64,000 nt of DNA from Acidihalobacter yilgarnensis. GTDB lineage: Bacteria; Pseudomonadota; Gammaproteobacteria; DSM-5130; Acidihalobacteraceae. Shown one piece after another: positions 1 to 64,000 of the stretch. The first letter of the stretch is position 1, and the number at the start of each line of letters is the position of its first letter. Under the pieces are notes generated by a model, which did not search any database, had not been told where the DNA came from, and saw only the letters and a list, made by a program, of their open reading frames with translations. Where the stretch lies: the NCBI RefSeq assembly GCF_001753245.1, contig NZ_CP017415.1, positions 1,454,501-1,518,500 on the forward strand. The letters are read 5' to 3'. A program made the translations under genes and the position numbers.

Positions 1-79
1 CAAGATAGGCGCCCAGCAAGCGGGCGTCCTGCGGCAAATCAACGGCCCAGAGCTTGCGCATAAAGGTCGACACGGCCAT
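1..79 (-). CDS. Partial hypothetical protein (N-terminal 26 residues)
   Basis: A minus-strand ATG at 79-77 opens a frame that stays open to the window edge and begins MAVSTFMRKLWAVDLPQDA. A strong Shine-Dalgarno sequence (GGAGGT) lies about six bases upstream, which supports this start. Only 26 residues are visible, too few to assign a family. Confidence 0.5.
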   Translation of the reverse strand, partial: MAVSTFMRKLWAVDLPQDARLLGAYL

Positions 80-312
80 GAAAGCACCTCCAGGTCAGGG
101 TTTCGCTCAGTGGGTCGTACCGTTGTAAACCGGCAGATGACCGCCCGGATGCCGGAATAACCTAAAATCCGGAGCTTTTTCGCGATTTCCGTGACCAGCA
201 TGCCGATTTGCGGGAAAACGCAAGCTGATCGGACTGCGTGAACATCAAGACATCGAATAACCTGTATATCAAAATATCTCGATACCTAAATATCTAGAAG
301 CTTGACGAGATA

Positions 313-354
313 CGCGCGCGCGTGCGCGGGCGCGGGCGCGGGCGCGGGCGCGCG
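313..354. repeat. G/C-only tandem repeat (GGGCGC units)
   Basis: Forty-two bases that are G or C apart from a single T, with at least four consecutive GGGCGC units flanked by alternating CG. Alternating purine-pyrimidine tracts of this kind can adopt Z-DNA or slip during replication. No function is assigned. Confidence 0.85.
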
Positions 355-383
355 ATAAGTTATTACCCCTAAGAAGTTAAAAA

Positions 384-443
384 AAAACCAAAGTCAAAAT
401 CAACGTCAAAGTCAAAACCAAAACCAAAACCAAAACCAAAACC
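384..443. repeat. Ten-unit 6-bp direct repeat array (AAAACC and variants)
   Basis: The stretch splits without gaps into ten hexamers: AAAACC, AAAGTC, AAAATC, AACGTC, AAAGTC, then five AAAACC. The graded divergence at the left end looks like an ageing tandem array. It could bind a protein as a short iteron or be a plain variable-number repeat. Confidence 0.85.
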
Positions 444-465
444 CTCCGCCTCGCTTCGCTCGGCG

Positions 466-497
466 CCAAGGGGGATTCGCTTCGCTCACCCCCTTGG
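466..497. repeat. Inverted repeat / hairpin CCAAGGGGG-CCCCCTTGG
   Basis: Two perfect 9-base arms (466-474 and 489-497) are separated by 14 bases. The loop carries TCGCTTCGCTC, which also occurs just upstream at 451-461. It has no trailing T-tract, so it is not a typical terminator. Confidence 0.75.
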
Positions 498-683
498 GAC
501 CCCTGTATCCAACCTATGCCTCGATTTCTAAAACCAAAGGAACAGTTAAAACCGTTTCAACTGTTAAAGAGCGCACGCGAAATTCTCAAAAAAAATCAAC
601 AGTATGGGCGTCAAGGGGAACCGCTTCGAAACGGTTTGCTGAAACATTGCCCGTGCGTGTCGAACACAACGAAGATCATCAGA

Positions 684-796
684 ATGAAGATTCCCAGCTC
701 AATCACTCGGAAGGCGATTGCGGAGCTTGAGGCCGGGAAGGGCAAGCGCTCGCCAGTGTCGATGGCCTGATGACGGAATTGCATGCGGACGATTGA
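684..796 (+). pseudogene. Remnant of a RelB/DinJ-like antitoxin (frameshifted)
   Basis: From the ATG at 684 the frame reads like the start of a RelB/DinJ antitoxin (MKIPSSITRKAIAELEAGKG). It then shifts: the expected tail (ASVDGLMTELHADD and a stop at 794-796) is in the next frame. Inserting one base after 'aagcgc' (about 748) would restore the frame. No RelE-type toxin follows; IS605 debris does. I read this as a dead antitoxin left after loss of its toxin. Confidence 0.5.
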
Positions 797-834
797 TCGC
801 GCCTCCGCGCTCAAGCGTGACTGTTCTTTGGGCG

Positions 835-945
835 GAACACGCCGGTTAGCTTGTGAAGTGAGCGGTGCGGTAATGCCGCCAGCAGCAGGAACACCCATCA
901 AAGCGACTCAGGGGTGGCTTAGTGCCGCCCCAGAGCGCCGTGCAT
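835..945 (+). pseudogene. TnpB C-terminal remnant of an IS605-type element
   Basis: The plus-strand translation LACEVSGAVMPPAAGT and the following WLSAAPERR match, almost residue for residue, the C-terminal end of the tnpB of the IS605-type element a kilobase downstream (there on the minus strand). Only the last 35-40 codons remain, so this is the scar of an older related insertion in the opposite orientation. Confidence 0.7.
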
Positions 946-978
946 TTAGACTGGGAGATACTTGTCTAGTGCCAATTA

Positions 979-995
979 ATATCAGCTGATGATAT
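979..995 (+). promoter_or_regulatory. Palindromic operator-like site upstream of tumE
   Basis: ATATCA-GCTGA-TGATAT forms an inverted repeat containing the perfect palindrome ATCAGCTGAT (981-990). It lies 9 bp upstream of the tumE start, where an autoregulatory TA operator is expected. The HTH protein TumA is the likely ligand (inference). Confidence 0.45.
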
Positions 996-1003
996 AGTTA
1001 ACT

Positions 1004-1369
1004 ATGCGCGCAGATCATGGCATAGATACCCTGTTAGACCTGGATGGTCAGATCATCGATCAAGGCCGTGGGTATTGGGTCAAGTTCGAGGTTTGGCGCA
1101 TCGAGGCAAGCTCTGCCGTTCCGCATGGTATCCGCTACTCCCTGACGCTCCACGAACCCTATGGCAAGAGGATTTTAGGGTACGACAACGCGCACGCAGT
1201 CAAACCGCCGAAGAAGTTCAAGTATGTGGGACGCATCCTTGCCCATGACCACAAACATCGTCATGTCTCTGACAAAGGTGTGCCCTATGAGTTTCAGGAC
1301 GCCGCCCAGTTGCTGGCGGATTTTTTTGTAGACGTGGATCGCGTACTGAAAGAGGGTGAAAGCCAATGA
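1004..1369 (+). CDS. tumE: TumE-family toxin (DUF6516)
   Basis: A 121-residue protein resembling TumE/DUF6516 toxins: an N-terminal segment with the DLDGQIIDQGRGYWVKF pattern and a central HEPYGKRILGYDNAH block. It is the first gene of a two-gene module and overlaps the downstream HTH antitoxin by four bases (ATGA), typical of translationally coupled toxin-antitoxin pairs. The biochemical target of the family is not evident from sequence. The full usual length suggests it is intact. Confidence 0.75.
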   Translation: MRADHGIDTLLDLDGQIIDQGRGYWVKFEVWRIEASSAVPHGIRYSLTLHEPYGKRILGYDNAHAVKPPKKFKYVGRILAHDHKHRHVSDKGVPYEFQDAAQLLADFFVDVDRVLKEGESQ

Positions 1370-1716
1370 AACAGATTGTTATCGGCATCATGCCGCAAGA
1401 ACAGATTCGAGAGCGGATGCTGGCCATCGCGCGCGGTGAATACAAGCCGAAACCCAGCGAACCCAAAGTGTGGTTCACGTCCATGCGCTCCCTGGCCGAG
1501 GTGCTGAGCGACGACAACCGCGCACTGCTTAAAGTCATCATGGAAATCAAGCCGGAATCGATCTCTGCTTTGGCCGAGGCGACTGGCCGCAAGCAAGGCA
1601 ATCTTTCCCGAACGCTGAAAATGCTGTCCAACTACGGCATTGTCGAAATGCGCCGCGAGAACCGTCATGTGAGGCCGATCGCGAAAGCGTCAAAATTCAG
1701 GATAGTGGCAGCGTGA
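1366..1716 (+). CDS. tumA: TumA-like HTH antitoxin (HVO_A0114/MarR-like)
   Basis: A 116-residue DNA-binding protein. Residues about 55-105 form a winged helix-turn-helix (ISALAEATGRKQGNLSRTLK, then a wing ending in RRENRHVRP), as in HVO_A0114-type regulators paired with TumE toxins. The first 30 residues contain the IARGEYKP motif common to this antitoxin family. It probably neutralises the upstream toxin and represses the operon through the palindrome before tumE. Confidence 0.75.
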   Translation: MKQIVIGIMPQEQIRERMLAIARGEYKPKPSEPKVWFTSMRSLAEVLSDDNRALLKVIMEIKPESISALAEATGRKQGNLSRTLKMLSNYGIVEMRRENRHVRPIAKASKFRIVAA

Positions 1717-1872
1717 TGGGGATCGAGTGGCATCTGTTCGACTCAACTCAAGAACGGCCGAATCGGGAGCTTGTGCGCTGATGCCGATTCAGGCTCCAGA
1801 TGGCAAGACCGCATCTTGTAGTGCACCGGTTGACATCCTCCCCGGCTTGAAGGCCGGAGATTCCTACGGCGC

Positions 1873-3094
1873 TCAGGCGCGGCATTGAGCCATTCCTGAG
1901 TCGCTTCGGTGGGTTCCTGCTGCTGGCGGCATTGCTGCACCGCTCACTACACAGGCGAACCGGGCGTGTCCCGCCCTTTTGATGTTGATCGCGCCGGCCA
2001 CATCGGCGTTTTCCTCGAAACCGCATTCGACGCAAAGGAATTGCGCTTGCGTCTGCCGGTTGTCCGCCGAGATATGGCCGCAGCACGGACAGGTGCGGCT
2101 GGTGTACTGCGGCGGCACGGCGACCAGCCAGCCGCCGTTCCACGCCAGCTTGTAGTCCAGTTGACGACGGAACTCGAACCAGCCTTGGTCGAGGATGGAT
2201 TTGTGCAGGCCGGATTTAGCCCGAACGTTACGGCCCGGTTTCTCGGTGGTTCCCGTCGCGGATCTCGACATGTTCCGAACCTGCAAGTCCTCGATACACA
2301 CCATCGCGTGGTTTTGGCTGATCGTGGTCGTGGCTTTGTGCAAAAAGTCGCGGCGGGCGTTGCCGATGCGGGAATGGATACGCTGGACGCGGGCCTTCGC
2401 CTTCATCCAGTTGTTGCTGAATTTCACCTTGCGGCTCATCGCCTGCTGTGGCTTTGCGCAGGGCGGTTTCGTGCCGCTTGAAGCTATTGAGGGGTGCGTA
2501 GAACGTACCGTCCGAGAGCGTGGCAAAGCGGGCAATACCCATGTCGATGCCAACCGCATCGCCGGTCGGAATGGGCTGCGAAACCTCTCGCTCGGTCTGG
2601 ATCGACACGAACCACTTCCCGCTGTTCTGCGACACAGTAATGTTCTTGACCGTGCCCAGCACTTCCCGGCTGTTGCGGTAGCGCAGCCAGCCGAGCTTGG
2701 GCAAGAACACGCGCCCGTTGTCCTGATCGAGCTTGATCTGCTTCGGATCGGGGTAGCGGAAGCTATCGGACTGGCCTTTCTTCTTGAAACGCGGGAAGTC
2801 GGCTCGTTTGGCGAAGAAATTGCTGTACGCCCGCTCCAGGTCCTTGAGCGTCTGTTGTAGTGGATGCACTGGCGCATCGGCCAACCACACGGTTCCCGTG
2901 TCGTTGCGCCACTCGGTGAGCAGCTTGCACAGGCCCGCATAGCCGAGCTTCTTCTCACCTTTCTCGTAGCGCTCTTTCTGCAACGCCAGCGCCTTGTTGA
3001 ACACGAAGCGGCACGACCCCGCGAAGCGGCACATCTGGCGCTGCTGTTCACCGGTGGGCATCAATTCGTACTTGAAGGCTTGGAGGCGCTGCAT
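1873..3094 (-). pseudogene. tnpB: TnpB RNA-guided nuclease gene, frameshifted
   Basis: The two frames together encode a full TnpB of about 400 residues: RuvC-I (AVGIDMGIARFATLSDG), RuvC-II (MVCIEDLQVRNM), the zinc finger (CPCCGH ... CVECGF) and RuvC-III (ENADVAGAINI). The frame from 3094 breaks near 2450, where LRKA should continue as QQAMSRKVKF but lies in another frame, consistent with one extra base. All catalytic residues are still present in the two halves, so the inactivation looks recent, unless programmed frameshifting or a sequencing error is involved. Confidence 0.8.
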
Positions 3095-3117
3095 GCGTTA
3101 AATCACACTCTTGGTCT

Positions 3118-3531
3118 ATGAGCGATGACAGCGATATTCGACACGGACGGCACTGTGTTTTCAAGATGCACGTTCACTTGGTCTTTGTGGCGAAGTATCG
3201 CCGCAAAGTGTTCGACGGCGACGCCATCGACCGGCTGCGCATCATCTTCGCCAAGACCAGCGCCGACTTCGATGCGCGACTGATCGAAATGGATGGCGAG
3301 GACGATCATGTGCATCTGCTGGTCGAGTACCCACCCAAGGTCGCCGTCTCCAATCTCGTGAACAGCCTCAAGGGCGTGTCCAGCCGCCTGCTGCGCAAGG
3401 AGCGGCCAGACATCCAGAAACGCTACTGGAAAGGCGCACTGTGGTCGCCGTCCTACTTCGCATCAAGCTGCGGCGGTGCGCCGATTTCCATCGTGCGACA
3501 GTACATCGAACAGCAGCAGACGCCACACTAA
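3118..3531 (+). CDS. tnpA: IS200/IS605 TnpA transposase (Y1, HUH)
   Basis: A 137-residue Y1 transposase that cuts and joins single-stranded DNA at the element ends. The HUH motif is visible as DDHVHLLVEYPP (about residues 60-71) and the nucleophilic tyrosine as SIVRQYIEQQ (about 125). It is transcribed divergently from tnpB with a 23-bp gap. Length and motifs fit an active enzyme that could still mobilise the element although tnpB is broken. Confidence 0.9.
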   Translation: MSDDSDIRHGRHCVFKMHVHLVFVAKYRRKVFDGDAIDRLRIIFAKTSADFDARLIEMDGEDDHVHLLVEYPPKVAVSNLVNSLKGVSSRLLRKERPDIQKRYWKGALWSPSYFASSCGGAPISIVRQYIEQQQTPH

Positions 3532-3602
3532 AACCCCAGGACGGCAACAAAGTCCGCGCTATCCTTCCCCGCCCTGAACGGCGGGGCTTGTCGCGCACCG
3601 GG

Positions 3603-5561
3603 TCAAGCAATTTTCGCGGCAACCGCTTCCAGGGTATCGAAGCCTACATGCCGCCCGAAGAGAAACACGCCGTCGTCGCCCGATTGCCGGTTCGAATCGG
3701 CGGCAAGATTGCCATGGCCGCGCTGCCTCAGATCCGCTTCCGCAATCTCGAAGCCGTCGGTCGTGCGCGTCATGACATCTAGGCGCTGCAAGGTCTTTTC
3801 CTTCATCGGACGGGATAGATACAAATCGAACCAGCCTTCGCCGCCGTTGCGCGCCACGCGGCCACGCAGCTGGTGCAACTGGGTCAGCCCTAGCGTTTCC
3901 GGGTTCATCACCACAAGGCGTCGAACACCCGGCAGATCGATACCCACCTCGACGAGCGTGGTGGCTACGAGGATGCGGGCTTTACCGGACTTCATCGCCT
4001 CCATAGCCGCCCGGTTTTCGTCCTGATCCAGACCGCCATGCGCCAGCATGACTTGTCCCGGGAAATGACGCTCCCACAGATGAAACATGTCCTCGGCCGA
4101 TTTGCGATCGCGCCCGGTGCCGGGTTCATTGGCGCCGGCCTTGCGCGGGTAGACGACGATGACCTGACTGCCGGATGTGCAGGTTTCGCGGATCTGTTGA
4201 AACAGTTTGGTCTGCTCGCCGGCTTGCCAGAGACGGGTGTGAATGGTCTTCTTGACCGGTCCGTCCCGCAATTTCGAAACCGTTAGCGCGCCAAAGCGAA
4301 TCAGCGCCTGGGAGCGCGGAATGCAGGTTGCCGATGCTTCCAGCAGATGCGTGCCGTCGCCGACGAGCTTCTCCCGCTGTTCACGGGAAAACTTGTGCTG
4401 TTCGTCGACCACGACTAGATCCATGTGCCCGATTTCTCGATGCAACAGAGCCGTCGTGCCGACCAGTAATGGCGCATGGGTCAAATCGCTCGTGCTTTCT
4501 GTTGTGCCGGTCACGCAGACAGCGGCGACATCAGGCCACCAGCCGATGATGCGCTCGTGTACCTGCTCGGCCAGTCGCTCGTTCGGCAGCAGGATAGCCA
4601 CGCGCCCTCCGCCGCGCACGACGGAGATGGCCGCCAGCGCGAAAACGGCCGTTTTGCCGGTTCCCACGTCACCGGATAGCAGACGGCGCATGGGTTGGAG
4701 CCTGGAAAGATCCTTGTGGATTTCCCCAACGGCAGTGCGCTGGTCCTTCGTGAGTGCGAAGCCGAGCGCCCTAGCTTGCGGTTCCCAGGGTGCGGGATTG
4801 TGCCACCGGGTCACGCCAAGATGTTGCGCGGCGCGAAGATCGCGCAGGGCATGCCAGGCGGCGAGTCTCTCCAGCACTTGCTGCGCAGCGCACCCCTCGG
4901 TCGGCGTTCGCGGACGATGAGCAAGCCAGAGCACCCGTTCCAGTGGAACCCGCATGGGAAGGCCTGACACCATGTGCCATTCGTTGATCTCCGACTCGCC
5001 CAGTTGAGCGCGAAGCCAGTTGGCGGCATCGGGCACCTGCGCCTTGAGTCGGTTCAGCACGTACCGGCGAACGACATCCGGCTCCAAACCCTGTTTGCCA
5101 GAGTAGATGGGACGAAGCTTGCCGACCCATTCAGGCGAAACGGGTTGAGTGCCCTTGAGGCGCAATGCGCGTCCCGCGAAGTCGAGCTTGCCGAATAGAT
5201 GCACCCGGCAGCCTGACGGCAAAGTCCTACGCAGCGTATCGAGATCAGCCGCCGTACCGTAAAGAGTGAATTCAAGCGCGCGGCCGGCGTCATCCAGCAT
5301 CTGACCGATCAGGCGAGGGTAGGGGCGGGTGTTGAGCACCGGCGCGCGGCTCAATACCCCATGCACGAGAACCATCTGCCCAACATCGCCGGACTTGAAA
5401 TCGAATTGTGTTATGGGGTGCCGCAGGTCATCCCAACGGTGAGGCAGGAAGAGGGGTATCTGTCTTGCCTGCGTCAGCCCAAACGCGGCCAAGGGACCCA
5501 CCGAACGGTTGTCCCTGGAAGCGTGACCGGGCTGAGTGGCCGCGGTGGACATGACTGGCAT
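3603..5561 (-). CDS. RecG-like ATP-dependent DNA helicase
   Basis: A 652-residue superfamily-2 helicase with RecG architecture: an N-terminal OB-fold/wedge-like part (about 1-250), Walker A SGDVGTGKT (about 300), a Walker B variant VVVDEQHKF and a C-terminal helicase domain with ILVATTLVEVGIDLPG and QLHQLRGRVARNGGEGWF. RecG remodels forks and recombination intermediates. The motif III region reads SATCIPRSQAL rather than the usual TATPIPRTLAL, and the protein is slightly shorter than chromosomal RecG, so it is probably an element-borne paralogue. The IS605-type element ends just after its stop codon. Confidence 0.8.
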   Translation of the reverse strand: MPVMSTAATQPGHASRDNRSVGPLAAFGLTQARQIPLFLPHRWDDLRHPITQFDFKSGDVGQMVLVHGVLSRAPVLNTRPYPRLIGQMLDDAGRALEFTLYGTAADLDTLRRTLPSGCRVHLFGKLDFAGRALRLKGTQPVSPEWVGKLRPIYSGKQGLEPDVVRRYVLNRLKAQVPDAANWLRAQLGESEINEWHMVSGLPMRVPLERVLWLAHRPRTPTEGCAAQQVLERLAAWHALRDLRAAQHLGVTRWHNPAPWEPQARALGFALTKDQRTAVGEIHKDLSRLQPMRRLLSGDVGTGKTAVFALAAISVVRGGGRVAILLPNERLAEQVHERIIGWWPDVAAVCVTGTTESTSDLTHAPLLVGTTALLHREIGHMDLVVVDEQHKFSREQREKLVGDGTHLLEASATCIPRSQALIRFGALTVSKLRDGPVKKTIHTRLWQAGEQTKLFQQIRETCTSGSQVIVVYPRKAGANEPGTGRDRKSAEDMFHLWERHFPGQVMLAHGGLDQDENRAAMEAMKSGKARILVATTLVEVGIDLPGVRRLVVMNPETLGLTQLHQLRGRVARNGGEGWFDLYLSRPMKEKTLQRLDVMTRTTDGFEIAEADLRQRGHGNLAADSNRQSGDDGVFLFGRHVGFDTLEAVAAKIA

Positions 5562-5618
5562 CCCGTGTCAAAAGTTTCTCAAACTTTATCAGACAGTTGC
5601 GTGAACGCAAGAATCATT

Positions 5619-5707
5619 CTCTCTTTCCCGCATACACGGGGGGAACGATGTTGAACGGTGAGCCCAGGGAATAGCTCGCCTCTCATCCCCGCATACACAG
5701 GGGGAAC
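5619..5707 (-). CRISPR. Vestigial two-repeat type I-E-like CRISPR
   Basis: Two 28-base repeats (5619-5646 and 5680-5707) match at 25 of 28 positions around the core CCCGCATACAC and end in GGGGGAAC. Their spacing is exactly 61 bp, the periodicity of type I-E arrays, leaving one 33-bp spacer (5647-5679). On the minus strand the repeat begins GTTCCCCC and ends GGGGATGAGAG, the usual I-E form. There are no cas genes in the window, so the array is a remnant, a mini-array or a decoy. Confidence 0.6.
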
Positions 5708-5772
5708 CCTTCTTCCAATCCATTGAAAAAAGAGCAATTTTTAGAGCCGTTTCAAAGTACCAACTTCTTGAC

Positions 5773-5807
5773 GCCTCAAAACGGGCCAAAATAGCCCGCT
5801 TTGAGGC
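5773..5807 (-). terminator. Hairpin downstream of the outer-membrane protein gene
   Basis: A long inverted repeat (GCCTCAAAACGGGC / GCCCGCTTTGAGGC, one mismatch, 7-base loop) starts 12 bases past the stop codon at 5819. The U-tract is poor, so termination may be weak or the structure may protect the mRNA 3' end. Confidence 0.6.
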
Positions 5808-5818
5808 TGCCAGTAACA

Positions 5819-6667
5819 TCAAAACACCCGAATACCCAGCATCAGGACATCCTGGCGCGTCGTGCTGTTCGGCTCAAGCAACGACAGGGTTCCTATCGAA
5901 GTTTGCACGGTGCTCATCGAAGAAGCGCCATAACCGAATTTCGTCTGCGAATAACTCACAAACACGTTCCAGTTGTTGCTCGGAATCCAAGACAATTTGA
6001 CCCCTTCCTGAGTCCAGCTATGGCTCCCAAGATCAACCCGGGTGCCGGAGCCGATATAAATATTATCGTACGCGCCGAATGTGTTGCCCGACTGTACATT
6101 TCCCGATAGCACGAATCCGCGGCCGAGATTGTAATCGACATCCAGACCGATGCCGTCGTAACCATTGTAATAATCTTCCTGATAGCCGCCGACCCCGCCC
6201 AGCGTTCGATACCACGCATGGCGGCCCCAAAGCACATCCGGCATGACGGCAAGTCCGGGCAACGGAGAGAACCCGTAATCGAACTTGAGATCAAAGTCGA
6301 TGATCTTGTTTCCTGTCTGCGACTGAACCGGAGTGATGGTGCCCGTTTGGATGTTCTGCACAGCGCCGTTGTAATGGGTGTTTCCGGAAAACAGGCTGTA
6401 ATCCGTCTGAAAACCGAAATGACTCCATTGGCCGCCAACACCAATCTCATGACCGTCGATCGTGCCGGATTCAGAATCCAGCGAGGCACCGTTGTAGGTT
6501 TCCTGATAATGCTGCGAAAGCTGTCCGATGCCGATATTGATGCCGGAATGCGCATCTTGAATCGTGTTGGGCACAGCCCCAAAGAAATCCGAAAAGCCGT
6601 AAGCATAGGCGGGTCCGGCCAGGGCGACAGACAGCAAGGCGACGCCAGGAAAAATCACTTTCTTCAT
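5819..6667 (-). CDS. Putative outer-membrane beta-barrel protein
   Basis: A 282-residue protein with a clear signal peptide (MKKVIFPGVALLSVALAGPA, cleavage near AYA). It then has alternating polar/hydrophobic strands rich in Tyr, Gly and Asn, and ends in phenylalanine (LGIRVF), the usual C-terminal signal of outer-membrane barrels. I chose the ATG at 6667 because the signal peptide begins there; the upstream part of the open frame overlaps the RNase III gene and is spurious. No specific porin family is recognised. Confidence 0.7.
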   Translation of the reverse strand: MKKVIFPGVALLSVALAGPAYAYGFSDFFGAVPNTIQDAHSGINIGIGQLSQHYQETYNGASLDSESGTIDGHEIGVGGQWSHFGFQTDYSLFSGNTHYNGAVQNIQTGTITPVQSQTGNKIIDFDLKFDYGFSPLPGLAVMPDVLWGRHAWYRTLGGVGGYQEDYYNGYDGIGLDVDYNLGRGFVLSGNVQSGNTFGAYDNIYIGSGTRVDLGSHSWTQEGVKLSWIPSNNWNVFVSYSQTKFGYGASSMSTVQTSIGTLSLLEPNSTTRQDVLMLGIRVF

Positions 6668-6755
6668 TATTAAATATCCTAAATTAAACAATAGGTTAGA
6701 TCGATTTCCCAATCGCAAAACGATCGTAACCACAACTTCAAAACAGGCAAGCCGA

Positions 6756-7400
6756 TCACCCGGCGAGCTTTTCCAGGCACTGCGCCGCGGCGCTGAACTC
6801 GGCTTCTTGCCGACTGCTGCCCATGCCCACGCCGCCGACACCACCGGCCGTGCAATGCACGATGAACTGGCCGCCGCGCGCCGACACCGTGCGATAGTGC
6901 GGTCCGGCCTCATGGCGCCGCGCCAAACATTCCTGCAATTTCGTTTTCGCGTCCTTGGCGTCCTCCGGGTCCTCCGGCAGGTTCTGCATGGCAACGGTAA
7001 GCAGGGCGGTGACGAAGGCTCTCGCCGCTTCCCATCCGGCATATTCGAAGACCGCGCCGATGATGGCTTCCACTGCGCCGGCCAGCACTCGGGGCGATGG
7101 CGTCTCCGGGTGCGCGTGAGTGCCGGAAAGCGCGATCCGTCCGGCGAGATCCATGTTCTGCGCGACCCGGCACAACGCATCCCGTTCCACGAGACGGGTG
7201 CGGAGCCGGCTCATGCCGCCTTCGGTCAGCTGCGAGGGTTTGCAGTACAGCCATTCGGACACGACGAGTTCCAGTACCGCATCCCCCAGAAATTCGAGTC
7301 GTTCGTTGTGAGGCTCGCCGGCGGAACGATGCGTCAACGCCGTGCGCAACAGCGGGTCGTCGGCCAGTCCGTCGGGGAGATGGGATATCCAGTTCTGCAT
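6756..7400 (-). CDS. rnc: RNase III homologue with a missing metal ligand
   Basis: A 214-residue double-stranded-RNA endonuclease homologue. The N-terminal RNase III domain has the signature NERLEFLGDAVLE (about residues 32-44), and a C-terminal dsRNA-binding domain follows (KTKLQECLARR ... SSRQEAEFSAAAQCLEKL). The second catalytic block reads LAGAVEAIIGAVF where E. coli has LADTVEALIGGVF, so the aspartate equivalent to Asp114 is glycine while Glu117 is kept. This could reduce cleavage and leave RNA binding. It is divergent from the trb operon. Confidence 0.85.
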   Translation of the reverse strand: MQNWISHLPDGLADDPLLRTALTHRSAGEPHNERLEFLGDAVLELVVSEWLYCKPSQLTEGGMSRLRTRLVERDALCRVAQNMDLAGRIALSGTHAHPETPSPRVLAGAVEAIIGAVFEYAGWEAARAFVTALLTVAMQNLPEDPEDAKDAKTKLQECLARRHEAGPHYRTVSARGGQFIVHCTAGGVGGVGMGSSRQEAEFSAAAQCLEKLAG

Positions 7401-7531
7401 GCAGGCAGCATGAGGGGCGCGCCAACCTGCTACGGACCCAAATAACCGCGCTCACAACCGTTATTCAGCGAAAACATGGGGTGACAACGGTGCGATGCTG
7501 GAAATCCGACGTTCAGAAATGGGTATCTCGT

Positions 7532-8533
7532 ATGACGCACCCAAACCCCGATCAGCTTGCCGGTGGACTGGAAGACGCCTTGACGGCACAGCCGGGCGAA
7601 ACCCTGGAATCGCGCGAGGCAAAACGGCTTTTGTCCGCCCTGTTGATGCCCTTGAGTCACCTGTTCGCGGGCGAAGTGACCGAAGTCATGATCAACCGGC
7701 ATGACGATATCTGGGTCGAGGACAGGGCCGGCATGCGGCGCGTCGACTGCACCCTGCCCAAGGATGCCGTGGAAACGGCCATTGTCGCGCTCGGCAGGCT
7801 GGCCGGCATCGATGCCGGCGATCAGTGCCCGATTGTGGATGCCCGCGTCGGACGGCATCTGCGGGTCGGCGCGGTGCTGGAACCGGCGGCGGTCGAAGGA
7901 CCGACGCTGTGTATTCGACGCCACGTACCGATGCAGGCTTCGCTGGCGATGTACGGCGAGATCGTGCGTCAGGAAACCCTGCGCCTGCTGGAAGAATCGC
8001 GCAACGTCCTCGTCGCGGGCGCGACGGGATCGGGCAAAACGACCTTCATCAATGCCTTGTTGGCGGAATTGCCGCCGACGGACCGATTGATCGTCATCGA
8101 GGACACCCCTGAACTGACGGTGCCGAATCCCAACCGGGTACGCTTCGAGTCGCGTGGCGGGGCCGACATGAGTGCGTTGTTGCGTGAGGCGCTGCGCCAA
8201 CGCCCCGACCGAATCGTGCTCGGCGAAATCCGAGGACGCGAGGCCTACGATCTGCTGCAGGCGTTCAACACAGGACACGGCGGGTCCTTTTCCACCATCC
8301 ACGCGGGATCGCCCGCCGGCGCGCTGCTCCGCTTGGCTTCGTTGGTGGGGCAAGCCGAAGAGGCGCGCTCATGGCCGCAGTCGGCCATCCGCTCCGCGAT
8401 CGCCGCCTCCGTCGGTGGCGTGGTGTGCCTGCGCAAGAAGCAGGTTGTCGCGGTGGCCTCCGTGGAGGGGCTGGACGATACCGGATTCGTGCTGGAAAAC
8501 CGCTTCGAGGCGGGCATAGCCAAAGCAAATTGA
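7532..8533 (+). CDS. trbB: TrbB/VirB11-type secretion ATPase
   Basis: A 333-residue hexameric ATPase that powers the type IV secretion channel from the cytoplasmic side. Walker A is GATGSGKTT (about residue 163), followed by RLIVIEDTPEL, the LGEIRGREA Walker B region and the His box (GGSFSTIHAGSP). I chose the ATG at 7532 (MTHPNPDQLAGG); a longer frame exists but runs back through the RNase III gene. It is first in the trb operon, as in Ti and Tn4371-like elements. Confidence 0.92.
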   Translation: MTHPNPDQLAGGLEDALTAQPGETLESREAKRLLSALLMPLSHLFAGEVTEVMINRHDDIWVEDRAGMRRVDCTLPKDAVETAIVALGRLAGIDAGDQCPIVDARVGRHLRVGAVLEPAAVEGPTLCIRRHVPMQASLAMYGEIVRQETLRLLEESRNVLVAGATGSGKTTFINALLAELPPTDRLIVIEDTPELTVPNPNRVRFESRGGADMSALLREALRQRPDRIVLGEIRGREAYDLLQAFNTGHGGSFSTIHAGSPAGALLRLASLVGQAEEARSWPQSAIRSAIAASVGGVVCLRKKQVVAVASVEGLDDTGFVLENRFEAGIAKAN

Positions 8534-8628
8534 GAAAAAGGGCCTGTGACGCGGTTATTTCGTCATCTTTGCGGTGTGCCGCCGGTGGAACATCGTTCTG
8601 GCAAATGCCTATCTAAGGAGAACGAGCG

Positions 8629-9033
8629 ATGTATCGAAAAACGGTTGACGCCTGTCAAAGGGGGATGTGGGCGCTGGCATCCCGCCCCTCCGTCGTATGG
8701 CTCACGGGCTTTACCTTGATGTCGCTGTCCGAACCATCGCAGGCCTTCAGCATGGGTTGTGGCGGATTCAGCGGAAATTTCAGCAGTTTCACCGGGCTGC
8801 TTGGCGGTATCGCGGGATTTCTGTCCGGCACCTTCGGACGCGCGGCCGTGATCATTGCGATCGCTATTTTCGGCGCGTTGCTCATGTTCGGCGAACTAAA
8901 GGGCGTGTTCGGTAGCGTCATCAAGATCCTGTTTGGAGGTTCGCTGATCCTGATGGCCACTCAGTGGGCCGGGCTATTCAACGCGGTAGGTTCGGGGTCG
9001 GCGGCCTGTAATTACATCCAGAGTGGCGGTTGA
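8629..9033 (+). CDS. trbC: TrbC/VirB2-type conjugative pilin
   Basis: A 134-residue prepilin-like protein: an N-terminal signal region ending near SEPSQAFS, then two hydrophobic helices (about residues 56-85 and 94-115) joined by a short polar loop, as in VirB2/TrbC pilins. It precedes a VirB3-like gene by three bases. A good Shine-Dalgarno (AAGGAG) precedes the ATG. It would form the T4SS pilus or channel lining. Confidence 0.8.
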   Translation: MYRKTVDACQRGMWALASRPSVVWLTGFTLMSLSEPSQAFSMGCGGFSGNFSSFTGLLGGIAGFLSGTFGRAAVIIAIAIFGALLMFGELKGVFGSVIKILFGGSLILMATQWAGLFNAVGSGSAACNYIQSGG

Positions 9034-9036
9034 TTT

Positions 9037-9336
9037 GTGAGCGAAGGCGAGCGCAAAACGAAGATCCGGCGCGCCCTGATCGGTGGTCGCGTCCTGTGGG
9101 GCGTGGACTACTCGCTTGCGGTCGGGAACCTCACGCTCGCCGTCATGCTGGTGATCGTCGGGCATATCTATTGGTGGATTCTGGCCGCCATCGGTATTCA
9201 CGGACTGCTTGGCATGGCCCATCGCGCGGACCCCGACATGTTCAAGGTCTATCTGCGCTATGCCAAGCAGGGCCATCGCTATGAACCCTGGGCACACCCG
9301 GACAGCCGAAATCGCCGGCCGGGAGGATGGCTGTGA
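9037..9336 (+). CDS. trbD: TrbD/VirB3-type inner-membrane protein
   Basis: A 99-residue protein with one hydrophobic hairpin (about residues 28-60: LAVGNLTLAVMLVIVGHIY, then WWILAAIGIHGLLG), as in VirB3/TrbD. The start is a GTG right after the trbC stop, and the end overlaps trbE by ten bases. VirB3 proteins work with the VirB4 ATPase, which fits the gene order. Confidence 0.8.
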   Translation: MSEGERKTKIRRALIGGRVLWGVDYSLAVGNLTLAVMLVIVGHIYWWILAAIGIHGLLGMAHRADPDMFKVYLRYAKQGHRYEPWAHPDSRNRRPGGWL

Positions 9337-11816
9337 TTGCCGCAAAGGATCGCGTCAAGACGCTCAAGGCCACCCGCGCGTTGTCGGAACTGCTGCCCTG
9401 GGTGGCGCCGCTGACGCCCGGCATCGTGTTGTGCAAGGATGGCGGCCTGCTGGCCGGATGGAGTTTCCACGGGCTCGACTCCGAAGGCCGCGGCGCGGCA
9501 GAGCAGGCCGGCGATTCCCGGCATCTGGAACGCGCGATCAACGGATTCGTCGGCAATCGCATCAAGACCTGGTGGACGGTACGCCGCGACCGGTCATCCG
9601 GATGGGCGGGTGGAGACTTTTCCGACCCGGTGACCCGCCGCGTGGATGCCTCGGCGCGCGCCGCCTGGAACAAAAAGAGCCATTATGTCGCGCACCGCGC
9701 CTTCTGGATCATGGTGTCGCCGCCAACCCCTGCGGAAACGTTGGTTGCACGCATCGCACAGGAAGGCGCCAGTGGACTGCTCTCGGGCATCGGCCCCTGG
9801 CTGCTCAATGTCCTGGCGGGTCAGGCCGCGTTCGAAAACGATGCCCGCCGCTTGATGGACCGCGTTTCGGAGGCCGAATCGCTCTTCGAGCGCGTCGGCT
9901 CGTTATTTCCCGCGGCGGGCTTCAACCGCCTGATCGAAGAACGCCTGCTTGGCTGGTTGAACGCGCTGGCCTCGCCCAGCGAACCGTACCATCCGCTACG
10001 CACCCGTTCGGCTCTGCAGGCGCTGGACGAAACCCTGGGCGAATGTACGCTCGACCAGAATGCCTCCGCGATGTACTTCGCGGGACCGACGCGCACGGTG
10101 CATGCCGCGGCGCTGACGATCAAGACGGTGCCGGACGCATGGCCGGAGTCCATCGGCCCTGGCGTGTTTGACCGGATTCTGGATATCGACTGCGAATGCG
10201 TGTTCTCGCTCGCTACGCGCTATCTCGATACCGAAGCCGCACGCGGCGCGGTCAAGGAGCGCCGGCGCCACCTGCTCAACTGGCGCAAGGGTCTGGGCGG
10301 CTACGTGAAGGAAGGCCTGATGAAGGTGGAAACCGATCAGGTGGATTCCGATAAGGATGTGCAGGCCAAGGAAGCCGATGCAGCTCTGCTCGATCTATCG
10401 AACTCGCCCTCCGCGGGACATGCATTCCCCGTGCTGGTGCTGCGAGCGGAATCCGCGGAAAAGCTCGAACGCTCGGTCTCTGATGCCTCGCGGTTGTTCC
10501 ATGTCGCCGAATTCGCCGTGCTGCGCGAACGCATGCACCAGATCTCGGCCTGGGCCGGCACCTTGCCGGGACAGTGGGCCGAACCCGTGCGCTGGAGTTA
10601 TCTATCGGGCGCAGCCATAGCCGACATGGCGCCCATTCGCGGTCCAGCACGGGGCAGTTCGATTGCCCGGCATCTGAGCAAGATGAGCGGCAGCCGGCAG
10701 CCGGCACTTTGCACCTTCGCCACGCGATCCATGGAACCCTACTGGCTGGAGCCGCATCTCGGCGATGTCGGCCACGGCATTATCTTGGGGCCTACCGGCA
10801 TGGGCAAAAGCGTGCTCGGCGGCTGGATGTGCCTGCGCTGGACGCAGTATTCGCGCAGTCGGGTGTTCGTGTTCGACAAGGATCGGTCGCTGCGCAAAAT
10901 GATCCTGCTGGCGGGCGGCCACTATCTCGGCGACAGCGGCAAGATGCGCATCAATCCCTTCGCGGGACTCGAGGGCGACGACGACTGGCGCTGGGCCACG
11001 GATTTCGTGGTGCAGCTGTTGTCTCCGGACGACGGAGAACTGGAGCCGGTCGACGTGAACGAGATTGCCACGGCCTGCCGGCGCATCCAGTCGCTCGAAC
11101 CCGGCGACCGTCGTCTGCGCTCGCTCAAGGCGTTGCTCCCGGCCAGGCTCGGCGATCGCCTGGCGCAATGGATCGGCGATGGCCGTTACGCAGGCTATTT
11201 CGACCACGAGACTGACGGCATGACCCTGGGTGCCTTCGTGGGGATCGCCATGGACGAGGTCTTGCGCTTCCCGCGCGCGGCGCGTGCGTTCATGGATCTT
11301 GCCTTCCATCGTATCGGCAAACAGCTCGATGGCGCTCCGGTCTACATCCATATCGAAGAAGGCTGGTTCGCGCTCGACGATCCGGCCTTCGCACGCAAGC
11401 TCGACGACTGGCTGCGCACCCTGCGCAAGCTCAACGGCGTGCTGATTCTGTCCACGCAGTCGCTCAAGGAAATCGCAGAATCCAGGACGTTCACCGGATT
11501 TGCTTCGGCGCCCAACCGCTTCCTGCTGCCCAATCCGGATATCGCCTCGTTCGAGTCCATCTATCGCGATGGGCTGAGATTGACCCGCGAGCAGATGAAG
11601 ATCATCGGCGAAGCCCGCCCCAAAGGCGAGACGGTGCTCGTGCGTGACGGACGTACGCGCGTGCTGCGTGTGGATATTCCGGCAGAAGGCATTGCGCTGC
11701 TGCGCGCCGATGCCGAGGCCGACGAAGTGTTCGAACGCTGGATGAACAGCGGACATCCGGAATGGAGGATGAGATATGTCGACGAAATGGTGGAAAGGCA
11801 GACGCGGCGCGATTGA
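9327..11816 (+). CDS. trbE: TrbE/VirB4-type conjugation ATPase
   Basis: An 829-residue CagE/TrbE/VirB ATPase, the usual size. Walker A GPTGMGKSV lies near residue 488, the next strand reads RVFVFDKDRSL, and a Walker B-like segment (APVYIHIEEGWFAL) comes before the LNGVLILSTQSLKEI motif. VirB4 proteins energise pilin extraction and channel assembly at the inner membrane. It overlaps trbD at the start and trbJ at the end. Confidence 0.93.
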   Translation: MAVIAAKDRVKTLKATRALSELLPWVAPLTPGIVLCKDGGLLAGWSFHGLDSEGRGAAEQAGDSRHLERAINGFVGNRIKTWWTVRRDRSSGWAGGDFSDPVTRRVDASARAAWNKKSHYVAHRAFWIMVSPPTPAETLVARIAQEGASGLLSGIGPWLLNVLAGQAAFENDARRLMDRVSEAESLFERVGSLFPAAGFNRLIEERLLGWLNALASPSEPYHPLRTRSALQALDETLGECTLDQNASAMYFAGPTRTVHAAALTIKTVPDAWPESIGPGVFDRILDIDCECVFSLATRYLDTEAARGAVKERRRHLLNWRKGLGGYVKEGLMKVETDQVDSDKDVQAKEADAALLDLSNSPSAGHAFPVLVLRAESAEKLERSVSDASRLFHVAEFAVLRERMHQISAWAGTLPGQWAEPVRWSYLSGAAIADMAPIRGPARGSSIARHLSKMSGSRQPALCTFATRSMEPYWLEPHLGDVGHGIILGPTGMGKSVLGGWMCLRWTQYSRSRVFVFDKDRSLRKMILLAGGHYLGDSGKMRINPFAGLEGDDDWRWATDFVVQLLSPDDGELEPVDVNEIATACRRIQSLEPGDRRLRSLKALLPARLGDRLAQWIGDGRYAGYFDHETDGMTLGAFVGIAMDEVLRFPRAARAFMDLAFHRIGKQLDGAPVYIHIEEGWFALDDPAFARKLDDWLRTLRKLNGVLILSTQSLKEIAESRTFTGFASAPNRFLLPNPDIASFESIYRDGLRLTREQMKIIGEARPKGETVLVRDGRTRVLRVDIPAEGIALLRADAEADEVFERWMNSGHPEWRMRYVDEMVERQTRRD

Positions 11817-12612
11817 CCTGATGGTCGGACTCGCGGTTCTGGTCGGAACCCAGGGTATTGCGCATGCGGCCGCCTCCGGCAGCACGGTATTCGATCCTTG
11901 GAATTTCGCACGGAACACCGTGTCCGCGCAGAACAGTATTCGCATCATCGAAAACCAGTTGCAGAACTACGCGATGCAGAAGTACGGCATCGACATCAAT
12001 CTGCAGAACCTCTCGCAGAGCGAGATCAATACGCTGATGTATCAGGTGGGCAGACAGAACTCGCCGCAGCTGAACAACGATATCGCCTATTACCGCGATC
12101 TGCAGGCGTTCAACCAGCAGCTGGGGGTCACGAATCAGAGCGTGATGTCGCAGTATCAGGCCTACAACGCATCCAAGTTGACGCCGCAACAGTACATCCA
12201 GCAGGAGCAGCAGATGGCCAATTCCAATGCCGGATACGCGGCATCAGGGTATGAGTCGGCCAAGCGCAACCTGGCACGTACGAATGCCATGGCGAACAGC
12301 GTACAGGCCGCCGGTCAGAGCATCGGTCATATCAAAGGGATGACCGGAAACATGGATTTGCTCAACACGCAGGTCAATACGCTCACCCAACAGAACGAGG
12401 CTCTGATCAAGCTCACCGCAGAAACGCAGATGCAAGCGTCCCACGCCGCCATCGAAAAAGCGAAGAAGGCCAAAGCAGCAGCGCAGGCCGCGAATAACCT
12501 GAATCAGGCTTTCAGCGGAGTCCAGAATCCGGGGCAGGCTGGACGGGGTGCGAGTGACTATTTGCACAATATGCTGAACAACATGTCGAAACCCACAGGG
12601 GGTACGCCATGA
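11776..12612 (+). CDS. trbJ: TrbJ/VirB5-type periplasmic pilus-assembly protein
   Basis: A 278-residue exported protein: an N-terminal signal peptide (about residues 12-31, GLAVLVGTQGIAHA) then a largely helical, Gln/Asn/Ala-rich body with predicted coiled coils, as in TrbJ/VirB5. The FDPWNFARNTVSAQNS segment is characteristic of TrbJ. It starts inside the end of trbE (41-bp overlap) and overlaps trbL by four bases. No trbK-like entry-exclusion lipoprotein follows, unlike in RP4. Confidence 0.85.
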   Translation: MSTKWWKGRRGAIDLMVGLAVLVGTQGIAHAAASGSTVFDPWNFARNTVSAQNSIRIIENQLQNYAMQKYGIDINLQNLSQSEINTLMYQVGRQNSPQLNNDIAYYRDLQAFNQQLGVTNQSVMSQYQAYNASKLTPQQYIQQEQQMANSNAGYAASGYESAKRNLARTNAMANSVQAAGQSIGHIKGMTGNMDLLNTQVNTLTQQNEALIKLTAETQMQASHAAIEKAKKAKAAAQAANNLNQAFSGVQNPGQAGRGASDYLHNMLNNMSKPTGGTP

Positions 12613-13730
12613 GTACGCGGCATACGCGGCATCGTAGCGGATTTGTCGGCCTGCTCTTGCTCGCCTGCCTCGCGCTGGCGCCCATGACCGCGCAGGCGAG
12701 TCTGTTTAATACCCAAACCGCCGCGCCCACGATGCAGGTGATCGTGCCGCATTACAATTGCCAGGTCGGTAGCAGCCTGGCGAACACGTATGCCGGTAAC
12801 GTGTTTTTCGGCATGCAAGGTTTTTCTCAGGACATGCGGGCCGCCGGGGATGCCATGGCCGGCCACGCCATCTACTACGGAAATATCATGCTGCGCGCGT
12901 TTCTCATTATCGCCTTGATGTGGTACGGCTTCGGGATGCTGACCGACGTGGGCGGAGCTTATCTGGAACCGTCAAGCATGATACGCACCTTCATCACGCT
13001 AGGCGCGGTGATATTGATTTTTCGAAACTATTATCCGATCGCCCACGCATTGATTCACATATTCCAGGAAATCGGGGGCGGATTGGTGGGTGTATCGAAT
13101 CAGGGCAACTACGGCGACCCCTCGTGCGTACTTTTTTCGACCGGCGACGGTCTGCTACATAGCATGTTCATTGCGCCCGTGACGAACGTCTCCCTCTGGC
13201 ATGTTGTCATGGACGAAGGCGTTTCGACGTTGATAGAAATGTGGCTTTATCAAGTTGCCATATTTCTGGTTGCTGCTTTGATGATTGTGGCAGGTGGGTT
13301 CTATTTTTTCTGGTCCATCGTCTCGATGTTTTTGCTCGCAATCGCCATCGGTCTGGGTCCGCTCGTCATTCCCATGCTGGTGTTTGACTGGACGCAAAAG
13401 CTGGCCTTCGATTCCTGGCTGGGATTTTTGTGGGATGCGCTTATGTACCAGATCGTCGGACCCGCAGTGTTGGGCGTTGCAGGCTACGTGGTGAGTAATG
13501 CCATTGCACCCATCGCCAACACGACGCCATTGTTTTACTACAGCCAAAACCATTTTCATATCAACTGGTCACCCTTGTTCGGCATGGGGCTGGTCGCTCT
13601 TGCCGTGGTGTGGTTCTCCTGGAAGCTCCCGTCACTGGTGCGTCAGCTTTCAGCGGGCGCAGCGCATGCGGGGGACTTCGGCGCGGGCAAGGAAATGGGT
13701 GGGTTGAAAGGCATGTTGAAAACCAAATAG
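12609..13730 (+). CDS. trbL: TrbL/VirB6-type polytopic membrane protein
   Basis: A 373-residue protein: an N-terminal signal peptide (to about residue 30) then at least five transmembrane helices (starting near residues 93, 132, 218, 240 and 282) and a polar C-terminus. This is the VirB6/TrbL pattern of the inner-membrane channel component. It is shorter than RP4 TrbL but complete in topology. It is the last gene of the first trb block, followed by a terminator-like hairpin and an inserted TA island. Confidence 0.85.
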   Translation: MSTRHTRHRSGFVGLLLLACLALAPMTAQASLFNTQTAAPTMQVIVPHYNCQVGSSLANTYAGNVFFGMQGFSQDMRAAGDAMAGHAIYYGNIMLRAFLIIALMWYGFGMLTDVGGAYLEPSSMIRTFITLGAVILIFRNYYPIAHALIHIFQEIGGGLVGVSNQGNYGDPSCVLFSTGDGLLHSMFIAPVTNVSLWHVVMDEGVSTLIEMWLYQVAIFLVAALMIVAGGFYFFWSIVSMFLLAIAIGLGPLVIPMLVFDWTQKLAFDSWLGFLWDALMYQIVGPAVLGVAGYVVSNAIAPIANTTPLFYYSQNHFHINWSPLFGMGLVALAVVWFSWKLPSLVRQLSAGAAHAGDFGAGKEMGGLKGMLKTK

Positions 13731-13805
13731 TTGGTTGAACGGCGAGTCGCCACCGGGACCGGCCACCGGAGCGACCGCTGCACCTGACTCAGGGTCGGCG
13801 GGTTG

Positions 13806-13825
13806 CAGCCCGTCCGGGGCTGTTT
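13806..13825 (+). terminator. Terminator-like hairpin after trbL
   Basis: CAGCCC-GTCCG-GGGCTG, a perfect six-base stem followed by TTT, lies 76 bases after the trbL stop. It would separate the first trb block from the minus-strand TA genes. Confidence 0.5.
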
Positions 13826-13831
13826 CATGAT

Positions 13832-14332
13832 TCAGCGTACCCAGCGACGGGCGTCCTTCAAGAGCAGCAGCAATTGCTGCTCTCGCAACGGCGAGGCGAT
13901 GAACCCGAACCGGGTGTAGAACTGTGCCGCTTCTTGATCGATGGGATGGGTCAACATGGCCCTGATGCCGGCTTGTTCGGCAATCAGCATCGTGCGACGA
14001 ATCGCGTCCTGCAGCAGGCCAAAGCCTATGCCTCGCCTCTGATCCGCCACCGAAACAGCCAGCCTCGCCAGAATCACCACCGGTAACGGGTACTGCCCCA
14101 TTCCCTTGCGAATGCGCTCCGGAGCTTGCAGTGTATCGACCTGTCCAACGGTTAGGCTGAAGTAGCCTGCGACGCGGTCATCATCCTCGGCAACCACAAA
14201 GGTCTTGGCCGAGCCGCTGCCCTGCGCCTGACGGGCGTGGCGCAAAAGCCAGTCATTCAGCGCGGGCTTGCCGCAATCGAAACCCTCTAGCCGATGCTGC
14301 GCGGCGAGAGGTTCCGGTGCGCGCAAGGTCAC
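13832..14332 (-). CDS. GNAT acetyltransferase toxin (TacT/AtaT-like)
   Basis: A 166-residue GNAT protein of the TA type: the opening LEGFDCGKPALNDWLLRHA is the hallmark of TacT/AtaT-like toxins, which acetylate aminoacyl-tRNA. The acetyl-CoA loop is visible as VADQRRGIGFGLLQ (about residues 93-106), and the C-terminus has QFYTRFGFIASP. It overlaps its antitoxin gene by four bases. The toxin looks intact while the antitoxin gene is frameshifted. Confidence 0.85.
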   Translation of the reverse strand: MTLRAPEPLAAQHRLEGFDCGKPALNDWLLRHARQAQGSGSAKTFVVAEDDDRVAGYFSLTVGQVDTLQAPERIRKGMGQYPLPVVILARLAVSVADQRRGIGFGLLQDAIRRTMLIAEQAGIRAMLTHPIDQEAAQFYTRFGFIASPLREQQLLLLLKDARRWVR

Positions 14333-14621
14333 CTCGTGTCCCAGGGCGCCTTGTGGGCAAACAGGTTACGCAAACCTTCATTGGCCTGTTCGGGCTGATC
14401 CAGCAGATCCATCAGGGCTTGGTATTGGCTCCCGGAAACCATGAACAATCGCTGATCGAGCAGGGTCTGCTCGGCAGCCAGGCAAGCGCTGTCGAGAATG
14501 AAGTCGGTCAGCGACTTGTGGGCCACCTCGGCGGCACGGCGCAGCACCACCTCCTGTTCGGGGTGGCGCGCAGCCCAAGTCGGGCAGAGCGAACGGAAGT
14601 CGACGATGCCCCGGCAGTCAT
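14329..14621 (-). pseudogene. DUF1778 antitoxin with a one-base deletion
   Basis: The ATG at 14621 opens a typical DUF1778 N-terminus (ARLGLRATP, a ribbon-helix-helix). The frame then slips, and the rest (VVLRRAAEVAHKSLTDFIL onward) continues in another frame to 14329. The sequence 'accccgaacagg' lacks one G relative to the codons expected for TPEQE (about 14565). The last 73 residues could still be made from an internal GTG/ATG, which would keep the toxin-binding tail and lose DNA binding. A sequencing error is the alternative. Confidence 0.7.
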
Positions 14622-14652
14622 GACAGCACCTCTCGTGTTAGATCAATTGCCG

Positions 14653-14679
14653 CAATGTTGGTACAAGAAGCGTACATTG
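14653..14679 (-). promoter_or_regulatory. Inverted-repeat operator upstream of the DUF1778-GNAT pair
   Basis: An imperfect palindrome, CAATGT ... ACATTG, with inner GGTAC/CGTAC motifs, lies 32 bases upstream of the antitoxin start. Position and symmetry fit autorepression by the ribbon-helix-helix antitoxin. Confidence 0.4.
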
Positions 14680-14701
14680 TCTAGTGGCGTGGGCGACCCT
14701 C

Positions 14702-14741
14702 TGCGCGGCAAGCCCCGCTGTTCAGGACGGAGGGGATGGCT
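14702..14741 (+). other. Solo IS605-type end (degenerate hairpin)
   Basis: The sequence aagccccgctgttcagga and the following cggagggga closely match the reverse complement of the tnpA-side end of the IS605-type element (3560-3596), with several mismatches in the stem. No transposase is attached, so it is a scar of an old insertion or a MITE-like end. Confidence 0.6.
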
Positions 14742-14754
14742 CACAGAACGGCGC

Positions 14755-14870
14755 TGGGCGCTGGGTGCTGGTGTATGCGTTGCTGGGTGGAAACGAATTA
14801 TCGGTACACGAACTGGCACGACGCGTGGGGCGTGACGTGAAACGGATGCACGGGGGCGTCTGCGTAAGAC
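14755..14870 (+). pseudogene. Fragment of an HVO_A0114-type HTH antitoxin
   Basis: A short plus-strand frame encodes NELSVHELARRVGRDVKRMH, the recognition segment of HVO_A0114-like winged-helix antitoxins. The expected continuation into the wing is lost. No start codon or partner toxin remains. It sits directly after the solo IS605 end, suggesting insertion then deletion of a TA module. Confidence 0.5.
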
Positions 14871-15015
14871 AGATAGTTGCCACAGCCGCGCTAACGAATG
14901 GACTGTTCAATGCCACCGGCGACATAGCTGCTAGACTTCTCATGGCGGCGGATACTGCATGGCCTCGGTACCTTCGCGGGGAGCGAGGTCATGCGGCCCG
15001 TCGCCGACCTGTCCA

Positions 15016-15384
15016 TCAAACGCAGACGAACCACGCGATGAACTTGGCGCCCTCGATATCATCGCGGCGGATGCCTGGCCGGCAGTCCCTGATGACGCCG
15101 AAAAGGGCCTGGGGCTTTCCGGGCGGCGGATTTTCGAAATACAGCGTGCCTCTGGCGTCTTTGGGTATAAAAACATTCCCGGACAGTGTGAACACGCGCC
15201 AGTCGCTGGTCCAAATATCAACCCGCGACAAACGAGTACTCGGAAGATGTTCTGGATGAAACTCTCCGGCGTGATGTCTGGCCTGGTTTCGCTGGTCGAT
15301 GGATAGTTCAGGAGCGGACTGCAGAATCTCGTCGATCCGGCGCTGCTGTTCGTCAGAAAGGTCGGAAGCGCGGCCTCTGGCCAT
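15016..15384 (-). CDS. Hypothetical protein, paralogue of the gene at 44225
   Basis: A 122-residue protein of unknown function. Its N-terminus (LSDEQQRRIDEILQSAPELS, then a GEFHPEHL motif) clearly resembles the 131-residue protein encoded at 44225-44620. The rest is predicted beta-rich. The ATG at 15384 overlaps the stop of the upstream 66-residue gene (TGATG), so the two are co-translated. A small-protein pair in a TA island suggests a stability or defence role, but no toxin motif is visible. Confidence 0.6.
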   Translation of the reverse strand: MARGRASDLSDEQQRRIDEILQSAPELSIDQRNQARHHAGEFHPEHLPSTRLSRVDIWTSDWRVFTLSGNVFIPKDARGTLYFENPPPGKPQALFGVIRDCRPGIRRDDIEGAKFIAWFVCV

Positions 15385-15584
15385 CAATCAGCCTCGTCGG
15401 TCGAACGCCAGACCACGACGCCCGTCTCGACATCCACGACGCGGACTTCCTGAAAGGCCGGGTCTTGGACGCCTTCGAGCGCCACATCGATCGCTTCGGT
15501 TGCGCTCACGTACACCTGGGTGAAGGCATCCGGCGGCAGCCAGTCGCTTTCAAGCGGGAAATCGGATTCGATCCTGAATGGCAT
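15384..15584 (-). CDS. Small hypothetical protein (66 aa)
   Basis: A 66-residue acidic protein (MPFRIESDFPLESDW ... VVDVETGVVVWRSTDEAD). It is first of a two-gene unit with the paralogue gene 15016-15384, overlapping by one base. No domain is recognised. It could be the antitoxin-like partner of the downstream protein, an inference from organisation alone. Confidence 0.5.
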   Translation of the reverse strand: MPFRIESDFPLESDWLPPDAFTQVYVSATEAIDVALEGVQDPAFQEVRVVDVETGVVVWRSTDEAD

Positions 15585-15758
15585 GTTGGTCCTCCGAATA
15601 CGAGGGCAGACCGTCAGCCATCAATCTTTGCAAGTCCTCGACTAGGTATCAATCATCGGTCTGCGCGCGGGCATTGGCAAAGGTCAGCACGCAAAAGCGT
15701 GAAAAGCCCCCCCTAACGCAGTTATTTAGGAAAAAAACCGCGTGTTCATGGGCCGATC

Positions 15759-16406
15759 ATGGTGCCCATGGACAACAAGCACAAGCAACAACTCGACCCA
15801 TTCGGCTGGCAGGCCTTCTACGAGCGTTACGCGGCGCCGCTGCTGGCTCGCGATCGGTTTTTTCTCGGCATGTTCGTCGCTCTCGCGGTCGCCCTAGCGG
15901 AAGCTGCCGCGCTCGTGGCATTGGTGCCGCTGCACAAAATCGAGCCGTATGTGGTCCGCGTCAACGATCTCGGGCAGGTGCTTTCTTCCGGTCCGGTCGC
16001 CTCGACGGGCAAGCCGCCGAAAGCAGCGGTCGTCTACTGGCTCGGAAGATTCGTCACCGATCTCTATGAGGTCATGCCCGGCATCAGCCGGGCGAACATC
16101 GAGCAGGCCTTCTTCATGACGCACGGCGCCGCCGTGTCGCAGATAGAAGCCTTCCTGAATCAGCACAACCCGGTCAAGACGCTGGCGGAAAATCCGTCGG
16201 CGCGCGTCTCCGTATCGGTCAAGAAAGTCATCCCGCTGCCTCACGACACCGCCTACGTCTCGGCCGTGGTGACCGACGAGCTGACCGGACGTTCGCGTGG
16301 GATCTCGCTCACGCTCAGCTACACCTTCAATCCGCCCAAGACGGTGGCCGACGCGCTGCATAACCCGCTGGGCATCTTGATCACCAATTTCGCAGAGGGC
16401 AACTGA
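15759..16406 (+). CDS. trbF: TrbF/VirB8-type inner-membrane protein
   Basis: A 215-residue bitopic protein: a short cytoplasmic N-terminus, one transmembrane helix (about residues 30-55), then a periplasmic domain with PYVVRVNDLGQV and SLTYTFNPP-like strands typical of TrbF/VirB8, the scaffold linking inner- and outer-membrane T4SS parts. An ATG at 15768 is an alternative start. It resumes the trb operon after the inserted island and overlaps trbG (TGATG). Confidence 0.85.
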   Translation: MVPMDNKHKQQLDPFGWQAFYERYAAPLLARDRFFLGMFVALAVALAEAAALVALVPLHKIEPYVVRVNDLGQVLSSGPVASTGKPPKAAVVYWLGRFVTDLYEVMPGISRANIEQAFFMTHGAAVSQIEAFLNQHNPVKTLAENPSARVSVSVKKVIPLPHDTAYVSAVVTDELTGRSRGISLTLSYTFNPPKTVADALHNPLGILITNFAEGN

Positions 16407-17275
16407 TGAAACGCACCGCGCTGTTTCTGCTTCTCGGGCTTACCACCGCGTCCGGCGCGTTACCGATCGCGCAGGCGGACGGCGTGCCTTATCCGTCCGC
16501 CTTGTCCGCGCGCCTGGTTCGCTTCGTATATGACCCCAATCAGACCTACACACTCTACCTGAGACCCGGGATGGGCACCGATATCCAGCTGCCGCGGGGC
16601 GAGCATCTGGTGTCTTTGCAGTTGGGAGACACCGTGCAATGGATTACCTCCTACGTGCAGGGTACCGGGAACATTCTCATCAAACCGGTCAGGCCTGGCA
16701 TCGAGACTTCCGCGACACTGATCACCTCCGCACACACCTATCAGATGATGCTGGTGTCGCGAAACAAGGGCACCTGGTATCAGGGCGTCAAATTCACGCC
16801 CGAAAATCCGTTGGTCCTGCTGAATCCGGCCAACGAACAAAGCGCGGCCCCGAACCCATCGCGGTCTGCTGACGCGCACACGGCAGATGGAACGTCCTCG
16901 CCAGCATCGCCGTCCGGCGATTCCGCCGACGCTTTGGCCGACGTGAACGTCAGCCAGATGAACTTCGCCTGGCGCGTGAAGGGACACGCCCGGTTCGCGC
17001 CGACCGAAGTGTTCTCGACGCCGGATTTCATCTGGTTGCGCCTGCCGCAGGATGCCCCGGCGCCCGTGGTGTTCGGATGGCAGGGCGGTCAGTGGGGTAT
17101 CGTCAACTACAACCGACGCGGCCCCTGGATCGTCGTGCAGGGAGCGCCCGCTGCCGTCGAGCTGCGCGCGGACGGGCGGAGCGTCGTTGCCTGGCGCCAG
17201 GGCGCCAAGGCGTCTGGCGGTGGTTCGCAGACGCCGGTGACTGAAACGTCGTCCAGTTTCGTCTGGGGGCAATAA
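16406..17275 (+). CDS. trbG: TrbG/VirB9-type outer-membrane channel protein
   Basis: A 289-residue exported protein: a signal peptide (about residues 1-24), an N-terminal beta domain with VRFVYDPNQTYTLYLRPG, a Ser/Ala-rich linker (about 145-180) and a C-terminal beta domain (NFAWRVKGHARFAPTEVF). This is the TrbG/VirB9 layout; VirB9 forms the outer-membrane core complex with VirB10. trbI starts three bases after its stop. Confidence 0.87.
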   Translation: MKRTALFLLLGLTTASGALPIAQADGVPYPSALSARLVRFVYDPNQTYTLYLRPGMGTDIQLPRGEHLVSLQLGDTVQWITSYVQGTGNILIKPVRPGIETSATLITSAHTYQMMLVSRNKGTWYQGVKFTPENPLVLLNPANEQSAAPNPSRSADAHTADGTSSPASPSGDSADALADVNVSQMNFAWRVKGHARFAPTEVFSTPDFIWLRLPQDAPAPVVFGWQGGQWGIVNYNRRGPWIVVQGAPAAVELRADGRSVVAWRQGAKASGGGSQTPVTETSSSFVWGQ

Positions 17276-17278
17276 GCC

Positions 17279-18532
17279 ATGGCCCTCTGGCGCAAGAGCG
17301 AACAGAAAGAAGCACCGCCGCCACCGCCCCGCGACACGCAGGAACCCGGGCGAGGCCTGCCGACGCGGACGCTGCCCATGCTCATGGGGGGCTTTGCCGT
17401 CGCCGCGGCGCTGTATGTGGCGTTCTTCACCAAGAACCATCCCGTACAGCCTGCAGCGCCGCAGACAGTCGCGCAGGCGCCCGGCGTCAATCCGCAGGCC
17501 AGCCCGCACAAGTCCGAGCTGAAAAGCATCCTCGACAGCCTGAATCAGATCGAGGCCGAACACGGGGACGGCAAGGCTGCCGGTTCGTCTTCGGATTCGG
17601 GCGGCAACGCCGTCACCGACGCCACGCCGACGCCAGAGCATGTGCATGATGCCGCCAAGCGGGGCAACATCGCGGCCAGTCCATTGACCGCGCTCACCGG
17701 GGATTACCAGACCGGACGACACGGCTCCGGCAATCACGATACGGGTGTCGTGCCGGAGTACAACGCGGGGGCGGGCAGCGGCGCCCCGAACGGACAGCTA
17801 CAGGGGCCTGCGCAGATGCCGTCTGCCAGCGAGATAGCCGCACTGGCGGGGCATCGGCAGCATAGCGCCAACGGCAATCAGGCCTATCTCAAGCAGTCCC
17901 AGACGGAGGCCCAGGCCAACGGCGGTTACGGGGCGGTCAGCAAGGTGCTGCCCCCGCTCAAAGGCGCCGTGCTGTACCCCGGTGTGGTGCTGCCGGCCAC
18001 CACGGTCACCGCCGTCAACACGCAGTTGCCGGGCACGGTCATCGCTCAGGTGACCAATCCCGTCTGGGGGCGCAACGGGCACCTCGCCGTGCCCGCCGGT
18101 TCCCGCCTCGTCGGCAGTTACGACACCTCGATCACGAATGGACAAACCCGCGTGCTGGTCGCTTTCCAGCGGGTGATTTTCCCGGATGGTCGAGAAATCG
18201 TGCTTGGCAATTCGCAGGCCGTGGGCGAACAGGGCGCATCCGGCGTCAAGGGTCATGTCGATGATCACTTCTGGACGATGCTTGGTTCGTCTCTGCTCGT
18301 GGCCATGCTCGATCAGGGTGTTGCCGCAGCAGGCCCCCAGCAATCCGTCACCTCGCCCACAGGCAGTGTGTACCAGTCGCCGACGCAGGCGGGCGCGCAG
18401 GTCTTCGCCAACAGTGCCGGCAAGGTGCTGTCGCCCTTCATGAACATGCAGTCGACCGCGGTTATTCCGCCGGGTACCGCCATCGACGTGCTCGTCAACA
18501 AGACCATCCTCATGCCTTCGGAGAATCGATGA
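17279..18532 (+). CDS. trbI: TrbI/VirB10-type core-complex protein
   Basis: A 417-residue protein: one N-terminal transmembrane helix (about residues 36-53), a Pro/Ala/Gln-rich periplasmic linker and the conserved C-terminal TrbI domain (LYPGVVLPATTVTAVNTQLP, AVPAGSRLVGSYD, ending in PPGTAIDVLVNKTIL). VirB10/TrbI spans the periplasm and senses ATPase activity. It ends with a four-base overlap with the next gene, so trb and pil genes form one transcription unit. Confidence 0.9.
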   Translation: MALWRKSEQKEAPPPPPRDTQEPGRGLPTRTLPMLMGGFAVAAALYVAFFTKNHPVQPAAPQTVAQAPGVNPQASPHKSELKSILDSLNQIEAEHGDGKAAGSSSDSGGNAVTDATPTPEHVHDAAKRGNIAASPLTALTGDYQTGRHGSGNHDTGVVPEYNAGAGSGAPNGQLQGPAQMPSASEIAALAGHRQHSANGNQAYLKQSQTEAQANGGYGAVSKVLPPLKGAVLYPGVVLPATTVTAVNTQLPGTVIAQVTNPVWGRNGHLAVPAGSRLVGSYDTSITNGQTRVLVAFQRVIFPDGREIVLGNSQAVGEQGASGVKGHVDDHFWTMLGSSLLVAMLDQGVAAAGPQQSVTSPTGSVYQSPTQAGAQVFANSAGKVLSPFMNMQSTAVIPPGTAIDVLVNKTILMPSENR

Positions 18533-19620
18533 TGAAAAGAACCGCTATCGCCCAGCGCGGCATCGGCGGCCTGACCGCTGTTGGACTCGTTCCTCTGCTC
18601 GGAGCCTGCACCGCGACGCCACCCAAAATGCCGGCAGGCGCCATAGCCGGTTATGTATTCGGCTACCACGTCGTCAGCCATCATGGCCCGAAAGCGCAGA
18701 TCGTTAGCGGCGAGCACGACACCTGGTTAGCACTGCCCGCCGACGCAAGACTGCTGGAAGCCAAGGGGGATGGGCAGAACGTGCCGTTTCACAAGCATGG
18801 CGCCTACTGGATCGCGGACAAGGTTGCCACCCAGTGGACCTTGTACACCTCGAAAGGCCCGGTCTTCGCGGTCGCGCCCAAGAGCGTCGGCGTTGTTCTC
18901 GCGGCGGAACATCAGGCGCGCTTCGCCAAGCCCCGGTACGCCTGGCATACGGATCAGCTGACGCTGACCTTCGACCATAGCGCTGCGCTGACGCAGGAAG
19001 ACCAGCAGCGGCTGGCAGCGCTCGATGCGCGTCTTGACGCAGCGCATCAGGTCGCGTGGATTCGGGTGAGCGGGCAGACGACCGCCAGCGGCAGCGTGGC
19101 AGCCAATGCGAAGATCGGCGCGGACCGCGCGGCCGTCGTGGCCGGTTGGCTGACCGCGCACGGCGCGGCACCGGTCTCGAATCTCGGCTGGACGCCGGGC
19201 GCCAACGCCAAGGTTGCCCTGGTCGCGGCGCGTTATCAGGTTCGCGTGCCGAAGCCGGTCAAAATCGTCCATCCGCCGATCAAGGTTGCGCCGGGCCATA
19301 GCCACCCGTTGGCGCCGGCCCAGCCGCTCAAATCCACGCCGATGCCCGAGGTCAGTCTAGCGCCCAAGCCCCAGGCTTCGTTCGTGTTCAGCACTCACGC
19401 AGGCGATTTGCTGTCCGCGGATCTTGCCGCATTCCTCAAGCGGCAGGGCTGGTCGATGGTGTGGCGCGACCCGAACGACTACGCGCTGCAATATCCCGCG
19501 CGCTACACCGGCAAGACCCTCGATAACACGCTGCGGCAGATAGTGGACCGCTACCGGGTGCGCATCGTGCTGTATCGGGCCAATCACGTCGCCGTCGTCG
19601 AAGCCGGCGCCGCCGAATAA
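18529..19620 (+). CDS. pilL: PilL-like lipoprotein with C-terminal TcpQ-type domain
   Basis: A 363-residue lipoprotein: a signal sequence ending in a lipobox (LLGAC, Cys about residue 27), a central domain resembling OmpA-like peptidoglycan binding (LDARLDAAHQVAWIRVSGQT, then GADRAAVVAGWL), a proline-rich linker and a C-terminal TcpQ/PilL-like domain (FSTHAGDLLSADLAAFLKRQ then GWSMVWRD). In IncI thin-pilus loci PilL comes before the secretin PilN, as here. The OmpA-like middle is inferred from pattern. Confidence 0.65.
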   Translation: MMKRTAIAQRGIGGLTAVGLVPLLGACTATPPKMPAGAIAGYVFGYHVVSHHGPKAQIVSGEHDTWLALPADARLLEAKGDGQNVPFHKHGAYWIADKVATQWTLYTSKGPVFAVAPKSVGVVLAAEHQARFAKPRYAWHTDQLTLTFDHSAALTQEDQQRLAALDARLDAAHQVAWIRVSGQTTASGSVAANAKIGADRAAVVAGWLTAHGAAPVSNLGWTPGANAKVALVAARYQVRVPKPVKIVHPPIKVAPGHSHPLAPAQPLKSTPMPEVSLAPKPQASFVFSTHAGDLLSADLAAFLKRQGWSMVWRDPNDYALQYPARYTGKTLDNTLRQIVDRYRVRIVLYRANHVAVVEAGAAE

Positions 19621-19630
19621 GGAGAGTCGC

Positions 19631-21244
19631 ATGAAGACGATGTTACCCAAGGTGCTGACGCTGGCCGTAGGCGCTGCGCTACTCGGCGGTTGCGCCACCA
19701 CGCCTGCGCTCAGTCGTATCAGTGCAGCCCAGGCCCGGCTCAAGCAACAGGCGGCGGCGTCGGCCAAGGCGCCGCCGGCCCTGGCCACGGAAAACGCGCC
19801 CTATGTAGCGCCGAAGCCGGTCCGTTACCTGGCGCCGGCCGATGCGGTCAGCGTGCAGGCTTCCGGCCTGCCTCTGAAACAGGCGCTGCGCAGCATCTTG
19901 CCCGCCGGCTGGTCGCTCTCTTTCGAAAGCGACACGCAACCGGGGCAGGGTGTCGACATCGATCTGGAACAGCTCGGGCGCAACAGCGCCATCCGTCAGG
20001 TCGCCATGGCCGGCGGCGATGTGGCCGTTATACGTCCGGGTCGACGGCAAGTCGTCATCGCCAAACGCGCGACTTATCTGTTCCGGGTGCCGACCGGACT
20101 GCTGTCCGCGCAGAGCGCCGATCTCGACGTGTCCTCGTCGTCTTCCATTTCCGGCTCCAGCGGCGGGTCCTCAATGGGCGGAATGGGCGGTTCATCCATC
20201 GGCGGCTCGTCCATGGGCAGCTCGTCCATGGGTGGAATGGGCAGTACCGGAGGCATGGGCACATCCGGTGGCAGTTCGGGCGGCATGAACGGCGCCTCGT
20301 TTTCGGTGACCGGCGGCTCGCAGACTTCCGGTTTTCTCAAGACCCTCCAGTCCCTCGCCGGACCCAACGGCTCGGTCAGTCTCGACGCGGCCACCGGCCT
20401 GGTATCGGTGACCTCCGGTGCCGGCGGTCTTGAGCGCGTCACGCATTACATCGACGCCTACAGCCGGGCCGCCAATACCAAGGTCGAGATCCATGCCGCG
20501 ATTCTCGAGGTGCAGCTCGACCACGGCCTGACCACCGGCATCCAGTGGAACAAGGTGCTGTCGAATACGCTCGGCGCATCCTTGTCCGCCACGCAGCCGA
20601 CCATAGGCCAGCTGATCTCCGGCGCTTCAACCAGCGCGTTCTCGCTGACCAAGACGGGCACGAACCTGAATGGCGTGATCAAGGCCCTCCAGCAGGTGAC
20701 GACGGTCAAGGTGATTACCAAGCCCTGGCTGGTGGCCTCCAACGGTACGCCCGCAACCATCAACTCGGGTACTCAGGTGCCGTACGTGGGCGACATCCAG
20801 AGCAACGTCACGGGATTGTCCGGCACATCCACGACGGGCGCTTCGCTCAGCTATGCCAACAACGGCATTGCGCTGTCTTTCATCCCGCAGGTGCTGGGGC
20901 ATGGCTGGGTACAGATGGCCGTGGTGCCCCAGCTGTCCACCATCGAGAAATTCGAGACCTTCACGGTCGACGGGCAGCAGATGAACGGCCCCGAGCTGCA
21001 GCAGCGCCAGGCCTTCGTCCGCATGCTGATGCGCAGTGGGCAGACCGTCATTCTCGGGGGCTCGATTTCGCAATCGGCCAATCAGCAGACCAGCGGCATC
21101 CCGGGCCTATCGCGCATTCCTGTACTCGGCACGCTGTTCGGCGCCTACGGCCAGGGTAACGAGCGCACCCAGCTGGTGATCCTGGTGCGCACAAAGGTGG
21201 TGCCGGCGCCGGACATCAATCCGTTGGTCGGGGAATCTCTCTGA
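19631..21244 (+). CDS. pilN: Type IVb pilus secretin lipoprotein
   Basis: A 537-residue secretin of the PilN/BfpB type forming the outer-membrane pore for the pilus. It has a lipobox (LLGGC, Cys about 21), an N-terminal N0/STN-like domain (about 70-150), a Gly/Ser/Met-rich low-complexity linker (about 165-220) and the C-terminal secretin domain with VPYVGDIQSN and the end motif SRIPVLGTLFGAYG ... TQLVILVRTKVV. It lies between the PilL-like gene and pilO as in IncI plasmids. Confidence 0.9.
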   Translation: MKTMLPKVLTLAVGAALLGGCATTPALSRISAAQARLKQQAAASAKAPPALATENAPYVAPKPVRYLAPADAVSVQASGLPLKQALRSILPAGWSLSFESDTQPGQGVDIDLEQLGRNSAIRQVAMAGGDVAVIRPGRRQVVIAKRATYLFRVPTGLLSAQSADLDVSSSSSISGSSGGSSMGGMGGSSIGGSSMGSSSMGGMGSTGGMGTSGGSSGGMNGASFSVTGGSQTSGFLKTLQSLAGPNGSVSLDAATGLVSVTSGAGGLERVTHYIDAYSRAANTKVEIHAAILEVQLDHGLTTGIQWNKVLSNTLGASLSATQPTIGQLISGASTSAFSLTKTGTNLNGVIKALQQVTTVKVITKPWLVASNGTPATINSGTQVPYVGDIQSNVTGLSGTSTTGASLSYANNGIALSFIPQVLGHGWVQMAVVPQLSTIEKFETFTVDGQQMNGPELQQRQAFVRMLMRSGQTVILGGSISQSANQQTSGIPGLSRIPVLGTLFGAYGQGNERTQLVILVRTKVVPAPDINPLVGESL

Positions 21245-22329
21245 TGAAGCTGAAAATCACGCGTCCCGCCTTCAGGCGCAAACCAGAACCCACCCCGAAC
21301 TGTTTGGCGGTTCAGACAGGCGATATCTGGCGCTACTGGTGCCTCGACGCATCGGGGCAGCCGGATCAAATACCGCAGCCGCCGGCGAACTGCGTGCTGT
21401 GGCGCATCTGCGAATATGACGCGCTTGCGCCGTCCGGCGGGCGCTCGGCGAAAGGCCTGGGGCGTCTGGGGCGGGAATTGCTCAAGGAACGCGTCGCGCT
21501 GTTCACCAGCGGCGAGTGGGCGGTGTTCACCCGCCAGGGCAACGAAACGACCGGCGGCCATCCGGCCCGTCCGCTTGCGCTTGCGCTGCGTGACCGCCTC
21601 AAGGAGCTGCCGGCGCCATCCGTGCTGCAGGTGGATCTGCCCGGGGGCTATACGGCGCTGGCCATCTACCGGCGCGATCAGACAGTCACCGGCTGGACGC
21701 TTGCGAGCGGTGAGGACATCGAGATCACCCGGGCGCGCCTGGTGCAACAGTCAGGCGTATCGGATGCGGGCACCGAGTCGTTCGCCGACATCAGGGCACT
21801 GCTTGAAAACGCGCCGCCGTCGCGGGACTTTCCGATCGAACCCGAGTGGCGGGGCGTACCGGTTCGCCAGTATCGCCGCGCGGCGCTGCTCGCATCCACG
21901 GCCTTGTTGGCTCTGAGCGTTGTCAATCTGGGTGTCGAAATGTCAGCGGAAGCCCTGCACGGACATCGCGCGCGCCTTGCCGCTACGCGATTGGACGCCG
22001 CCAAGGCTCGCGTCATTGCCTGGGACCGCACGCACGCCCAGGCTCTGGCCCGGCAGGGCGGTATTCGGCCCGATAGCCTGATTGCGGCGGCCAACGCGGT
22101 ATATCAGCCGGGCAGCAGCGTCAGTCTGACGCAAAAAGGCCGCGAAATCGTCGTCATGCTGCCGCTACACGCGCTCTCCCCCATTGCCCCGGGCCAGTGG
22201 ACACCTGCGTCCGCGATTCGAGCGGGACTCGCGAAGCGCCCGCCCCGCGGCTGGCGGCTGTACCGGCTCGCCAGGGCCGGGGAAGGGCGGTTCGCGCTGA
22301 TCTACCGTCACGGGAGTCTGATGCCATGA
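21244..22329 (+). CDS. pilO: PilO-type pilus assembly protein
   Basis: A 361-residue protein with a cytoplasmic N-terminal half (about 1-210), one transmembrane helix (about 217-235, AALLASTALLALSVVNLGV) and a periplasmic C-terminal part, matching the PilO (pilin accessory) layout of thin-pilus loci. It overlaps pilN by one base and the next gene by four. It probably joins the inner-membrane assembly platform with PilP and PilR. Confidence 0.75.
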   Translation: MKLKITRPAFRRKPEPTPNCLAVQTGDIWRYWCLDASGQPDQIPQPPANCVLWRICEYDALAPSGGRSAKGLGRLGRELLKERVALFTSGEWAVFTRQGNETTGGHPARPLALALRDRLKELPAPSVLQVDLPGGYTALAIYRRDQTVTGWTLASGEDIEITRARLVQQSGVSDAGTESFADIRALLENAPPSRDFPIEPEWRGVPVRQYRRAALLASTALLALSVVNLGVEMSAEALHGHRARLAATRLDAAKARVIAWDRTHAQALARQGGIRPDSLIAAANAVYQPGSSVSLTQKGREIVVMLPLHALSPIAPGQWTPASAIRAGLAKRPPRGWRLYRLARAGEGRFALIYRHGSLMP

Positions 22330-22853
22330 AAAAGCCGAGTCTGGTGCGGAACCCTCAATGGGGCTGGTCGGCGTCGGCGCTGATGCTGGTGTTGGCGTTC
22401 CTGGTTTGGCATTTCGCGAGCGCGGCCGGACGCACAGCCGACCATTACGCGATGGATGCGGCGAGAGATCTGCGTTCAGTCGCCCGGCTCGTGCTGATGA
22501 CCCAGCGCAAGATGCCGGCTTCGCCCGCTGTCAATGATGTTGAGACCAACGCCGCACTTGCGCTCTCCGCACTGCGCCGTGCGGCGCCAGCCGACTTTGC
22601 CATCATCAGTCAGGCGACGGTCTCGGGTTATACGAAGAACGACGGCAACGGGCTGGAAGACCTCGCTTCGGCGGCCAAGCCCGCTTCCATTCCCGGGCTC
22701 AAGCGGCTGGCCTTTCGGGTGACCGGCAACTGGACCACCTTGTTCGGGCTTCGCAGGCTGCTCGCCGTTTTCGACCGCTACCCCGCGCGCATCACGGGGC
22801 TGGATATCGCCCAGGGATACTTCGACGTAACGGTGACTATCTATGGCCGATGA
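22326..22853 (+). CDS. Bitopic pilus assembly protein (GspM/PilO-like fold)
   Basis: A 175-residue protein with one N-terminal transmembrane helix (about 12-30) and a periplasmic domain (ending LDIAQGYFDVTVTIYGR) of the size and layout of GspM/PilO alignment-complex proteins. It sits where pilP lies in R64, but the better PilP match is further downstream (30560-31309), so I leave it unnamed. Overlaps on both sides (4 and 11 bases) show tight coupling. Confidence 0.6.
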   Translation: MKKPSLVRNPQWGWSASALMLVLAFLVWHFASAAGRTADHYAMDAARDLRSVARLVLMTQRKMPASPAVNDVETNAALALSALRRAAPADFAIISQATVSGYTKNDGNGLEDLASAAKPASIPGLKRLAFRVTGNWTTLFGLRRLLAVFDRYPARITGLDIAQGYFDVTVTIYGR

Positions 22854-24579
22854 CGCGCTGCTGACAGACGCTTTCGAGGATGCGCCGGAAGGTTGGTGGC
22901 ATCCGAAGGAGCAGCTGCCGATTCTGCAGGCGCTGCGCGCGGTTGGTATGAGCGATGCACACCTGCGCTTCGCCCGCGCCACGGCGGCCGCCGGATGCAT
23001 ACCCGAACCGCAGGCCGTCAGGGAAATGCGCCTGCTGCCTGCAGAGCGCATCGCGGCCGCGCTGGCGCTTTCTTCGGGGTATCCCTGGTTGCCCTGGACC
23101 CGAGTACCGGAAATCGAGATCACCGGCGATCTCAAAGACGCCGTCATCGAACGGGCGGGCCAGCATGCGGTTCCGGTGCATCGTGACATGAGCGGCGCGG
23201 TGTATTACGCGATCGCGGACCCGGCGCATGCACGCGAGGTACGCATCGCCGACAGCCGTGCGCGTTTCGTGCTGGCGACGCCCAAGACCATCTCCGGCCT
23301 GTATTACCGACATTACAGCAACCCACGGGAGGACTTCCTGGCCGCACTCGAAAAGAAGGACTGGCGCGCGGCGATGGGGCACCTGCTGACGGAGTCGGTC
23401 TACCAGGGCGCCGGCGTCGAGAATATCTACCTCGAACCCGGTCCCATGGCCGGGCAGGTGTTCATTCAGGTCGAGGGCATTCGTCGTCACCTGCATGCGC
23501 TGCCGCTTGAGCGCAGCCCGTCAGGCACGCTGGATGGCCCGTTCGGCCGCCTGATCACCCTCATCGCGGGCGATATCCGCGCAGCGGAAGGCGATCTATC
23601 GGTACCCGGTTCGTTGAGCGGATTGATTCCCGAAAACCTGGAGGGCCGGTTCGAGTTCCGGGTGGAGCTCAAGCAGACTTTTTTCGGCCGAGCAGCGGTG
23701 TTGCGCCCCTTCGATCTGCAGGCGGATGTCGCGGACATCGACCTGCTGGGATTCGATGGCGAGACGCGCAGGAAGCTGCGTCAGGCCATCGAGTCACCTT
23801 ATGGCCTGCTGCTGGTTGTGGGACCGACCAGCTCCGGTAAGAACACGACGGCCATCTCGCTTTTGTATTCGACCGACCCCTTGGCCCGCTCGATTCAAAC
23901 CGTCGAGCATCCGGTCGAGGTGCGCGTGGCTTCGTGGGAACAGCACGAAATCCCGGTCGCCAAGAGCAATCCGGAGGAAATCGAGGGGGCTGCCCGGAAA
24001 ATCACGGATTCTTTGCTGCGCTCGGCGCCGCAGATCATCTACTGGGGAGAGATTCGCAATGCGGATGCCCTGTCCCGAGCGCTGGTCGCGGCCAATACCG
24101 GGCATATGACTCTGTCCACCTATCACGCGACGGACGCCGCATCGGCGATTTTGCGCATGCGCACGGAACGGACCCGAGCCGGCGACCGAATCGACATGAC
24201 GGCCGGCGGCGACCTGATTCTCGGCATCCTGTCCCAGCGACTGCTCAGAAAGGTTTGTGCGCACTGCGCTCAGCCAGAGACCCGCGCTGAAGTGCTGCGC
24301 GTCATCGAACGCGCGGGACTGCCGAAGGCACAGGTCAAACGGGCCTCAAAAGAGGGTTGCCCGCGCTGCGGCGATACCGGATACGCCGGACGCATTCTCG
24401 CCTACGAGTTTTTCGAGCCGACGGCCGACATGGATCTTGGCGCCGCCAGTGCGGCCGAGATCCGCAAGGCGACCCGCCCCGGACTCTTTCGCAGCGGGCT
24501 CGAGCGCATGGCGCAAGGCGCCACCGATTACGCCGAGGTCATGCGCGTACTCAAACCCAAGACGGGAGCCGACGAATAA
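22843..24579 (+). CDS. pilQ: PilQ-type pilus extension ATPase
   Basis: A 578-residue GspE/PilB-superfamily ATPase expected to drive pilus assembly. Walker A reads VGPTSSGKNTT (about 326-335): the residue after the lysine is Asn instead of Thr/Ser, although the next is Thr. Other motifs are present: IIYWGEIRNAD (Walker B region), TLSTYHATDAASA (His box) and a CAHC ... CPRCGDTGYAGR zinc-binding module near the end. An N-terminal T2SSE-like domain comes first. Confidence 0.85.
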   Translation: MADDALLTDAFEDAPEGWWHPKEQLPILQALRAVGMSDAHLRFARATAAAGCIPEPQAVREMRLLPAERIAAALALSSGYPWLPWTRVPEIEITGDLKDAVIERAGQHAVPVHRDMSGAVYYAIADPAHAREVRIADSRARFVLATPKTISGLYYRHYSNPREDFLAALEKKDWRAAMGHLLTESVYQGAGVENIYLEPGPMAGQVFIQVEGIRRHLHALPLERSPSGTLDGPFGRLITLIAGDIRAAEGDLSVPGSLSGLIPENLEGRFEFRVELKQTFFGRAAVLRPFDLQADVADIDLLGFDGETRRKLRQAIESPYGLLLVVGPTSSGKNTTAISLLYSTDPLARSIQTVEHPVEVRVASWEQHEIPVAKSNPEEIEGAARKITDSLLRSAPQIIYWGEIRNADALSRALVAANTGHMTLSTYHATDAASAILRMRTERTRAGDRIDMTAGGDLILGILSQRLLRKVCAHCAQPETRAEVLRVIERAGLPKAQVKRASKEGCPRCGDTGYAGRILAYEFFEPTADMDLGAASAAEIRKATRPGLFRSGLERMAQGATDYAEVMRVLKPKTGADE

Positions 24580-25772
24580 TGCGTTACGTGTTTCGCGCCG
24601 ATGTCGATTACGGCCGCCGCGGTATGGCGGAAGAAACCATGATCGGCGAATCCCTCGACGAACTGGCCGAGCGACTGACCGCCCGCGGGCAACGCCTGAT
24701 CGATGCCCGCGTGTCGTGGTACGAGACGATCAGCCTCTGGCAGCATCGCCGGTTTCCCTCGCGGGAACTGGCTCAGATCTATCGTTCCCTGTCCCGGCGG
24801 ATGTCGCAGGGCGCCAAGCCGCAGGATGCGCTGGCGCAGGCGGGTTCCTTCGTCAGCGACCCGGTGCTCAAGGTGGCGCTGTCAGCGGCCGGCGCCGCCG
24901 TGACTGCCGGCGCGCGCATGGACGAGGCCCTGCATCAGGCGGGGTTCGATGAGGAAGATATCGCGCTGGTTCGGGCCATGAGCGAGGCGGGCAATCTGCC
25001 GGAAGCCTTTCAGGGGCTGTCGGACAAGCATCAACAGCTGGCGACCCTCGGCGGCAAGATCAAAGGCATTCTGACCCAGCCGATCATTTACGGCGTTATC
25101 GGCGCACTGATGATCTGGTCGAGCTTCCTGTTTCTGATTCCGCGGTTTGCCACATTTTTCCAGAAGGCCGGCTTCAAGCCGCCGCATGGGATTTCGCAAA
25201 TATACGCGCTGGACGCGGTTATTCAGCAATATCCGATCGCATTTTCGGTGTTGTACTGGACGCTGCTCGTGATTGTCGTGGTCGTGTTGTTCAGCGGACG
25301 GATGCGCGAGGTCTGGCGTCGTGCGCCGGTGCTGCGACAGTTGCTGGCACGCGCGGATGCGGCGCAGGCATTGACTTCGTTTGCGCTGCTGTACGAAGCG
25401 GCCATCCGGCGATCCGAGGCGGCGCGGCGGGTAGCCACGAGCTGTCGCGGCGAGCAGCTGCGCGAGGCGTTCAACCGTCTTGCATCCGGTCTCGAAGGCG
25501 GCGGCAATCCGTCGGATGCGGCCAGGCTCGCGGAATTTCCCGAGTTCCTGTCCGCCACGATCATCGGAGCCCTGGGCGCCAACGATCCGGATGCGACGGT
25601 GGAAGACCTCCGGGTCTACGCCCGCATCATGGCCGAGGACGTGGAGATGTTTTCGAAACGTTTCGAGACCTGGGCAAACCTGATGTTCATGTTGATGACC
25701 GCGTTGATGGTGCTCGGCATCTTCGGGGTCACGGTATTCCCCGAGCTGGCTACGCTGCTGTCGCACGCATGA
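24579..25772 (+). CDS. pilR: PilR-type inner-membrane platform protein (GspF family)
   Basis: A 397-residue polytopic protein with two GspF domains: FPSRELAQIYRSLSRRMSQG opens the first, then hydrophobic segments near residues 168-190 and 220-242, and a last helix at about 368-390. GspF/PilC/PilR proteins link the ATPase to the pilin helix. The ATG overlaps the pilQ stop (TAATG), so I used 24579 rather than the longer frame. Confidence 0.85.
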   Translation: MRYVFRADVDYGRRGMAEETMIGESLDELAERLTARGQRLIDARVSWYETISLWQHRRFPSRELAQIYRSLSRRMSQGAKPQDALAQAGSFVSDPVLKVALSAAGAAVTAGARMDEALHQAGFDEEDIALVRAMSEAGNLPEAFQGLSDKHQQLATLGGKIKGILTQPIIYGVIGALMIWSSFLFLIPRFATFFQKAGFKPPHGISQIYALDAVIQQYPIAFSVLYWTLLVIVVVVLFSGRMREVWRRAPVLRQLLARADAAQALTSFALLYEAAIRRSEAARRVATSCRGEQLREAFNRLASGLEGGGNPSDAARLAEFPEFLSATIIGALGANDPDATVEDLRVYARIMAEDVEMFSKRFETWANLMFMLMTALMVLGIFGVTVFPELATLLSHA

Positions 25773-25801
25773 CAACCGTTGAAAAACCATCAAGGAGATG
25801 G

Positions 25802-26401
25802 ATGATGAAACTGAAACAGCCAACGACTCGCCGCCGCCAGGGCGGCTTTACCCTGATTGAGATTTTGATCGCGCTGGGCGTCCTTGCGGTCATTGTCGCC
25901 GGTGTGGTCTCCTACCTCAACCTGAGCAAGTCGAAGGGGCAGGTGTTGTACAACACCATGGCGTCCATCGCGTCGGCCGCAGACCGCTTCGACCTCGACA
26001 CCTCGTGCTACCCGTTCCAGACGGACCTGTTGTTCGATAAAACCGCGGTCGCCGGCAATACGGCCAATTCCTGCGGCGCCGACGTGTCGAGCACCTGGAA
26101 TGGTCCCTACATGCAGACCAAGTCGGTGGATGCCAACGGTAACGTGGAATTCACCCAGATTGGCCCGCAGGTGACGATCTCGATCGTGCCGGGCTCCTTC
26201 CTGCCAAACGGCAGCAACGTGCAGTACGCGGTGCAGGCGAACAGCGTACCGCAGAAAATCGCGGCCCAGGCGTTCAAGGCCTGTTCGGGCGGGGCGGCGA
26301 CCACCACCAGCGGCTCGAACACGGTGGCCGGCAACTGCTACCTCGGTACCGCTTCCGGCGGCGTGAACACCTTTGGCTACGTGTTTGCGGGTAACAGCTA
26401 A
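25802..26401 (+). CDS. pilS: Major type IVb prepilin
   Basis: A prepilin of about 199 residues. The leader peptide ends in RRRQGG and the mature part begins FTLIEILIALGVLAVI, the type IV pilin N-terminus with Glu at +5. Cysteines at about 66, 81, 164 and 180 could form disulphides. AAGGAG at 25792-25797 supports the ATG at 25802 or 25805 over an upstream ATG at 25769 that overlaps pilR. This is probably the pilus shaft protein. Confidence 0.85.
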   Translation: MMKLKQPTTRRRQGGFTLIEILIALGVLAVIVAGVVSYLNLSKSKGQVLYNTMASIASAADRFDLDTSCYPFQTDLLFDKTAVAGNTANSCGADVSSTWNGPYMQTKSVDANGNVEFTQIGPQVTISIVPGSFLPNGSNVQYAVQANSVPQKIAAQAFKACSGGAATTTSGSNTVAGNCYLGTASGGVNTFGYVFAGNS

Positions 26402-27261
26402 TGCCGTACCGCGCCGGACCGTCCCCATCAGCGCCGCCCCGGCGTCAGGGCGGTCTGGCGCTGTTGCTGTTCGTCGTGCTGCTGGCGGGCATCGCCTCTC
26501 TCTTCATCGGCGCGTATACCGCGGAACTGGGTGGGGTCGGCGAGGCGGCTACCCAGCGGCGCGATCAAGATTATGTCAACCGCGCGGCGACGCTGCTCGC
26601 CGCGTGGTATGCCGCACATCCGCAGCTCATGGATGGCAACACCCAACCCTCGATACCGAATTGCACGCTGCCGGTCGGCGACTGTCTGATGCAGGCTGCT
26701 GGCATCCCGGAACGACATGGCGTGGTGGTCTCCATAAGCACACGCCAGACGACGCCGAACGGATACGACTATCGCTCGATCACGCTATGGATACCCAAGG
26801 CCGACGCTACGGGCTCGCAACGCAGCCAGTACGCCGCGCAGTACGCACTGGTCAGCGCCACGGTCGACGGGCGCTCCATCGAGCGCGCGCTTATGGTCGA
26901 GGCGAACCGCACACTGGCAAGATTGTCCGCGCAGCTCGTTTCGGCGTACGCCGCCTGGTTGGCGAACACCGGCGATATCGCCAACGACTGGTTCCAGCCA
27001 ACAGGCTGCGGACCCTACGGGGACAATGCCAATGTCGCCTGCGCGGATACCTGGACCAATCTGGCCCAATCCGGCCTGCCCATCGCCATAGGTACGCCAG
27101 CGGTACGGCTCAATCCCTGGGGGCTGTCCTATCAGATTTGCAACGCTGCGGCCTGCGGCGCGAGCGACCAGGCGGCGCCTTATAGCCTGCTGCTGCGCAC
27201 CGCAACGCCTTGGGGTGGACTGCTGTCACAGACCGCCATCGAGCCGATCGCGGCGGGTTGA
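26401..27261 (+). CDS. Pilin-like minor protein
   Basis: A 286-residue protein beginning with a basic stretch and a prepilin-like segment (PRRQGGLALLLFVVLLAGIA), then a helical region (about 45-75) and a Cys-containing C-terminal domain. There is no Glu at the usual +5 position, as in some PilX-type minor pilins. It overlaps pilS by one base. A role in pilus initiation or tip composition is likely from context but not shown. Confidence 0.6.
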   Translation: MPYRAGPSPSAPPRRQGGLALLLFVVLLAGIASLFIGAYTAELGGVGEAATQRRDQDYVNRAATLLAAWYAAHPQLMDGNTQPSIPNCTLPVGDCLMQAAGIPERHGVVVSISTRQTTPNGYDYRSITLWIPKADATGSQRSQYAAQYALVSATVDGRSIERALMVEANRTLARLSAQLVSAYAAWLANTGDIANDWFQPTGCGPYGDNANVACADTWTNLAQSGLPIAIGTPAVRLNPWGLSYQICNAAACGASDQAAPYSLLLRTATPWGGLLSQTAIEPIAAG

Positions 27262-27292
27262 TGATGTTCGAGACCGACAAAGGAGCTTTTGC

Positions 27293-28363
27293 GTGAGTGG
27301 ATTCGTCACCTGGATGGAAAACTGGCTGCAGTCGGAAGCGCCGACCTGGTCGGATCTTTATCTGCGGGTCAACAGTCGCCCCGTCGTCAAACTCTCCGGC
27401 ATGGGGCTCAAGGTCATGGAGGCCTCGCCGCTCGTGCGCGAGGATGACCTCGAGTATCTGGTCGGCGGCAAGGTCGACTGGAGCGCCGATGTCGACCAGG
27501 ACCATGGCGTAACAGTCTCGGGCCTGCGCTTTCGCGTCAATGTGCTCAAGTCGATGGGCGGAGGCGGGGCCGTGCTGCGTCGGCTCGAAACCGAGCCGCC
27601 GGAACTCGACGGTCTCGGCCTGCCGACGAATCTGCTCCGGCGCATCTGCCAGTTCTCCCACGGTCTTATCATCGTGGCCGGCGAGACGGGGTCCGGCAAG
27701 ACGACCACGCTGTCCGCCATGATGTACGAGCGCGCACGTTTGCGTTCGACCACCACGGTGACCATCGAAGACCCGGTCGAGATCCTGTTCCCGAAGGAAA
27801 TGCCCACGCGCGAAGGTGGCTTGTCTCAGTTCATCCAGCGCGAGGTGGGACACGACACCGACTCATTCACATCGGGCCTGCGCGCGGCATTGCGCGAGGC
27901 GCCGAACGTCATTGCTGTCGGCGAGGTGCGCGACGCCGAATCGGCGCGCCTAGCCCTGCAGGCGGCGGAGACCGGGCACTTGGTCTTCATGACCCTGCAC
28001 ACGCGCGGCGCCCAGGAAACGGTATCCCGTCTGTTGGCCTTCTTCCCCGAAGCGCAGCATACGCTGATCCGTCAGCAGCTGGCCTCCGGCCTGCGCCTTG
28101 TGCTGCGCCAGGTGCTGATGCCGCGCAAGGGCGGCGACGGGCGCGTGCTGGCCTACGAACTCATGACGCTCGACGGCGGCATCGCCAACTGCATCCGCAA
28201 GGGCACGGATCATCAAATCCTCAACGAGATCAGTGCCGGCCGGGAATACGGCATGGTCGCGCTCAATGACATGCTGGCCAAACTGGTCAGGGACGAGGTG
28301 ATCGAGCGCGACGAGGCCCTGCGCCACTCCTACGACCCGGAGGCGCTCGATGCGATGCTCTGA
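27293..28363 (+). CDS. PilT-type ATPase, first copy
   Basis: A 356-residue PilT-family retraction-type ATPase. It has Walker A GETGSGKTTTL (about 129-139), the Asp box (TTVTIEDPVEILF), Walker B (VIAVGEVRDAESA) and the His box (GHLVFMTLHTRGAQET). The GTG at 27293 is preceded by AAAGGAG at 27279-27285, which sets the start; a longer frame overlaps the minor pilin gene. The R64 thin-pilus locus has no such gene. Confidence 0.85.
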   Translation: MSGFVTWMENWLQSEAPTWSDLYLRVNSRPVVKLSGMGLKVMEASPLVREDDLEYLVGGKVDWSADVDQDHGVTVSGLRFRVNVLKSMGGGGAVLRRLETEPPELDGLGLPTNLLRRICQFSHGLIIVAGETGSGKTTTLSAMMYERARLRSTTTVTIEDPVEILFPKEMPTREGGLSQFIQREVGHDTDSFTSGLRAALREAPNVIAVGEVRDAESARLALQAAETGHLVFMTLHTRGAQETVSRLLAFFPEAQHTLIRQQLASGLRLVLRQVLMPRKGGDGRVLAYELMTLDGGIANCIRKGTDHQILNEISAGREYGMVALNDMLAKLVRDEVIERDEALRHSYDPEALDAML

Positions 28364-29471
28364 ACGTCAGCATGGCTTTACCTTGATCGAGGTCCTGATC
28401 GCGATAGGGTTGGTTGCGCTTATCACGGCCATGAGTTATCCGATCTTCGACTCCATGCTGGATTTCGGACAACAGGAAGCCACGCATACCCGGTTGCTGG
28501 AGGCGGCTAACGCCATCATAAACGCCTATCGCGAGAATGCCTTGATGGTGGACTCGTCGCTATCCGGGCAGTATTTCTGCGCGGCGGCTGGGGCTTGTAT
28601 CACGCCCGCCGCCTCGAATACCGCGCCGCCGTCTGCGGTGCCAGCCAGCCAGGCCGACGGCGCGCAGACCGCGAACGAACTGCAGCTGATTGCCCAGTCG
28701 CAGGGACTGAATGTCGAGCGTCTGGAAGTGGATGGCTACAACAAGTATTTCCGCTATTTTGTCAGCAACGCGCTGAGCAAGCCCAATGGGCCTGGCGGTG
28801 CGACCGTTTACTACCATGTGATCGCGATCGTGTCGTCGGGTGGCAAGAATCAACTGTCTCCCGGCACCACCTTCGACCCGGCGACCGGGCAGCTCACGCT
28901 GGCCACCGGCGATCAGGGCGTCGTCGTCAGCGGGCTGCCCATCGAACAGGCCTATTACCGGCAGGCGATGGATCAGCTGCGCACCCTGGCGGACGATTAT
29001 GGGCAGTTCTTCACTTCCCGATATCTGACATCGAACGCGCGGAATCCATCCACCGATTACTTTTCGCAGTCGGACGCACTCGATCAAACCAACGCGCAGA
29101 GTTTCGACAGCAACAGTCCCATCTGCAACAGCGGCAACGGTAACTGCGGCTGGAATTTCAGTGGCGACCCGTTCCCGGGCCAGATGGGTACGCCGGTGAC
29201 CAATACCGGGGTCGTGTTTTGGGATTGCCAGCCGGCCACGGTGCTGGGCGGCTTCATGTCTTCGCTCGGGCTGTCTCAAAGCGCCGTGACCGATCCCTGG
29301 GGATATCCGGTCGGCGTCTGCAACGGCCCGAATGCCACGGGGCAGGGCGTCAACGTCCGCAATCCGTCGAACAATAACGCCGCACTGCAACCCCCGCCCT
29401 ATACCGCCGCCATCGTCGCTTGGGCGCCTGGCGGCATTCCGCTGACGGCCACCGTGGTCGGACAGGATTAG
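28350..29471 (+). CDS. Large prepilin-like protein (PilV-position)
   Basis: A 373-residue protein with a type IV prepilin N-terminus (RQHGFTLIEVLIAIGLVALI, Glu at +5) and a large C-terminal part with pairs of cysteines and Asn/Gly-rich loops. Its size and class fit PilV-like tip adhesins, which select recipients in IncI plasmids. No shufflon repeats or Rci recombinase are seen next to it. It overlaps the first PilT-type gene by 14 bases. Confidence 0.7.
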   Translation: MRCSERQHGFTLIEVLIAIGLVALITAMSYPIFDSMLDFGQQEATHTRLLEAANAIINAYRENALMVDSSLSGQYFCAAAGACITPAASNTAPPSAVPASQADGAQTANELQLIAQSQGLNVERLEVDGYNKYFRYFVSNALSKPNGPGGATVYYHVIAIVSSGGKNQLSPGTTFDPATGQLTLATGDQGVVVSGLPIEQAYYRQAMDQLRTLADDYGQFFTSRYLTSNARNPSTDYFSQSDALDQTNAQSFDSNSPICNSGNGNCGWNFSGDPFPGQMGTPVTNTGVVFWDCQPATVLGGFMSSLGLSQSAVTDPWGYPVGVCNGPNATGQGVNVRNPSNNNAALQPPPYTAAIVAWAPGGIPLTATVVGQD

Positions 29472-29482
29472 AGGATCGTCTC

Positions 29483-30550
29483 ATGCGAGACATCGGAGAC
29501 CTGCTGCAACGCTACCTTGACGAGGGGTTCCATTTCACCGACGCGAATCTTTCGCCCGGCGAGCCCATCCTATATCGCGGCGCGGGCGGATTCGAAGCTT
29601 CAAAGTCGGCGCCGCTCACCCTGGATGAAATCGAGCATTTCATCGCGTCTCCGGATTTGGGTGGGGAAAACTGGCGGCAACGCATGCGGGAGAATCGAAA
29701 CACGCTGGAAATGGCCTGCACATTCGGTCAGGCCCGATTGCGCTGCAGCGTTTACGAGACCGGCGGTTCAGCCCACACGCTGCGTATCGCCATCCGCAGA
29801 CAGCCGCTCGATGTCCCGCCGCTCGAGACGATCGGAGCCCCGCCGAACATCACCAAGATGCTGGGGCGAGGCAAAGGCCTCGTCCTGATTACGGGACCGA
29901 CCGGCGCGGGCAAAACGACGACCATGGCTGCTTTGCTCGACTGGATCAACCGGCGGATACCGCTGCATATCCAGACCATCGAGCAGCCGATCGAGTATGT
30001 TCACAAGCGGGACAAATGCGTCATCTCGCAAAGCGAGGTCCCCGAGAACTCGCCCAGTTTCGCAGCTGGCGTGGAAGCCGCGTTACGTCATCGTCCGGAC
30101 ATTATCGCCATCGGCGAAATACTCAACCGTGAAACCGTCAGCGCCGCATTGCATGCCGCGACTTCCGGACATCTGGTCATCGGCACCATGCACACCAATT
30201 CTTGCGAGGACACCATTGGCGCCATTCTGCAGTTTTACGATGGTGAAGAAGCCGAACAGCGTCGGGCCACACTGGCCACTGTGCTTGTCGGTATTGTCAG
30301 CCAGGTACTGATTCCGAGTTATGACAAGAAAAAGCTGCACCTGGCATCGGAAATCATGTTCTGCAACGACACCATCAGCCGGCTCATCCAGCAAAACAAG
30401 GTACGGCAAATCGCTAACGCCATGCGGGATGACCGTGAATATGGCATGTCGATACTGAACGACTCGATCAACATGTTATGGGCCAGTCAAAAAATATCGC
30501 TGCGCGCCGCTATGCGCGCTTCCTATGACCCTTCTGGCGTGGGTGTCTGA
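29483..30550 (+). CDS. PilT-type ATPase, second copy
   Basis: A 355-residue PilT-family ATPase divergent from the copy at 27293. It has Walker A GPTGAGKTTTM (about 137-147), an Asp box (HIQTIEQPIEYV, Gln where Asp is usual), Walker B (IIAIGEILNRETV) and the His box (GHLVIGTMHTNSCED). The ATG at 29483 follows the upstream stop by 11 bases. Two PilT-like motors plus PilQ suggest a retractile conjugative pilus. Confidence 0.82.
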   Translation: MRDIGDLLQRYLDEGFHFTDANLSPGEPILYRGAGGFEASKSAPLTLDEIEHFIASPDLGGENWRQRMRENRNTLEMACTFGQARLRCSVYETGGSAHTLRIAIRRQPLDVPPLETIGAPPNITKMLGRGKGLVLITGPTGAGKTTTMAALLDWINRRIPLHIQTIEQPIEYVHKRDKCVISQSEVPENSPSFAAGVEAALRHRPDIIAIGEILNRETVSAALHAATSGHLVIGTMHTNSCEDTIGAILQFYDGEEAEQRRATLATVLVGIVSQVLIPSYDKKKLHLASEIMFCNDTISRLIQQNKVRQIANAMRDDREYGMSILNDSINMLWASQKISLRAAMRASYDPSGVGV

Positions 30551-30559
30551 ACTTCAACA

Positions 30560-31309
30560 ATGAAGAGGTACTTGAAAGTGAACACAAAACAGGTCATGAA
30601 ATCCGCCGTTCTGCCGCTTTCGCTCCTGCTTCCGGCCGTCGCCCTGGCTCAGGGTGTCGCGAGCAACCCGATTGACCCATTCACCGGGCAATCGCAGTCC
30701 TATGAAAAGATCATCGAGCGGGCCAAGGCCGCGCAGGCTGAACAGAAACTGGTTCAGGCGCAGTACGAGATCGCCCACTATCGGGAACAGATCGCCGGCG
30801 TCCACGGCATCTCAAAGCCGTCAGGCGGCAAGCTCAAGGCGCTGGAGGCGTCCGTAGCGGCGTTGCAGCAGCAGGTAACGGCCCTGCAGGCGACCCTTGG
30901 CAAGAACGGGAAATCGGTGGCTCAACCGCAAACCGCTCAGGCTCAGGCGCCGCAGGCGGCGACCGCGCCGAAGCTCGTAGGCATCACCCGGACGGCAACC
31001 GGCCGAATCGCCTGGGTCAAAACCTCGCAGGGCGTTATCCAGGTGGCGCCTGGCAGCCAGTTTGGAAGCTGGAAGGTCAAGGCCGTATCGGCCGACGGCG
31101 TGACGCTGGTGCGACAGGGGCATCAGCGGCTGTTGCCGGTATCCGCGGACTGGGCGGGGCAGTTGGGCATCAGCGGCAAGGTCAAGACCGAAAACACGTC
31201 GGGCTTTGGCAGCGTGCCGCCCGCGCCCGGCTCGACACCGGCTTCTGCCACGGCCATGACCCAGCAGGGAGCGGCAACGATTACGCAGGCGCTGCAGGGC
31301 GGAGCTTGA
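30560..31309 (+). CDS. pilP: PilP-family type IV pilus protein
   Basis: A 249-residue exported protein: a signal peptide (about residues 14-31, ending in VALAQG), a coiled-coil region (about 45-118, SVAALQQQVTALQATLG) and a C-terminal PilP/GspC-like beta domain (GITRTATGRIAWVKTSQGVI ... GSWKVKAVSADGVTLV). PilP proteins join the assembly platform to the secretin. Its 3' half is duplicated 577 bp downstream. Confidence 0.75.
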   Translation: MKRYLKVNTKQVMKSAVLPLSLLLPAVALAQGVASNPIDPFTGQSQSYEKIIERAKAAQAEQKLVQAQYEIAHYREQIAGVHGISKPSGGKLKALEASVAALQQQVTALQATLGKNGKSVAQPQTAQAQAPQAATAPKLVGITRTATGRIAWVKTSQGVIQVAPGSQFGSWKVKAVSADGVTLVRQGHQRLLPVSADWAGQLGISGKVKTENTSGFGSVPPAPGSTPASATAMTQQGAATITQALQGGA

Positions 31310-31339
31310 TTCGCAAACAGCCAACGAAAAGGAACAAAA

Positions 31340-31597
31340 ATGAGCGCACAGAAAAGCGCTATTTTGGGGACACCGCATATATATGCGGATACGTTTGCTG
31401 ATTACGCTGGGCTCGAATCTCTCGTTGCCTATGCCTTTATCAGCGAACACGAAAAAGAGTTCGAAGCCTGGTTGCAAAGGCACCGGCTTGATCCCATGTT
31501 GATGGAACGCTGGATGCAGACGCAGGCGCATATGCTGGACGGCTATGCCACCTTGCGGGAGGCGGGATTGGTGTCTGCGGCGCAGTCCAACGATTAG
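31340..31597 (+). CDS. Hypothetical protein (85 aa)
   Basis: An 85-residue, mostly helical, Glu/Met/Trp-containing protein (MSAQKSAILGTPHIYADTF) with a good Shine-Dalgarno (AAAAGGAAC) before its ATG. No signal peptide or known domain. It sits between pilP and a partial copy of the pilP 3' end, as if inserted together with that duplication. Confidence 0.55.
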   Translation: MSAQKSAILGTPHIYADTFADYAGLESLVAYAFISEHEKEFEAWLQRHRLDPMLMERWMQTQAHMLDGYATLREAGLVSAAQSND

Positions 31598-31619
31598 CCA
31601 TCGCCGCCAGCGCCATCCC

Positions 31620-31886
31620 GTGGCGCCCGTCGGCCAGCTCGGAAGCTGGAAGGTCAAGGCCGTATCGTCCGGTGGCGTAACACTGATCCGACAGGGTCAT
31701 CAGCGGCTGTTGCCGGTATCTGCGGACTGGGCGGGGCAGTTGGGCATCAGCGGCAAGGTCAAGACCGAAAACACGTCGGGCTTTGGCGGCGTGCCGCCCG
31801 CGCCCGGCTCGACACCGGCCTCTGTCACGGCCAGGACGACCGCTGGGCGGCATCAAGGAGGCGACTCGACAAAGTTGATCTCGTAA
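31620..31886 (+). pseudogene. Partial duplicate of the pilP 3' end
   Basis: Bases 31620-31840 match 31043-31262 in pilP at a constant offset of 577 bp with scattered substitutions. They encode the same C-terminal domain (LGSWKVKAVSSGGVTLIRQG, then HQRLLPVSADWAGQLGISGK). The copy has no PilP signal peptide or coiled coil; its frame stays open to a stop at 31886 with a different tail. The preserved frame suggests either recent origin or selection. Confidence 0.75.
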
Positions 31887-32004
31887 GACTACCAGCTTAT
31901 CATTTCCTTCACACGTGGCATCTCCGTGAGGCGAGTCGCTAACAAGCGGCAGCCGGTTCATGCAAACGCTCCCAAAGGGCGTTTACGTGAGCTAGGAGGC
32001 CACC

Positions 32005-33420
32005 ATGAAGAAGAATACTCGGAATACGACTCTATCCGCCGGAGCCATCGCCCTGGCCGGGTGCTTTGCGCTGACGCCTGTCTATGCCGCCAGCGTCGGT
32101 TTGCTGCACCCCAAAATCGCCACGATCACCGAAGTCGCCAATCCCCAGGGCGGACAAACCACCCTGTCCGGCATCACCAGCCGTAGCGTCAATACCCATG
32201 GCGTCGACACCGCCTCCGGCGGCGGTAACGCGATTGCCAACCTCGGCGCGTTGCTCACCCCGATTCAGGCGCCTGCAAGCCCGACCTACAGCAGCCCGAC
32301 CGATGCTTCCAACCAGATCGGCACGATGCTGAACTATGACATGGCGCAGTTCGCGCAACAGGTCGCCGGACTCATGCAGTCGGGGCAACCGATGGCCGAC
32401 GTGAAACAGGCCGTGTTCACCTATACCGTGCCGGTCACGATCATAGGCGGCGGGCAGCCGGTCAGGGGTTTCGTCAACGATACCTGCTTCATCAACCCGG
32501 ACGCCAGCTACAACTGCCTGGGCGCTGCCTATAACTCGGGCGTCACCAAGATCATCTACGCCGTCTACGAACAGGGCGCGGTCGCGCAGGGCCTGCCCGC
32601 CAACTGGACCCTGCCGAACCCCGGCGATCTGGAATGGGCTGAACTCGAGGTGCAGTCCTCCGGCGCCGGCGCCACGCAGTCGTTTCTCACTGTTCAGGGT
32701 CAGATCTGGCACACGGTCTCGTATCTGCAGAACGGCGGGCCGCTCGGCCAGTACGGTCAGTACGACATGTACCAGGTCGGCACGGTCGCCAATCAGCAGG
32801 CGCTCATCAACTGCGGCGCGACCGCCGGAGGTGCCTGCACGCAGTATCGGCCGGGCGCCTGGGTGCCGGACCCGAACAACAGCCAGAACGTCGGCTCGCT
32901 CACCTACGATCAGCAGACGCCAATTAACCTGCTGGCCAAGAACGTGATCGCGCCGCTGGAACAGCAATACGGCGCATCCAGTGCGGTCCTGCTGTATGGC
33001 AAGACGGTCGCGCCTGTCTATAACCCGGGTCCGAACAACACGTCCGTCGCGCAGACAGCGATCGATATCCAGCAGCGGGTCATCAACCCGGGCGGGATGT
33101 TCTTCTTCATCTCGCGCGGCGCCGGCGGGCAGTTTCGCGAACAGGGTGTGTACGGTTTCCTGCTCAACCAGCAGGTTGACCAGTACAACGTCGACCCTTC
33201 CGGCAACGCGACATTCGCCAATAGTTTCACGCGGCACGTCGTGTCGCCGACGCAGACGTTCAGCAAGAGCGTGGCATTGACCGGCGGTTATCAGCCTTCG
33301 GGTCCGGCCATCATCAATCCGTTCCCGGCCGGCAACCAGATTTACAGCTACCTGAACGACACGGTCAACCATCTGCCAGCGAGCGCGTACGTTCAGGTCG
33401 CGCCGATTGTGATCCAGTAA
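32005..33420 (+). CDS. Exported protein of unknown function (471 aa)
   Basis: A 471-residue protein with a signal peptide (GAIALAGCFALTPVYAAS, cleavage near residue 29) and a soluble beta-rich body with several cysteines (about 169, 177, 272, 280). The start has AGGAGG at -8. No family is recognised. It lies just after the pilus operon and before two other exported proteins of unknown function, suggesting a surface or mating-aggregate role. Confidence 0.7.
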   Translation: MKKNTRNTTLSAGAIALAGCFALTPVYAASVGLLHPKIATITEVANPQGGQTTLSGITSRSVNTHGVDTASGGGNAIANLGALLTPIQAPASPTYSSPTDASNQIGTMLNYDMAQFAQQVAGLMQSGQPMADVKQAVFTYTVPVTIIGGGQPVRGFVNDTCFINPDASYNCLGAAYNSGVTKIIYAVYEQGAVAQGLPANWTLPNPGDLEWAELEVQSSGAGATQSFLTVQGQIWHTVSYLQNGGPLGQYGQYDMYQVGTVANQQALINCGATAGGACTQYRPGAWVPDPNNSQNVGSLTYDQQTPINLLAKNVIAPLEQQYGASSAVLLYGKTVAPVYNPGPNNTSVAQTAIDIQQRVINPGGMFFFISRGAGGQFREQGVYGFLLNQQVDQYNVDPSGNATFANSFTRHVVSPTQTFSKSVALTGGYQPSGPAIINPFPAGNQIYSYLNDTVNHLPASAYVQVAPIVIQ

Positions 33421-33437
33421 TCATAGGAGATAGGGAA

Positions 33438-33953
33438 ATGAAGCAGATTCACGTCATTCGTCAGGTTCGACGCATCGTCATGCTGATGCTCGGCGGCGCG
33501 CTGTTGGCGCCGGGCCTGGCCCTCGCCGGCATGATTTATAACGCCAATGGCTATGCCCCGAACAGCAGTAGCCCGGTCGTGGGCGGATGGGCGCAGGTCG
33601 GTCAAAACACCCCGCGAACCTGTACCCAAGGCGGAAATATACACCACCACTATACGGTCTGCTCTGGCGGCAACCAAGCGTACTACCGTCCTTTTGGCGA
33701 CGTGGTGTTGCTCAGCGGACAGTGGGGGCCTGGTGGCACTTGGTACAACGGTGCGCTCGTCTGCCCGAACAATACGGCGGCCATCCCAGTGACGGCTGGC
33801 GGCACCTGGCAGGGCTATATGGCCGATAACGGCGCCTGGTACAACGCGGTGTATGCACCGAATCAGTGGGGCCAATGGGGATGGCAGCCAGCCCAGTCGG
33901 TCACCGTCTGCGCCGACACCGATACCGCAAGCGGCTGGTACGGCGGGCAATAA
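33438..33953 (+). CDS. Small exported Trp/Asn/Gly-rich protein
   Basis: A 171-residue protein with a signal peptide (to about residue 31, LLAPGLALAG) and a mature part rich in Trp, Tyr, Asn and Gly (GQWGPGGTWYNGALVCPNN, WGQWGWQPAQ) with four cysteines. This composition suggests a carbohydrate- or surface-binding beta protein, but no domain is recognised. It follows the 471-residue gene by 17 bases and is probably co-transcribed. Confidence 0.65.
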   Translation: MKQIHVIRQVRRIVMLMLGGALLAPGLALAGMIYNANGYAPNSSSPVVGGWAQVGQNTPRTCTQGGNIHHHYTVCSGGNQAYYRPFGDVVLLSGQWGPGGTWYNGALVCPNNTAAIPVTAGGTWQGYMADNGAWYNAVYAPNQWGQWGWQPAQSVTVCADTDTASGWYGGQ

Positions 33954-34025
33954 GCACAAGCACACGCGCCGCCGGTTATCCGTCGGCGCGGTATTGCGCA
34001 TCGAAATCGAAACAGGAGACGGACA

Positions 34026-35729
34026 TTGAACACCATCGCGAAGACCCTCTACCGCACGGCTGCCGGCACGCTGACGGGCGCGGCGCTGTTGTCCATGCTG
34101 GCGCTGCCGGTGGCCTCCTACGCGGCACCGCCGGCGTTCCACGACGGGATCGACTACTTCGGCCAGTGCCAGGTGACCAACACGCAGCAGCGCATGGACG
34201 ACTCGACGCCGATCTACAACCAGTGGGGCGCGGTCGCCCACCATGTCGACAATACCCTGCAGGGCAAGCACAGCCTCAAGGCGATGGACGCCGGCATCGC
34301 CTACGTCGACAACCTGACCGGGGCGATTCTGCTCAAGGTGCCCGAGAAGGACCTCAATGGCCGCATCGACTTCGAGTCCATGGGTGCGGCGCCGGTGGTC
34401 ATGGCCTTCTACGACCCGCAGACCTCCGTGGGCCGGATCTGGATCGACCGGGCCATCCGGGTCAACGGTCAGGTGCTGGTCGAACAGATGCCGTTCGCGC
34501 CGGAGGACGGCATCATCCTGTCCTACGGCTACGACAAGAACAACCCGTTCTGGCAGTTCGTGCCGGGCAATGCCGGCAACCCGACGGTGAGCGACCCCTA
34601 CGCCTTCGTGAATGCCGGCGTGAACGGTTTCTACGCGGCGGTGGGCATGGTGCTGCGCAAATTCAGCGCGCAGCGCGGGCTGATCGCGACCATGGACGTG
34701 ACGCCGCACGTGAGCACGCAGTCGTCGGGCAACTTGTTTGTCAAGCACACCAAGGAGACGGTGACCTACGACGCGAAGCCGATCTGGACGCTGGTGCTGC
34801 CGTCTGGCGAGGTGCCGGGCGGGTTCACCACCGGCTACAAGCTGCCGCTGTGCAATCCGGTGAGCGGTACGCCGATGACCGCCGGTTCGCTGTCGCAAGC
34901 GAAGCAGCAAGCGCAGCTGTGGTCGGACACGACGACCGAGGGCGGGGTGTCCTCGATGACCTACAAGGGCCAGGACTGGGCGGCACTGACGATCCCGGCC
35001 GGGGTCGAGTACATCCACCAGGGCGCCGACCCGATCGGGCTGGATACCAGTTCCTGGCCGGTGTACACGTACAGCCAGTCGCAGAGCGGATTCTCGCTGT
35101 TTACGATGGCCGTCTTTGCCGTCGCCCTGGGCGCAGTGACGGGAGGATTGGCGGCAGCAGCGTTGACCAATAGCGCAATTGCCGGGAGTTCTGTCGCTTA
35201 CGCAACCACATCAGCCATGACCGCCGCTGGGTTGCCGATGGCATTTGGTAGTGCCGCTGGCGGCGCGCTTGCAGGGGCGGGTTTCTCGGCCGCTGCCTCG
35301 CTGCTGTACGACACCGGGTTCCTGGGGATCGCCGGTACGCCGAATGCGGGCGCGGCCTATGGCGTCAAGTCGCAAGTCGGGGCTTTGGCGGGTAACGGCA
35401 ACAGCAAGACCGGAAGCGCCGCTGTGTCGCAGTACAACCTCGCGGCCTACATCGCGGCGCTAGACTCGGCCAACGTCACGGCGGGCACCTCGACCACGGC
35501 GCAGGCGAGCAACCCGAACGTCTCGGGCGGTTCGAACGGCGTCATCGGCGCGCTGACCAACGCGACCACGAGCGACCAGCTGACCGCGCCCGGATCGCTC
35601 GGCAGCCAGGCGCGCACGACGATGAAAGGCGCCGACAACGTGACGCCCGACACGCCGGACAGCATCACCCGGCAGTACACCAACGGGCAGTCGAGTTCGA
35701 TCTACGGCGCGCTGCCGCCCGCGCCGTAA
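34026..35729 (+). CDS. Exported glycine-zipper protein, parent of a repeated 3' module
   Basis: A 567-residue protein. The TTG start at 34026 follows AGGAGA and opens a signal peptide (LLSMLALPVASYAA, cleavage about residue 36). A soluble domain covers about 37-350, then a glycine/alanine-rich hydrophobic region (about 353-425, AVFAVALGAVTGGLAAAALT and GSAAGGALAGAGFSAAASLL) that could form a membrane hairpin, then a polar Ser/Thr/Asn-rich tail. Parts of its 3' end recur three times downstream (37426, 41751, 43619). The hydrophobic hairpin resembles pore-forming or membrane-inserting proteins; no family is recognised. Confidence 0.75.
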   Translation: MNTIAKTLYRTAAGTLTGAALLSMLALPVASYAAPPAFHDGIDYFGQCQVTNTQQRMDDSTPIYNQWGAVAHHVDNTLQGKHSLKAMDAGIAYVDNLTGAILLKVPEKDLNGRIDFESMGAAPVVMAFYDPQTSVGRIWIDRAIRVNGQVLVEQMPFAPEDGIILSYGYDKNNPFWQFVPGNAGNPTVSDPYAFVNAGVNGFYAAVGMVLRKFSAQRGLIATMDVTPHVSTQSSGNLFVKHTKETVTYDAKPIWTLVLPSGEVPGGFTTGYKLPLCNPVSGTPMTAGSLSQAKQQAQLWSDTTTEGGVSSMTYKGQDWAALTIPAGVEYIHQGADPIGLDTSSWPVYTYSQSQSGFSLFTMAVFAVALGAVTGGLAAAALTNSAIAGSSVAYATTSAMTAAGLPMAFGSAAGGALAGAGFSAAASLLYDTGFLGIAGTPNAGAAYGVKSQVGALAGNGNSKTGSAAVSQYNLAAYIAALDSANVTAGTSTTAQASNPNVSGGSNGVIGALTNATTSDQLTAPGSLGSQARTTMKGADNVTPDTPDSITRQYTNGQSSSIYGALPPAP

Positions 35730-35750
35730 GGCGGATTTCTGCCACCCACA

Positions 35751-35777
35751 AAAAAGGGCCGGGGTTCTCCCGGCCCT
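35751..35777. terminator. Strong bidirectional terminator between convergent genes
   Basis: AAAGGGCCGGG-GTTCT-CCCGGCCCTTT, a perfect 11-base stem with A/T tails on both sides, lies between the plus-strand exported gene and the minus-strand lipoprotein gene. The same element recurs at 42035-42061 in the second copy of the module. Confidence 0.9.
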
Positions 35778-35798
35778 TTGCGTTCCTTCCCTGAAATG

Positions 35799-36527
35799 TT
35801 ACTTCCCGGCGATCCTCGCCTTGCAGATCGCCGCCAGCTGCGCGGCCGACTTGCCCGTGATCTGCTCGTACTCCTTGACCGTCATCGGATAGGGCAGGGT
35901 GACGATGTGGTGGGTGAAGGTGCCGGCATCTCCGAAGTATCCACCAACATTATCAGATCCGAAAAAATCCAGATTACGGTAGAAGCTCTTGCCATGCTGA
36001 ACTCCCTTGATCCCCGCCGTGATAGCGGCAGCCATGGCGGGCAATATATCTTCCTGCCTCGTCCAGTACGGTCCCGTATTGTCATAGTACTTATCGTTTG
36101 CTACCCCCACCCCTCGCAAATTCATGTGGACTCTGAACCCCGCGAAGGTGAGGTATCCTCTGAGGCCTGTCGCGCCCAAACCTTCACTGAAACCATTTTC
36201 TTTGAATGTCCGAAGGGTAATCTCGAAGTTCACCGGCACGGCGGGGCCTTTGCCCTGAGTCAGCCCGGCGCGCTGGAAGGCGAGTTCGATGTTGTACTTC
36301 ATCATCTTGGCGTACATCGGGTCGGGCAGGCAGTGGTAGACGGTTTCGTGTACCGGGCGGGCGTCGGGGGCGACGGTGACCTTGCCGACGGTGAAGGCGC
36401 GGCCCTTGAGGAAGGCGGTCTTGGAAGCCGGGGGCGGGTTGTTGAGGGTGACGCCGTGGTTGAATGCGCAGCCGCCGAGGGCGAGCAGGCCGAGCAGGGC
36501 GGCGGCGAGGGCGAGCGGGCGGATCAT
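35799..36527 (-). CDS. Lipoprotein with variable central domain, copy 1
   Basis: A 242-residue lipoprotein: signal peptide with lipobox LALGGC (Cys 20). Residues 1-99 and the last 32 (LPYPMTVKEYEQITGKSAAQ onward) are nearly identical to the second copy at 42081-42791. Residues about 100-210 are unrelated to it, apart from a loosely similar WTRQ stretch. Convergent with the exported gene at 34026, separated by a bidirectional terminator. A lipoprotein with fixed anchor and swapped centre suggests specificity, as in exclusion or immunity proteins (inference). Confidence 0.8.
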   Translation of the reverse strand: MIRPLALAAALLGLLALGGCAFNHGVTLNNPPPASKTAFLKGRAFTVGKVTVAPDARPVHETVYHCLPDPMYAKMMKYNIELAFQRAGLTQGKGPAVPVNFEITLRTFKENGFSEGLGATGLRGYLTFAGFRVHMNLRGVGVANDKYYDNTGPYWTRQEDILPAMAAAITAGIKGVQHGKSFYRNLDFFGSDNVGGYFGDAGTFTHHIVTLPYPMTVKEYEQITGKSAAQLAAICKARIAGK

Positions 36528-36730
36528 GGTGTTCTCTCCTGTGTATCGTGTTCTTGGACAGGGTTAGGATCGCACGGGAGAGGGGGAATGCAAGCTCAGG
36601 TCGTATCGCCAGAAAGCTTCGCGCTGACCCATCCCCAGAAGCAACCATGGACGGTCCGCGACCCGCCGGCGTCAGGGCGTCCGATGGGGGGTAGCAAGGC
36701 GACTCGACGGCACGTAAACAGGCGTCTTGT

Positions 36731-37066
36731 TCAGGCTGACTCTTGGGGCATATCGGTGTGCGCGACGTGCGTCGGCTGCACGACCAGACGGACGCCCAAG
36801 GCCGTGCAAACACGGCTAATAGTCTCGAAACGCGGCTCGCTGCCAGGTCGAAGCGCCTTATATAGCGCTTCGCGTGCAATGCCGGAATCCTTTGCAACCT
36901 GAGACATCCCACGTGCGCGAGCAATGTCGCCGAGGGCTGCAGCCAGTAGGGCTGGGTCATTCTCTTCGAGAATGGCCGTCAGGTATTCCGCCACATCCTC
37001 GTCGTTATTTAAGTACTCCGACACATCAAACTCGGGCAGTTCGGAAATCTTGATTCTTTGGGTCAT
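36731..37066 (-). CDS. higA: HigA-type antitoxin (XRE)
   Basis: A 111-residue protein of the addiction-module antidote family: an N-terminal toxin-binding part (LPEFDVSEYLNNDEDVAEYL) and a C-terminal XRE helix-turn-helix (about 52-90, MSQVAKDSGIAREALYKAL). It lies 2 bases after the toxin gene. It would bind the HigB/RelE-like toxin and repress the operon. Confidence 0.85.
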   Translation of the reverse strand: MTQRIKISELPEFDVSEYLNNDEDVAEYLTAILEENDPALLAAALGDIARARGMSQVAKDSGIAREALYKALRPGSEPRFETISRVCTALGVRLVVQPTHVAHTDMPQESA

Positions 37067-37068
37067 GT

Positions 37069-37368
37069 TTAATCCTCCAGGGACTTCGCCAGCGTGGTGG
37101 CACGACGGATGTCGGCTTGCTGAGTGGACTTGTTACCGCCGGCAAGCATCACAATCACGGTCTCGCCGCGCAGGATGTAGTACATGCGCCAGCCTGGTCC
37201 GAAGTGCTCGCGCATCTCAAATACGCCTTCGCCCACCGGCGCCACATCGCTCAAGTTACCCAACTGAACTTTGCGTAGACGTTTGCTAAGTCGCAGCTTG
37301 GTTCGCCCGTCCTTCAGACTTTTGAGCCAGTCCTCGAACTCGCCGAGAAGTTTCACCGTATAGGACAT
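37069..37368 (-). CDS. higB: HigB/RelE-family toxin
   Basis: A 99-residue RelE/ParE-superfamily protein (EFEDWLKSLKDGRTKLRLSK, GVFEMREHFGPGWRMYYI, TVIVMLAGGNKSTQQADIRR), the class that cleaves mRNA on ribosomes or acts as growth inhibitor. Toxin first and antitoxin second is the HigBA order. It sits between the lipoprotein copy 1 and a truncated copy of the exported gene's 3' end. Confidence 0.88.
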   Translation of the reverse strand: MSYTVKLLGEFEDWLKSLKDGRTKLRLSKRLRKVQLGNLSDVAPVGEGVFEMREHFGPGWRMYYILRGETVIVMLAGGNKSTQQADIRRATTLAKSLED

Positions 37369-37425
37369 GGCTCATTGTAATCGACCGATTACAGATGGGC
37401 AATAAGCAAAGCATCTTCCGATTGT

Positions 37426-37483
37426 GCGGCGCGCTGACCAACGCGACCACGAGCGACCAGCTGACCGCGCCCGGATCGCTCGG
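37426..37483 (+). pseudogene. 58-bp copy of the exported gene's 3' region (fragment B)
   Basis: Bases match 35548-35605 of the gene at 34026 (encoding GALTNATTSDQLTAPGSLG) with no or almost no substitutions. Homology then stops abruptly after 'gatcgctcgg', where an 80-bp repeat begins. Too short to be functional. Confidence 0.85.
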
Positions 37484-37563
37484 TTGACTACGCTTGTGAT
37501 GGAGATGGCTTATTCTAGTAGCGTCCGGTATGTGGCACTTGTCTGAACTGGTGCTTTCGGCCA
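37484..37563. repeat. 80-bp repeat e, copy 1
   Basis: Starts ttgactacgc and ends tggtgctttcggcca. It is repeated at 43929-44008 with only a few substitutions and in both places directly follows the same breakpoint in a copy of the exported gene's 3' end. It may be an IS end or a recombination site. Confidence 0.8.
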
Positions 37564-37829
37564 AGAGCAGCCGTCCATATTTTTTCTGGCCAGGTTGTTC
37601 AAAGGCAGCATTCACACGAAAACCTGCCGTTAAGCTAACTTAATGCTGGCGTTAGCGCTGTGCCTTTGTTTTTATACGTGCATAAAGAGCCAGAAGATCA
37701 GGATAATGAAGATAAATCAGGAGGTTGACACCATCTAAGGTATGTCTCCATTTAAAGGATATTCAGACCTGTCGATCTCTATAAGTCACTGTTAGCCAAC
37801 AAATGCCACCCTCGGTTGGGCGTCGGGCG
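37564..37829. other. AT-rich non-coding stretch before the defence-like operon
   Basis: No convincing gene. GC content falls markedly from here to about 40,850 compared with the pil region, marking the left side of a foreign block. Confidence 0.5.
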
Positions 37830-37879
37830 TTGCCATGTTGATTTTTTTCACCTACAATGTAGTCTAGATAAATCAACAT
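37830..37879 (+). promoter_or_regulatory. Promoter with flanking inverted-repeat operator
   Basis: TTGCCA (37830-37835) and TACAAT (37853-37858) with 17-bp spacing form a good sigma-70 promoter. A perfect 10-bp inverted repeat, ATGTTGATTT (37835-37844) and AAATCAACAT (37870-37879), overlaps the spacer and the start region. The XRE protein encoded second in the operon is the likely repressor. Confidence 0.6.
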
Positions 37880-37892
37880 CTCGGAGTTCTTC

Positions 37893-38534
37893 ATGCCCAG
37901 CCCAGACCTCGCCATAGTTCGTGAGCCTCAAGACGTAGACGATGCCCTGAAACAGATTGGCCTCACCCGGGACATCGTTGTTGAGGTGGCTTTATCTGCG
38001 GCTGCGGCACGAGCGGACACACTACCTGTCGACCCATCCCTTGCGCCGGGAATGTTGTCATATATTTTCGGCGTCCGTGCTATCCGCATGAGCCTGCTAA
38101 AGTCGGGCTGGCGCACCAGCCGTCAAGGGAACGTCGAATCTACGGTAAATGATGACCTCGGCGTCCAGCTCTTTTTCCAAAATGTCGATTTGGCTTGCAA
38201 GGAATCTCATGATCCGCAAGCTGTTTCAGGCAAAGGTAGGGCGTCACGGCATCTGGTGGCGGCTGGGCAGGGAGAGCTTTTCGGTCATCCCGCAAGCAAC
38301 ACGACCATTAGTGCCCTTGGGTGTACACCTACAGTTTGGGTGATTTGTGTCTCGGTAGAAGATTTCTCTGTCCGCGCGGAGGTGTCATGCCCGAAGACGT
38401 TCCAAGGCCCTCAATTTGAAGAATTTCATCAACGCATCTTCGTTCTGGATGAAAGCTTCGAGCCAACTCCCAAGCGTCTCGGCGACAATGAGGACGGCTT
38501 GGACGATTTTGACGTTGAAATCTCGAAGAAATAG
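37893..38534 (+). CDS. Unknown protein, first gene of a candidate defence operon
   Basis: A 213-residue protein of unknown function. The N-terminal half is helical (DVDDALKQIGLTRDIVVEVA, then YIFGVRAIRMSLLKSGWR); the C-terminal half is beta-rich (PTVWVICVSVEDFSVRAEVS) and ends in an acidic tail (GDNEDGLDDFDVEISKK). No signal peptide. The gene follows an operator-bearing promoter, has CGGAG before its ATG and stops 8 bp before the XRE-ImmA gene. It may be a regulator or substrate of the peptidase. Confidence 0.65.
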   Translation: MPSPDLAIVREPQDVDDALKQIGLTRDIVVEVALSAAAARADTLPVDPSLAPGMLSYIFGVRAIRMSLLKSGWRTSRQGNVESTVNDDLGVQLFFQNVDLACKESHDPQAVSGKGRASRHLVAAGQGELFGHPASNTTISALGCTPTVWVICVSVEDFSVRAEVSCPKTFQGPQFEEFHQRIFVLDESFEPTPKRLGDNEDGLDDFDVEISKK

Positions 38535-38542
38535 CACGAACT

Positions 38543-39616
38543 ATGTTTAATCCTGAGCGATTGTCGATTGCTAGAAAGAGGCGTCAGCTAACGAAGAAAT
38601 CCTTAGCCGAAAAGGCTGGCATTTCACAGCTGACGCTTACTCGAATTGAGACAGGTCAAACACAAGACCCGGAGGAAGAGACGGTTGCCGCGTTGGCACG
38701 GGTGCTGGCGTATCCTGCGAGCTTCTTCTACTTAGGAGATTGTGAGGAGCTTCCTCCAGAGGCGGTTAGTTTTAGAAGCCTGTCATCACTTACTGCTAAA
38801 CAACGAGATTCTGCTTTGTCCGCTGGTGCGATAGCGCACTTACTGGATGACTGGGTTACTGAGCGATTCAATCTTCCTCAACCAAATCTTCTAGATCTCA
38901 GGCATGAGGATCCAGAGGCCGCCGCCATTGCTTTGCGTCGTCATTGGGGGATTGGATCAAAGCCGATTCCCCATTTGGTCAAGCTCCTTGAAGCGAAAGG
39001 CGTAAGAGTCTTTTCGTTGGCAGAAAACACTAAGAATGTTGATGCTTTTTCTTGCTGGAGAAATGGTGTCCCGTATGTTTTCTTAAACACTTTCAAATCT
39101 GCCGAGCGAAGTCGTTTTGATGCTGCACACGAAATTGGGCACTTAGTGCTGCATCTTCATGGGGGCACAAGTGGTCGAGAGGTCGAAAGGGAAGCGGATC
39201 AGTTTGCGTCTGCATTCCTGATTCCTCGCGATGACTTTGTTGCTCACGTTCCCATGGTTCGCTCGCTGGAGCAGCTTCTTACCCATAAGAGTCGGTGGGG
39301 GGTATCTGTTGCCGCCCTAGCCAGAACCGCATTCGAAGCTGGTGTGCTTTCTGATTGGCACTATCGAGAATTATGCAAGCAGATCAGTTATCGAGGTTAC
39401 CGAACGCAGGAACCTTTACCAATGCAGCGAGAAGAATCTGTTTTATGGAAAAAGGTTTTTGAGGAGCTATGGAAAGATCGACTCACAAGGGACCATGTCG
39501 CTGCTCAACTCGATGTTCCAAGTGATGAAATTTCATCTCTTGTGGGAGGTTTGCTTGGGTCAGGCAGCAATCTCAGTTCCTCGCGTAAGGAACCTTTCAG
39601 ATTGAGGGCTGTGTAG
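38543..39616 (+). CDS. XRE regulator fused to ImmA/IrrE metallopeptidase
   Basis: A 357-residue protein. Residues about 5-60 are an XRE helix-turn-helix (RRQLTKKSLAEKAGISQLTL), and residues about 150-270 an ImmA/IrrE zinc peptidase with AAHEIGHLVLHLH (about 194-206) and a downstream EREADQFASAFLIP glutamate motif. Such fusions sense stress or phage signals and cleave repressors. Middle gene of a three-gene operon; probably binds the operator upstream of 37893. Confidence 0.88.
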   Translation: MFNPERLSIARKRRQLTKKSLAEKAGISQLTLTRIETGQTQDPEEETVAALARVLAYPASFFYLGDCEELPPEAVSFRSLSSLTAKQRDSALSAGAIAHLLDDWVTERFNLPQPNLLDLRHEDPEAAAIALRRHWGIGSKPIPHLVKLLEAKGVRVFSLAENTKNVDAFSCWRNGVPYVFLNTFKSAERSRFDAAHEIGHLVLHLHGGTSGREVEREADQFASAFLIPRDDFVAHVPMVRSLEQLLTHKSRWGVSVAALARTAFEAGVLSDWHYRELCKQISYRGYRTQEPLPMQREESVLWKKVFEELWKDRLTRDHVAAQLDVPSDEISSLVGGLLGSGSNLSSSRKEPFRLRAV

Positions 39617-39653
39617 TGTTATCGACTTAGGTGGGCCGCAAGGAGATGAACCG

Positions 39654-40838
39654 TTGAAGCTGATATCAAGCAACAAGAAACTGGTTCGAACGCTATCGCG
39701 CCTGATCGGAAGTCATTCTGAGGCCACATTTGCAGTTGCATGGGCTTCTTCGGGAAACTCCGTTTTTGAACTCATTCAAGAACACTCATCGCGGATTACG
39801 CGGGCCGTCATTGGAACCCACTTTTACCAAACGCACCCTGATGTACTCGATGCATTTCAGGGAAAGGCTAACGCCCGGTTTGTGCTTCAGCCGAGTGGTG
39901 TATTTCACCCAAAGATCTACCTTTTTCGCAGTGAGGATCAATGGGAAGCGTTGATTGGAAGTGCAAATCTCACATCCGGTGCCCTTTGTATAAACTCAGA
40001 AGCCATGTTGCTGATTGGTGGCGCTGGTAACGATTCAACTTCAGTTCGAGATGAAATCGTCAGTCTCATTGCCCGCTACTGGGAAATGGCTAAGCCAATC
40101 AAAAAGAGCGAAGCCGCAGCCTACCGCGAGGTATGGAGCCGAAAACAGCCGGCACTCCGCCGTTTGGCGGGGCAGTATGGTTCGAGCAACACTGAGAAGC
40201 CGCTTACCGCTTCATCTGTGATGTCAATGGCATGGGATAGATACTTCAACGCAGTGAAGGCCGATCAGCATCATGGCTTTGAGAATCGCTGTGAACTTCT
40301 TGCCGCTGTGGCCTGTGCCTTTGCCAAGCATCGGACCTTCGCATCAATGCCTTTACCCTTGCGGAAGACGATTGCCGGATTGCCGAATGTCCATGAGAGC
40401 CGGTGGGGTTGGTTCGGAAGCATGCGGGGCGCGGGGTACTACCACCAAGCCGTAAACGAAAACAATAAGCATCTTTCTAAGGCCCTTGACGAGATACCGC
40501 TGCGCGGCACGGTCACGCGCTCGGAGTATGAAAAGTACATCGCAGAGTTCCTCAATGCCTTTCCAAATGGAAGACATGGGGTTGGTATCGCTAGTCGCCT
40601 TCTGGCATTAAAGCGACCAGATCAATTCGTTTGCCTTGACTCAAAGAACCAACGCGGCCTTTGTCGTGATTTCGGAATCGTTCAAAGTGGAATGAATTAC
40701 GACAGATATTGGGGTGAAATTATTGAGCGTATTACAGATGCGCCATGGTGGAACTCAATGCGGCCAAAAAACGCCAAGGAAGCTGCCGTCTGGGACGGCC
40801 GAGCTGCAATGCTCGATGCGATCTTCTACGAAGAATGA
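39654..40838 (+). CDS. Phospholipase D-like nuclease-family protein
   Basis: A 394-residue protein. The N-terminal third has one PLD/HKD motif: FHPKIYLFRSEDQWEALIGS followed by ANLTSGAL (about 83-110). One such motif per chain usually means a dimeric nuclease. The C-terminal two thirds have no recognised domain (GRHGVGIASRLLALKRPDQF, FVCLDSKNQRG). The start is a TTG preceded by AAGGAG. As effector it would fit the XRE-ImmA regulator in a defence module (inference). Confidence 0.75.
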   Translation: MKLISSNKKLVRTLSRLIGSHSEATFAVAWASSGNSVFELIQEHSSRITRAVIGTHFYQTHPDVLDAFQGKANARFVLQPSGVFHPKIYLFRSEDQWEALIGSANLTSGALCINSEAMLLIGGAGNDSTSVRDEIVSLIARYWEMAKPIKKSEAAAYREVWSRKQPALRRLAGQYGSSNTEKPLTASSVMSMAWDRYFNAVKADQHHGFENRCELLAAVACAFAKHRTFASMPLPLRKTIAGLPNVHESRWGWFGSMRGAGYYHQAVNENNKHLSKALDEIPLRGTVTRSEYEKYIAEFLNAFPNGRHGVGIASRLLALKRPDQFVCLDSKNQRGLCRDFGIVQSGMNYDRYWGEIIERITDAPWWNSMRPKNAKEAAVWDGRAAMLDAIFYEE

Positions 40839-40987
40839 GGCCACCGGACGGCGACTCCGCTGCCGGTCAACTTGTCGTTGAACGGCTAGTATTGAGTCTG
40901 GAGCCGACAGTGCGTCATCGATACACGACCGGCCGGAATGGGTCGTAAGTACGCACTTATCCAAATCGAAAGCAGTCGTTCGCTCTC

Positions 40988-41431
40988 TCAAGTACTTTGG
41001 TTGGAATTCTGAGCGCCAAAAATTGAAACGCCTGCAGCTGTGGTGGCCTTCTCCAAATCTGCATCAAGTGTTGCCAACGGCAAGCCTGTCCGTAGTGACA
41101 ATTCCAGATAAGCCGCATCGTAGGACGACAATTTATAACGGCGGGCGAGATTCAATGTATCGCCCAGAGCCTGTGCGGCTGTGGCTTGGTCAACTGAGAT
41201 GTTAAGGCGCTCAAGCACCGCAATGTATCGCTGCGAGTCGGCTTCGGTCACAACCGCTTTAGATTCGAGCTTGGCAACCACGTTGGAAATCTCTAGTGCA
41301 AACAAAGAGGGCACGACTGCCGGTGATTGTTTGAGGGCGCCCAGCGTAGAGGTCGCGTACTCGATTCCAGCCGGGTTGGTCTGCGGTGCCAACCATAGCA
41401 GCGCCACTGACGCATCGAGAACAAAATTCAC
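40988..41431 (-). CDS. vapC: VapC-type PIN ribonuclease toxin
   Basis: A 147-residue PIN-domain protein with the acidic residues in place: MNFVLDASVALLW (Asp 6), LFALEISNVV (Glu 49), SSYDAAYLELSLRTG (Asp about 104) and ATLDADLE. VapC toxins cleave tRNA or rRNA. It overlaps the antitoxin by four bases. A truncated near-identical copy lies at 51283-51646. Confidence 0.9.
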   Translation of the reverse strand: MNFVLDASVALLWLAPQTNPAGIEYATSTLGALKQSPAVVPSLFALEISNVVAKLESKAVVTEADSQRYIAVLERLNISVDQATAAQALGDTLNLARRYKLSSYDAAYLELSLRTGLPLATLDADLEKATTAAGVSIFGAQNSNQST

Positions 41432-41673
41432 GCACGCCCCTCGTTGATCAGTGACTTCAGATCGACACCTGGCCCCGAGTTGTGAGCCTGCATATAGGAC
41501 AGCATGTCATCTACGGCCGCCACGGCATCCGAATGTTTGTTGCCTTGCGCCGGCACAAGGTCAGCCACGGCCTCACCTCGCAGGGTGATGGTGTAGCGGT
41601 TGCCAGCCCTGATACCTCGCAACAACTCCGGCAACTTTGTCTTTGCTTCGTAAGATCCAATTTCGATGTTCAT
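41428..41673 (-). CDS. vapB: Phd/VapB-type antitoxin
   Basis: An 81-residue Phd/YefM-fold antitoxin (IGSYEAKTKLPELLRGIRAG, RYTITLRGEAVADLVP) with a C-terminal toxin-binding tail (DDMLSYMQAH). It is the first gene of the vapBC pair; its promoter region abuts fragment C of the exported gene. Confidence 0.88.
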   Translation of the reverse strand: MNIEIGSYEAKTKLPELLRGIRAGNRYTITLRGEAVADLVPAQGNKHSDAVAAVDDMLSYMQAHNSGPGVDLKSLINEGRA

Positions 41674-41750
41674 GCCTTGCTCCTATCGGCTATTCAAGAC
41701 CGGTATATAGACTAGTCTTATTAAATCTTCTTTGGTAGAGGCTTGATCCA

Positions 41751-42011
41751 GCCAACGTCACGGCGGGCACTTCGACCACGGCGCAGGCGAGCAACCCAAA
41801 CGTCTCGGGCGGCTCGAACGGCGTCATTGGCGCGCTGACGAACGCGACCACGAGCGACCAGCTGACCGCGCCCGGATCGCTCGGCAGCCAGGCGCGCACG
41901 ACGATGAAAGGCGCCGACAACGTGACGCCCGACACGCCCGACAGCATCACCCGGCAGTACACCAACGGGCAGGCGAGTTCGATCTACGGCGCGCTGCCAC
42001 CCGCGCCGTAA
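41751..42011 (+). pseudogene. 3' end copy of the exported gene (fragment C)
   Basis: Bases 41751-42011 match the last 260 bp of the gene at 34026 (ANVTAGTSTTAQASNPNVSG onward to the GALPPAP stop) with few differences, mostly silent. The homology continues without a break through the terminator and into the second lipoprotein gene. The 5' 1.4 kb of the gene is missing, replaced by vapBC. Confidence 0.9.
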
Positions 42012-42034
42012 GGCGGGTTGCTGCCACCCACAAA

Positions 42035-42061
42035 AAAGGGCCGGGGTTCTCCCGGCCCTTT
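42035..42061. terminator. Bidirectional terminator, second copy
   Basis: Identical 11-base stem and loop to 35751-35777, in the same position between the exported-gene tail and the lipoprotein gene. Confidence 0.9.
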
Positions 42062-42080
42062 GCGTTCCTTCCCTGGAAAG

Positions 42081-42791
42081 TTACTTCCCGGCGATCCTCG
42101 CCTTGCAGATCGCCGCCAGCTGCGCGGCCGACTTGCCCGTGATCTGCTCGTACTCCTTGACCGTCATCGGATAGGGTAAATTGAAGGCATGGGTTTTGGG
42201 ATGTGACCCTGGGCCAAAATAGAAACCTACAAGAGGGCTTTGTAGTTTTGAATTAAATGTTTGTCCCTGTTGAATTGATTTAATACCGGTCGCGATGATC
42301 GCAGCCAGAGCGGGGATAATGCGTTGTTGGCGCGTCCATCTTTGGCCTTTGTTTTCCCATAAGGGGGAGCCAACTCCTTGCGCATGGGCCAAAATAGAGA
42401 AAGTGCCGAATGAAAGCATGGCTTCCATATTACTAGAATGAATTAATAAATTACTGTGAAAAACTCTTTGAGTGATGGTAATTGACACCGGAACTGCGGG
42501 GCCTTTGCCCTGAGTCAGCCCGGCGCGCTGGAAGGCGAGTTCGAGGTTGTACTTCATCATCTTGGCGTACATCGGGTCGGGCAGGCAGTGGTAGACGGTT
42601 TCGTGTACCGGGCGGGCGTCGGGGGCGACGGTGACCTTGCCGACGGTGAAGGCGCGGCCCTTGAGGAAGGCGGTCTTGGCGGCCGGGGGCGGGTTGTTGA
42701 GGGTGACGCCGTGGTTGAATGCGCAGCCGCCGAGGGCGAGCAGGGCGAGCAGGCCGAGCAGGGCGGCGGCGAGGGCGAGCGGGCGGATCAT
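42081..42791 (-). CDS. Lipoprotein with variable central domain, copy 2
   Basis: A 236-residue lipoprotein with lipobox LALGGC (Cys 23, after a three-residue LAL insertion relative to copy 1). Residues 1-102 and the last 32 are nearly identical to copy 1; residues about 103-204 differ and are encoded by visibly AT-richer DNA (42180-42485). The shared upstream region (to about 42860) includes the same promoter segment and AGGAGAGAA Shine-Dalgarno. Probably outer-membrane anchored; role inferred as for copy 1. Confidence 0.8.
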   Translation of the reverse strand: MIRPLALAAALLGLLALLALGGCAFNHGVTLNNPPPAAKTAFLKGRAFTVGKVTVAPDARPVHETVYHCLPDPMYAKMMKYNLELAFQRAGLTQGKGPAVPVSITITQRVFHSNLLIHSSNMEAMLSFGTFSILAHAQGVGSPLWENKGQRWTRQQRIIPALAAIIATGIKSIQQGQTFNSKLQSPLVGFYFGPGSHPKTHAFNLPYPMTVKEYEQITGKSAAQLAAICKARIAGK

Positions 42792-42941
42792 GATCGTTCT
42801 CTCCTGTGTATCGTGTTCTTGGACAGGGTTAGGATCGCACGGGAGAGGGGGAATGCAAGCGCGACCCGAAACATGATTATAAATTGCCGTTGCAGCCCGG
42901 TTGTATTACAATTTTTTCTGATGTAATACCCGGGAAGCGCC

Positions 42942-43181
42942 ATGGCAACAACGCTCACCAGCAAGGGTCAGGTCACCATCCCGAAGCAGATCCGCGACGC
43001 GCTCAACCTAGCGCCGGGTTCGTCGGTGGAATTCGCCGTCAACAAAGAGGGTGAGGTGGTCATTCACAAGGTCGGTGGCCGCCCCAGCCGCAAGCCGGAT
43101 CGTTTCGAGGCTGCACGAGGCAAGGCCGACGTAAAGTGGCGCACTGATGATTTGATGGCTCTGCTGCGCCGTGATGCGTGA
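42942..43181 (+). CDS. vapB: AbrB/MazE-type (VapB) antitoxin
   Basis: A 79-residue SpoVT-AbrB swapped-hairpin protein (TLTSKGQVTIPKQIRDALNL, then APGSSVEFAVNKEGEVVI) with a C-terminal toxin-binding tail. It overlaps the PIN toxin gene by four bases. The short region upstream (42870-42930) is AT-rich and probably holds the promoter and operator. Confidence 0.92.
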   Translation: MATTLTSKGQVTIPKQIRDALNLAPGSSVEFAVNKEGEVVIHKVGGRPSRKPDRFEAARGKADVKWRTDDLMALLRRDA

Positions 43182-43600
43182 TGCTGCTGGTCGATACCAA
43201 TGTGTTGGTCGACGTTCTGGAGGACGATCCGGAATGGGCGGACTGGTCCATCGGCCAACTCCGGGCACAGTCCAAAATTCACCGCCTTGCCATTAACGCG
43301 ATCATCTATTCGGAACTGTCGCTGACCTTCTCGACGACCGAAGCCCTGGATCGTGCCGTCGATGACCTGGGCCTGGCGATGATCGAAATTCCTCGGCCCG
43401 CACTATTCCTGGCCGGCAAGGCCTTCGTGCGCTACCGCCGGCAAGGTGGCAAGAAGAACAACGTACTGGCCGACTTCTTCATTGGTGCACACGCCGCTGT
43501 GGCAGGCTACCCCGTGTTGACCCGCGACACTCAGCGATATTCCACGTATTTCACCGGAGTCACCCTGGTCAGCCCGGCATCCGGGACAGGCAAGCAGTAA
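43178..43600 (+). CDS. vapC: VapC-type PIN toxin (second)
   Basis: A 140-residue PIN-domain protein: LLVDTNVLVDVLEDD (Asp 6), AIIYSELSLTF (Glu about 46), NNVLADFFIGAHA (Asp about 99) and LTRDTQRY (Asp about 117). All four acidic positions are present, so it is probably active. It is unrelated to the other VapC beyond the fold, so the two TA modules arrived independently. Confidence 0.92.
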   Translation: MMLLVDTNVLVDVLEDDPEWADWSIGQLRAQSKIHRLAINAIIYSELSLTFSTTEALDRAVDDLGLAMIEIPRPALFLAGKAFVRYRRQGGKKNNVLADFFIGAHAAVAGYPVLTRDTQRYSTYFTGVTLVSPASGTGKQ

Positions 43601-43618
43601 GTCCAACAATGAACAGGC

Positions 43619-43932
43619 GTTGGCTGTACGACACCGGATTTCTGGGCCTTGCGGGCAGCGGCCCGAACCACGGCAACGTCAACGGCGTGACTTCGGCTGG
43701 TTTCAATGCCCTGGCGGGCAACGGCAACAACCTGTCCCAGGGCGCGGCAGTGTCGCAGTACAACCTCGCGGCCTACATCGCGGCACTGGATTCGACCAAC
43801 GTCACGGCGGGCACCTCGACCACGACGCAGGCGAGCAACCCAAACGTCTCGGGCGGCTCGAACGGCGTCATTGGCGCGCTGACGAACGCGACCACAAGCG
43901 ACCAGCTGACCGCGCCCGGATCGCTTGGTTGA
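43619..43932 (+). pseudogene. Truncated copy of the exported gene's 3' region (fragment D)
   Basis: From LYDTGFLG to PGSLG this frame matches the tail of the gene at 34026, apart from a divergent patch of about 25 residues (AGSGPNHGNVNGVTSAGFNA) between two conserved blocks. It ends at the same breakpoint as fragment B, followed by repeat e, so the last 42 codons and the terminator are missing. An ATG at 43609 could start it, but it lacks a signal peptide. Confidence 0.85.
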
Positions 43933-44008
43933 CTACGCCTGTGATGGAGATGGCTTATCCTGGTAGTGTCCGGTATGTGGCACTTGTCTGAACTGGTGCT
44001 TTCGGCCA
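43929..44008. repeat. 80-bp repeat e, copy 2
   Basis: Second copy of the repeat at 37484-37563, again fused to the same codon of an exported-gene fragment. Differences are few and are mainly transitions. Confidence 0.8.
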
Positions 44009-44224
44009 GAACCAACCAGTCAGGTGTAGTTCAGAACAGGCATTCAAAGGGCCGCTTTGTCCTCGTAAACCAGTCGAACGCAGTCTGAGAGCAGACTCCA
44101 ATATCGGTGACCCGGGGAAGCAGTTTAGATCACCCAGCTACCGGGCTGGTTAGCCGTCTAGGCTATCCAATGGCTGATGACCTGACGTGCCACCTCTAAC
44201 ATGCAAGGAATGAGATAACAGGTC

Positions 44225-44620
44225 ATGAGTTCCGATGACGACAAGAGAGGACGACACACCATTTCCCTCACGGAAGAACAGCAGCGCAAGATCGATGAAA
44301 TCCTGCAGGGAAAGGATAGCCTTTCGATTGACCACCGAGGCGAATTTATTTGGTATTGGGGTGAGTTTCAACCTGAGCGACTCGGTGGTGGATCTGCAAT
44401 ACGTGTGCAGGTAGGTACCTCGGACGATCGCATCTTCACGCTGATCAGCCCCAAAATGTTGCCTGTCGGTATTCTTGGCACAGTGCGCTACAGGGATGAA
44501 ACGAGCGGTGAAAAAAGGACTATTTTGGGAACAATCCGTCACTGTCGAACCGGGCAGCGTCAAGAGGATGCTTCAAGGGCCCGCCACCTCTGTCAATTCA
44601 TTCCCACTATCGGCGACTGA
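44225..44620 (+). CDS. Hypothetical protein, paralogue of the gene at 15016
   Basis: A 131-residue protein (LTEEQQRKIDEILQGKDSLS, then WGEFQPERL) that clearly resembles the 122-residue product of 15016-15384, but has no 66-residue partner next to it. The ATG follows an AACAGG sequence. Function unknown; its occurrence in two separate accessory islands of the same element suggests a mobile cargo family. Confidence 0.6.
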   Translation: MSSDDDKRGRHTISLTEEQQRKIDEILQGKDSLSIDHRGEFIWYWGEFQPERLGGGSAIRVQVGTSDDRIFTLISPKMLPVGILGTVRYRDETSGEKRTILGTIRHCRTGQRQEDASRARHLCQFIPTIGD

Positions 44621-44675
44621 GGGTTCTACTAACGAATGAATTCTAAAATACCTCTCGTACTTGACGACAGTTGTG

Positions 44676-44822
44676 GCGATAACTCATTCAATCACCAGCG
44701 GTTTGCCAGACTGGAAACCTTCCGCCAGCGTGATCTGGTCGCTGTGGATGGGCGCGCGGTTCAGCTACTACGACTGGATCGATTACGTGCGCTGTCGAAT
44801 GGCGGCTGAACGTGACAGCTAA
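44676..44822 (+). pseudogene. C-terminal remnant of an unidentified gene
   Basis: A frame ending at 44822 encodes LPDWKPSASVIWSLWMGARF, then SYYDWIDYVRCRMAAERDS, with GC-rich coding-like composition, but there is no start or upstream continuation. I do not recognise the family. The rest of 44620-45160 has no gene except the terminator below. Confidence 0.3.
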
Positions 44823-44872
44823 CCGAGGGATAGGTGGTTGAATCGCGCGAAATACACGAACTGGCCGCGCCT

Positions 44873-44898
44873 AAAAAAAAGCCCACCATCAGGTGGGC
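44873..44898 (-). terminator. Rho-independent terminator for the GGDEF-EAL gene
   Basis: GCCCACC-ATCA-GGTGGGC followed on the minus strand by a run of eight T. It lies about 260 bp beyond the stop codon of the GGDEF-EAL gene. Confidence 0.8.
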
Positions 44899-45159
44899 TA
44901 ATCAGTAATACAGTGACGGGGTAAGGAAGGGAGGTCACTGCCCCGCAATTTTCCCATGGATAGACAGCGGCGGGCAACCCGCATAAATCGCGTATCAAGA
45001 AGGCCTCGACGAATGGGGCCAAAACGAGAGATGCCATGGCTTGTCGGCACACCAGCGCGCCAGGGACATAAGCCTACGTTTTCGCCTCCTGACCGAAAGA
45101 ACACACCTGAACTGCATCGCAGAACATGACTTGGCATCAAAAAACGTACATGCTGAATA

Positions 45160-47805
45160 CTATGCCTGACAGGCCAAAGCATTTTTTCGGATTACATCTT
45201 CGAGCAGCGCATCTAGGGTTGCGGATGCACGTTCAAACTCGAGTATCTTTTCCGCACTGACGCCCTCTTTGGCGAGGATGGTCAAAAGTACGTCGTGGTA
45301 ACGATGATGCGCCACATCCAGCTCGGATCCCGCATGTCCCAAACGTTCTAGCAGGCCCGGTACAATAACCTGGCCCAAAAGTGATTCCTCTGACGAACTC
45401 TGCAGAAAGCCTGGATTTTGGGTGAGCAAGTGGTGAAAGAAATAATCCCGCTGACGATGCGCCGCATACAGACCCAATAAGGTATTCGGACCCTCTATGG
45501 GCGGTTGATAATGGTGGTACCACTCAAGAAACTGATTGCCGGGCATGGGGCGTGCAATCGCATAACCCTGCGCCTTGGGGACATGTAATCCCTGCAACGC
45601 ATCCAGAATCGACAGGGTCTCAACGCCTTCTGCGATGAAGTCGATCTCGAGCACCTCGGCAATGCCCATCAACGCCTCGATAAAGATCAGGTCCTCTGGA
45701 TGGCTGCAAAGCTCGCGCACAAAGCCCTGATCAAGCTTCACGCTGTCCACGGGCAGGTCCTTAAGGCGGAGCAAGGTGGAATAGGCGCTGCCGATGTCAT
45801 CCAAGGCAAATCTGATACCACGAGATTTGAGTGCCAGCATGCTATCGATTGTATTTTCCAGAGGGATATCCCCCTCGGTTTCAAGCACCTCCAGAATCAA
45901 TCGATGAGGTGGTAACCGCATCTCGCCGATTGTGCTCAGCAGGCGATCAAGCCATGGCCCTCTCATGAGCAATGAGGGTGGCAGGTTGACCGAAACACTC
46001 AATTCGCTGAGCCCAGCCCGATCCCAGACCTGCACATCGGTATCCACCTGTCTCAAGACCTGTCGGACCAAATGATATTGGTCTTCGGATGTATCGAGGT
46101 CGGGCAAGAATTGTGCGGGCTCGCTGATCACGCCGGTTTGGCGGTCGATCAGTCGCGCCAGGGCTTCGACGCCGACAATTTGTCGCGTTTGCAGGTCCAG
46201 GATCGGTTGATAGTAGACGTGTAACTCACCCGCCTCGAGTCGCCTGCGGGTATGCAGATGTCGCTTGCTTTGCTCCCCATCGTGCTCGTACAAGGCCCAG
46301 AAATGTTGCCGGGTATTTTTATGCTTTTTACTGTGGTAGAGCGCTTGATCCGCGTGGCGCAATAGGGTATCGGCCTCCGCATCATCGAAGGGATAGATGC
46401 TCAGGCCCAGGCTGGCTGCTACAACAATGCGCTCACCCGCCTCGATCAGGATCGGCTCTGCCAGCTCCTGCTGCAGGCGTTCCAATGCGGTCATGAGGTC
46501 GTCGATATCTTCAAGGTCCTCGAACAGCAGTACAAATTCATCGCCACCGAGCCGGACGATATAGTCGGTTTCCCGCATGCTTTGCCGTAAGACATCTCCG
46601 AGTGCCCGTAAAAGTCGGTCGCCACCGGCATGACCATAGCGATCGTTCACGTCCTTGAAGTCGTCCAGATCAAAAAGCCCCACGGCCAATAGGCGCTCCC
46701 GGCGTCGAGCTCTGGCCAAGGCTAGTGTCAGATGTTCTGCCAAGGCGACACGATTGGGTAGCTGTGTGAGGGGATCATGCCGCGCGATCCAGACATGCCG
46801 ATCTCGTTCTGCGGCCAACGACAAGGCATGCTGCCGTTCGCGTGAGAACAATCGGGCGATCAGCGCCATGAAACCGATCAGGCTTACAAGCCCCACGCCT
46901 AGAATGGGGAGCAGGTGATGCCACCATAGAGACCAGACGCGGGATAGTGGCAGGCTGACGAAGGCGACGGCCGGAATCTGGGCCAGCCGTGCATAGGCGC
47001 CGATGCGATCACGGCCATCAACCTCGACGCGGCCACTGTACGGACCTTCCAATCGCTCAGGATGACGCATCACCGCCTCGACCAGGCTACCCCGGTACCG
47101 TCTGCCATAGAGCGTGGTCATCGAGCCGGGCTCTGGCAAGCGTGCCAGTACGTAGCCATCCGTGCGCAACAGACCTAATCCTGTCTCGGGGAGCAGCGAC
47201 ATGCTGGCCCATTGCCCGGTGAGCAAATCGACTGGCAGGTTGGCTTGCAAAAGGGCGATTGGCTGACCCGTAGATGAATGCAGTGCATAAAGGACCGTGA
47301 GGTGCCAGCCGTGATAGATCAAGCCACGTTGTGTGCGGCCCAATTGCAAACCGTTACCCCGCAGGGCTTGCCTCACTTCTTCCCGAGTGCGAGGGGAGAT
47401 GTTTGGTAAGGGTGTGCCGAAAGGCGCTGCAGTATTGAGCAGCATCCGCCCGGTGGGACCATACAAGATCAAGTTGGCGATATAGGGGTGGGATCTTAAA
47501 TATCCGGCCAACGCGATATAGTCAGCGCTGGTAGGTTGAGATGTCGCGACATTCAACTGTTCGGCAAGGTTGGGCAGGCCGACCCTTAGGGATGTCAACA
47601 GGGTATTGGCGCTATTGGCGACGAATTCGGCCTGGATGCGCAATTGTGAAGCGATATCCTCTCGTGTCCGTTGCCATGACTCTATCCCAAATAGGGATGT
47701 ACCCAGCACAGCGGCAAGTACGGTTAACCCACCGACGAGCCAAGCCAATTTGAGGCGAGGCGATTCGTGAGATGTTGGCAAGGGGCGATAAGGCTGCAAT
47801 ATCAA
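45160..47805 (-). CDS. Membrane GGDEF-EAL cyclic-di-GMP enzyme
   Basis: An 881-residue protein: N-terminal transmembrane helix (about 20-45), periplasmic sensor domain of the Cache type (about 46-300), second helix (about 297-320, LPILGVGLVSLIGFMALIA), a GGDEF domain with intact VRLGGDEFVLLFED (about 415-430), an EAL domain with VGVEALARL (about 544-552) and conserved downstream acidic motifs, and a helical C-terminal extension of about 110 residues. Both catalytic sites look intact. Probably controls adhesion or motility, which could bear on biofilm mating. Confidence 0.88.
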   Translation of the reverse strand: MILQPYRPLPTSHESPRLKLAWLVGGLTVLAAVLGTSLFGIESWQRTREDIASQLRIQAEFVANSANTLLTSLRVGLPNLAEQLNVATSQPTSADYIALAGYLRSHPYIANLILYGPTGRMLLNTAAPFGTPLPNISPRTREEVRQALRGNGLQLGRTQRGLIYHGWHLTVLYALHSSTGQPIALLQANLPVDLLTGQWASMSLLPETGLGLLRTDGYVLARLPEPGSMTTLYGRRYRGSLVEAVMRHPERLEGPYSGRVEVDGRDRIGAYARLAQIPAVAFVSLPLSRVWSLWWHHLLPILGVGLVSLIGFMALIARLFSRERQHALSLAAERDRHVWIARHDPLTQLPNRVALAEHLTLALARARRRERLLAVGLFDLDDFKDVNDRYGHAGGDRLLRALGDVLRQSMRETDYIVRLGGDEFVLLFEDLEDIDDLMTALERLQQELAEPILIEAGERIVVAASLGLSIYPFDDAEADTLLRHADQALYHSKKHKNTRQHFWALYEHDGEQSKRHLHTRRRLEAGELHVYYQPILDLQTRQIVGVEALARLIDRQTGVISEPAQFLPDLDTSEDQYHLVRQVLRQVDTDVQVWDRAGLSELSVSVNLPPSLLMRGPWLDRLLSTIGEMRLPPHRLILEVLETEGDIPLENTIDSMLALKSRGIRFALDDIGSAYSTLLRLKDLPVDSVKLDQGFVRELCSHPEDLIFIEALMGIAEVLEIDFIAEGVETLSILDALQGLHVPKAQGYAIARPMPGNQFLEWYHHYQPPIEGPNTLLGLYAAHRQRDYFFHHLLTQNPGFLQSSSEESLLGQVIVPGLLERLGHAGSELDVAHHRYHDVLLTILAKEGVSAEKILEFERASATLDALLEDVIRKNALACQA

Positions 47806-47912
47806 GTCCTAATGACGAACCGCCCCAGGTTCTGTGGAGGTTATGAGGCTTAAGTCATGCTGCGATGGTGTCTTGAATCGCCCCGGGTATCGCGGAGGCT
47901 GTTTGGTTTAAG

Positions 47913-48104
47913 TTAAGCAGCTACCGCTGTTTGACGGTTGAGTTGCTCGTAATAGTTTGCCTCAGCTTCTGCGGGAGGTATATGACCCAGTGGTCCCATC
48001 AATCTTTGATGGTTAAACCACGAGACCCATTCCAAGGTCGCCAGTTCCACAGATTCCCGCGTCTTCCAAGGCCCTCGACGATGGATAAGTTCGGCCTTAT
48101 ACAG
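47913..48104 (-). pseudogene. Truncated IS3-family transposase (OrfB C-terminus)
   Basis: The last 60 or so residues of an IS3-type DDE transposase remain (YKAELIHRRGPWKTRESVEL, then SWFNHQRLMGPLGHIPPAEA). Upstream of residue KAEL the similarity stops. The adjoining terminal repeat (gaatcgccccgggtatcgcg, 47874-47893) is present, and a second IS3-like end (gaaccgccccaggtt, about 47815) lies beyond it, so two elements left scars here. Confidence 0.8.
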
Positions 48105-48362
48105 CTTCTGCCGATTTCTAGGGCTAAGCCCGGATGGCCGGGTAAGGTCAACCCGATTCGTGACTCTTTGTTGTCTGCGTCCTTGACGGGCACGCCGCGC
48201 AAACCGCGGCAACCCGCTGGCCGAAGGCGAGGCGCGTTTGAATCTGTCTGGGATTGGTAAGCATTCGACAAACTTCGTCTCAACATCCTAAACATTTACA
48301 GAGCATGTCCGATAAGATTACTCAATGCATGGTATTTTCACCGCGACCTCGAGAGCATATAA

Positions 48363-49988
48363 GTGAAAAAAAACTTCCCAATCAACCGCACCGAGCACAC
48401 CTTTAGACCGGATGAACTACTGATTTCATCTACCGATCTCGCTGGTGTTATTCGCTACAGCAACGAAGCATTCGCCAAAGTTGCTGGCTTTCCGGTCAAT
48501 GAATTGATAGGTAAAAGTCATAACGTCGTCCGCCATCCGAGCATGCCGCAGGCGGCCTTTTCTGATCTGTGGGCATCCATCAAGGCCGGGCGCCCATGGA
48601 TGGGGTTGGTACAGAATCGCAGCAAGGACGGAGGCTTTTACTGGGTCGATGCATACATCACACCGGTTTACGAAAAGGGCTCTTGCATTGGCTACGAGTC
48701 GGTCCGTGTACGACCCCAATCGGAAGATCGGGCGCGGGCTGAAAATCTGTATAAGCGTCTAGGTCCTGCGGCTACCCGAGACGGCACCGGGGTTTCATCT
48801 GAGCAGGCCGGCAAGGTTGCTGCAAAGCTGGGTCAGGTGCGTTGGCTGGACAGTGTGCTGAATCGCATGCAGCTCACGGGAGCCTTGGCATCACTGCTGA
48901 TCGTGGCACTGACGTTGCTGCCATTCTCGCGCACCATGCTGACGATCGGTGATGTGCTGGTCGGCATCCTCAGCGTTTTTTTTGCCTGGTTTTTTTCCCG
49001 GCCCTTGAGAAAAGTGGATCACTGGATTCGGCAAGAGGTGGTCGACAACCCGATTATGCAGGCGGTCTACAGCGGACAGAAAGGAGAACCTGGGCGGATC
49101 GAACTTGCGATTCGCCTTCTGCAGGCCGGTCAACACACAATCCTCGGTCGATTGGGCGAAGAAGCCGAGAAGTTACGCGAGGCTGCAGAGGCCTCCGCCC
49201 TGGAGTTGGGGCGCGTAGTTGAACAGGTCAATCTTCAGCACAACCAAACCGACCAGCTGGCGACTGCCATGAACGAAATGGCAGCCACTTTCCTTGAGGT
49301 CGCGCGTAATACGACTGCAGCGGCTGATGCGGCTCAAAAGTCCAGGAGAGAGACAGAAAATGGCACGCGTGTGGCCAACGACTTTTCAGCCGTGATCGGA
49401 CAGATTGCAGAACAGATTACCTTTGCGGCGGGCGCAATGGAACAACTTCTGGCCAATAGCGAAAGCATCTACAAAGTAACGGATCTCATTACCAAGATAT
49501 CCGAGCAAACTAATCTGCTAGCACTCAATGCCTCGATCGAGGCGGCGCGGGCCGGTGAACATGGGCGTGGGTTTGCAGTCGTGGCTAGTGAAGTGAGCGA
49601 TCTCGCCAAGAAAACGAATCAAGCAACCAAAGACATACGCGCGCAGCTGGGAGAGTTCAAGAAAACACTCAGTAACAGTGCAGAGAACATGCGCACCAGC
49701 CGTGCAATGTCGGATGAAGGTGTCCAGCGGGTCGGGGATGTGACCGCGGCCTTATCGGCCATTTCAGAGGCAGTCGAGACAATCAGTAGCATGAGCACAC
49801 AAATCGCCACGGCCACAGAAGAGCAGAGTGCGGTTGCGGAAGAGATTAATCAGAATGTGGTTCATATTCGCGATGGGGCGGTACGCATAAACGATTCGGC
49901 CATAAAATCTCGCGATCTGTCTGACGACTTGATTACCCTCTCCGGCGATTTGGACTCGCTGGTCTCTCGCTTCAAAAGAGTTCGCTAG
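48363..49988 (+). CDS. PAS-containing methyl-accepting chemotaxis protein (Aer-like)
   Basis: A 541-residue chemoreceptor: an N-terminal PAS domain (about 12-120, [20 protein letters not shown]), two hydrophobic segments (about 178-200 and 197-215), then a signalling domain with the hairpin tip [20 protein letters not shown] (about 381-400). This layout matches Aer-type redox/oxygen sensors. The start is a GTG; no better ATG is available upstream. No che genes lie in the window, so it would work through host chemotaxis proteins. Confidence 0.88.
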
Positions 49989-50096
49989 AACAGCTTGCTC
50001 TCGAACTGAACTTCAGCGGGATATTTGTTGGATGGCTGCATGGCTCGTGCTCTCAAGTGTTGAAGCCCCGGGTGGGTGTCGATTGTATGTTGCTTT

Positions 50097-50122
50097 GCAT
50101 TGTACTATATTGAGTACAATGC
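50097..50122 (+). promoter_or_regulatory. Perfect operator palindrome upstream of yefM
   Basis: GCATTGTACT-ATATTG-AGTACAATGC has ten-base perfect arms and overlaps the likely -10 region. YefM-type antitoxins bind palindromes with a TGTAC core, so this is very probably the autoregulatory site. Confidence 0.75.
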
Positions 50123-50143
50123 TCAGAGACACTGAGGACCGCC

Positions 50144-50401
50144 ATGGACGCTATCACCTACAGCTATACCCGCCAGCATTTGGCGAAGGTCATGAATCAA
50201 GTTGACGATGATCGCACGCCTGTACTGATTACACGCCAGAACGGAAAGCCCGTGGTGATGATGTCACTGCAGGACTTTAACGCGCTGGAAGAAACCGCCT
50301 ATCTGATGCGTAGCCCAAGAAACGCCAAACGTTTGTTAGCCTCCATAGAACAACTGGCCACCAATGGAGGGAAGGCAAGAAGCCTCGTCGATGCCGATTA
50401 A
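50144..50401 (+). CDS. yefM: YefM antitoxin
   Basis: An 85-residue Phd/YefM-family antitoxin (YSYTRQHLAKVMNQVDDDRT, VLITRQNGKPVVMMSLQDFN, EETAYLMRSPRNAKRLL). The YLLRSPxNxxRL-like tail binds YoeB. It overlaps yoeB by eleven bases. Confidence 0.93.
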   Translation: MDAITYSYTRQHLAKVMNQVDDDRTPVLITRQNGKPVVMMSLQDFNALEETAYLMRSPRNAKRLLASIEQLATNGGKARSLVDAD

Positions 50402-50645
50402 ATTCTCCGATGAGGCTTGGGAGGACTACCTGTTCTGGCAGGCAAACGACAAAGCCGTTCTTAAGCGCATTAACCGATTGATTCAGGCGATTCAGCGTTC
50501 GCCTTTCGAGGGGATTGGGAAACCCGAGGCGCTAAGGCATAATCTCTCTGGGTTCTGGTCACGTCGGATCAACGATGAGCATCGTCTTGTCTATGCCATC
50601 CAGGGAAATTCGATATTGATCGCCCAGTGTCGCTATCATTACTAA
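50391..50645 (+). CDS. yoeB: YoeB toxin
   Basis: An 84-residue RelE-superfamily ribosome-dependent mRNA interferase (SDEAWEDYLFWQANDKAVLK, FEGIGKPEALRHNLSGFWSR, RINDEHRLVYAI, ending CRYHY). All conserved YoeB landmarks, including the Glu, Arg and C-terminal His-Tyr, are present. The start at 50391 matches the family length. Confidence 0.93.
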   Translation: MPIKFSDEAWEDYLFWQANDKAVLKRINRLIQAIQRSPFEGIGKPEALRHNLSGFWSRRINDEHRLVYAIQGNSILIAQCRYHY

Positions 50646-50700
50646 ATTCATCCAAGAAAGTCAGTGAATTCATTAAAACAAGAACGCGACGGGTTATTTC

Positions 50701-50985
50701 ATGACAAGAGCCGAACTGATCAGTGTCATCGCCAAAAAACATGAGTATTTGAAGAATACAAACGATGTCGACCTTGCGGTAAAGTGCCTGTTGGAGCAAA
50801 TGAGTGCAGCGCTCGAATCGGGCGATCGAATAGAGATTCGTGGATTCGGTAGCTTTTCCGTGCGTTATAACCTGCCTCGTATCGGTCGAAATCCAAGGGA
50901 CGGCTCTGAGGTCTCGGTGCCCGGTAAACACGCGCCACACTTCAAACCCGGGAAGGAATTGCGAGACCGTGTCAATTACATGTAA
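50701..50985 (+). CDS. ihfB: Integration host factor beta subunit
   Basis: A 94-residue HU/IHF-family DNA-bending protein: [54 protein letters not shown] and [10 protein letters not shown] match IHF-beta. IHF needs an alpha partner, not seen here and probably supplied by the host. A mobile copy could assist integration, transfer-origin activity or regulation of the element. Confidence 0.9.
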
Positions 50986-51282
50986 CTACTCACTCATGCC
51001 CAAAAAACATGAATAACAGGGCAGTCTTTATTTGGCCAATATCTCCCATCCTTTCCCTGTGGATAATAATGTCCGTGAGTAGCGTTATTCGGCTTGTGTG
51101 GGCGCCGAGGTAGCCGCAGCGGACGGGTCGCTCTGCGGCAGCGCCCCACAAGTCGGCGCCTGCGATTAATGAATTACATTCACAGCGTTACACAACGTGT
51201 TGGGTGGAGTTACGTTAAATTACCTGACTGTCGCTGATCGTAAGCACGCACTTATCCAAATCGAAAGCAGTCGTTCGCTCTC
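50986..51282. other. Non-coding region containing a nested hairpin
   Basis: No gene is seen. From about 51238 onward the sequence is the start of a direct repeat shared with the vapC region at 40943. Confidence 0.6.
51093..51152. repeat. 60-nt nested inverted repeat
   Basis: Outer arms CTTGTGTGGGCGC and the complement in GCGCCCCACAAG (one mismatch), inner arms GCCGCAG and CTGCGGC (perfect). It could fold as a long cruciform or RNA hairpin. No T-tract follows, so it is not a normal terminator. Confidence 0.7.
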
Positions 51283-51646
51283 TCAAGTACTTTGGTTGGA
51301 ATTCTGAGCGCCAAAAATTGAAACGCCTGCGGCTGTGGCGGCCTTCTCCAAGCCTGCATCAAGTGTTGCCAACGGCAAGCCTGTCCGTAGTGACAACTCC
51401 AGATAAGCCGCATCGTAGGACGAGAATTTATAACGGCGAGCGAGATTCAATGTATCGCCCAGGGCCTGTGCTGCTGTGGCTTGGTCAACTGAGATGTTAA
51501 GGCGCTCAAGCACCGCAATGTACCGCTGCGAGTCGGTTTCGGTCACAACCGCTTTAGATTCAAGCTTGGCAACCACGTTGGAAACCTCTAGTGCAAACAG
51601 AGAGGGCACGACTGCCGGTGATTGTTTGAGGGCACCCAGCGTAGAG
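51283..51646 (-). pseudogene. 5'-truncated copy of vapC
   Basis: Residues from STLGALKQSPAVVPSLFALE to the end are nearly identical to the VapC at 40988-41431, with matching 3' flank, but the first 27 codons, including the first catalytic Asp, and the antitoxin gene are gone. The break is at about 51646, where a GNAT-toxin fragment begins on the other strand. Direct repeats of about 400 bp with the intact copy 10 kb away. Confidence 0.85.
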
Positions 51647-52032
51647 AGAGCACATCCATCCGCTTGAGAAGGCGCACGACCGCAAGTCCTTCGATTGCGG
51701 TAACGAAGACCTGAATCGCTATCTGTGCAAGCAGGCGAGGCAAGACGCTGAAAAGCGCGTCGCCGCGCCTTTCGTGCTGACGCAGCCGGGTAGCCCGAAA
51801 GTGCTCGGTTTCTACACGCTGTCCTCATCCATCATCCCGGTTGGCGAGCTACCGGAGGAACTGATGAAGCGGCTTCCGCGTTACGGGCAACTGCCGGTCA
51901 CGTTGCTCGGCAGGCTGGCTGTGGACTGCGTATTTCGCGTGATTCGGCCACCTGTTTCGCATTTATTCGGCCACCTGTTTCACGGTGATTCGGCCGGGGC
52001 AGTCGGAGCGAAGCGACGCAGGGTTTGCATTG

Positions 52033-52791
52033 TTACTCGGAGTCGGTGGAGACGGTCAAGTTCCTGGCTCGCCGTTTGCGCATTGATTCGCCCTTGAGGG
52101 TGATTCGATAGCCGTTGTGCACGAGGCGGTCGAGGATGGCATCGGCTAGGGTGGGATCGCCGATGATCTCGTGCCAGTGCTCGACCGGTAACTGGCTGGT
52201 CACGAGCGTGGCGCGCTGGCCGTGGCGGTCGTCGAGCAGTTCCAGCAGATCACGCCGTGCGGTGGCGTCCAGCGGGCCGAGGCCCCAGTCGTCGAGCACG
52301 ATCAAGTCGGTTTTGGCGAGGCTGGCCATGAGCTTGGGGAAGCGCCCATCGGCGTGGGCGAGTTGCAGATCCTCGAACAGCCTGGGGGCCCGCAGGTAGC
52401 GAGTGGTAAAACCCTGCCGACAGGCCTGCTGGGCGAGTGCACAGGCGATCCAGGTCTTGCCCACGCCGGTGGGACCCAGGAGCAGCAGATTGAGACCCTC
52501 ACGGATCCATTGGCCGGTGGCCAGTTGGGTGATCAGGCCTTTGTCGAGGCCACGCCGGGTGCGGTAGTCGATGTCCTCCAGGCAGGCGTTTTGTTTGAGC
52601 TTGGCCTGGCGCAACCGCGTCTGTAGACGGCGATCCTCACGCTCGGTCAGTTCGCGGTCGGCGAGTAGGCCGAGGCGTTCCTCGAAGCTCAGGTCTTCGA
52701 TCTCGGGCAAGGCGAGTTGGTCACGCAGCGCCTTGTGCATGCCGGTCAGGCGCAGTTGCTGGAGCTTGTCCAGGGTGGGATGGTGCAACAT
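52033..52791 (-). CDS. istB: IS21 helper ATPase IstB
   Basis: A 252-residue AAA+ ATPase: an N-terminal helical part (LDKLQQLRLTGMHKALRDQL), Walker A LLGPTGVGKTW (about 106-115) and Walker B DLIVLDDWGLGPL. IstB organises target DNA for IstA. I chose the ATG at 52791 because the family protein begins there. Confidence 0.93.
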   Translation of the reverse strand: MLHHPTLDKLQQLRLTGMHKALRDQLALPEIEDLSFEERLGLLADRELTEREDRRLQTRLRQAKLKQNACLEDIDYRTRRGLDKGLITQLATGQWIREGLNLLLLGPTGVGKTWIACALAQQACRQGFTTRYLRAPRLFEDLQLAHADGRFPKLMASLAKTDLIVLDDWGLGPLDATARRDLLELLDDRHGQRATLVTSQLPVEHWHEIIGDPTLADAILDRLVHNGYRITLKGESMRKRRARNLTVSTDSE

Positions 52792-52822
52792 GGTGTGTGT
52801 CCCTTGTTGGATGGGTGAAGGA

Positions 52823-54355
52823 TCAGTGGTAGTAGCCGGGGCCACGCAGATGGTCGTGCGCCTCGGGTAAGGACAGTGCCTGTTGTTCGGGCAGAGGCTG
52901 GCGATCGAGACCGCGCTTGAGGATCGATTCGAGGCTCTTGTAGCGACAGGCGCCGAGCAGCAGGGCGCGTTGGCAGGCGGCTTCGAGGCGATCCTGACCG
53001 AAGCGTTCACCCAGGCGCATGATCCCTAAGCAAGAGCGGAAGCCTTGCTGGGGATGCGGCCGGGACAGGACCTGGCTGATCACCCCGGCGGTGGCCGGAC
53101 CGCTTTTCTCGGCCCAGCGCACCAGTCGCTGCGGCGTCCATTCGGCATACTCACGGTGGGCCTTGGGCATGTGCGCGGTGATCGTGGTGTGACGGCCCTT
53201 GGCCGGGGAGCGTACATGGCTGGCGACGCGCTGGCCCTTGTGGAAGCACTCCAGGGTATGGGCGGTCAGCCGGGCATCGAGCTGTTGCCTGACCAGGGCG
53301 TACGGCACTGAGTAGTAATGGCCGTCGACCTCGACGTGGTAGTCGATGTGTACCCGGACCTTTTTCCAGGTGGCGAACACATAGGGCGTGGCGGGCAACA
53401 CCCGCAGGGCGGGCTGATCGATCTGTTCGAAGGCCTCACGGCGTGTGCCGGGCAGCTTCTTGAACGGGCGGTTGTTGAGCCGCTCCAGCAGGGTCGCGAT
53501 CGCGGCATTGAGTTCCTTCAACGTGAAGAAGGTGCGATGACGCAAGGCGGCGAGGATCCAGCGCTCGACCACCAGCACGGCGTTCTCGACCTTGGCCTTG
53601 TCGCGCGGCTTGCGCACGCGTGCGGGGACGACCGCCACGCCATAGTGCTCGGCCAGTTCCGCATAGCTGGGGTTGAGGTCCGGCTCATAACGGCACGCCT
53701 TGCTGACGCCGCTACGCAGGTTATCCGGGACGACGACCTCGCTCACCCCGCCGAGGAACTCAAAGGCCCGCACATGCGCACCGATCCAGTCGGGTAGCGT
53801 CTGTGTCCAGGTCGCCTCGGCGTAGGTGTAGTTGGAGGCCCCGAGCACCGCGATGAAGACCTGCGCGGTACGCACCTCACCGGTGTGTTGGTCGATGATC
53901 TCGACCGTCTGGCCGGCATAGTCGACGAACAGCTTCTCGCCGGCACGATGGGTCTGGCGCATCACCCGATCGAGCTTGCCGGCCCAACGGCGGTAGTGGG
54001 TACAGAACCACGTATAGGCGAAGCCGTCGCGGTAAGCCGCCCGGTACTCTTCCCACAGCAGCATCAGAGTGACGCCGGGACGGCGCAGTTCCTGATGCAC
54101 CACCGGCCAGTCCGGTAGTGGGCGCGTAGCGGCCGGTACCGCCGACGCGGGCGGGAACAGACGACGCTCGATCTCGGTATCGCTCAAGCCCGCCGGCAGC
54201 GGCCAGTTCAAACCCGAGACAGCAAAGCGTCGCTCGTACTCGGCCACGCTGCTGCGGGCGATGCGCACGCTCTCGGCGACCTGGCGGGCGGGCAACTGCG
54301 CTTCGAACCGCAGTCGTAAAACTTCTCGAATCTTGCGCATGGACAATCGCTCCAT
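52823..54355 (-). CDS. istA: IS21 transposase IstA
   Basis: A 510-residue DDE transposase: N-terminal helix-turn-helix (MRKIREVLRLRFEAQLPARQ), a catalytic core with EKLFVDYAGQTVEIID (first Asp), VVPDNLRSGVSKA (second Asp) and KPRDKAKVENAVLVVE (Glu), then a C-terminal beta domain. Full length with no visible lesion. It lies upstream of istB on the minus strand. Confidence 0.95.
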   Translation of the reverse strand: MERLSMRKIREVLRLRFEAQLPARQVAESVRIARSSVAEYERRFAVSGLNWPLPAGLSDTEIERRLFPPASAVPAATRPLPDWPVVHQELRRPGVTLMLLWEEYRAAYRDGFAYTWFCTHYRRWAGKLDRVMRQTHRAGEKLFVDYAGQTVEIIDQHTGEVRTAQVFIAVLGASNYTYAEATWTQTLPDWIGAHVRAFEFLGGVSEVVVPDNLRSGVSKACRYEPDLNPSYAELAEHYGVAVVPARVRKPRDKAKVENAVLVVERWILAALRHRTFFTLKELNAAIATLLERLNNRPFKKLPGTRREAFEQIDQPALRVLPATPYVFATWKKVRVHIDYHVEVDGHYYSVPYALVRQQLDARLTAHTLECFHKGQRVASHVRSPAKGRHTTITAHMPKAHREYAEWTPQRLVRWAEKSGPATAGVISQVLSRPHPQQGFRSCLGIMRLGERFGQDRLEAACQRALLLGACRYKSLESILKRGLDRQPLPEQQALSLPEAHDHLRGPGYYH

Positions 54356-54754
54356 CTCGACCCCTTCGCTCCGTTAAAAGGGTCGATCCTAGTGGATGAT
54401 GTCCTGCGTCACCCCCTGCCCACGGGGTGGCCGAATGGCCGTGAAACGGGTGGCCGAATGGCCGTGAAACGGGTGGCCGAATGCGCGTGAAATGGGTGGC
54501 CGAATCAGCGTGAAATCAGTGGCCGAATGACCGCGAAATACGCACTGTGGACCGCTCGGTCGGCGGCCAGGGTGTTGGGGAGTTCCTTCTCGTGGACGCC
54601 CTGCGCCTCAGTTTGGAAGTAGCGCAGCAGATTGCGGCCATTGCGGTAATCGTGGATGCGAAGGATGAGCGAGCCGAAAGTTTCTATTGGTATTTTGACT
54701 TCCAACCGTTCCAGCAAACCCCGCTGCGGCTGTTCCTGCCCATGGGACATACTA

Positions 54755-55847
54755 AGCAGTACATTGATAACCCGACATGATATGATTTAGGGATGGAGAA
54801 ATTAGACGGACGCAAGCTTGATCGCAGCACGCTGGAAGCCATTCGCATTCGAGCCGTGATGAGGGTCGAGGCCGGCGAAAGCCCCGAAGTCGTGATCCAG
54901 GCCTTGGGCTTTCATCGTAGCCAGATTTACGCCTGGTTGGCGGCGTACCGCGAGGGCGGCCTTGAGGCGCTTCGCCAGCGCAAGGCCAAGGGTCGAGAGC
55001 CGAAGCTCAGGGGCGGGCAGCTGGATCGGCTCTACCGGCTCATCACCGAGCACAACCCCACGCAATTGAAGTTCGAGTTCGCTCTGTGGACGCGTGCGAT
55101 GGTCCGCGAACTCATCCGCCGCGAGTTTAAGGTACGCCTCAGCGAGGTGTCGGTGGGCCGTCTGCTGCGTACGCTGGGGCTGTCGCCACAGCGTCCTTTG
55201 CACCGGGCCTATCAACGTGACGAGGCAGCGGTCGAGCATTGGCAGGCCGTGGCCTACCCCGAGATACGCCGGCTGGCCAAGCGCGAGAAGGCCACGATCT
55301 ACTTCGGTGATGAGGCCAGCGTGCGTTCGGATCACCACAGCGGCACCTCCTGGGCACCGATCGGTCAGACGCCGGTCATTGAGACCACCGGCGCTCGATT
55401 TGGCGTGAACATGATCTCGGCCGTCAGCCCCCGAGGCGGGCTACGCTTTATGACCTTCACCGGCACCCTGACGGCGCCTATGTTCATCGACTTTCTGGGA
55501 CGGCTGATCGAGGGGGCTACCACCCCGGTCTTTCTGATCGTCGACGGACACCCGGTGCACCGCTCACGCAAAGTCAGGGACTTCGTTGACGGCACCGCGG
55601 GTCGGCTCCGACTCTTTATCCTGCCGGCGTACTCACCTCATCTGAACCCGGACGAATGGGTATGGAACTGGCTCAAGCGGCACCACCTGGGCAAGGTCCG
55701 CCACAGTGGCCCGGATCAGCTTCGCCAAACGGTCACGCGATTTCTGCGCAGGCTGCAGCGGCTCACTCACATCGTCAAAGGCTTTTTCCAGGATAAAAAC
55801 CTCGCCTACATCCACAATCAATAATGTCGGGTAATTAACGTACTGCT
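54755..55847 (+). mobile_element. IS630-family element with TA target duplication
   Basis: Termini AGCAGTAC...CCCGACAT at 54755-54778 and its imperfect reverse complement ending at 55847 are flanked by the dinucleotide TA on both sides (54753-54754, 55848-55849), the IS630/Tc1 hallmark. One transposase gene fills it. It inserted near the 3' end of the GNAT gene. Confidence 0.93.
54793..55824 (+). CDS. IS630-family transposase
   Basis: A 343-residue Tc1/mariner-type transposase: an N-terminal helix-turn-helix (ALGFHRSQIYAWLAAYREGG), a winged-helix part and a DDE core with IYFGDEASVRSDHH (first Asp), VFLIVDGHPVHRS (second Asp) and LPAYSPHLNPDEWVWNWLKR (Glu). The frame is intact, so it may be active. 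Confidence 0.95.
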   Translation: MEKLDGRKLDRSTLEAIRIRAVMRVEAGESPEVVIQALGFHRSQIYAWLAAYREGGLEALRQRKAKGREPKLRGGQLDRLYRLITEHNPTQLKFEFALWTRAMVRELIRREFKVRLSEVSVGRLLRTLGLSPQRPLHRAYQRDEAAVEHWQAVAYPEIRRLAKREKATIYFGDEASVRSDHHSGTSWAPIGQTPVIETTGARFGVNMISAVSPRGGLRFMTFTGTLTAPMFIDFLGRLIEGATTPVFLIVDGHPVHRSRKVRDFVDGTAGRLRLFILPAYSPHLNPDEWVWNWLKRHHLGKVRHSGPDQLRQTVTRFLRRLQRLTHIVKGFFQDKNLAYIHNQ

Positions 55848-55956
55848 TAGTATCGCGGCGCTGTTTGCCTAGCTTGCTTGATCCGGTGCGTGCCAAACAT
55901 CGACGTTCAAACGATGTGCCTGATGAAAATTTTTCGTGGGGTGGCATTGTGCCGAT

Positions 55957-56805
55957 TCAGGCATCAATCTCGATCTTCTCAGTCTCCGGGGCGGACTGCG
56001 AATCCACCGCATATCCCTTGCCAAGACGATGAGCGATCGATTCTGGATCGGCATGCGAAGTCACGACATAGGTCCAGACATCCTTCATGCGTGGCGTCGC
56101 GTATTCGGCAACCGCCCCGATTTCCTGGAGATGTTTGCGCACGACTTGCGGTTGTCCGGGACCGTGCACAGTCAGGAACCATTCATCGGCGTCGGGCGCG
56201 CCGACCACCTCGTTGTCGAAACCACCCCGGACGAGCATGCCGGCGACAGAAAACCAGACGTGCCTGACGCGGGACTCGACGGCATCGATGAACACGCCAG
56301 CGCCCGCGTCAGTCTGTAGCGCCGCGACCCAGGCCTCGGGATCGGTGAAGGCGCCGGTAAAGCGCCAGTCGTACATGACGCCGCGTCCACCGGAATAGGA
56401 CCGTCGCTGTACCGAGAACACCGGGTCACCTTCGACATGATGTTCGTTACCCGACCAGGCGGTTGAGGTGGCCTGCGTGAAGGTTTCCTCGCGCGATTTG
56501 GACGACCAGAGCTTTTCAAGTTCTTCATGCAGGAGCAGGCCGCAACGAAGTTCTCCGGGGAACACCCAAATGGAAAGCAGCCCCTCGGGCATGGCCTTGG
56601 CGCCAAAGCGGATAGGAAACGGAATGGACAGCATGCCGGTATCCGCCTGTGTTGCCGCGCTGGCGACATTGAGGGACAGCTTGCCGGCTTCCGGGGAAAA
56701 TTTGCCCAGTAGACGCCCAAGCAACACCGCGTGCCGATCGAATCCTCTGAGCAGTTTGTCGAAAAGGTCGACGCGAAGTCCGGATAGCTCCTGATAGTCA
56801 GGCAT
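55957..56805 (-). CDS. Hypothetical protein (282 aa)
   Basis: A 282-residue protein with no signal peptide or recognised domain; acidic, with several Trp and Gly motifs (GGRGVMYDWRFTGAFTDPEA, FLTVHGPGQPQVVRKHLQEI) and an acidic tail (APETEKIEIDA). Its ATG overlaps the methyltransferase gene by eight bases, so it is the last gene of a three-gene minus-strand operon. It may be a substrate or partner of that enzyme. Confidence 0.65.
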   Translation of the reverse strand: MPDYQELSGLRVDLFDKLLRGFDRHAVLLGRLLGKFSPEAGKLSLNVASAATQADTGMLSIPFPIRFGAKAMPEGLLSIWVFPGELRCGLLLHEELEKLWSSKSREETFTQATSTAWSGNEHHVEGDPVFSVQRRSYSGGRGVMYDWRFTGAFTDPEAWVAALQTDAGAGVFIDAVESRVRHVWFSVAGMLVRGGFDNEVVGAPDADEWFLTVHGPGQPQVVRKHLQEIGAVAEYATPRMKDVWTYVVTSHADPESIAHRLGKGYAVDSQSAPETEKIEIDA

Positions 56806-57550
56806 GTTTCACCTCCAGGATATTGACGACGATGCCGCTCCCGCGCCGGTCGGTTGCCCGCACCTGCGTGGTTAAATTCTGTTTCTCCGCCAGCACGGGC
56901 AGGTCAAGCCCCTGGCCTTCCGCCCACGCAACATAGGCGCTACCGGCCGGCTTCAAGCGCGCGGGCAACTCATGCATGAACCGCTTGATGAGCTTGCCGT
57001 CCGTGTCGATCGCCATCGCGTGGCAAAGACCACCCGGCGCGGCAAAGAGCAGGGGCGCATTGAACACGATTAGGTCCCATTGCCGGCCGGTCTCGAAGGC
57101 GGAGAAAAGATCCGATTTCACCACGCGGGCAAACCGTTCGTTCGCCATCGCGTTGATTTCAGCAGCAGCCAGCGCCGCCGGATCGTTGTCCGAGAGCGTG
57201 AGTTCGTTGCCGGCGTCTGGCGGCGCCAGGGACAACCCGACGGCCCCGGTACCGCAGCCGATTTCCAGAATGGCCGCTTGACACGGCGACGCGCCGATGG
57301 CTTGGCGCATCAGATGTGTGCTCGATTGAGGCCAGGGGTGATACACATGCGAGGGCGCATAGATGGTCAGATCAGCGAAGGGGATGATCGCCGGATGCGA
57401 CTGTTGCGCGATAAAATCCGCGTGTCCGGTATCGAGGGCGGATGATTCATGGGTGACGCCGAGCAGTTCCAAAGCGGCGTGGCTGGATATCCGGTGCTCT
57501 TCGACCTCGCGCAGCACGGCAGGAATGGCTCGAATGATGTCAGCGCTCAA
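56798..57550 (-). CDS. SAM-dependent methyltransferase (PrmC/RlmG-like)
   Basis: A 250-residue class I methyltransferase. The SAM-binding motif I is ILEIGCGTGAVGLSL (about 100-114), motif II ELTLSDNDPAALAAAE, and motif IV reads LIVFNAPLL, resembling the NPPY-type motif of N-methyltransferases that modify Gln, Asn or bases. I prefer the TTG at 57550, preceded by GGAGGT, over an upstream frame that overlaps the membrane-protein gene entirely. Substrate unknown. Confidence 0.75.
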   Translation of the reverse strand: MSADIIRAIPAVLREVEEHRISSHAALELLGVTHESSALDTGHADFIAQQSHPAIIPFADLTIYAPSHVYHPWPQSSTHLMRQAIGASPCQAAILEIGCGTGAVGLSLAPPDAGNELTLSDNDPAALAAAEINAMANERFARVVKSDLFSAFETGRQWDLIVFNAPLLFAAPGGLCHAMAIDTDGKLIKRFMHELPARLKPAGSAYVAWAEGQGLDLPVLAEKQNLTTQVRATDRRGSGIVVNILEVKHA

Positions 57551-57731
57551 GAAGCACCTCCCTGCGTTGCTGCGCCGCGATCTCAGCTTCATAGGCTTCA
57601 CGCTCGCGCTTACGCGCTTCGTCATCGAGCCGCGAGGCTCGGCGAACATACAAGAATGCGGCCAACAGCATGGCAGCGGCCGTGAAGCACCAAAGGCCAA
57701 GCACGAAAGGGAGTTCGAGAAATAGCGACAT
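57540..57731 (-). CDS. Small single-pass membrane protein (63 aa)
   Basis: Begins MSLFLELPFVLGLWCFTAAA; one transmembrane helix (about 7-28) then a charged helical, Arg/Glu-rich cytoplasmic tail (RLDDEARKREREAYEAEIAA). It overlaps the methyltransferase start by eleven bases and is probably the first gene of the operon. An ATG at 57761 is an alternative start. Function unknown. Confidence 0.6.
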   Translation of the reverse strand: MSLFLELPFVLGLWCFTAAAMLLAAFLYVRRASRLDDEARKREREAYEAEIAAQQRREVLLER

Positions 57732-57903
57732 GCGACGAGTCCGGAATGGGCTTGCCGACATTGTGTTTCCCGTGGAACCGCGCCAGATGTCTAAATAACC
57801 TCAAATCAGACGCTTATTCGTGTTTCTTAGGTATCCATGCGTGGAACCCGTCCCCGGATCGCCATGCATCGGGTTGCGCCAATGTGGCCGGGAATCGACC
57901 GAC

Positions 57904-58118
57904 TTGACGTGACGACGAGTAAGCGGTATGTATAATAGCTAGTGAACAACGGCATCCACGGGCCGCTACCGTGGACATTGAGTAGATTGGTTTCTCCCGC
58001 ATTCGATAGCGGGACGTTCGAGCAGCCTCCGCGCTGGGTGACATGCGCCGGTCAGAAGAAGACACCGGCACACGCCACTCAGCGCACCCGTCGGCCTACG
58101 ACGGGACAAGGAGGCATC
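57904..58118 (+). promoter_or_regulatory. Promoter and structured leader with four stem-loops
   Basis: TATAAT (57931-57936), with TTGACG upstream (21-bp spacing, non-optimal), is a plausible promoter. The following 180 nt can form four perfect stem-loops: 57955-57975 (7 bp), 57995-58014 (6 bp), 58047-58069 (6 bp) and 58087-58105 (7 bp). The last ends three bases before the Shine-Dalgarno AAGGAGG (58108-58114) of the next gene. This could be a regulatory 5' UTR or small RNA; no known riboswitch consensus is recognised. Confidence 0.5.
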
Positions 58119-58352
58119 ATGCTTTCGTTATATCTCACGCCGGCTACGCGGGCATGGCTTAGCCAGCTTGCGCGTTCCCGCGACATCGTGTCATCCGTGG
58201 ATCTTGTAGAAGAACTCGAGTATACCGGCCCCAACCAGGTCGACGCCGTTGCCGGACGCCTCCGGCAACGAGGCATTCAGCACGGGTTGCATCGCTTCTG
58301 TCCCCGCGGGCAGATAGCCACGCGCGATCTTGCCGTCGCTCTGCAAGACTGA
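58119..58352 (+). CDS. Small hypothetical protein (77 aa)
   Basis: A 77-residue protein (MLSLYLTPATRAWLSQLARS, then VSSVDLVEELEYTGPNQVDA) preceded by a perfect AAGGAGG five bases before the ATG, so it is almost certainly translated. It looks mostly helical, with a positively charged C-terminal part (RLRQRGIQHGLHRF). No family recognised. The structured leader suggests tight control. Confidence 0.6.
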   Translation: MLSLYLTPATRAWLSQLARSRDIVSSVDLVEELEYTGPNQVDAVAGRLRQRGIQHGLHRFCPRGQIATRDLAVALQD

Positions 58353-58390
58353 GCAGCTCGCAGCCGATGGCGACCCGTCAAATACCGACA

Positions 58391-58421
58391 ATCACGGCAG
58401 AATCAATCTGTCGTGATTTTT
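58391..58421 (+). terminator. Rho-independent terminator after the 77-aa gene
   Basis: ATCACGGCAG-AATCAAT-CTGTCGTGAT followed by TTTT, about 40 bases after the stop codon. Confidence 0.75.
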
Positions 58422-58468
58422 GTGGCTTTTGAGATATAGATTCGCCAGTTTGGAAAGTTTGATCCATG

Positions 58469-58497
58469 CGAGACGCCTATCGGCGTCTCGTGCTTTT
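58469..58497 (+). terminator. Second terminator-like hairpin upstream of nrdA
   Basis: CGAGACGCC-TATC-GGCGTCTCG, a perfect 9-bp stem followed by TGCTTTT. It lies about 50 nt after the first terminator and 134 nt before nrdA; it may end a short RNA or attenuate nrdA expression. Confidence 0.65.
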
Positions 58498-58630
58498 AAG
58501 ACCTCGTTTTCTCCGTTTCCGGCTCCCGCCGGCTGTAACCCCGTCGCGCATCGTGCGCGGACCGGCTTACAGGGCCAACGCCCCGCCCGACGGCGCGCTG
58601 CCGTCACATCAAAGCCAACGGAGCTTACCT

Positions 58631-61366
<2,736 letters not shown>

Positions 61367-61378
61367 GCTTGTTCTATT

Positions 61379-61404
61379 CTGGCCCGGGGATTATCCCGGG
61401 CCAG
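61379..61404 (+). terminator. Terminator after nrdA
   Basis: CTGGCCCGGG...CCCGGGCCAG, a perfect ten-base stem followed by CTTTCC, 13 bases after the stop. The U-tract is weak. Confidence 0.7.
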
Positions 61405-61823
61405 CTTTCCAGACGCGCCGTGGCGGGTCTCGAAAGAGGCGCTTGATCTGTTTGCGCCAATACGTTAAAAGTGGAAAAGGCATCCGTGGGCCTTGCCACG
61501 GAATATCGCTTCCAGCATCCAGGCTGGAACAAAGCTCAATGTGATGACCTATATCGCCGTTTGGCGAATATCCATCTACCGCATCCTGCGGCATTCCCGA
61601 TTTTTCTATGTCCGACATTGCCACCCCTATCCGTTATCCGCCGGATAAGGCTGTCGATTTCCACAAGACCGCCCCTCTTTAATCGGGCTCAATCATCCGG
61701 CGTGCACGCCGGATATCACCCGTCTGCGGGAGCATTCTCCTGTCGACGGGGAATCTTCCTATCCACTACGTGGACGGGATTTATTTTTCTCCTGGGGAGT
61801 AGTGGCCCCACGAGGAAATCATC
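61405..61823. other. Non-coding region with palindromes
   Basis: I see no convincing gene. Two short palindromes stand out: TTATCCGCCGGATAA at about 61636-61650, and a perfect 20-bp one at 61695-61714 (ATCCGGCGTGCACGCCGGAT). They share the ATCCG/CGGAT core and may be binding sites. A Shine-Dalgarno (GAGGAAATC) precedes the next gene. Confidence 0.5.
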
Positions 61824-62276
61824 ATGAAAAAATATCTTTTGTTTCTTGCCCTGCCTGCGCTGATTTCTCTCGGAGGTTGCGCGAGCTATGGGTATCAATC
61901 GTATGGCACGGGTCTTAGGGCCATGCAGACGGAAACCGGTGTTGTGGTTCACGACGCCATGGTTCGCATCAATCCGGGTACGCAAAGCATCGGCACCATG
62001 GCCGGTGCCGGTATCGGCGGCATTGCTGCAGCCGGCGCAGCCCAGGGTTCTGGTCAGTTCGGTCAACTATTGGCTGGTGCGGTTGGCGCCCTGGTGGGCG
62101 GCACCGTGGGCAATGCTGTGCAACAGCAAGCCACAGGGCCGGCGCAACAGGTCACGGTAGAACTGCCGGACCGACAGTTGATAACGGTGGTCGAACAAGG
62201 ATCGATGCTTCATTTGGGTGAGCGTGTGGGTATTTCTTACTCGCCCAGCGGCCGAGCCAGAGTTTTTCCTATGTGA
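61824..62276 (+). CDS. SlyB/Rcs-type glycine-zipper outer-membrane lipoprotein
   Basis: A 150-residue lipoprotein with lipobox ISLGGC (Cys 19), then a glycine-zipper domain (about 50-100, GTMAGAGIGGIAAAGAAQGS and LLAGAVGALVGGTVGNAV) as in SlyB/PcpA-type lipoproteins, then a short C-terminal beta part. Such proteins stabilise the outer membrane. It is unusual cargo beside ssb/recT but complete. Confidence 0.82.
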   Translation: MKKYLLFLALPALISLGGCASYGYQSYGTGLRAMQTETGVVVHDAMVRINPGTQSIGTMAGAGIGGIAAAGAAQGSGQFGQLLAGAVGALVGGTVGNAVQQQATGPAQQVTVELPDRQLITVVEQGSMLHLGERVGISYSPSGRARVFPM

Positions 62277-62358
62277 TTTATCTTCACACCCCCGTCGTTC
62301 CGGGATCGCGTAACTTGATTATGCCTTCCCGAACGGAGGAAGGCGTGAGGACACTCAC

Positions 62359-62448
62359 ATGACCGCTCTCATTTTCATGACTGCCACCATTATCGGCATG
62401 GTCATCGCTATTCCCGTCATTCGCGTAAAGCGAATCTTTCTCGGGTAA
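62359..62448 (+). CDS. Predicted 29-residue membrane peptide
   Basis: ATG at 62359 to TAA at 62448 encodes MTALIFMTATIIGMVIAIPV, then IRVKRIFLG: one hydrophobic helix followed by a short basic tail. AGGA at about 62337-62341 and GTGAGG nearer to the start are weak ribosome-binding candidates. The downstream terminator at 62460 supports a short transcribed gene. Confidence 0.5.
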   Translation: MTALIFMTATIIGMVIAIPVIRVKRIFLG

Positions 62449-62459
62449 TCACTGCTTCC

Positions 62460-62482
62460 GCGGGGCCTTCGGCCCCGCTTTT
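62460..62482 (+). terminator. Terminator upstream of ssb
   Basis: GCGGGGCC-TTC-GGCCCCGC followed by TTTT, a perfect eight-base stem. It separates the small peptide gene from ssb. Confidence 0.9.
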
Positions 62483-62573
62483 CACGGTGCTCACAAGCTT
62501 CGCGAAAAGCGATTTACGCGGAGCCGGACCGTTATTACTCCGGCCTATTCAATCCCCAAAAGGAGAAACAACC

Positions 62574-63038
62574 ATGCAAATGGTCATTGCACTCGGAAAC
62601 CTCGGAAAGGACCCCGAGATCCGTTACTCACAAAGCGGCATGCCGGTCGCGAATGTGTCGCTCGCCTGCAGCGAGAAATGGACGGACAAACAGTCCGGAG
62701 AACAGGTCGAGAAGACCGAATGGCTCAATCTCGTTGCGTTCGGACGCACAGCCGAAATCATGGGTGAATATCTCAAGAAAGGTTCGAAGATATTCATTCA
62801 AGGCAAGCTGCAGACCGACAAGTACGAGAAGGACGGCCAGACCCGATATGTGACAAAGGTTGTCGTTAGATCCATGCAGATGCTTGGCCAGCCGTCGGGT
62901 GGTAATGGCAACGACGGTGAGAAGCACCGCGGAGCGAATCAGCAAAATTCGCGTTCGGCGCCTCAGCCCGCCCATGCCGGTCATTCGGCCGATTCCGGCG
63001 CTCCGGATTTCGACTTCGACGACGATATTCCGTTCTGA
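62574..63038 (+). CDS. ssb: Single-stranded DNA-binding protein
   Basis: A 154-residue SSB: an OB fold (about 1-105, IALGNLGKDPEIRYSQSGMP, TEWLNLVAFGRTAEI), a Gln/Asn/Gly/His-rich linker and the acidic tip DDDIPF that recruits partner proteins. The ATG at 62574 follows AAAAGGAGAAA. Mobile-element SSB protects the transferred strand and usually works with a RecT-type annealase, which follows here. Confidence 0.95.
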   Translation: MQMVIALGNLGKDPEIRYSQSGMPVANVSLACSEKWTDKQSGEQVEKTEWLNLVAFGRTAEIMGEYLKKGSKIFIQGKLQTDKYEKDGQTRYVTKVVVRSMQMLGQPSGGNGNDGEKHRGANQQNSRSAPQPAHAGHSADSGAPDFDFDDDIPF

Positions 63039-63080
63039 ATGGCACGTTTTTAGGAATCGTTGACCAAACAGGAGAAATCC

Positions 63081-64000
63081 ATGAACGCCGTCCCAGCAAA
63101 AACTCAACCGCCTGCTTGGCGGCTCATGATCGCCCAAACCGAAGCCGCGTACACCGATATCGTGCGCGGCGCGGGGACGGGACTTAGTTATTCCGCCGAA
63201 CAGGTGTTCGCCGTGCAAGCCTGCATGACGAACGATTTTCTTGCGGATACCGCTTCCAGGAATCCTCAGAGTCTCCGGCTTGCCATGCTCAATTCCGCAG
63301 CCGTCGGGCTGACTTTGAATCCGGCCGAAAAGCTGGCCTATCTCGTCCCGAGAGACGGGCGGGTCGTGCTCGATATCTCGTACCGGGGACTCATCAAGAT
63401 CGCCGTCGATATCGGCAGCATTCAGTGGGCCAAGGCCGAGCTTGTATACAAGAACGACCAGTTCAAATCACTCGGCCCGGGCCAGTTGCCGGAGCATGTC
63501 TTCGACCCGTTCGAGGACGACCGTGGAGAGTTCATCGGCGCCTACTGCGTGGCCAAGCTGGCCGATGGCAGTTGGCTGACCGAGATCATGCGCGCCTCAG
63601 AAATCTGGAAGACGCGCGACATGTCTCAGGCCTGGGTCAAAAGCAAGAAGGGCCCGTGGGCCGATTGGCCCGACGAGATGATCAAGAAGACGGTCATCAA
63701 GCGTGCCAGCAAGACCTGGCCTGCCAGCGGCGGACGCCTCGCCAAAGCCATCCACCTGCTCAATGAACAGGGGGAAGGTCTGGCGCCCGAGCATCTGGCG
63801 CTCAATGCACTTGATTCGCCTGAAGAAGGCGACCCGGAGAAGGCCGGTGAAAAGGCCCGGAACACCGTGACCCGTGCGCTCAACCAGGCCGCAGAAAATG
63901 GTATGTGGGCTGCCGCCGAACAGTATTTCCGAGATCGCTTCAAGAACCAGGACGAGCTTGCGTACGCGTTGCGCGAACTCGATAACCGGAAACAGGCATT
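63081..64000 (+). CDS. recT: RecT-family single-strand annealing protein (3' end beyond window)
   Basis: The ATG at 63081 (after AGGAGAAATCC) opens a frame with no stop to the window edge (306 residues visible). It carries the RecT core: LAMLNSAAVGLTLNPAEKLA, LVPRDGRVVLDISYRGLIKI and DEMIKKTVIKRASKTWPAS. RecT/Bet proteins anneal complementary single strands, working with SSB. It probably starts a recombination module (an exonuclease would be expected next). Confidence 0.88.
   Translation, partial: MNAVPAKTQPPAWRLMIAQTEAAYTDIVRGAGTGLSYSAEQVFAVQACMTNDFLADTASRNPQSLRLAMLNSAAVGLTLNPAEKLAYLVPRDGRVVLDISYRGLIKIAVDIGSIQWAKAELVYKNDQFKSLGPGQLPEHVFDPFEDDRGEFIGAYCVAKLADGSWLTEIMRASEIWKTRDMSQAWVKSKKGPWADWPDEMIKKTVIKRASKTWPASGGRLAKAIHLLNEQGEGLAPEHLALNALDSPEEGDPEKAGEKARNTVTRALNQAAENGMWAAAEQYFRDRFKNQDELAYALRELDNRKQA

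Follow-up and report, generated by a model that had tools for sequence, protein, structure and literature searches.

Features of the region upstream of nrdA

The window, that is, the whole stretch of 64,000 nucleotides taken from the 3.57-Mb genome of Acidihalobacter yilgarnensis (G000), carries on its plus strand the gene nrdA (58631..61366), which encodes the large subunit of ribonucleotide reductase (911 aa) with the RNR large-chain and ATP-cone domains (Pfam PF02867, PF03477 and PF00317). Upstream of it, in the region 57904-58352, a promoter-like site GTGACG-16-TATAAT (57909..57936, with the TATAAT box at 57931-57936) is followed by a Shine-Dalgarno sequence AAGGAGG (58108-58114) and by the ATG, at 58119, of an ORF of 77 aa (58119..58352). 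These features, and all those of the two leaders described below, lie on the plus strand. A longer, GTG-started form of the 77-aa frame exists, and an ORF of 39 codons in another frame (58043..58162) overlaps its beginning.

It had been noticed in a sequence-only reading that four perfect stems (7, 6, 6 and 7 bp) lie between the TATAAT box and the Shine-Dalgarno sequence, and that such an order is improbable by chance. Both points hold. A stem script located all four within 57955-58105: hairpin 1 (TCCACGG/CCGTGGA, 7 bp, 57955-57961 with 57969-57975), hairpin 2 (TCCCGC/GCGGGA, 6 bp, 57995-58000 with 58009-58014), a third stem (GCCGGT/ACCGGC, 6 bp, 58047-58052 with 58064-58069) and a fourth (CCCGTCG/CGACGGG, 7 bp, 58087-58093 with 58099-58105). 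None of 2000 dinucleotide shuffles contained four such stems (the mean was 0.34 per shuffle). Among 702 native windows of 182 nt, tiled every 91 bases, a single one did so, and this one, at 58514, is the leader of nrdA itself.

The consensus scan found one promoter-like site in the region, compared with an average of 0.4 in shuffles. In the same-genus genome G002, the −10 box lacks two bases and the same scan yields no promoter, which is evidence against the promoter as drawn. Between the block 57943-58162, which is common to the two genomes, and nrdA, no promoter was found by the scan of the window. Two terminator-like hairpins lie in this interval. The one at 58390..58421, 3' of the 77-aa ORF, has 12 pairs with a T run after them (fold of −15.9 kcal/mol), and the other, at 58468..58491, is directly upstream of the nrdA leader and is common to G002; the terminator scan lists neither.

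Predicted fold and relatives of the reported leader

Minimum-energy folds indicate that the four stems do not form a simple row. The third and fourth are enclosed by a closing helix rich in G+C, in which GCCUCC (58025-58030) pairs with GGAGGC (58110-58115) over the Shine-Dalgarno sequence, so that a three-way junction (58025..58115) is predicted. Its arms are a long hairpin (58031..58085), the tip of which is the third stem, and a short one (58087..58105), which is the 7-bp fourth stem. An outer helix (58020-58024 with 58120-58124) continues the structure, so that the Shine-Dalgarno sequence and the UG of the start codon both lie within the junction. The predicted pairing probability of the Shine-Dalgarno bases 58110-58114 is near 1.

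The fold of 57935-58140 has a z of −5.1 (0/200 shuffles as stable), and that of the 99-nt core 58023-58121 a z of −7.6 (0/300). No GC-matched native 99-mer out of 759 was as stable as the core; over 180 nt, the stability of the leader was reached by 9 of 541 GC-matched native windows. Hairpins 1 and 2 alone (57943-58020) gave a z of −1.45, with 25 of 300 shuffles as stable, which is not significant; since these two are within chance, the fold signal sits in the 3' half of the leader. The complementary strand of the core folds equally well (z = −7.04), and the fold therefore gives no verdict on which strand is transcribed. It is the Shine-Dalgarno sequence and the promoter, and not the energy, that suggest the plus strand.

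According to the energy model, freeing the Shine-Dalgarno sequence and the ATG at 58119 costs 15.8 kcal/mol, more than at 34 of 35 control starts in the window. These controls were Shine-Dalgarno-bearing ATGs that begin open frames of 120 codons or more, picked by rule and with spurious ORFs included. In a hand-made list without the Shine-Dalgarno filter, from which two entries lying at CTC and TGA were dropped, the start of an IS-type ORF at 54355 was dearer to open (18.2 kcal/mol). Stable pairing of the Shine-Dalgarno sequence, as a sequestering leader should have, is therefore found as far as the energy model goes.

One relative of the block was found, on an 8.9-kb contig of G002 with the same neighbours. 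The two copies are identical at 219 of 220 bases (57943..58162). They differ at one loop base of hairpin 1 and at no helix position. The upstream side is still alignable to G002, which bears on a mobile-element origin of the block, and the adjoining intergenic DNA (57823-57930) agrees at 91 of 108 positions (84%). At the other side the homology ceases sharply at 58162, and from there to the nrdA leader run unrelated sequences, of 152 nt in G002 and of 302 nt in the window. However, similarity as high as this is reached between the genomes in 317 of the 5058 overlapping 221-nt windows of the syntenic stretch, and the identity of the block is therefore not exceptional when compared with coding DNA.

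A covariance model of the leader core (R1) matched two of 369 genomes of the class (G000 and G002) and one of 398 genomes of the phylum (G000), G002 not being among the matches of the latter search. A DNA search for the block in five family or order genomes besides G000 and G002 gave no homologue. The leader had no match in plasmids or phages, in IMG/VR (two exact patterns) or in GTDB contigs (one pattern). Rfam 15 gave no match at the gathering threshold in the whole window, and at 57850-58650 all matches were below threshold. The large searches may have passed over weak relatives, because there the stricter filters of Infernal dropped a match of the nrdA-leader model that is described below, and several of the search tools may leave out records very near the genome of the window. 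A 21-base match in contig 3 of G002, inside an ORF of 581 aa, and weak R1 matches (E 3.1 in G000, 9.8 in G001) were taken as chance, and minus-strand R1 matches were set aside as the palindrome of the long hairpin. The DNA that follows the block in G002 had no other good match in the five genomes; its counterpart in the window was searched as DNA in its own genome and as protein in the five.

As the homology ends at 58162, the 77-aa ORF is not common to G002. Its first 14 codons are identical there and the break falls inside codon 15, so that translation of the G002 sequence gives the same 15 residues followed by 20 unrelated ones. The earlier description of the element as the leader of a 77-residue gene has no support as a conserved unit: G002 keeps the RNA and the first codons but not the remainder of the ORF, and the conserved downstream gene that one would look for behind a sequestering leader is not provided by this frame. 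The protein had no Pfam match, and GTDB contigs, plasmids and phages yielded no relative of it; PHROG matches at E 0.19 and 0.22 were disregarded. Codons 16-77 have a coding score of 0.15 per codon, where real genes (which are also the training set of the score) have a mean of 0.23, and open non-coding frames have 0.06 at the 75th and 0.235 at the 95th percentile. The fold of the protein alone (mean pLDDT 54) was too poor for a structure search.

The leader of nrdA

A second structured leader (58511..58623) precedes nrdA itself. Here CUCCGUU (58511-58517) is predicted to pair with AACGGAG (58617-58623) over the nrdA Shine-Dalgarno sequence, enclosing hairpins. A covariance model (R2), made of this leader from the window and from G002, matched L022:4073-4181 in G003, which belongs to a different genus in the same family (E = 3.9e-5 in 130,878 bases from 14 sources). 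The match ends at the nrdA start of G003; in their first 150 residues, the NrdA proteins of G003 and the window are 66% identical. Folded alone, the G003 leader shows the same closing helix and two enclosed hairpins (z = −5.2, 0/200 shuffles), while the two short hairpins of the window copy are reduced or absent in it.

In the model-fitted alignment of the three sequences, 99% of the cells pair and 10 of 37 pairs are changed on both sides; when the partners were slid, the number of such pairs was always 0. A structure-blind alignment (MAFFT with RNAalifold) gave 7 of 36 pairs changed on both sides, and of its failures one pair was broken by a mismatch and the others were lost to gaps. The nrdA leader thus has the compensatory changes by which a cis-regulatory RNA is recognized. 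Since there are effectively two independent sequences, this covariation is good but small evidence. These are good signs that the leader has been kept by selection, and as a riboregulator it is a better candidate than the one reported at 57943-58162. The energy of the window copy is modest (z = −2.2, 4/200 shuffles as stable), and opening the nrdA start costs 8.8 kcal/mol, which is average.

The nrdA leader belongs to no Rfam family at threshold. In the 369 genomes of the class, R2 matched only G000 and G002; under the stricter filters it missed G003, which is itself in that set. R3, run on 82 sources, returned only the three known nrdA leaders (that of G003 twice, as L012 and L022), together with two palindromes on the minus strand (E 0.21 and 0.23). 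These sources include 65 of the 80 IMG/VR nrdA loci (L106-L120 omitted), three plasmid loci and other nrdA-copy loci; the plasmid sample corresponds to 3 of 570 plasmid records, and none of 40 phage records was included. Neither a consensus pattern nor alignment of the N-terminal part of NrdA brought up a contig with this leader in IMG/VR, and a narrow look at the open-access literature met with no description of such an nrdA leader.

Several observations were made on nrdA and its surroundings. In the window no nrdB follows nrdA (61367-61823), and PF00268 matches only at two distant places of the genome. By eye, an ORF that starts like NrdB follows nrdA in G002, and long intein-like insertions are seen in both the NrdB (680 aa; L022:1891-3933) and the NrdA (1317 aa; 4180-8133) of G003. 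Within nrdA, identity to G002 is mostly 90-100 per 100 bases but dips sharply at 60600-60800 (to 74 and 57), as after recombination of a segment. Pieces of nrdA are found again at the end of the G002 contig (L006:4-95 and 1087-1275), which has single N bases, and they represent either a partial second copy or a fault of the assembly. The same contig carries, at its end (L006:8651-8881), a repeat that corresponds to the start of two similar lipoprotein-like ORFs in the window (36369-36594 and 42624-42859).

Possible roles of the two leaders

A tentative explanation, and the one we favour without being able to call it probable, is that the block is a cis-regulatory leader which hides a start site and is opened by some signal. 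In this model a short transcript would have 57943-58162 as its structured 5' leader. The anti-Shine-Dalgarno segment GCCUCC would pair with the Shine-Dalgarno region GGAGGC and the outer helix would cover the final two bases of the start codon; with both sealed, translation from 58119 would be off by default. Opening of the junction would need a signal, which may be a ligand, a protein, or a ribosome on the overlapping reading frame. From the stems, the complementarity, a fold energy far past that of shuffles and near-identity in one sister genome, we infer that the RNA may be made, may fold in this way in the cell and may regulate in answer to one of these signals. The near-identity of the block stands out against the 84% upstream of it and the unrelated DNA after 58162, which speaks for such a leader. 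Against it count the presence in two genomes only, the 317 windows that are as similar, the lack of conservation of the ORF past codon 15 and its equivocal coding score, the damaged −10 box of G002, the equal folding of the opposite strand and the dearer start at 54355. As the same RNA is found in only one sister genome, regulation is plausible but unproven. Of the riboregulator proposed at the outset, then, a structured leader that could control a translation start still has the support of sequence and energetics, whereas the small-gene unit has no support as a conserved one.

Alternatively, the 77-aa ORF might not be a gene; the block would then be a noncoding RNA, or it would form the 5' portion of the nrdA transcript, and would act alone or on nrdA. 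Preservation of the RNA but not of the ORF in G002, the position of the block upstream of the same nrdA in both genomes and the lack of a scanned promoter between the two would agree with this; but the terminator-like hairpins stand in between, the related nrdA of G003 has its leader without the block, and the perfect Shine-Dalgarno sequence and ATG, kept in G002, would be left without explanation. We regard it as unlikely, though by no means far-fetched. It seems rather improbable that the stems are palindromes that arose by chance in G+C-rich intergenic sequence or that matter at the level of DNA, their identity in G002 reflecting recent descent or recombination and not selection on an RNA. 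The equal folding of the opposite strand, the 317 windows of like similarity and the nine native 180-nt windows of like stability all fit that idea, whereas the core is more stable than every native 99-mer compared, its closing helix coincides exactly with the Shine-Dalgarno sequence, and the adjoining noncoding DNA is no more than 84% identical. Least probable of all is translational coupling, in which a ribosome on the 39-codon ORF unwinds the junction and opens the start at 58119. No part of this ORF falls outside the block common to the two genomes, and it is with its stop codon that the block ends; stop triplets make up 2.2% of positions in the window. It was, however, spotted after the fact, has by eye no good Shine-Dalgarno sequence of its own, and begins within the long hairpin, and as its DNA is identical in G002 it allows no coding test.

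The SAM-III (SMK) riboswitch is a leader that controls translation, its Shine-Dalgarno sequence being hidden in the helix which closes the junction. The reported leader resembles it in having a closing helix over the Shine-Dalgarno sequence, enclosed hairpins and an end at the start codon. Unlike leaders of this type, it is below all Rfam thresholds, its controlled ORF is not conserved, and it occurs in two genomes only. It may work as Shine-Dalgarno-hiding leaders do, but there is no support for placing it in a named family. The same plan, a closing helix over the Shine-Dalgarno sequence with hairpins inside, is common to the reported leader and that of nrdA, but the two have no sequence relation, as R2 and R3 miss the former and R1 misses the latter. 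In contrast to the reported leader, that of nrdA covaries with another genus and has an ordinary opening cost. A far-reaching and very improbable proposal is that two unrelated leaders stand in tandem before nrdA, the second being of a new class resembling riboswitches, which would set the translation of nrdA in response to a nucleotide or a metal. The first would govern either this transcript or a small peptide with an accessory role.

Because a diverged relative exists, the nrdA leader is testable at once. If these readings are true, a small bacterial lineage would possess an RNA, not described before, by which a start site is hidden, and ribonucleotide reductase, which makes the precursors of DNA, would be under the control of a leader RNA at the level of translation.
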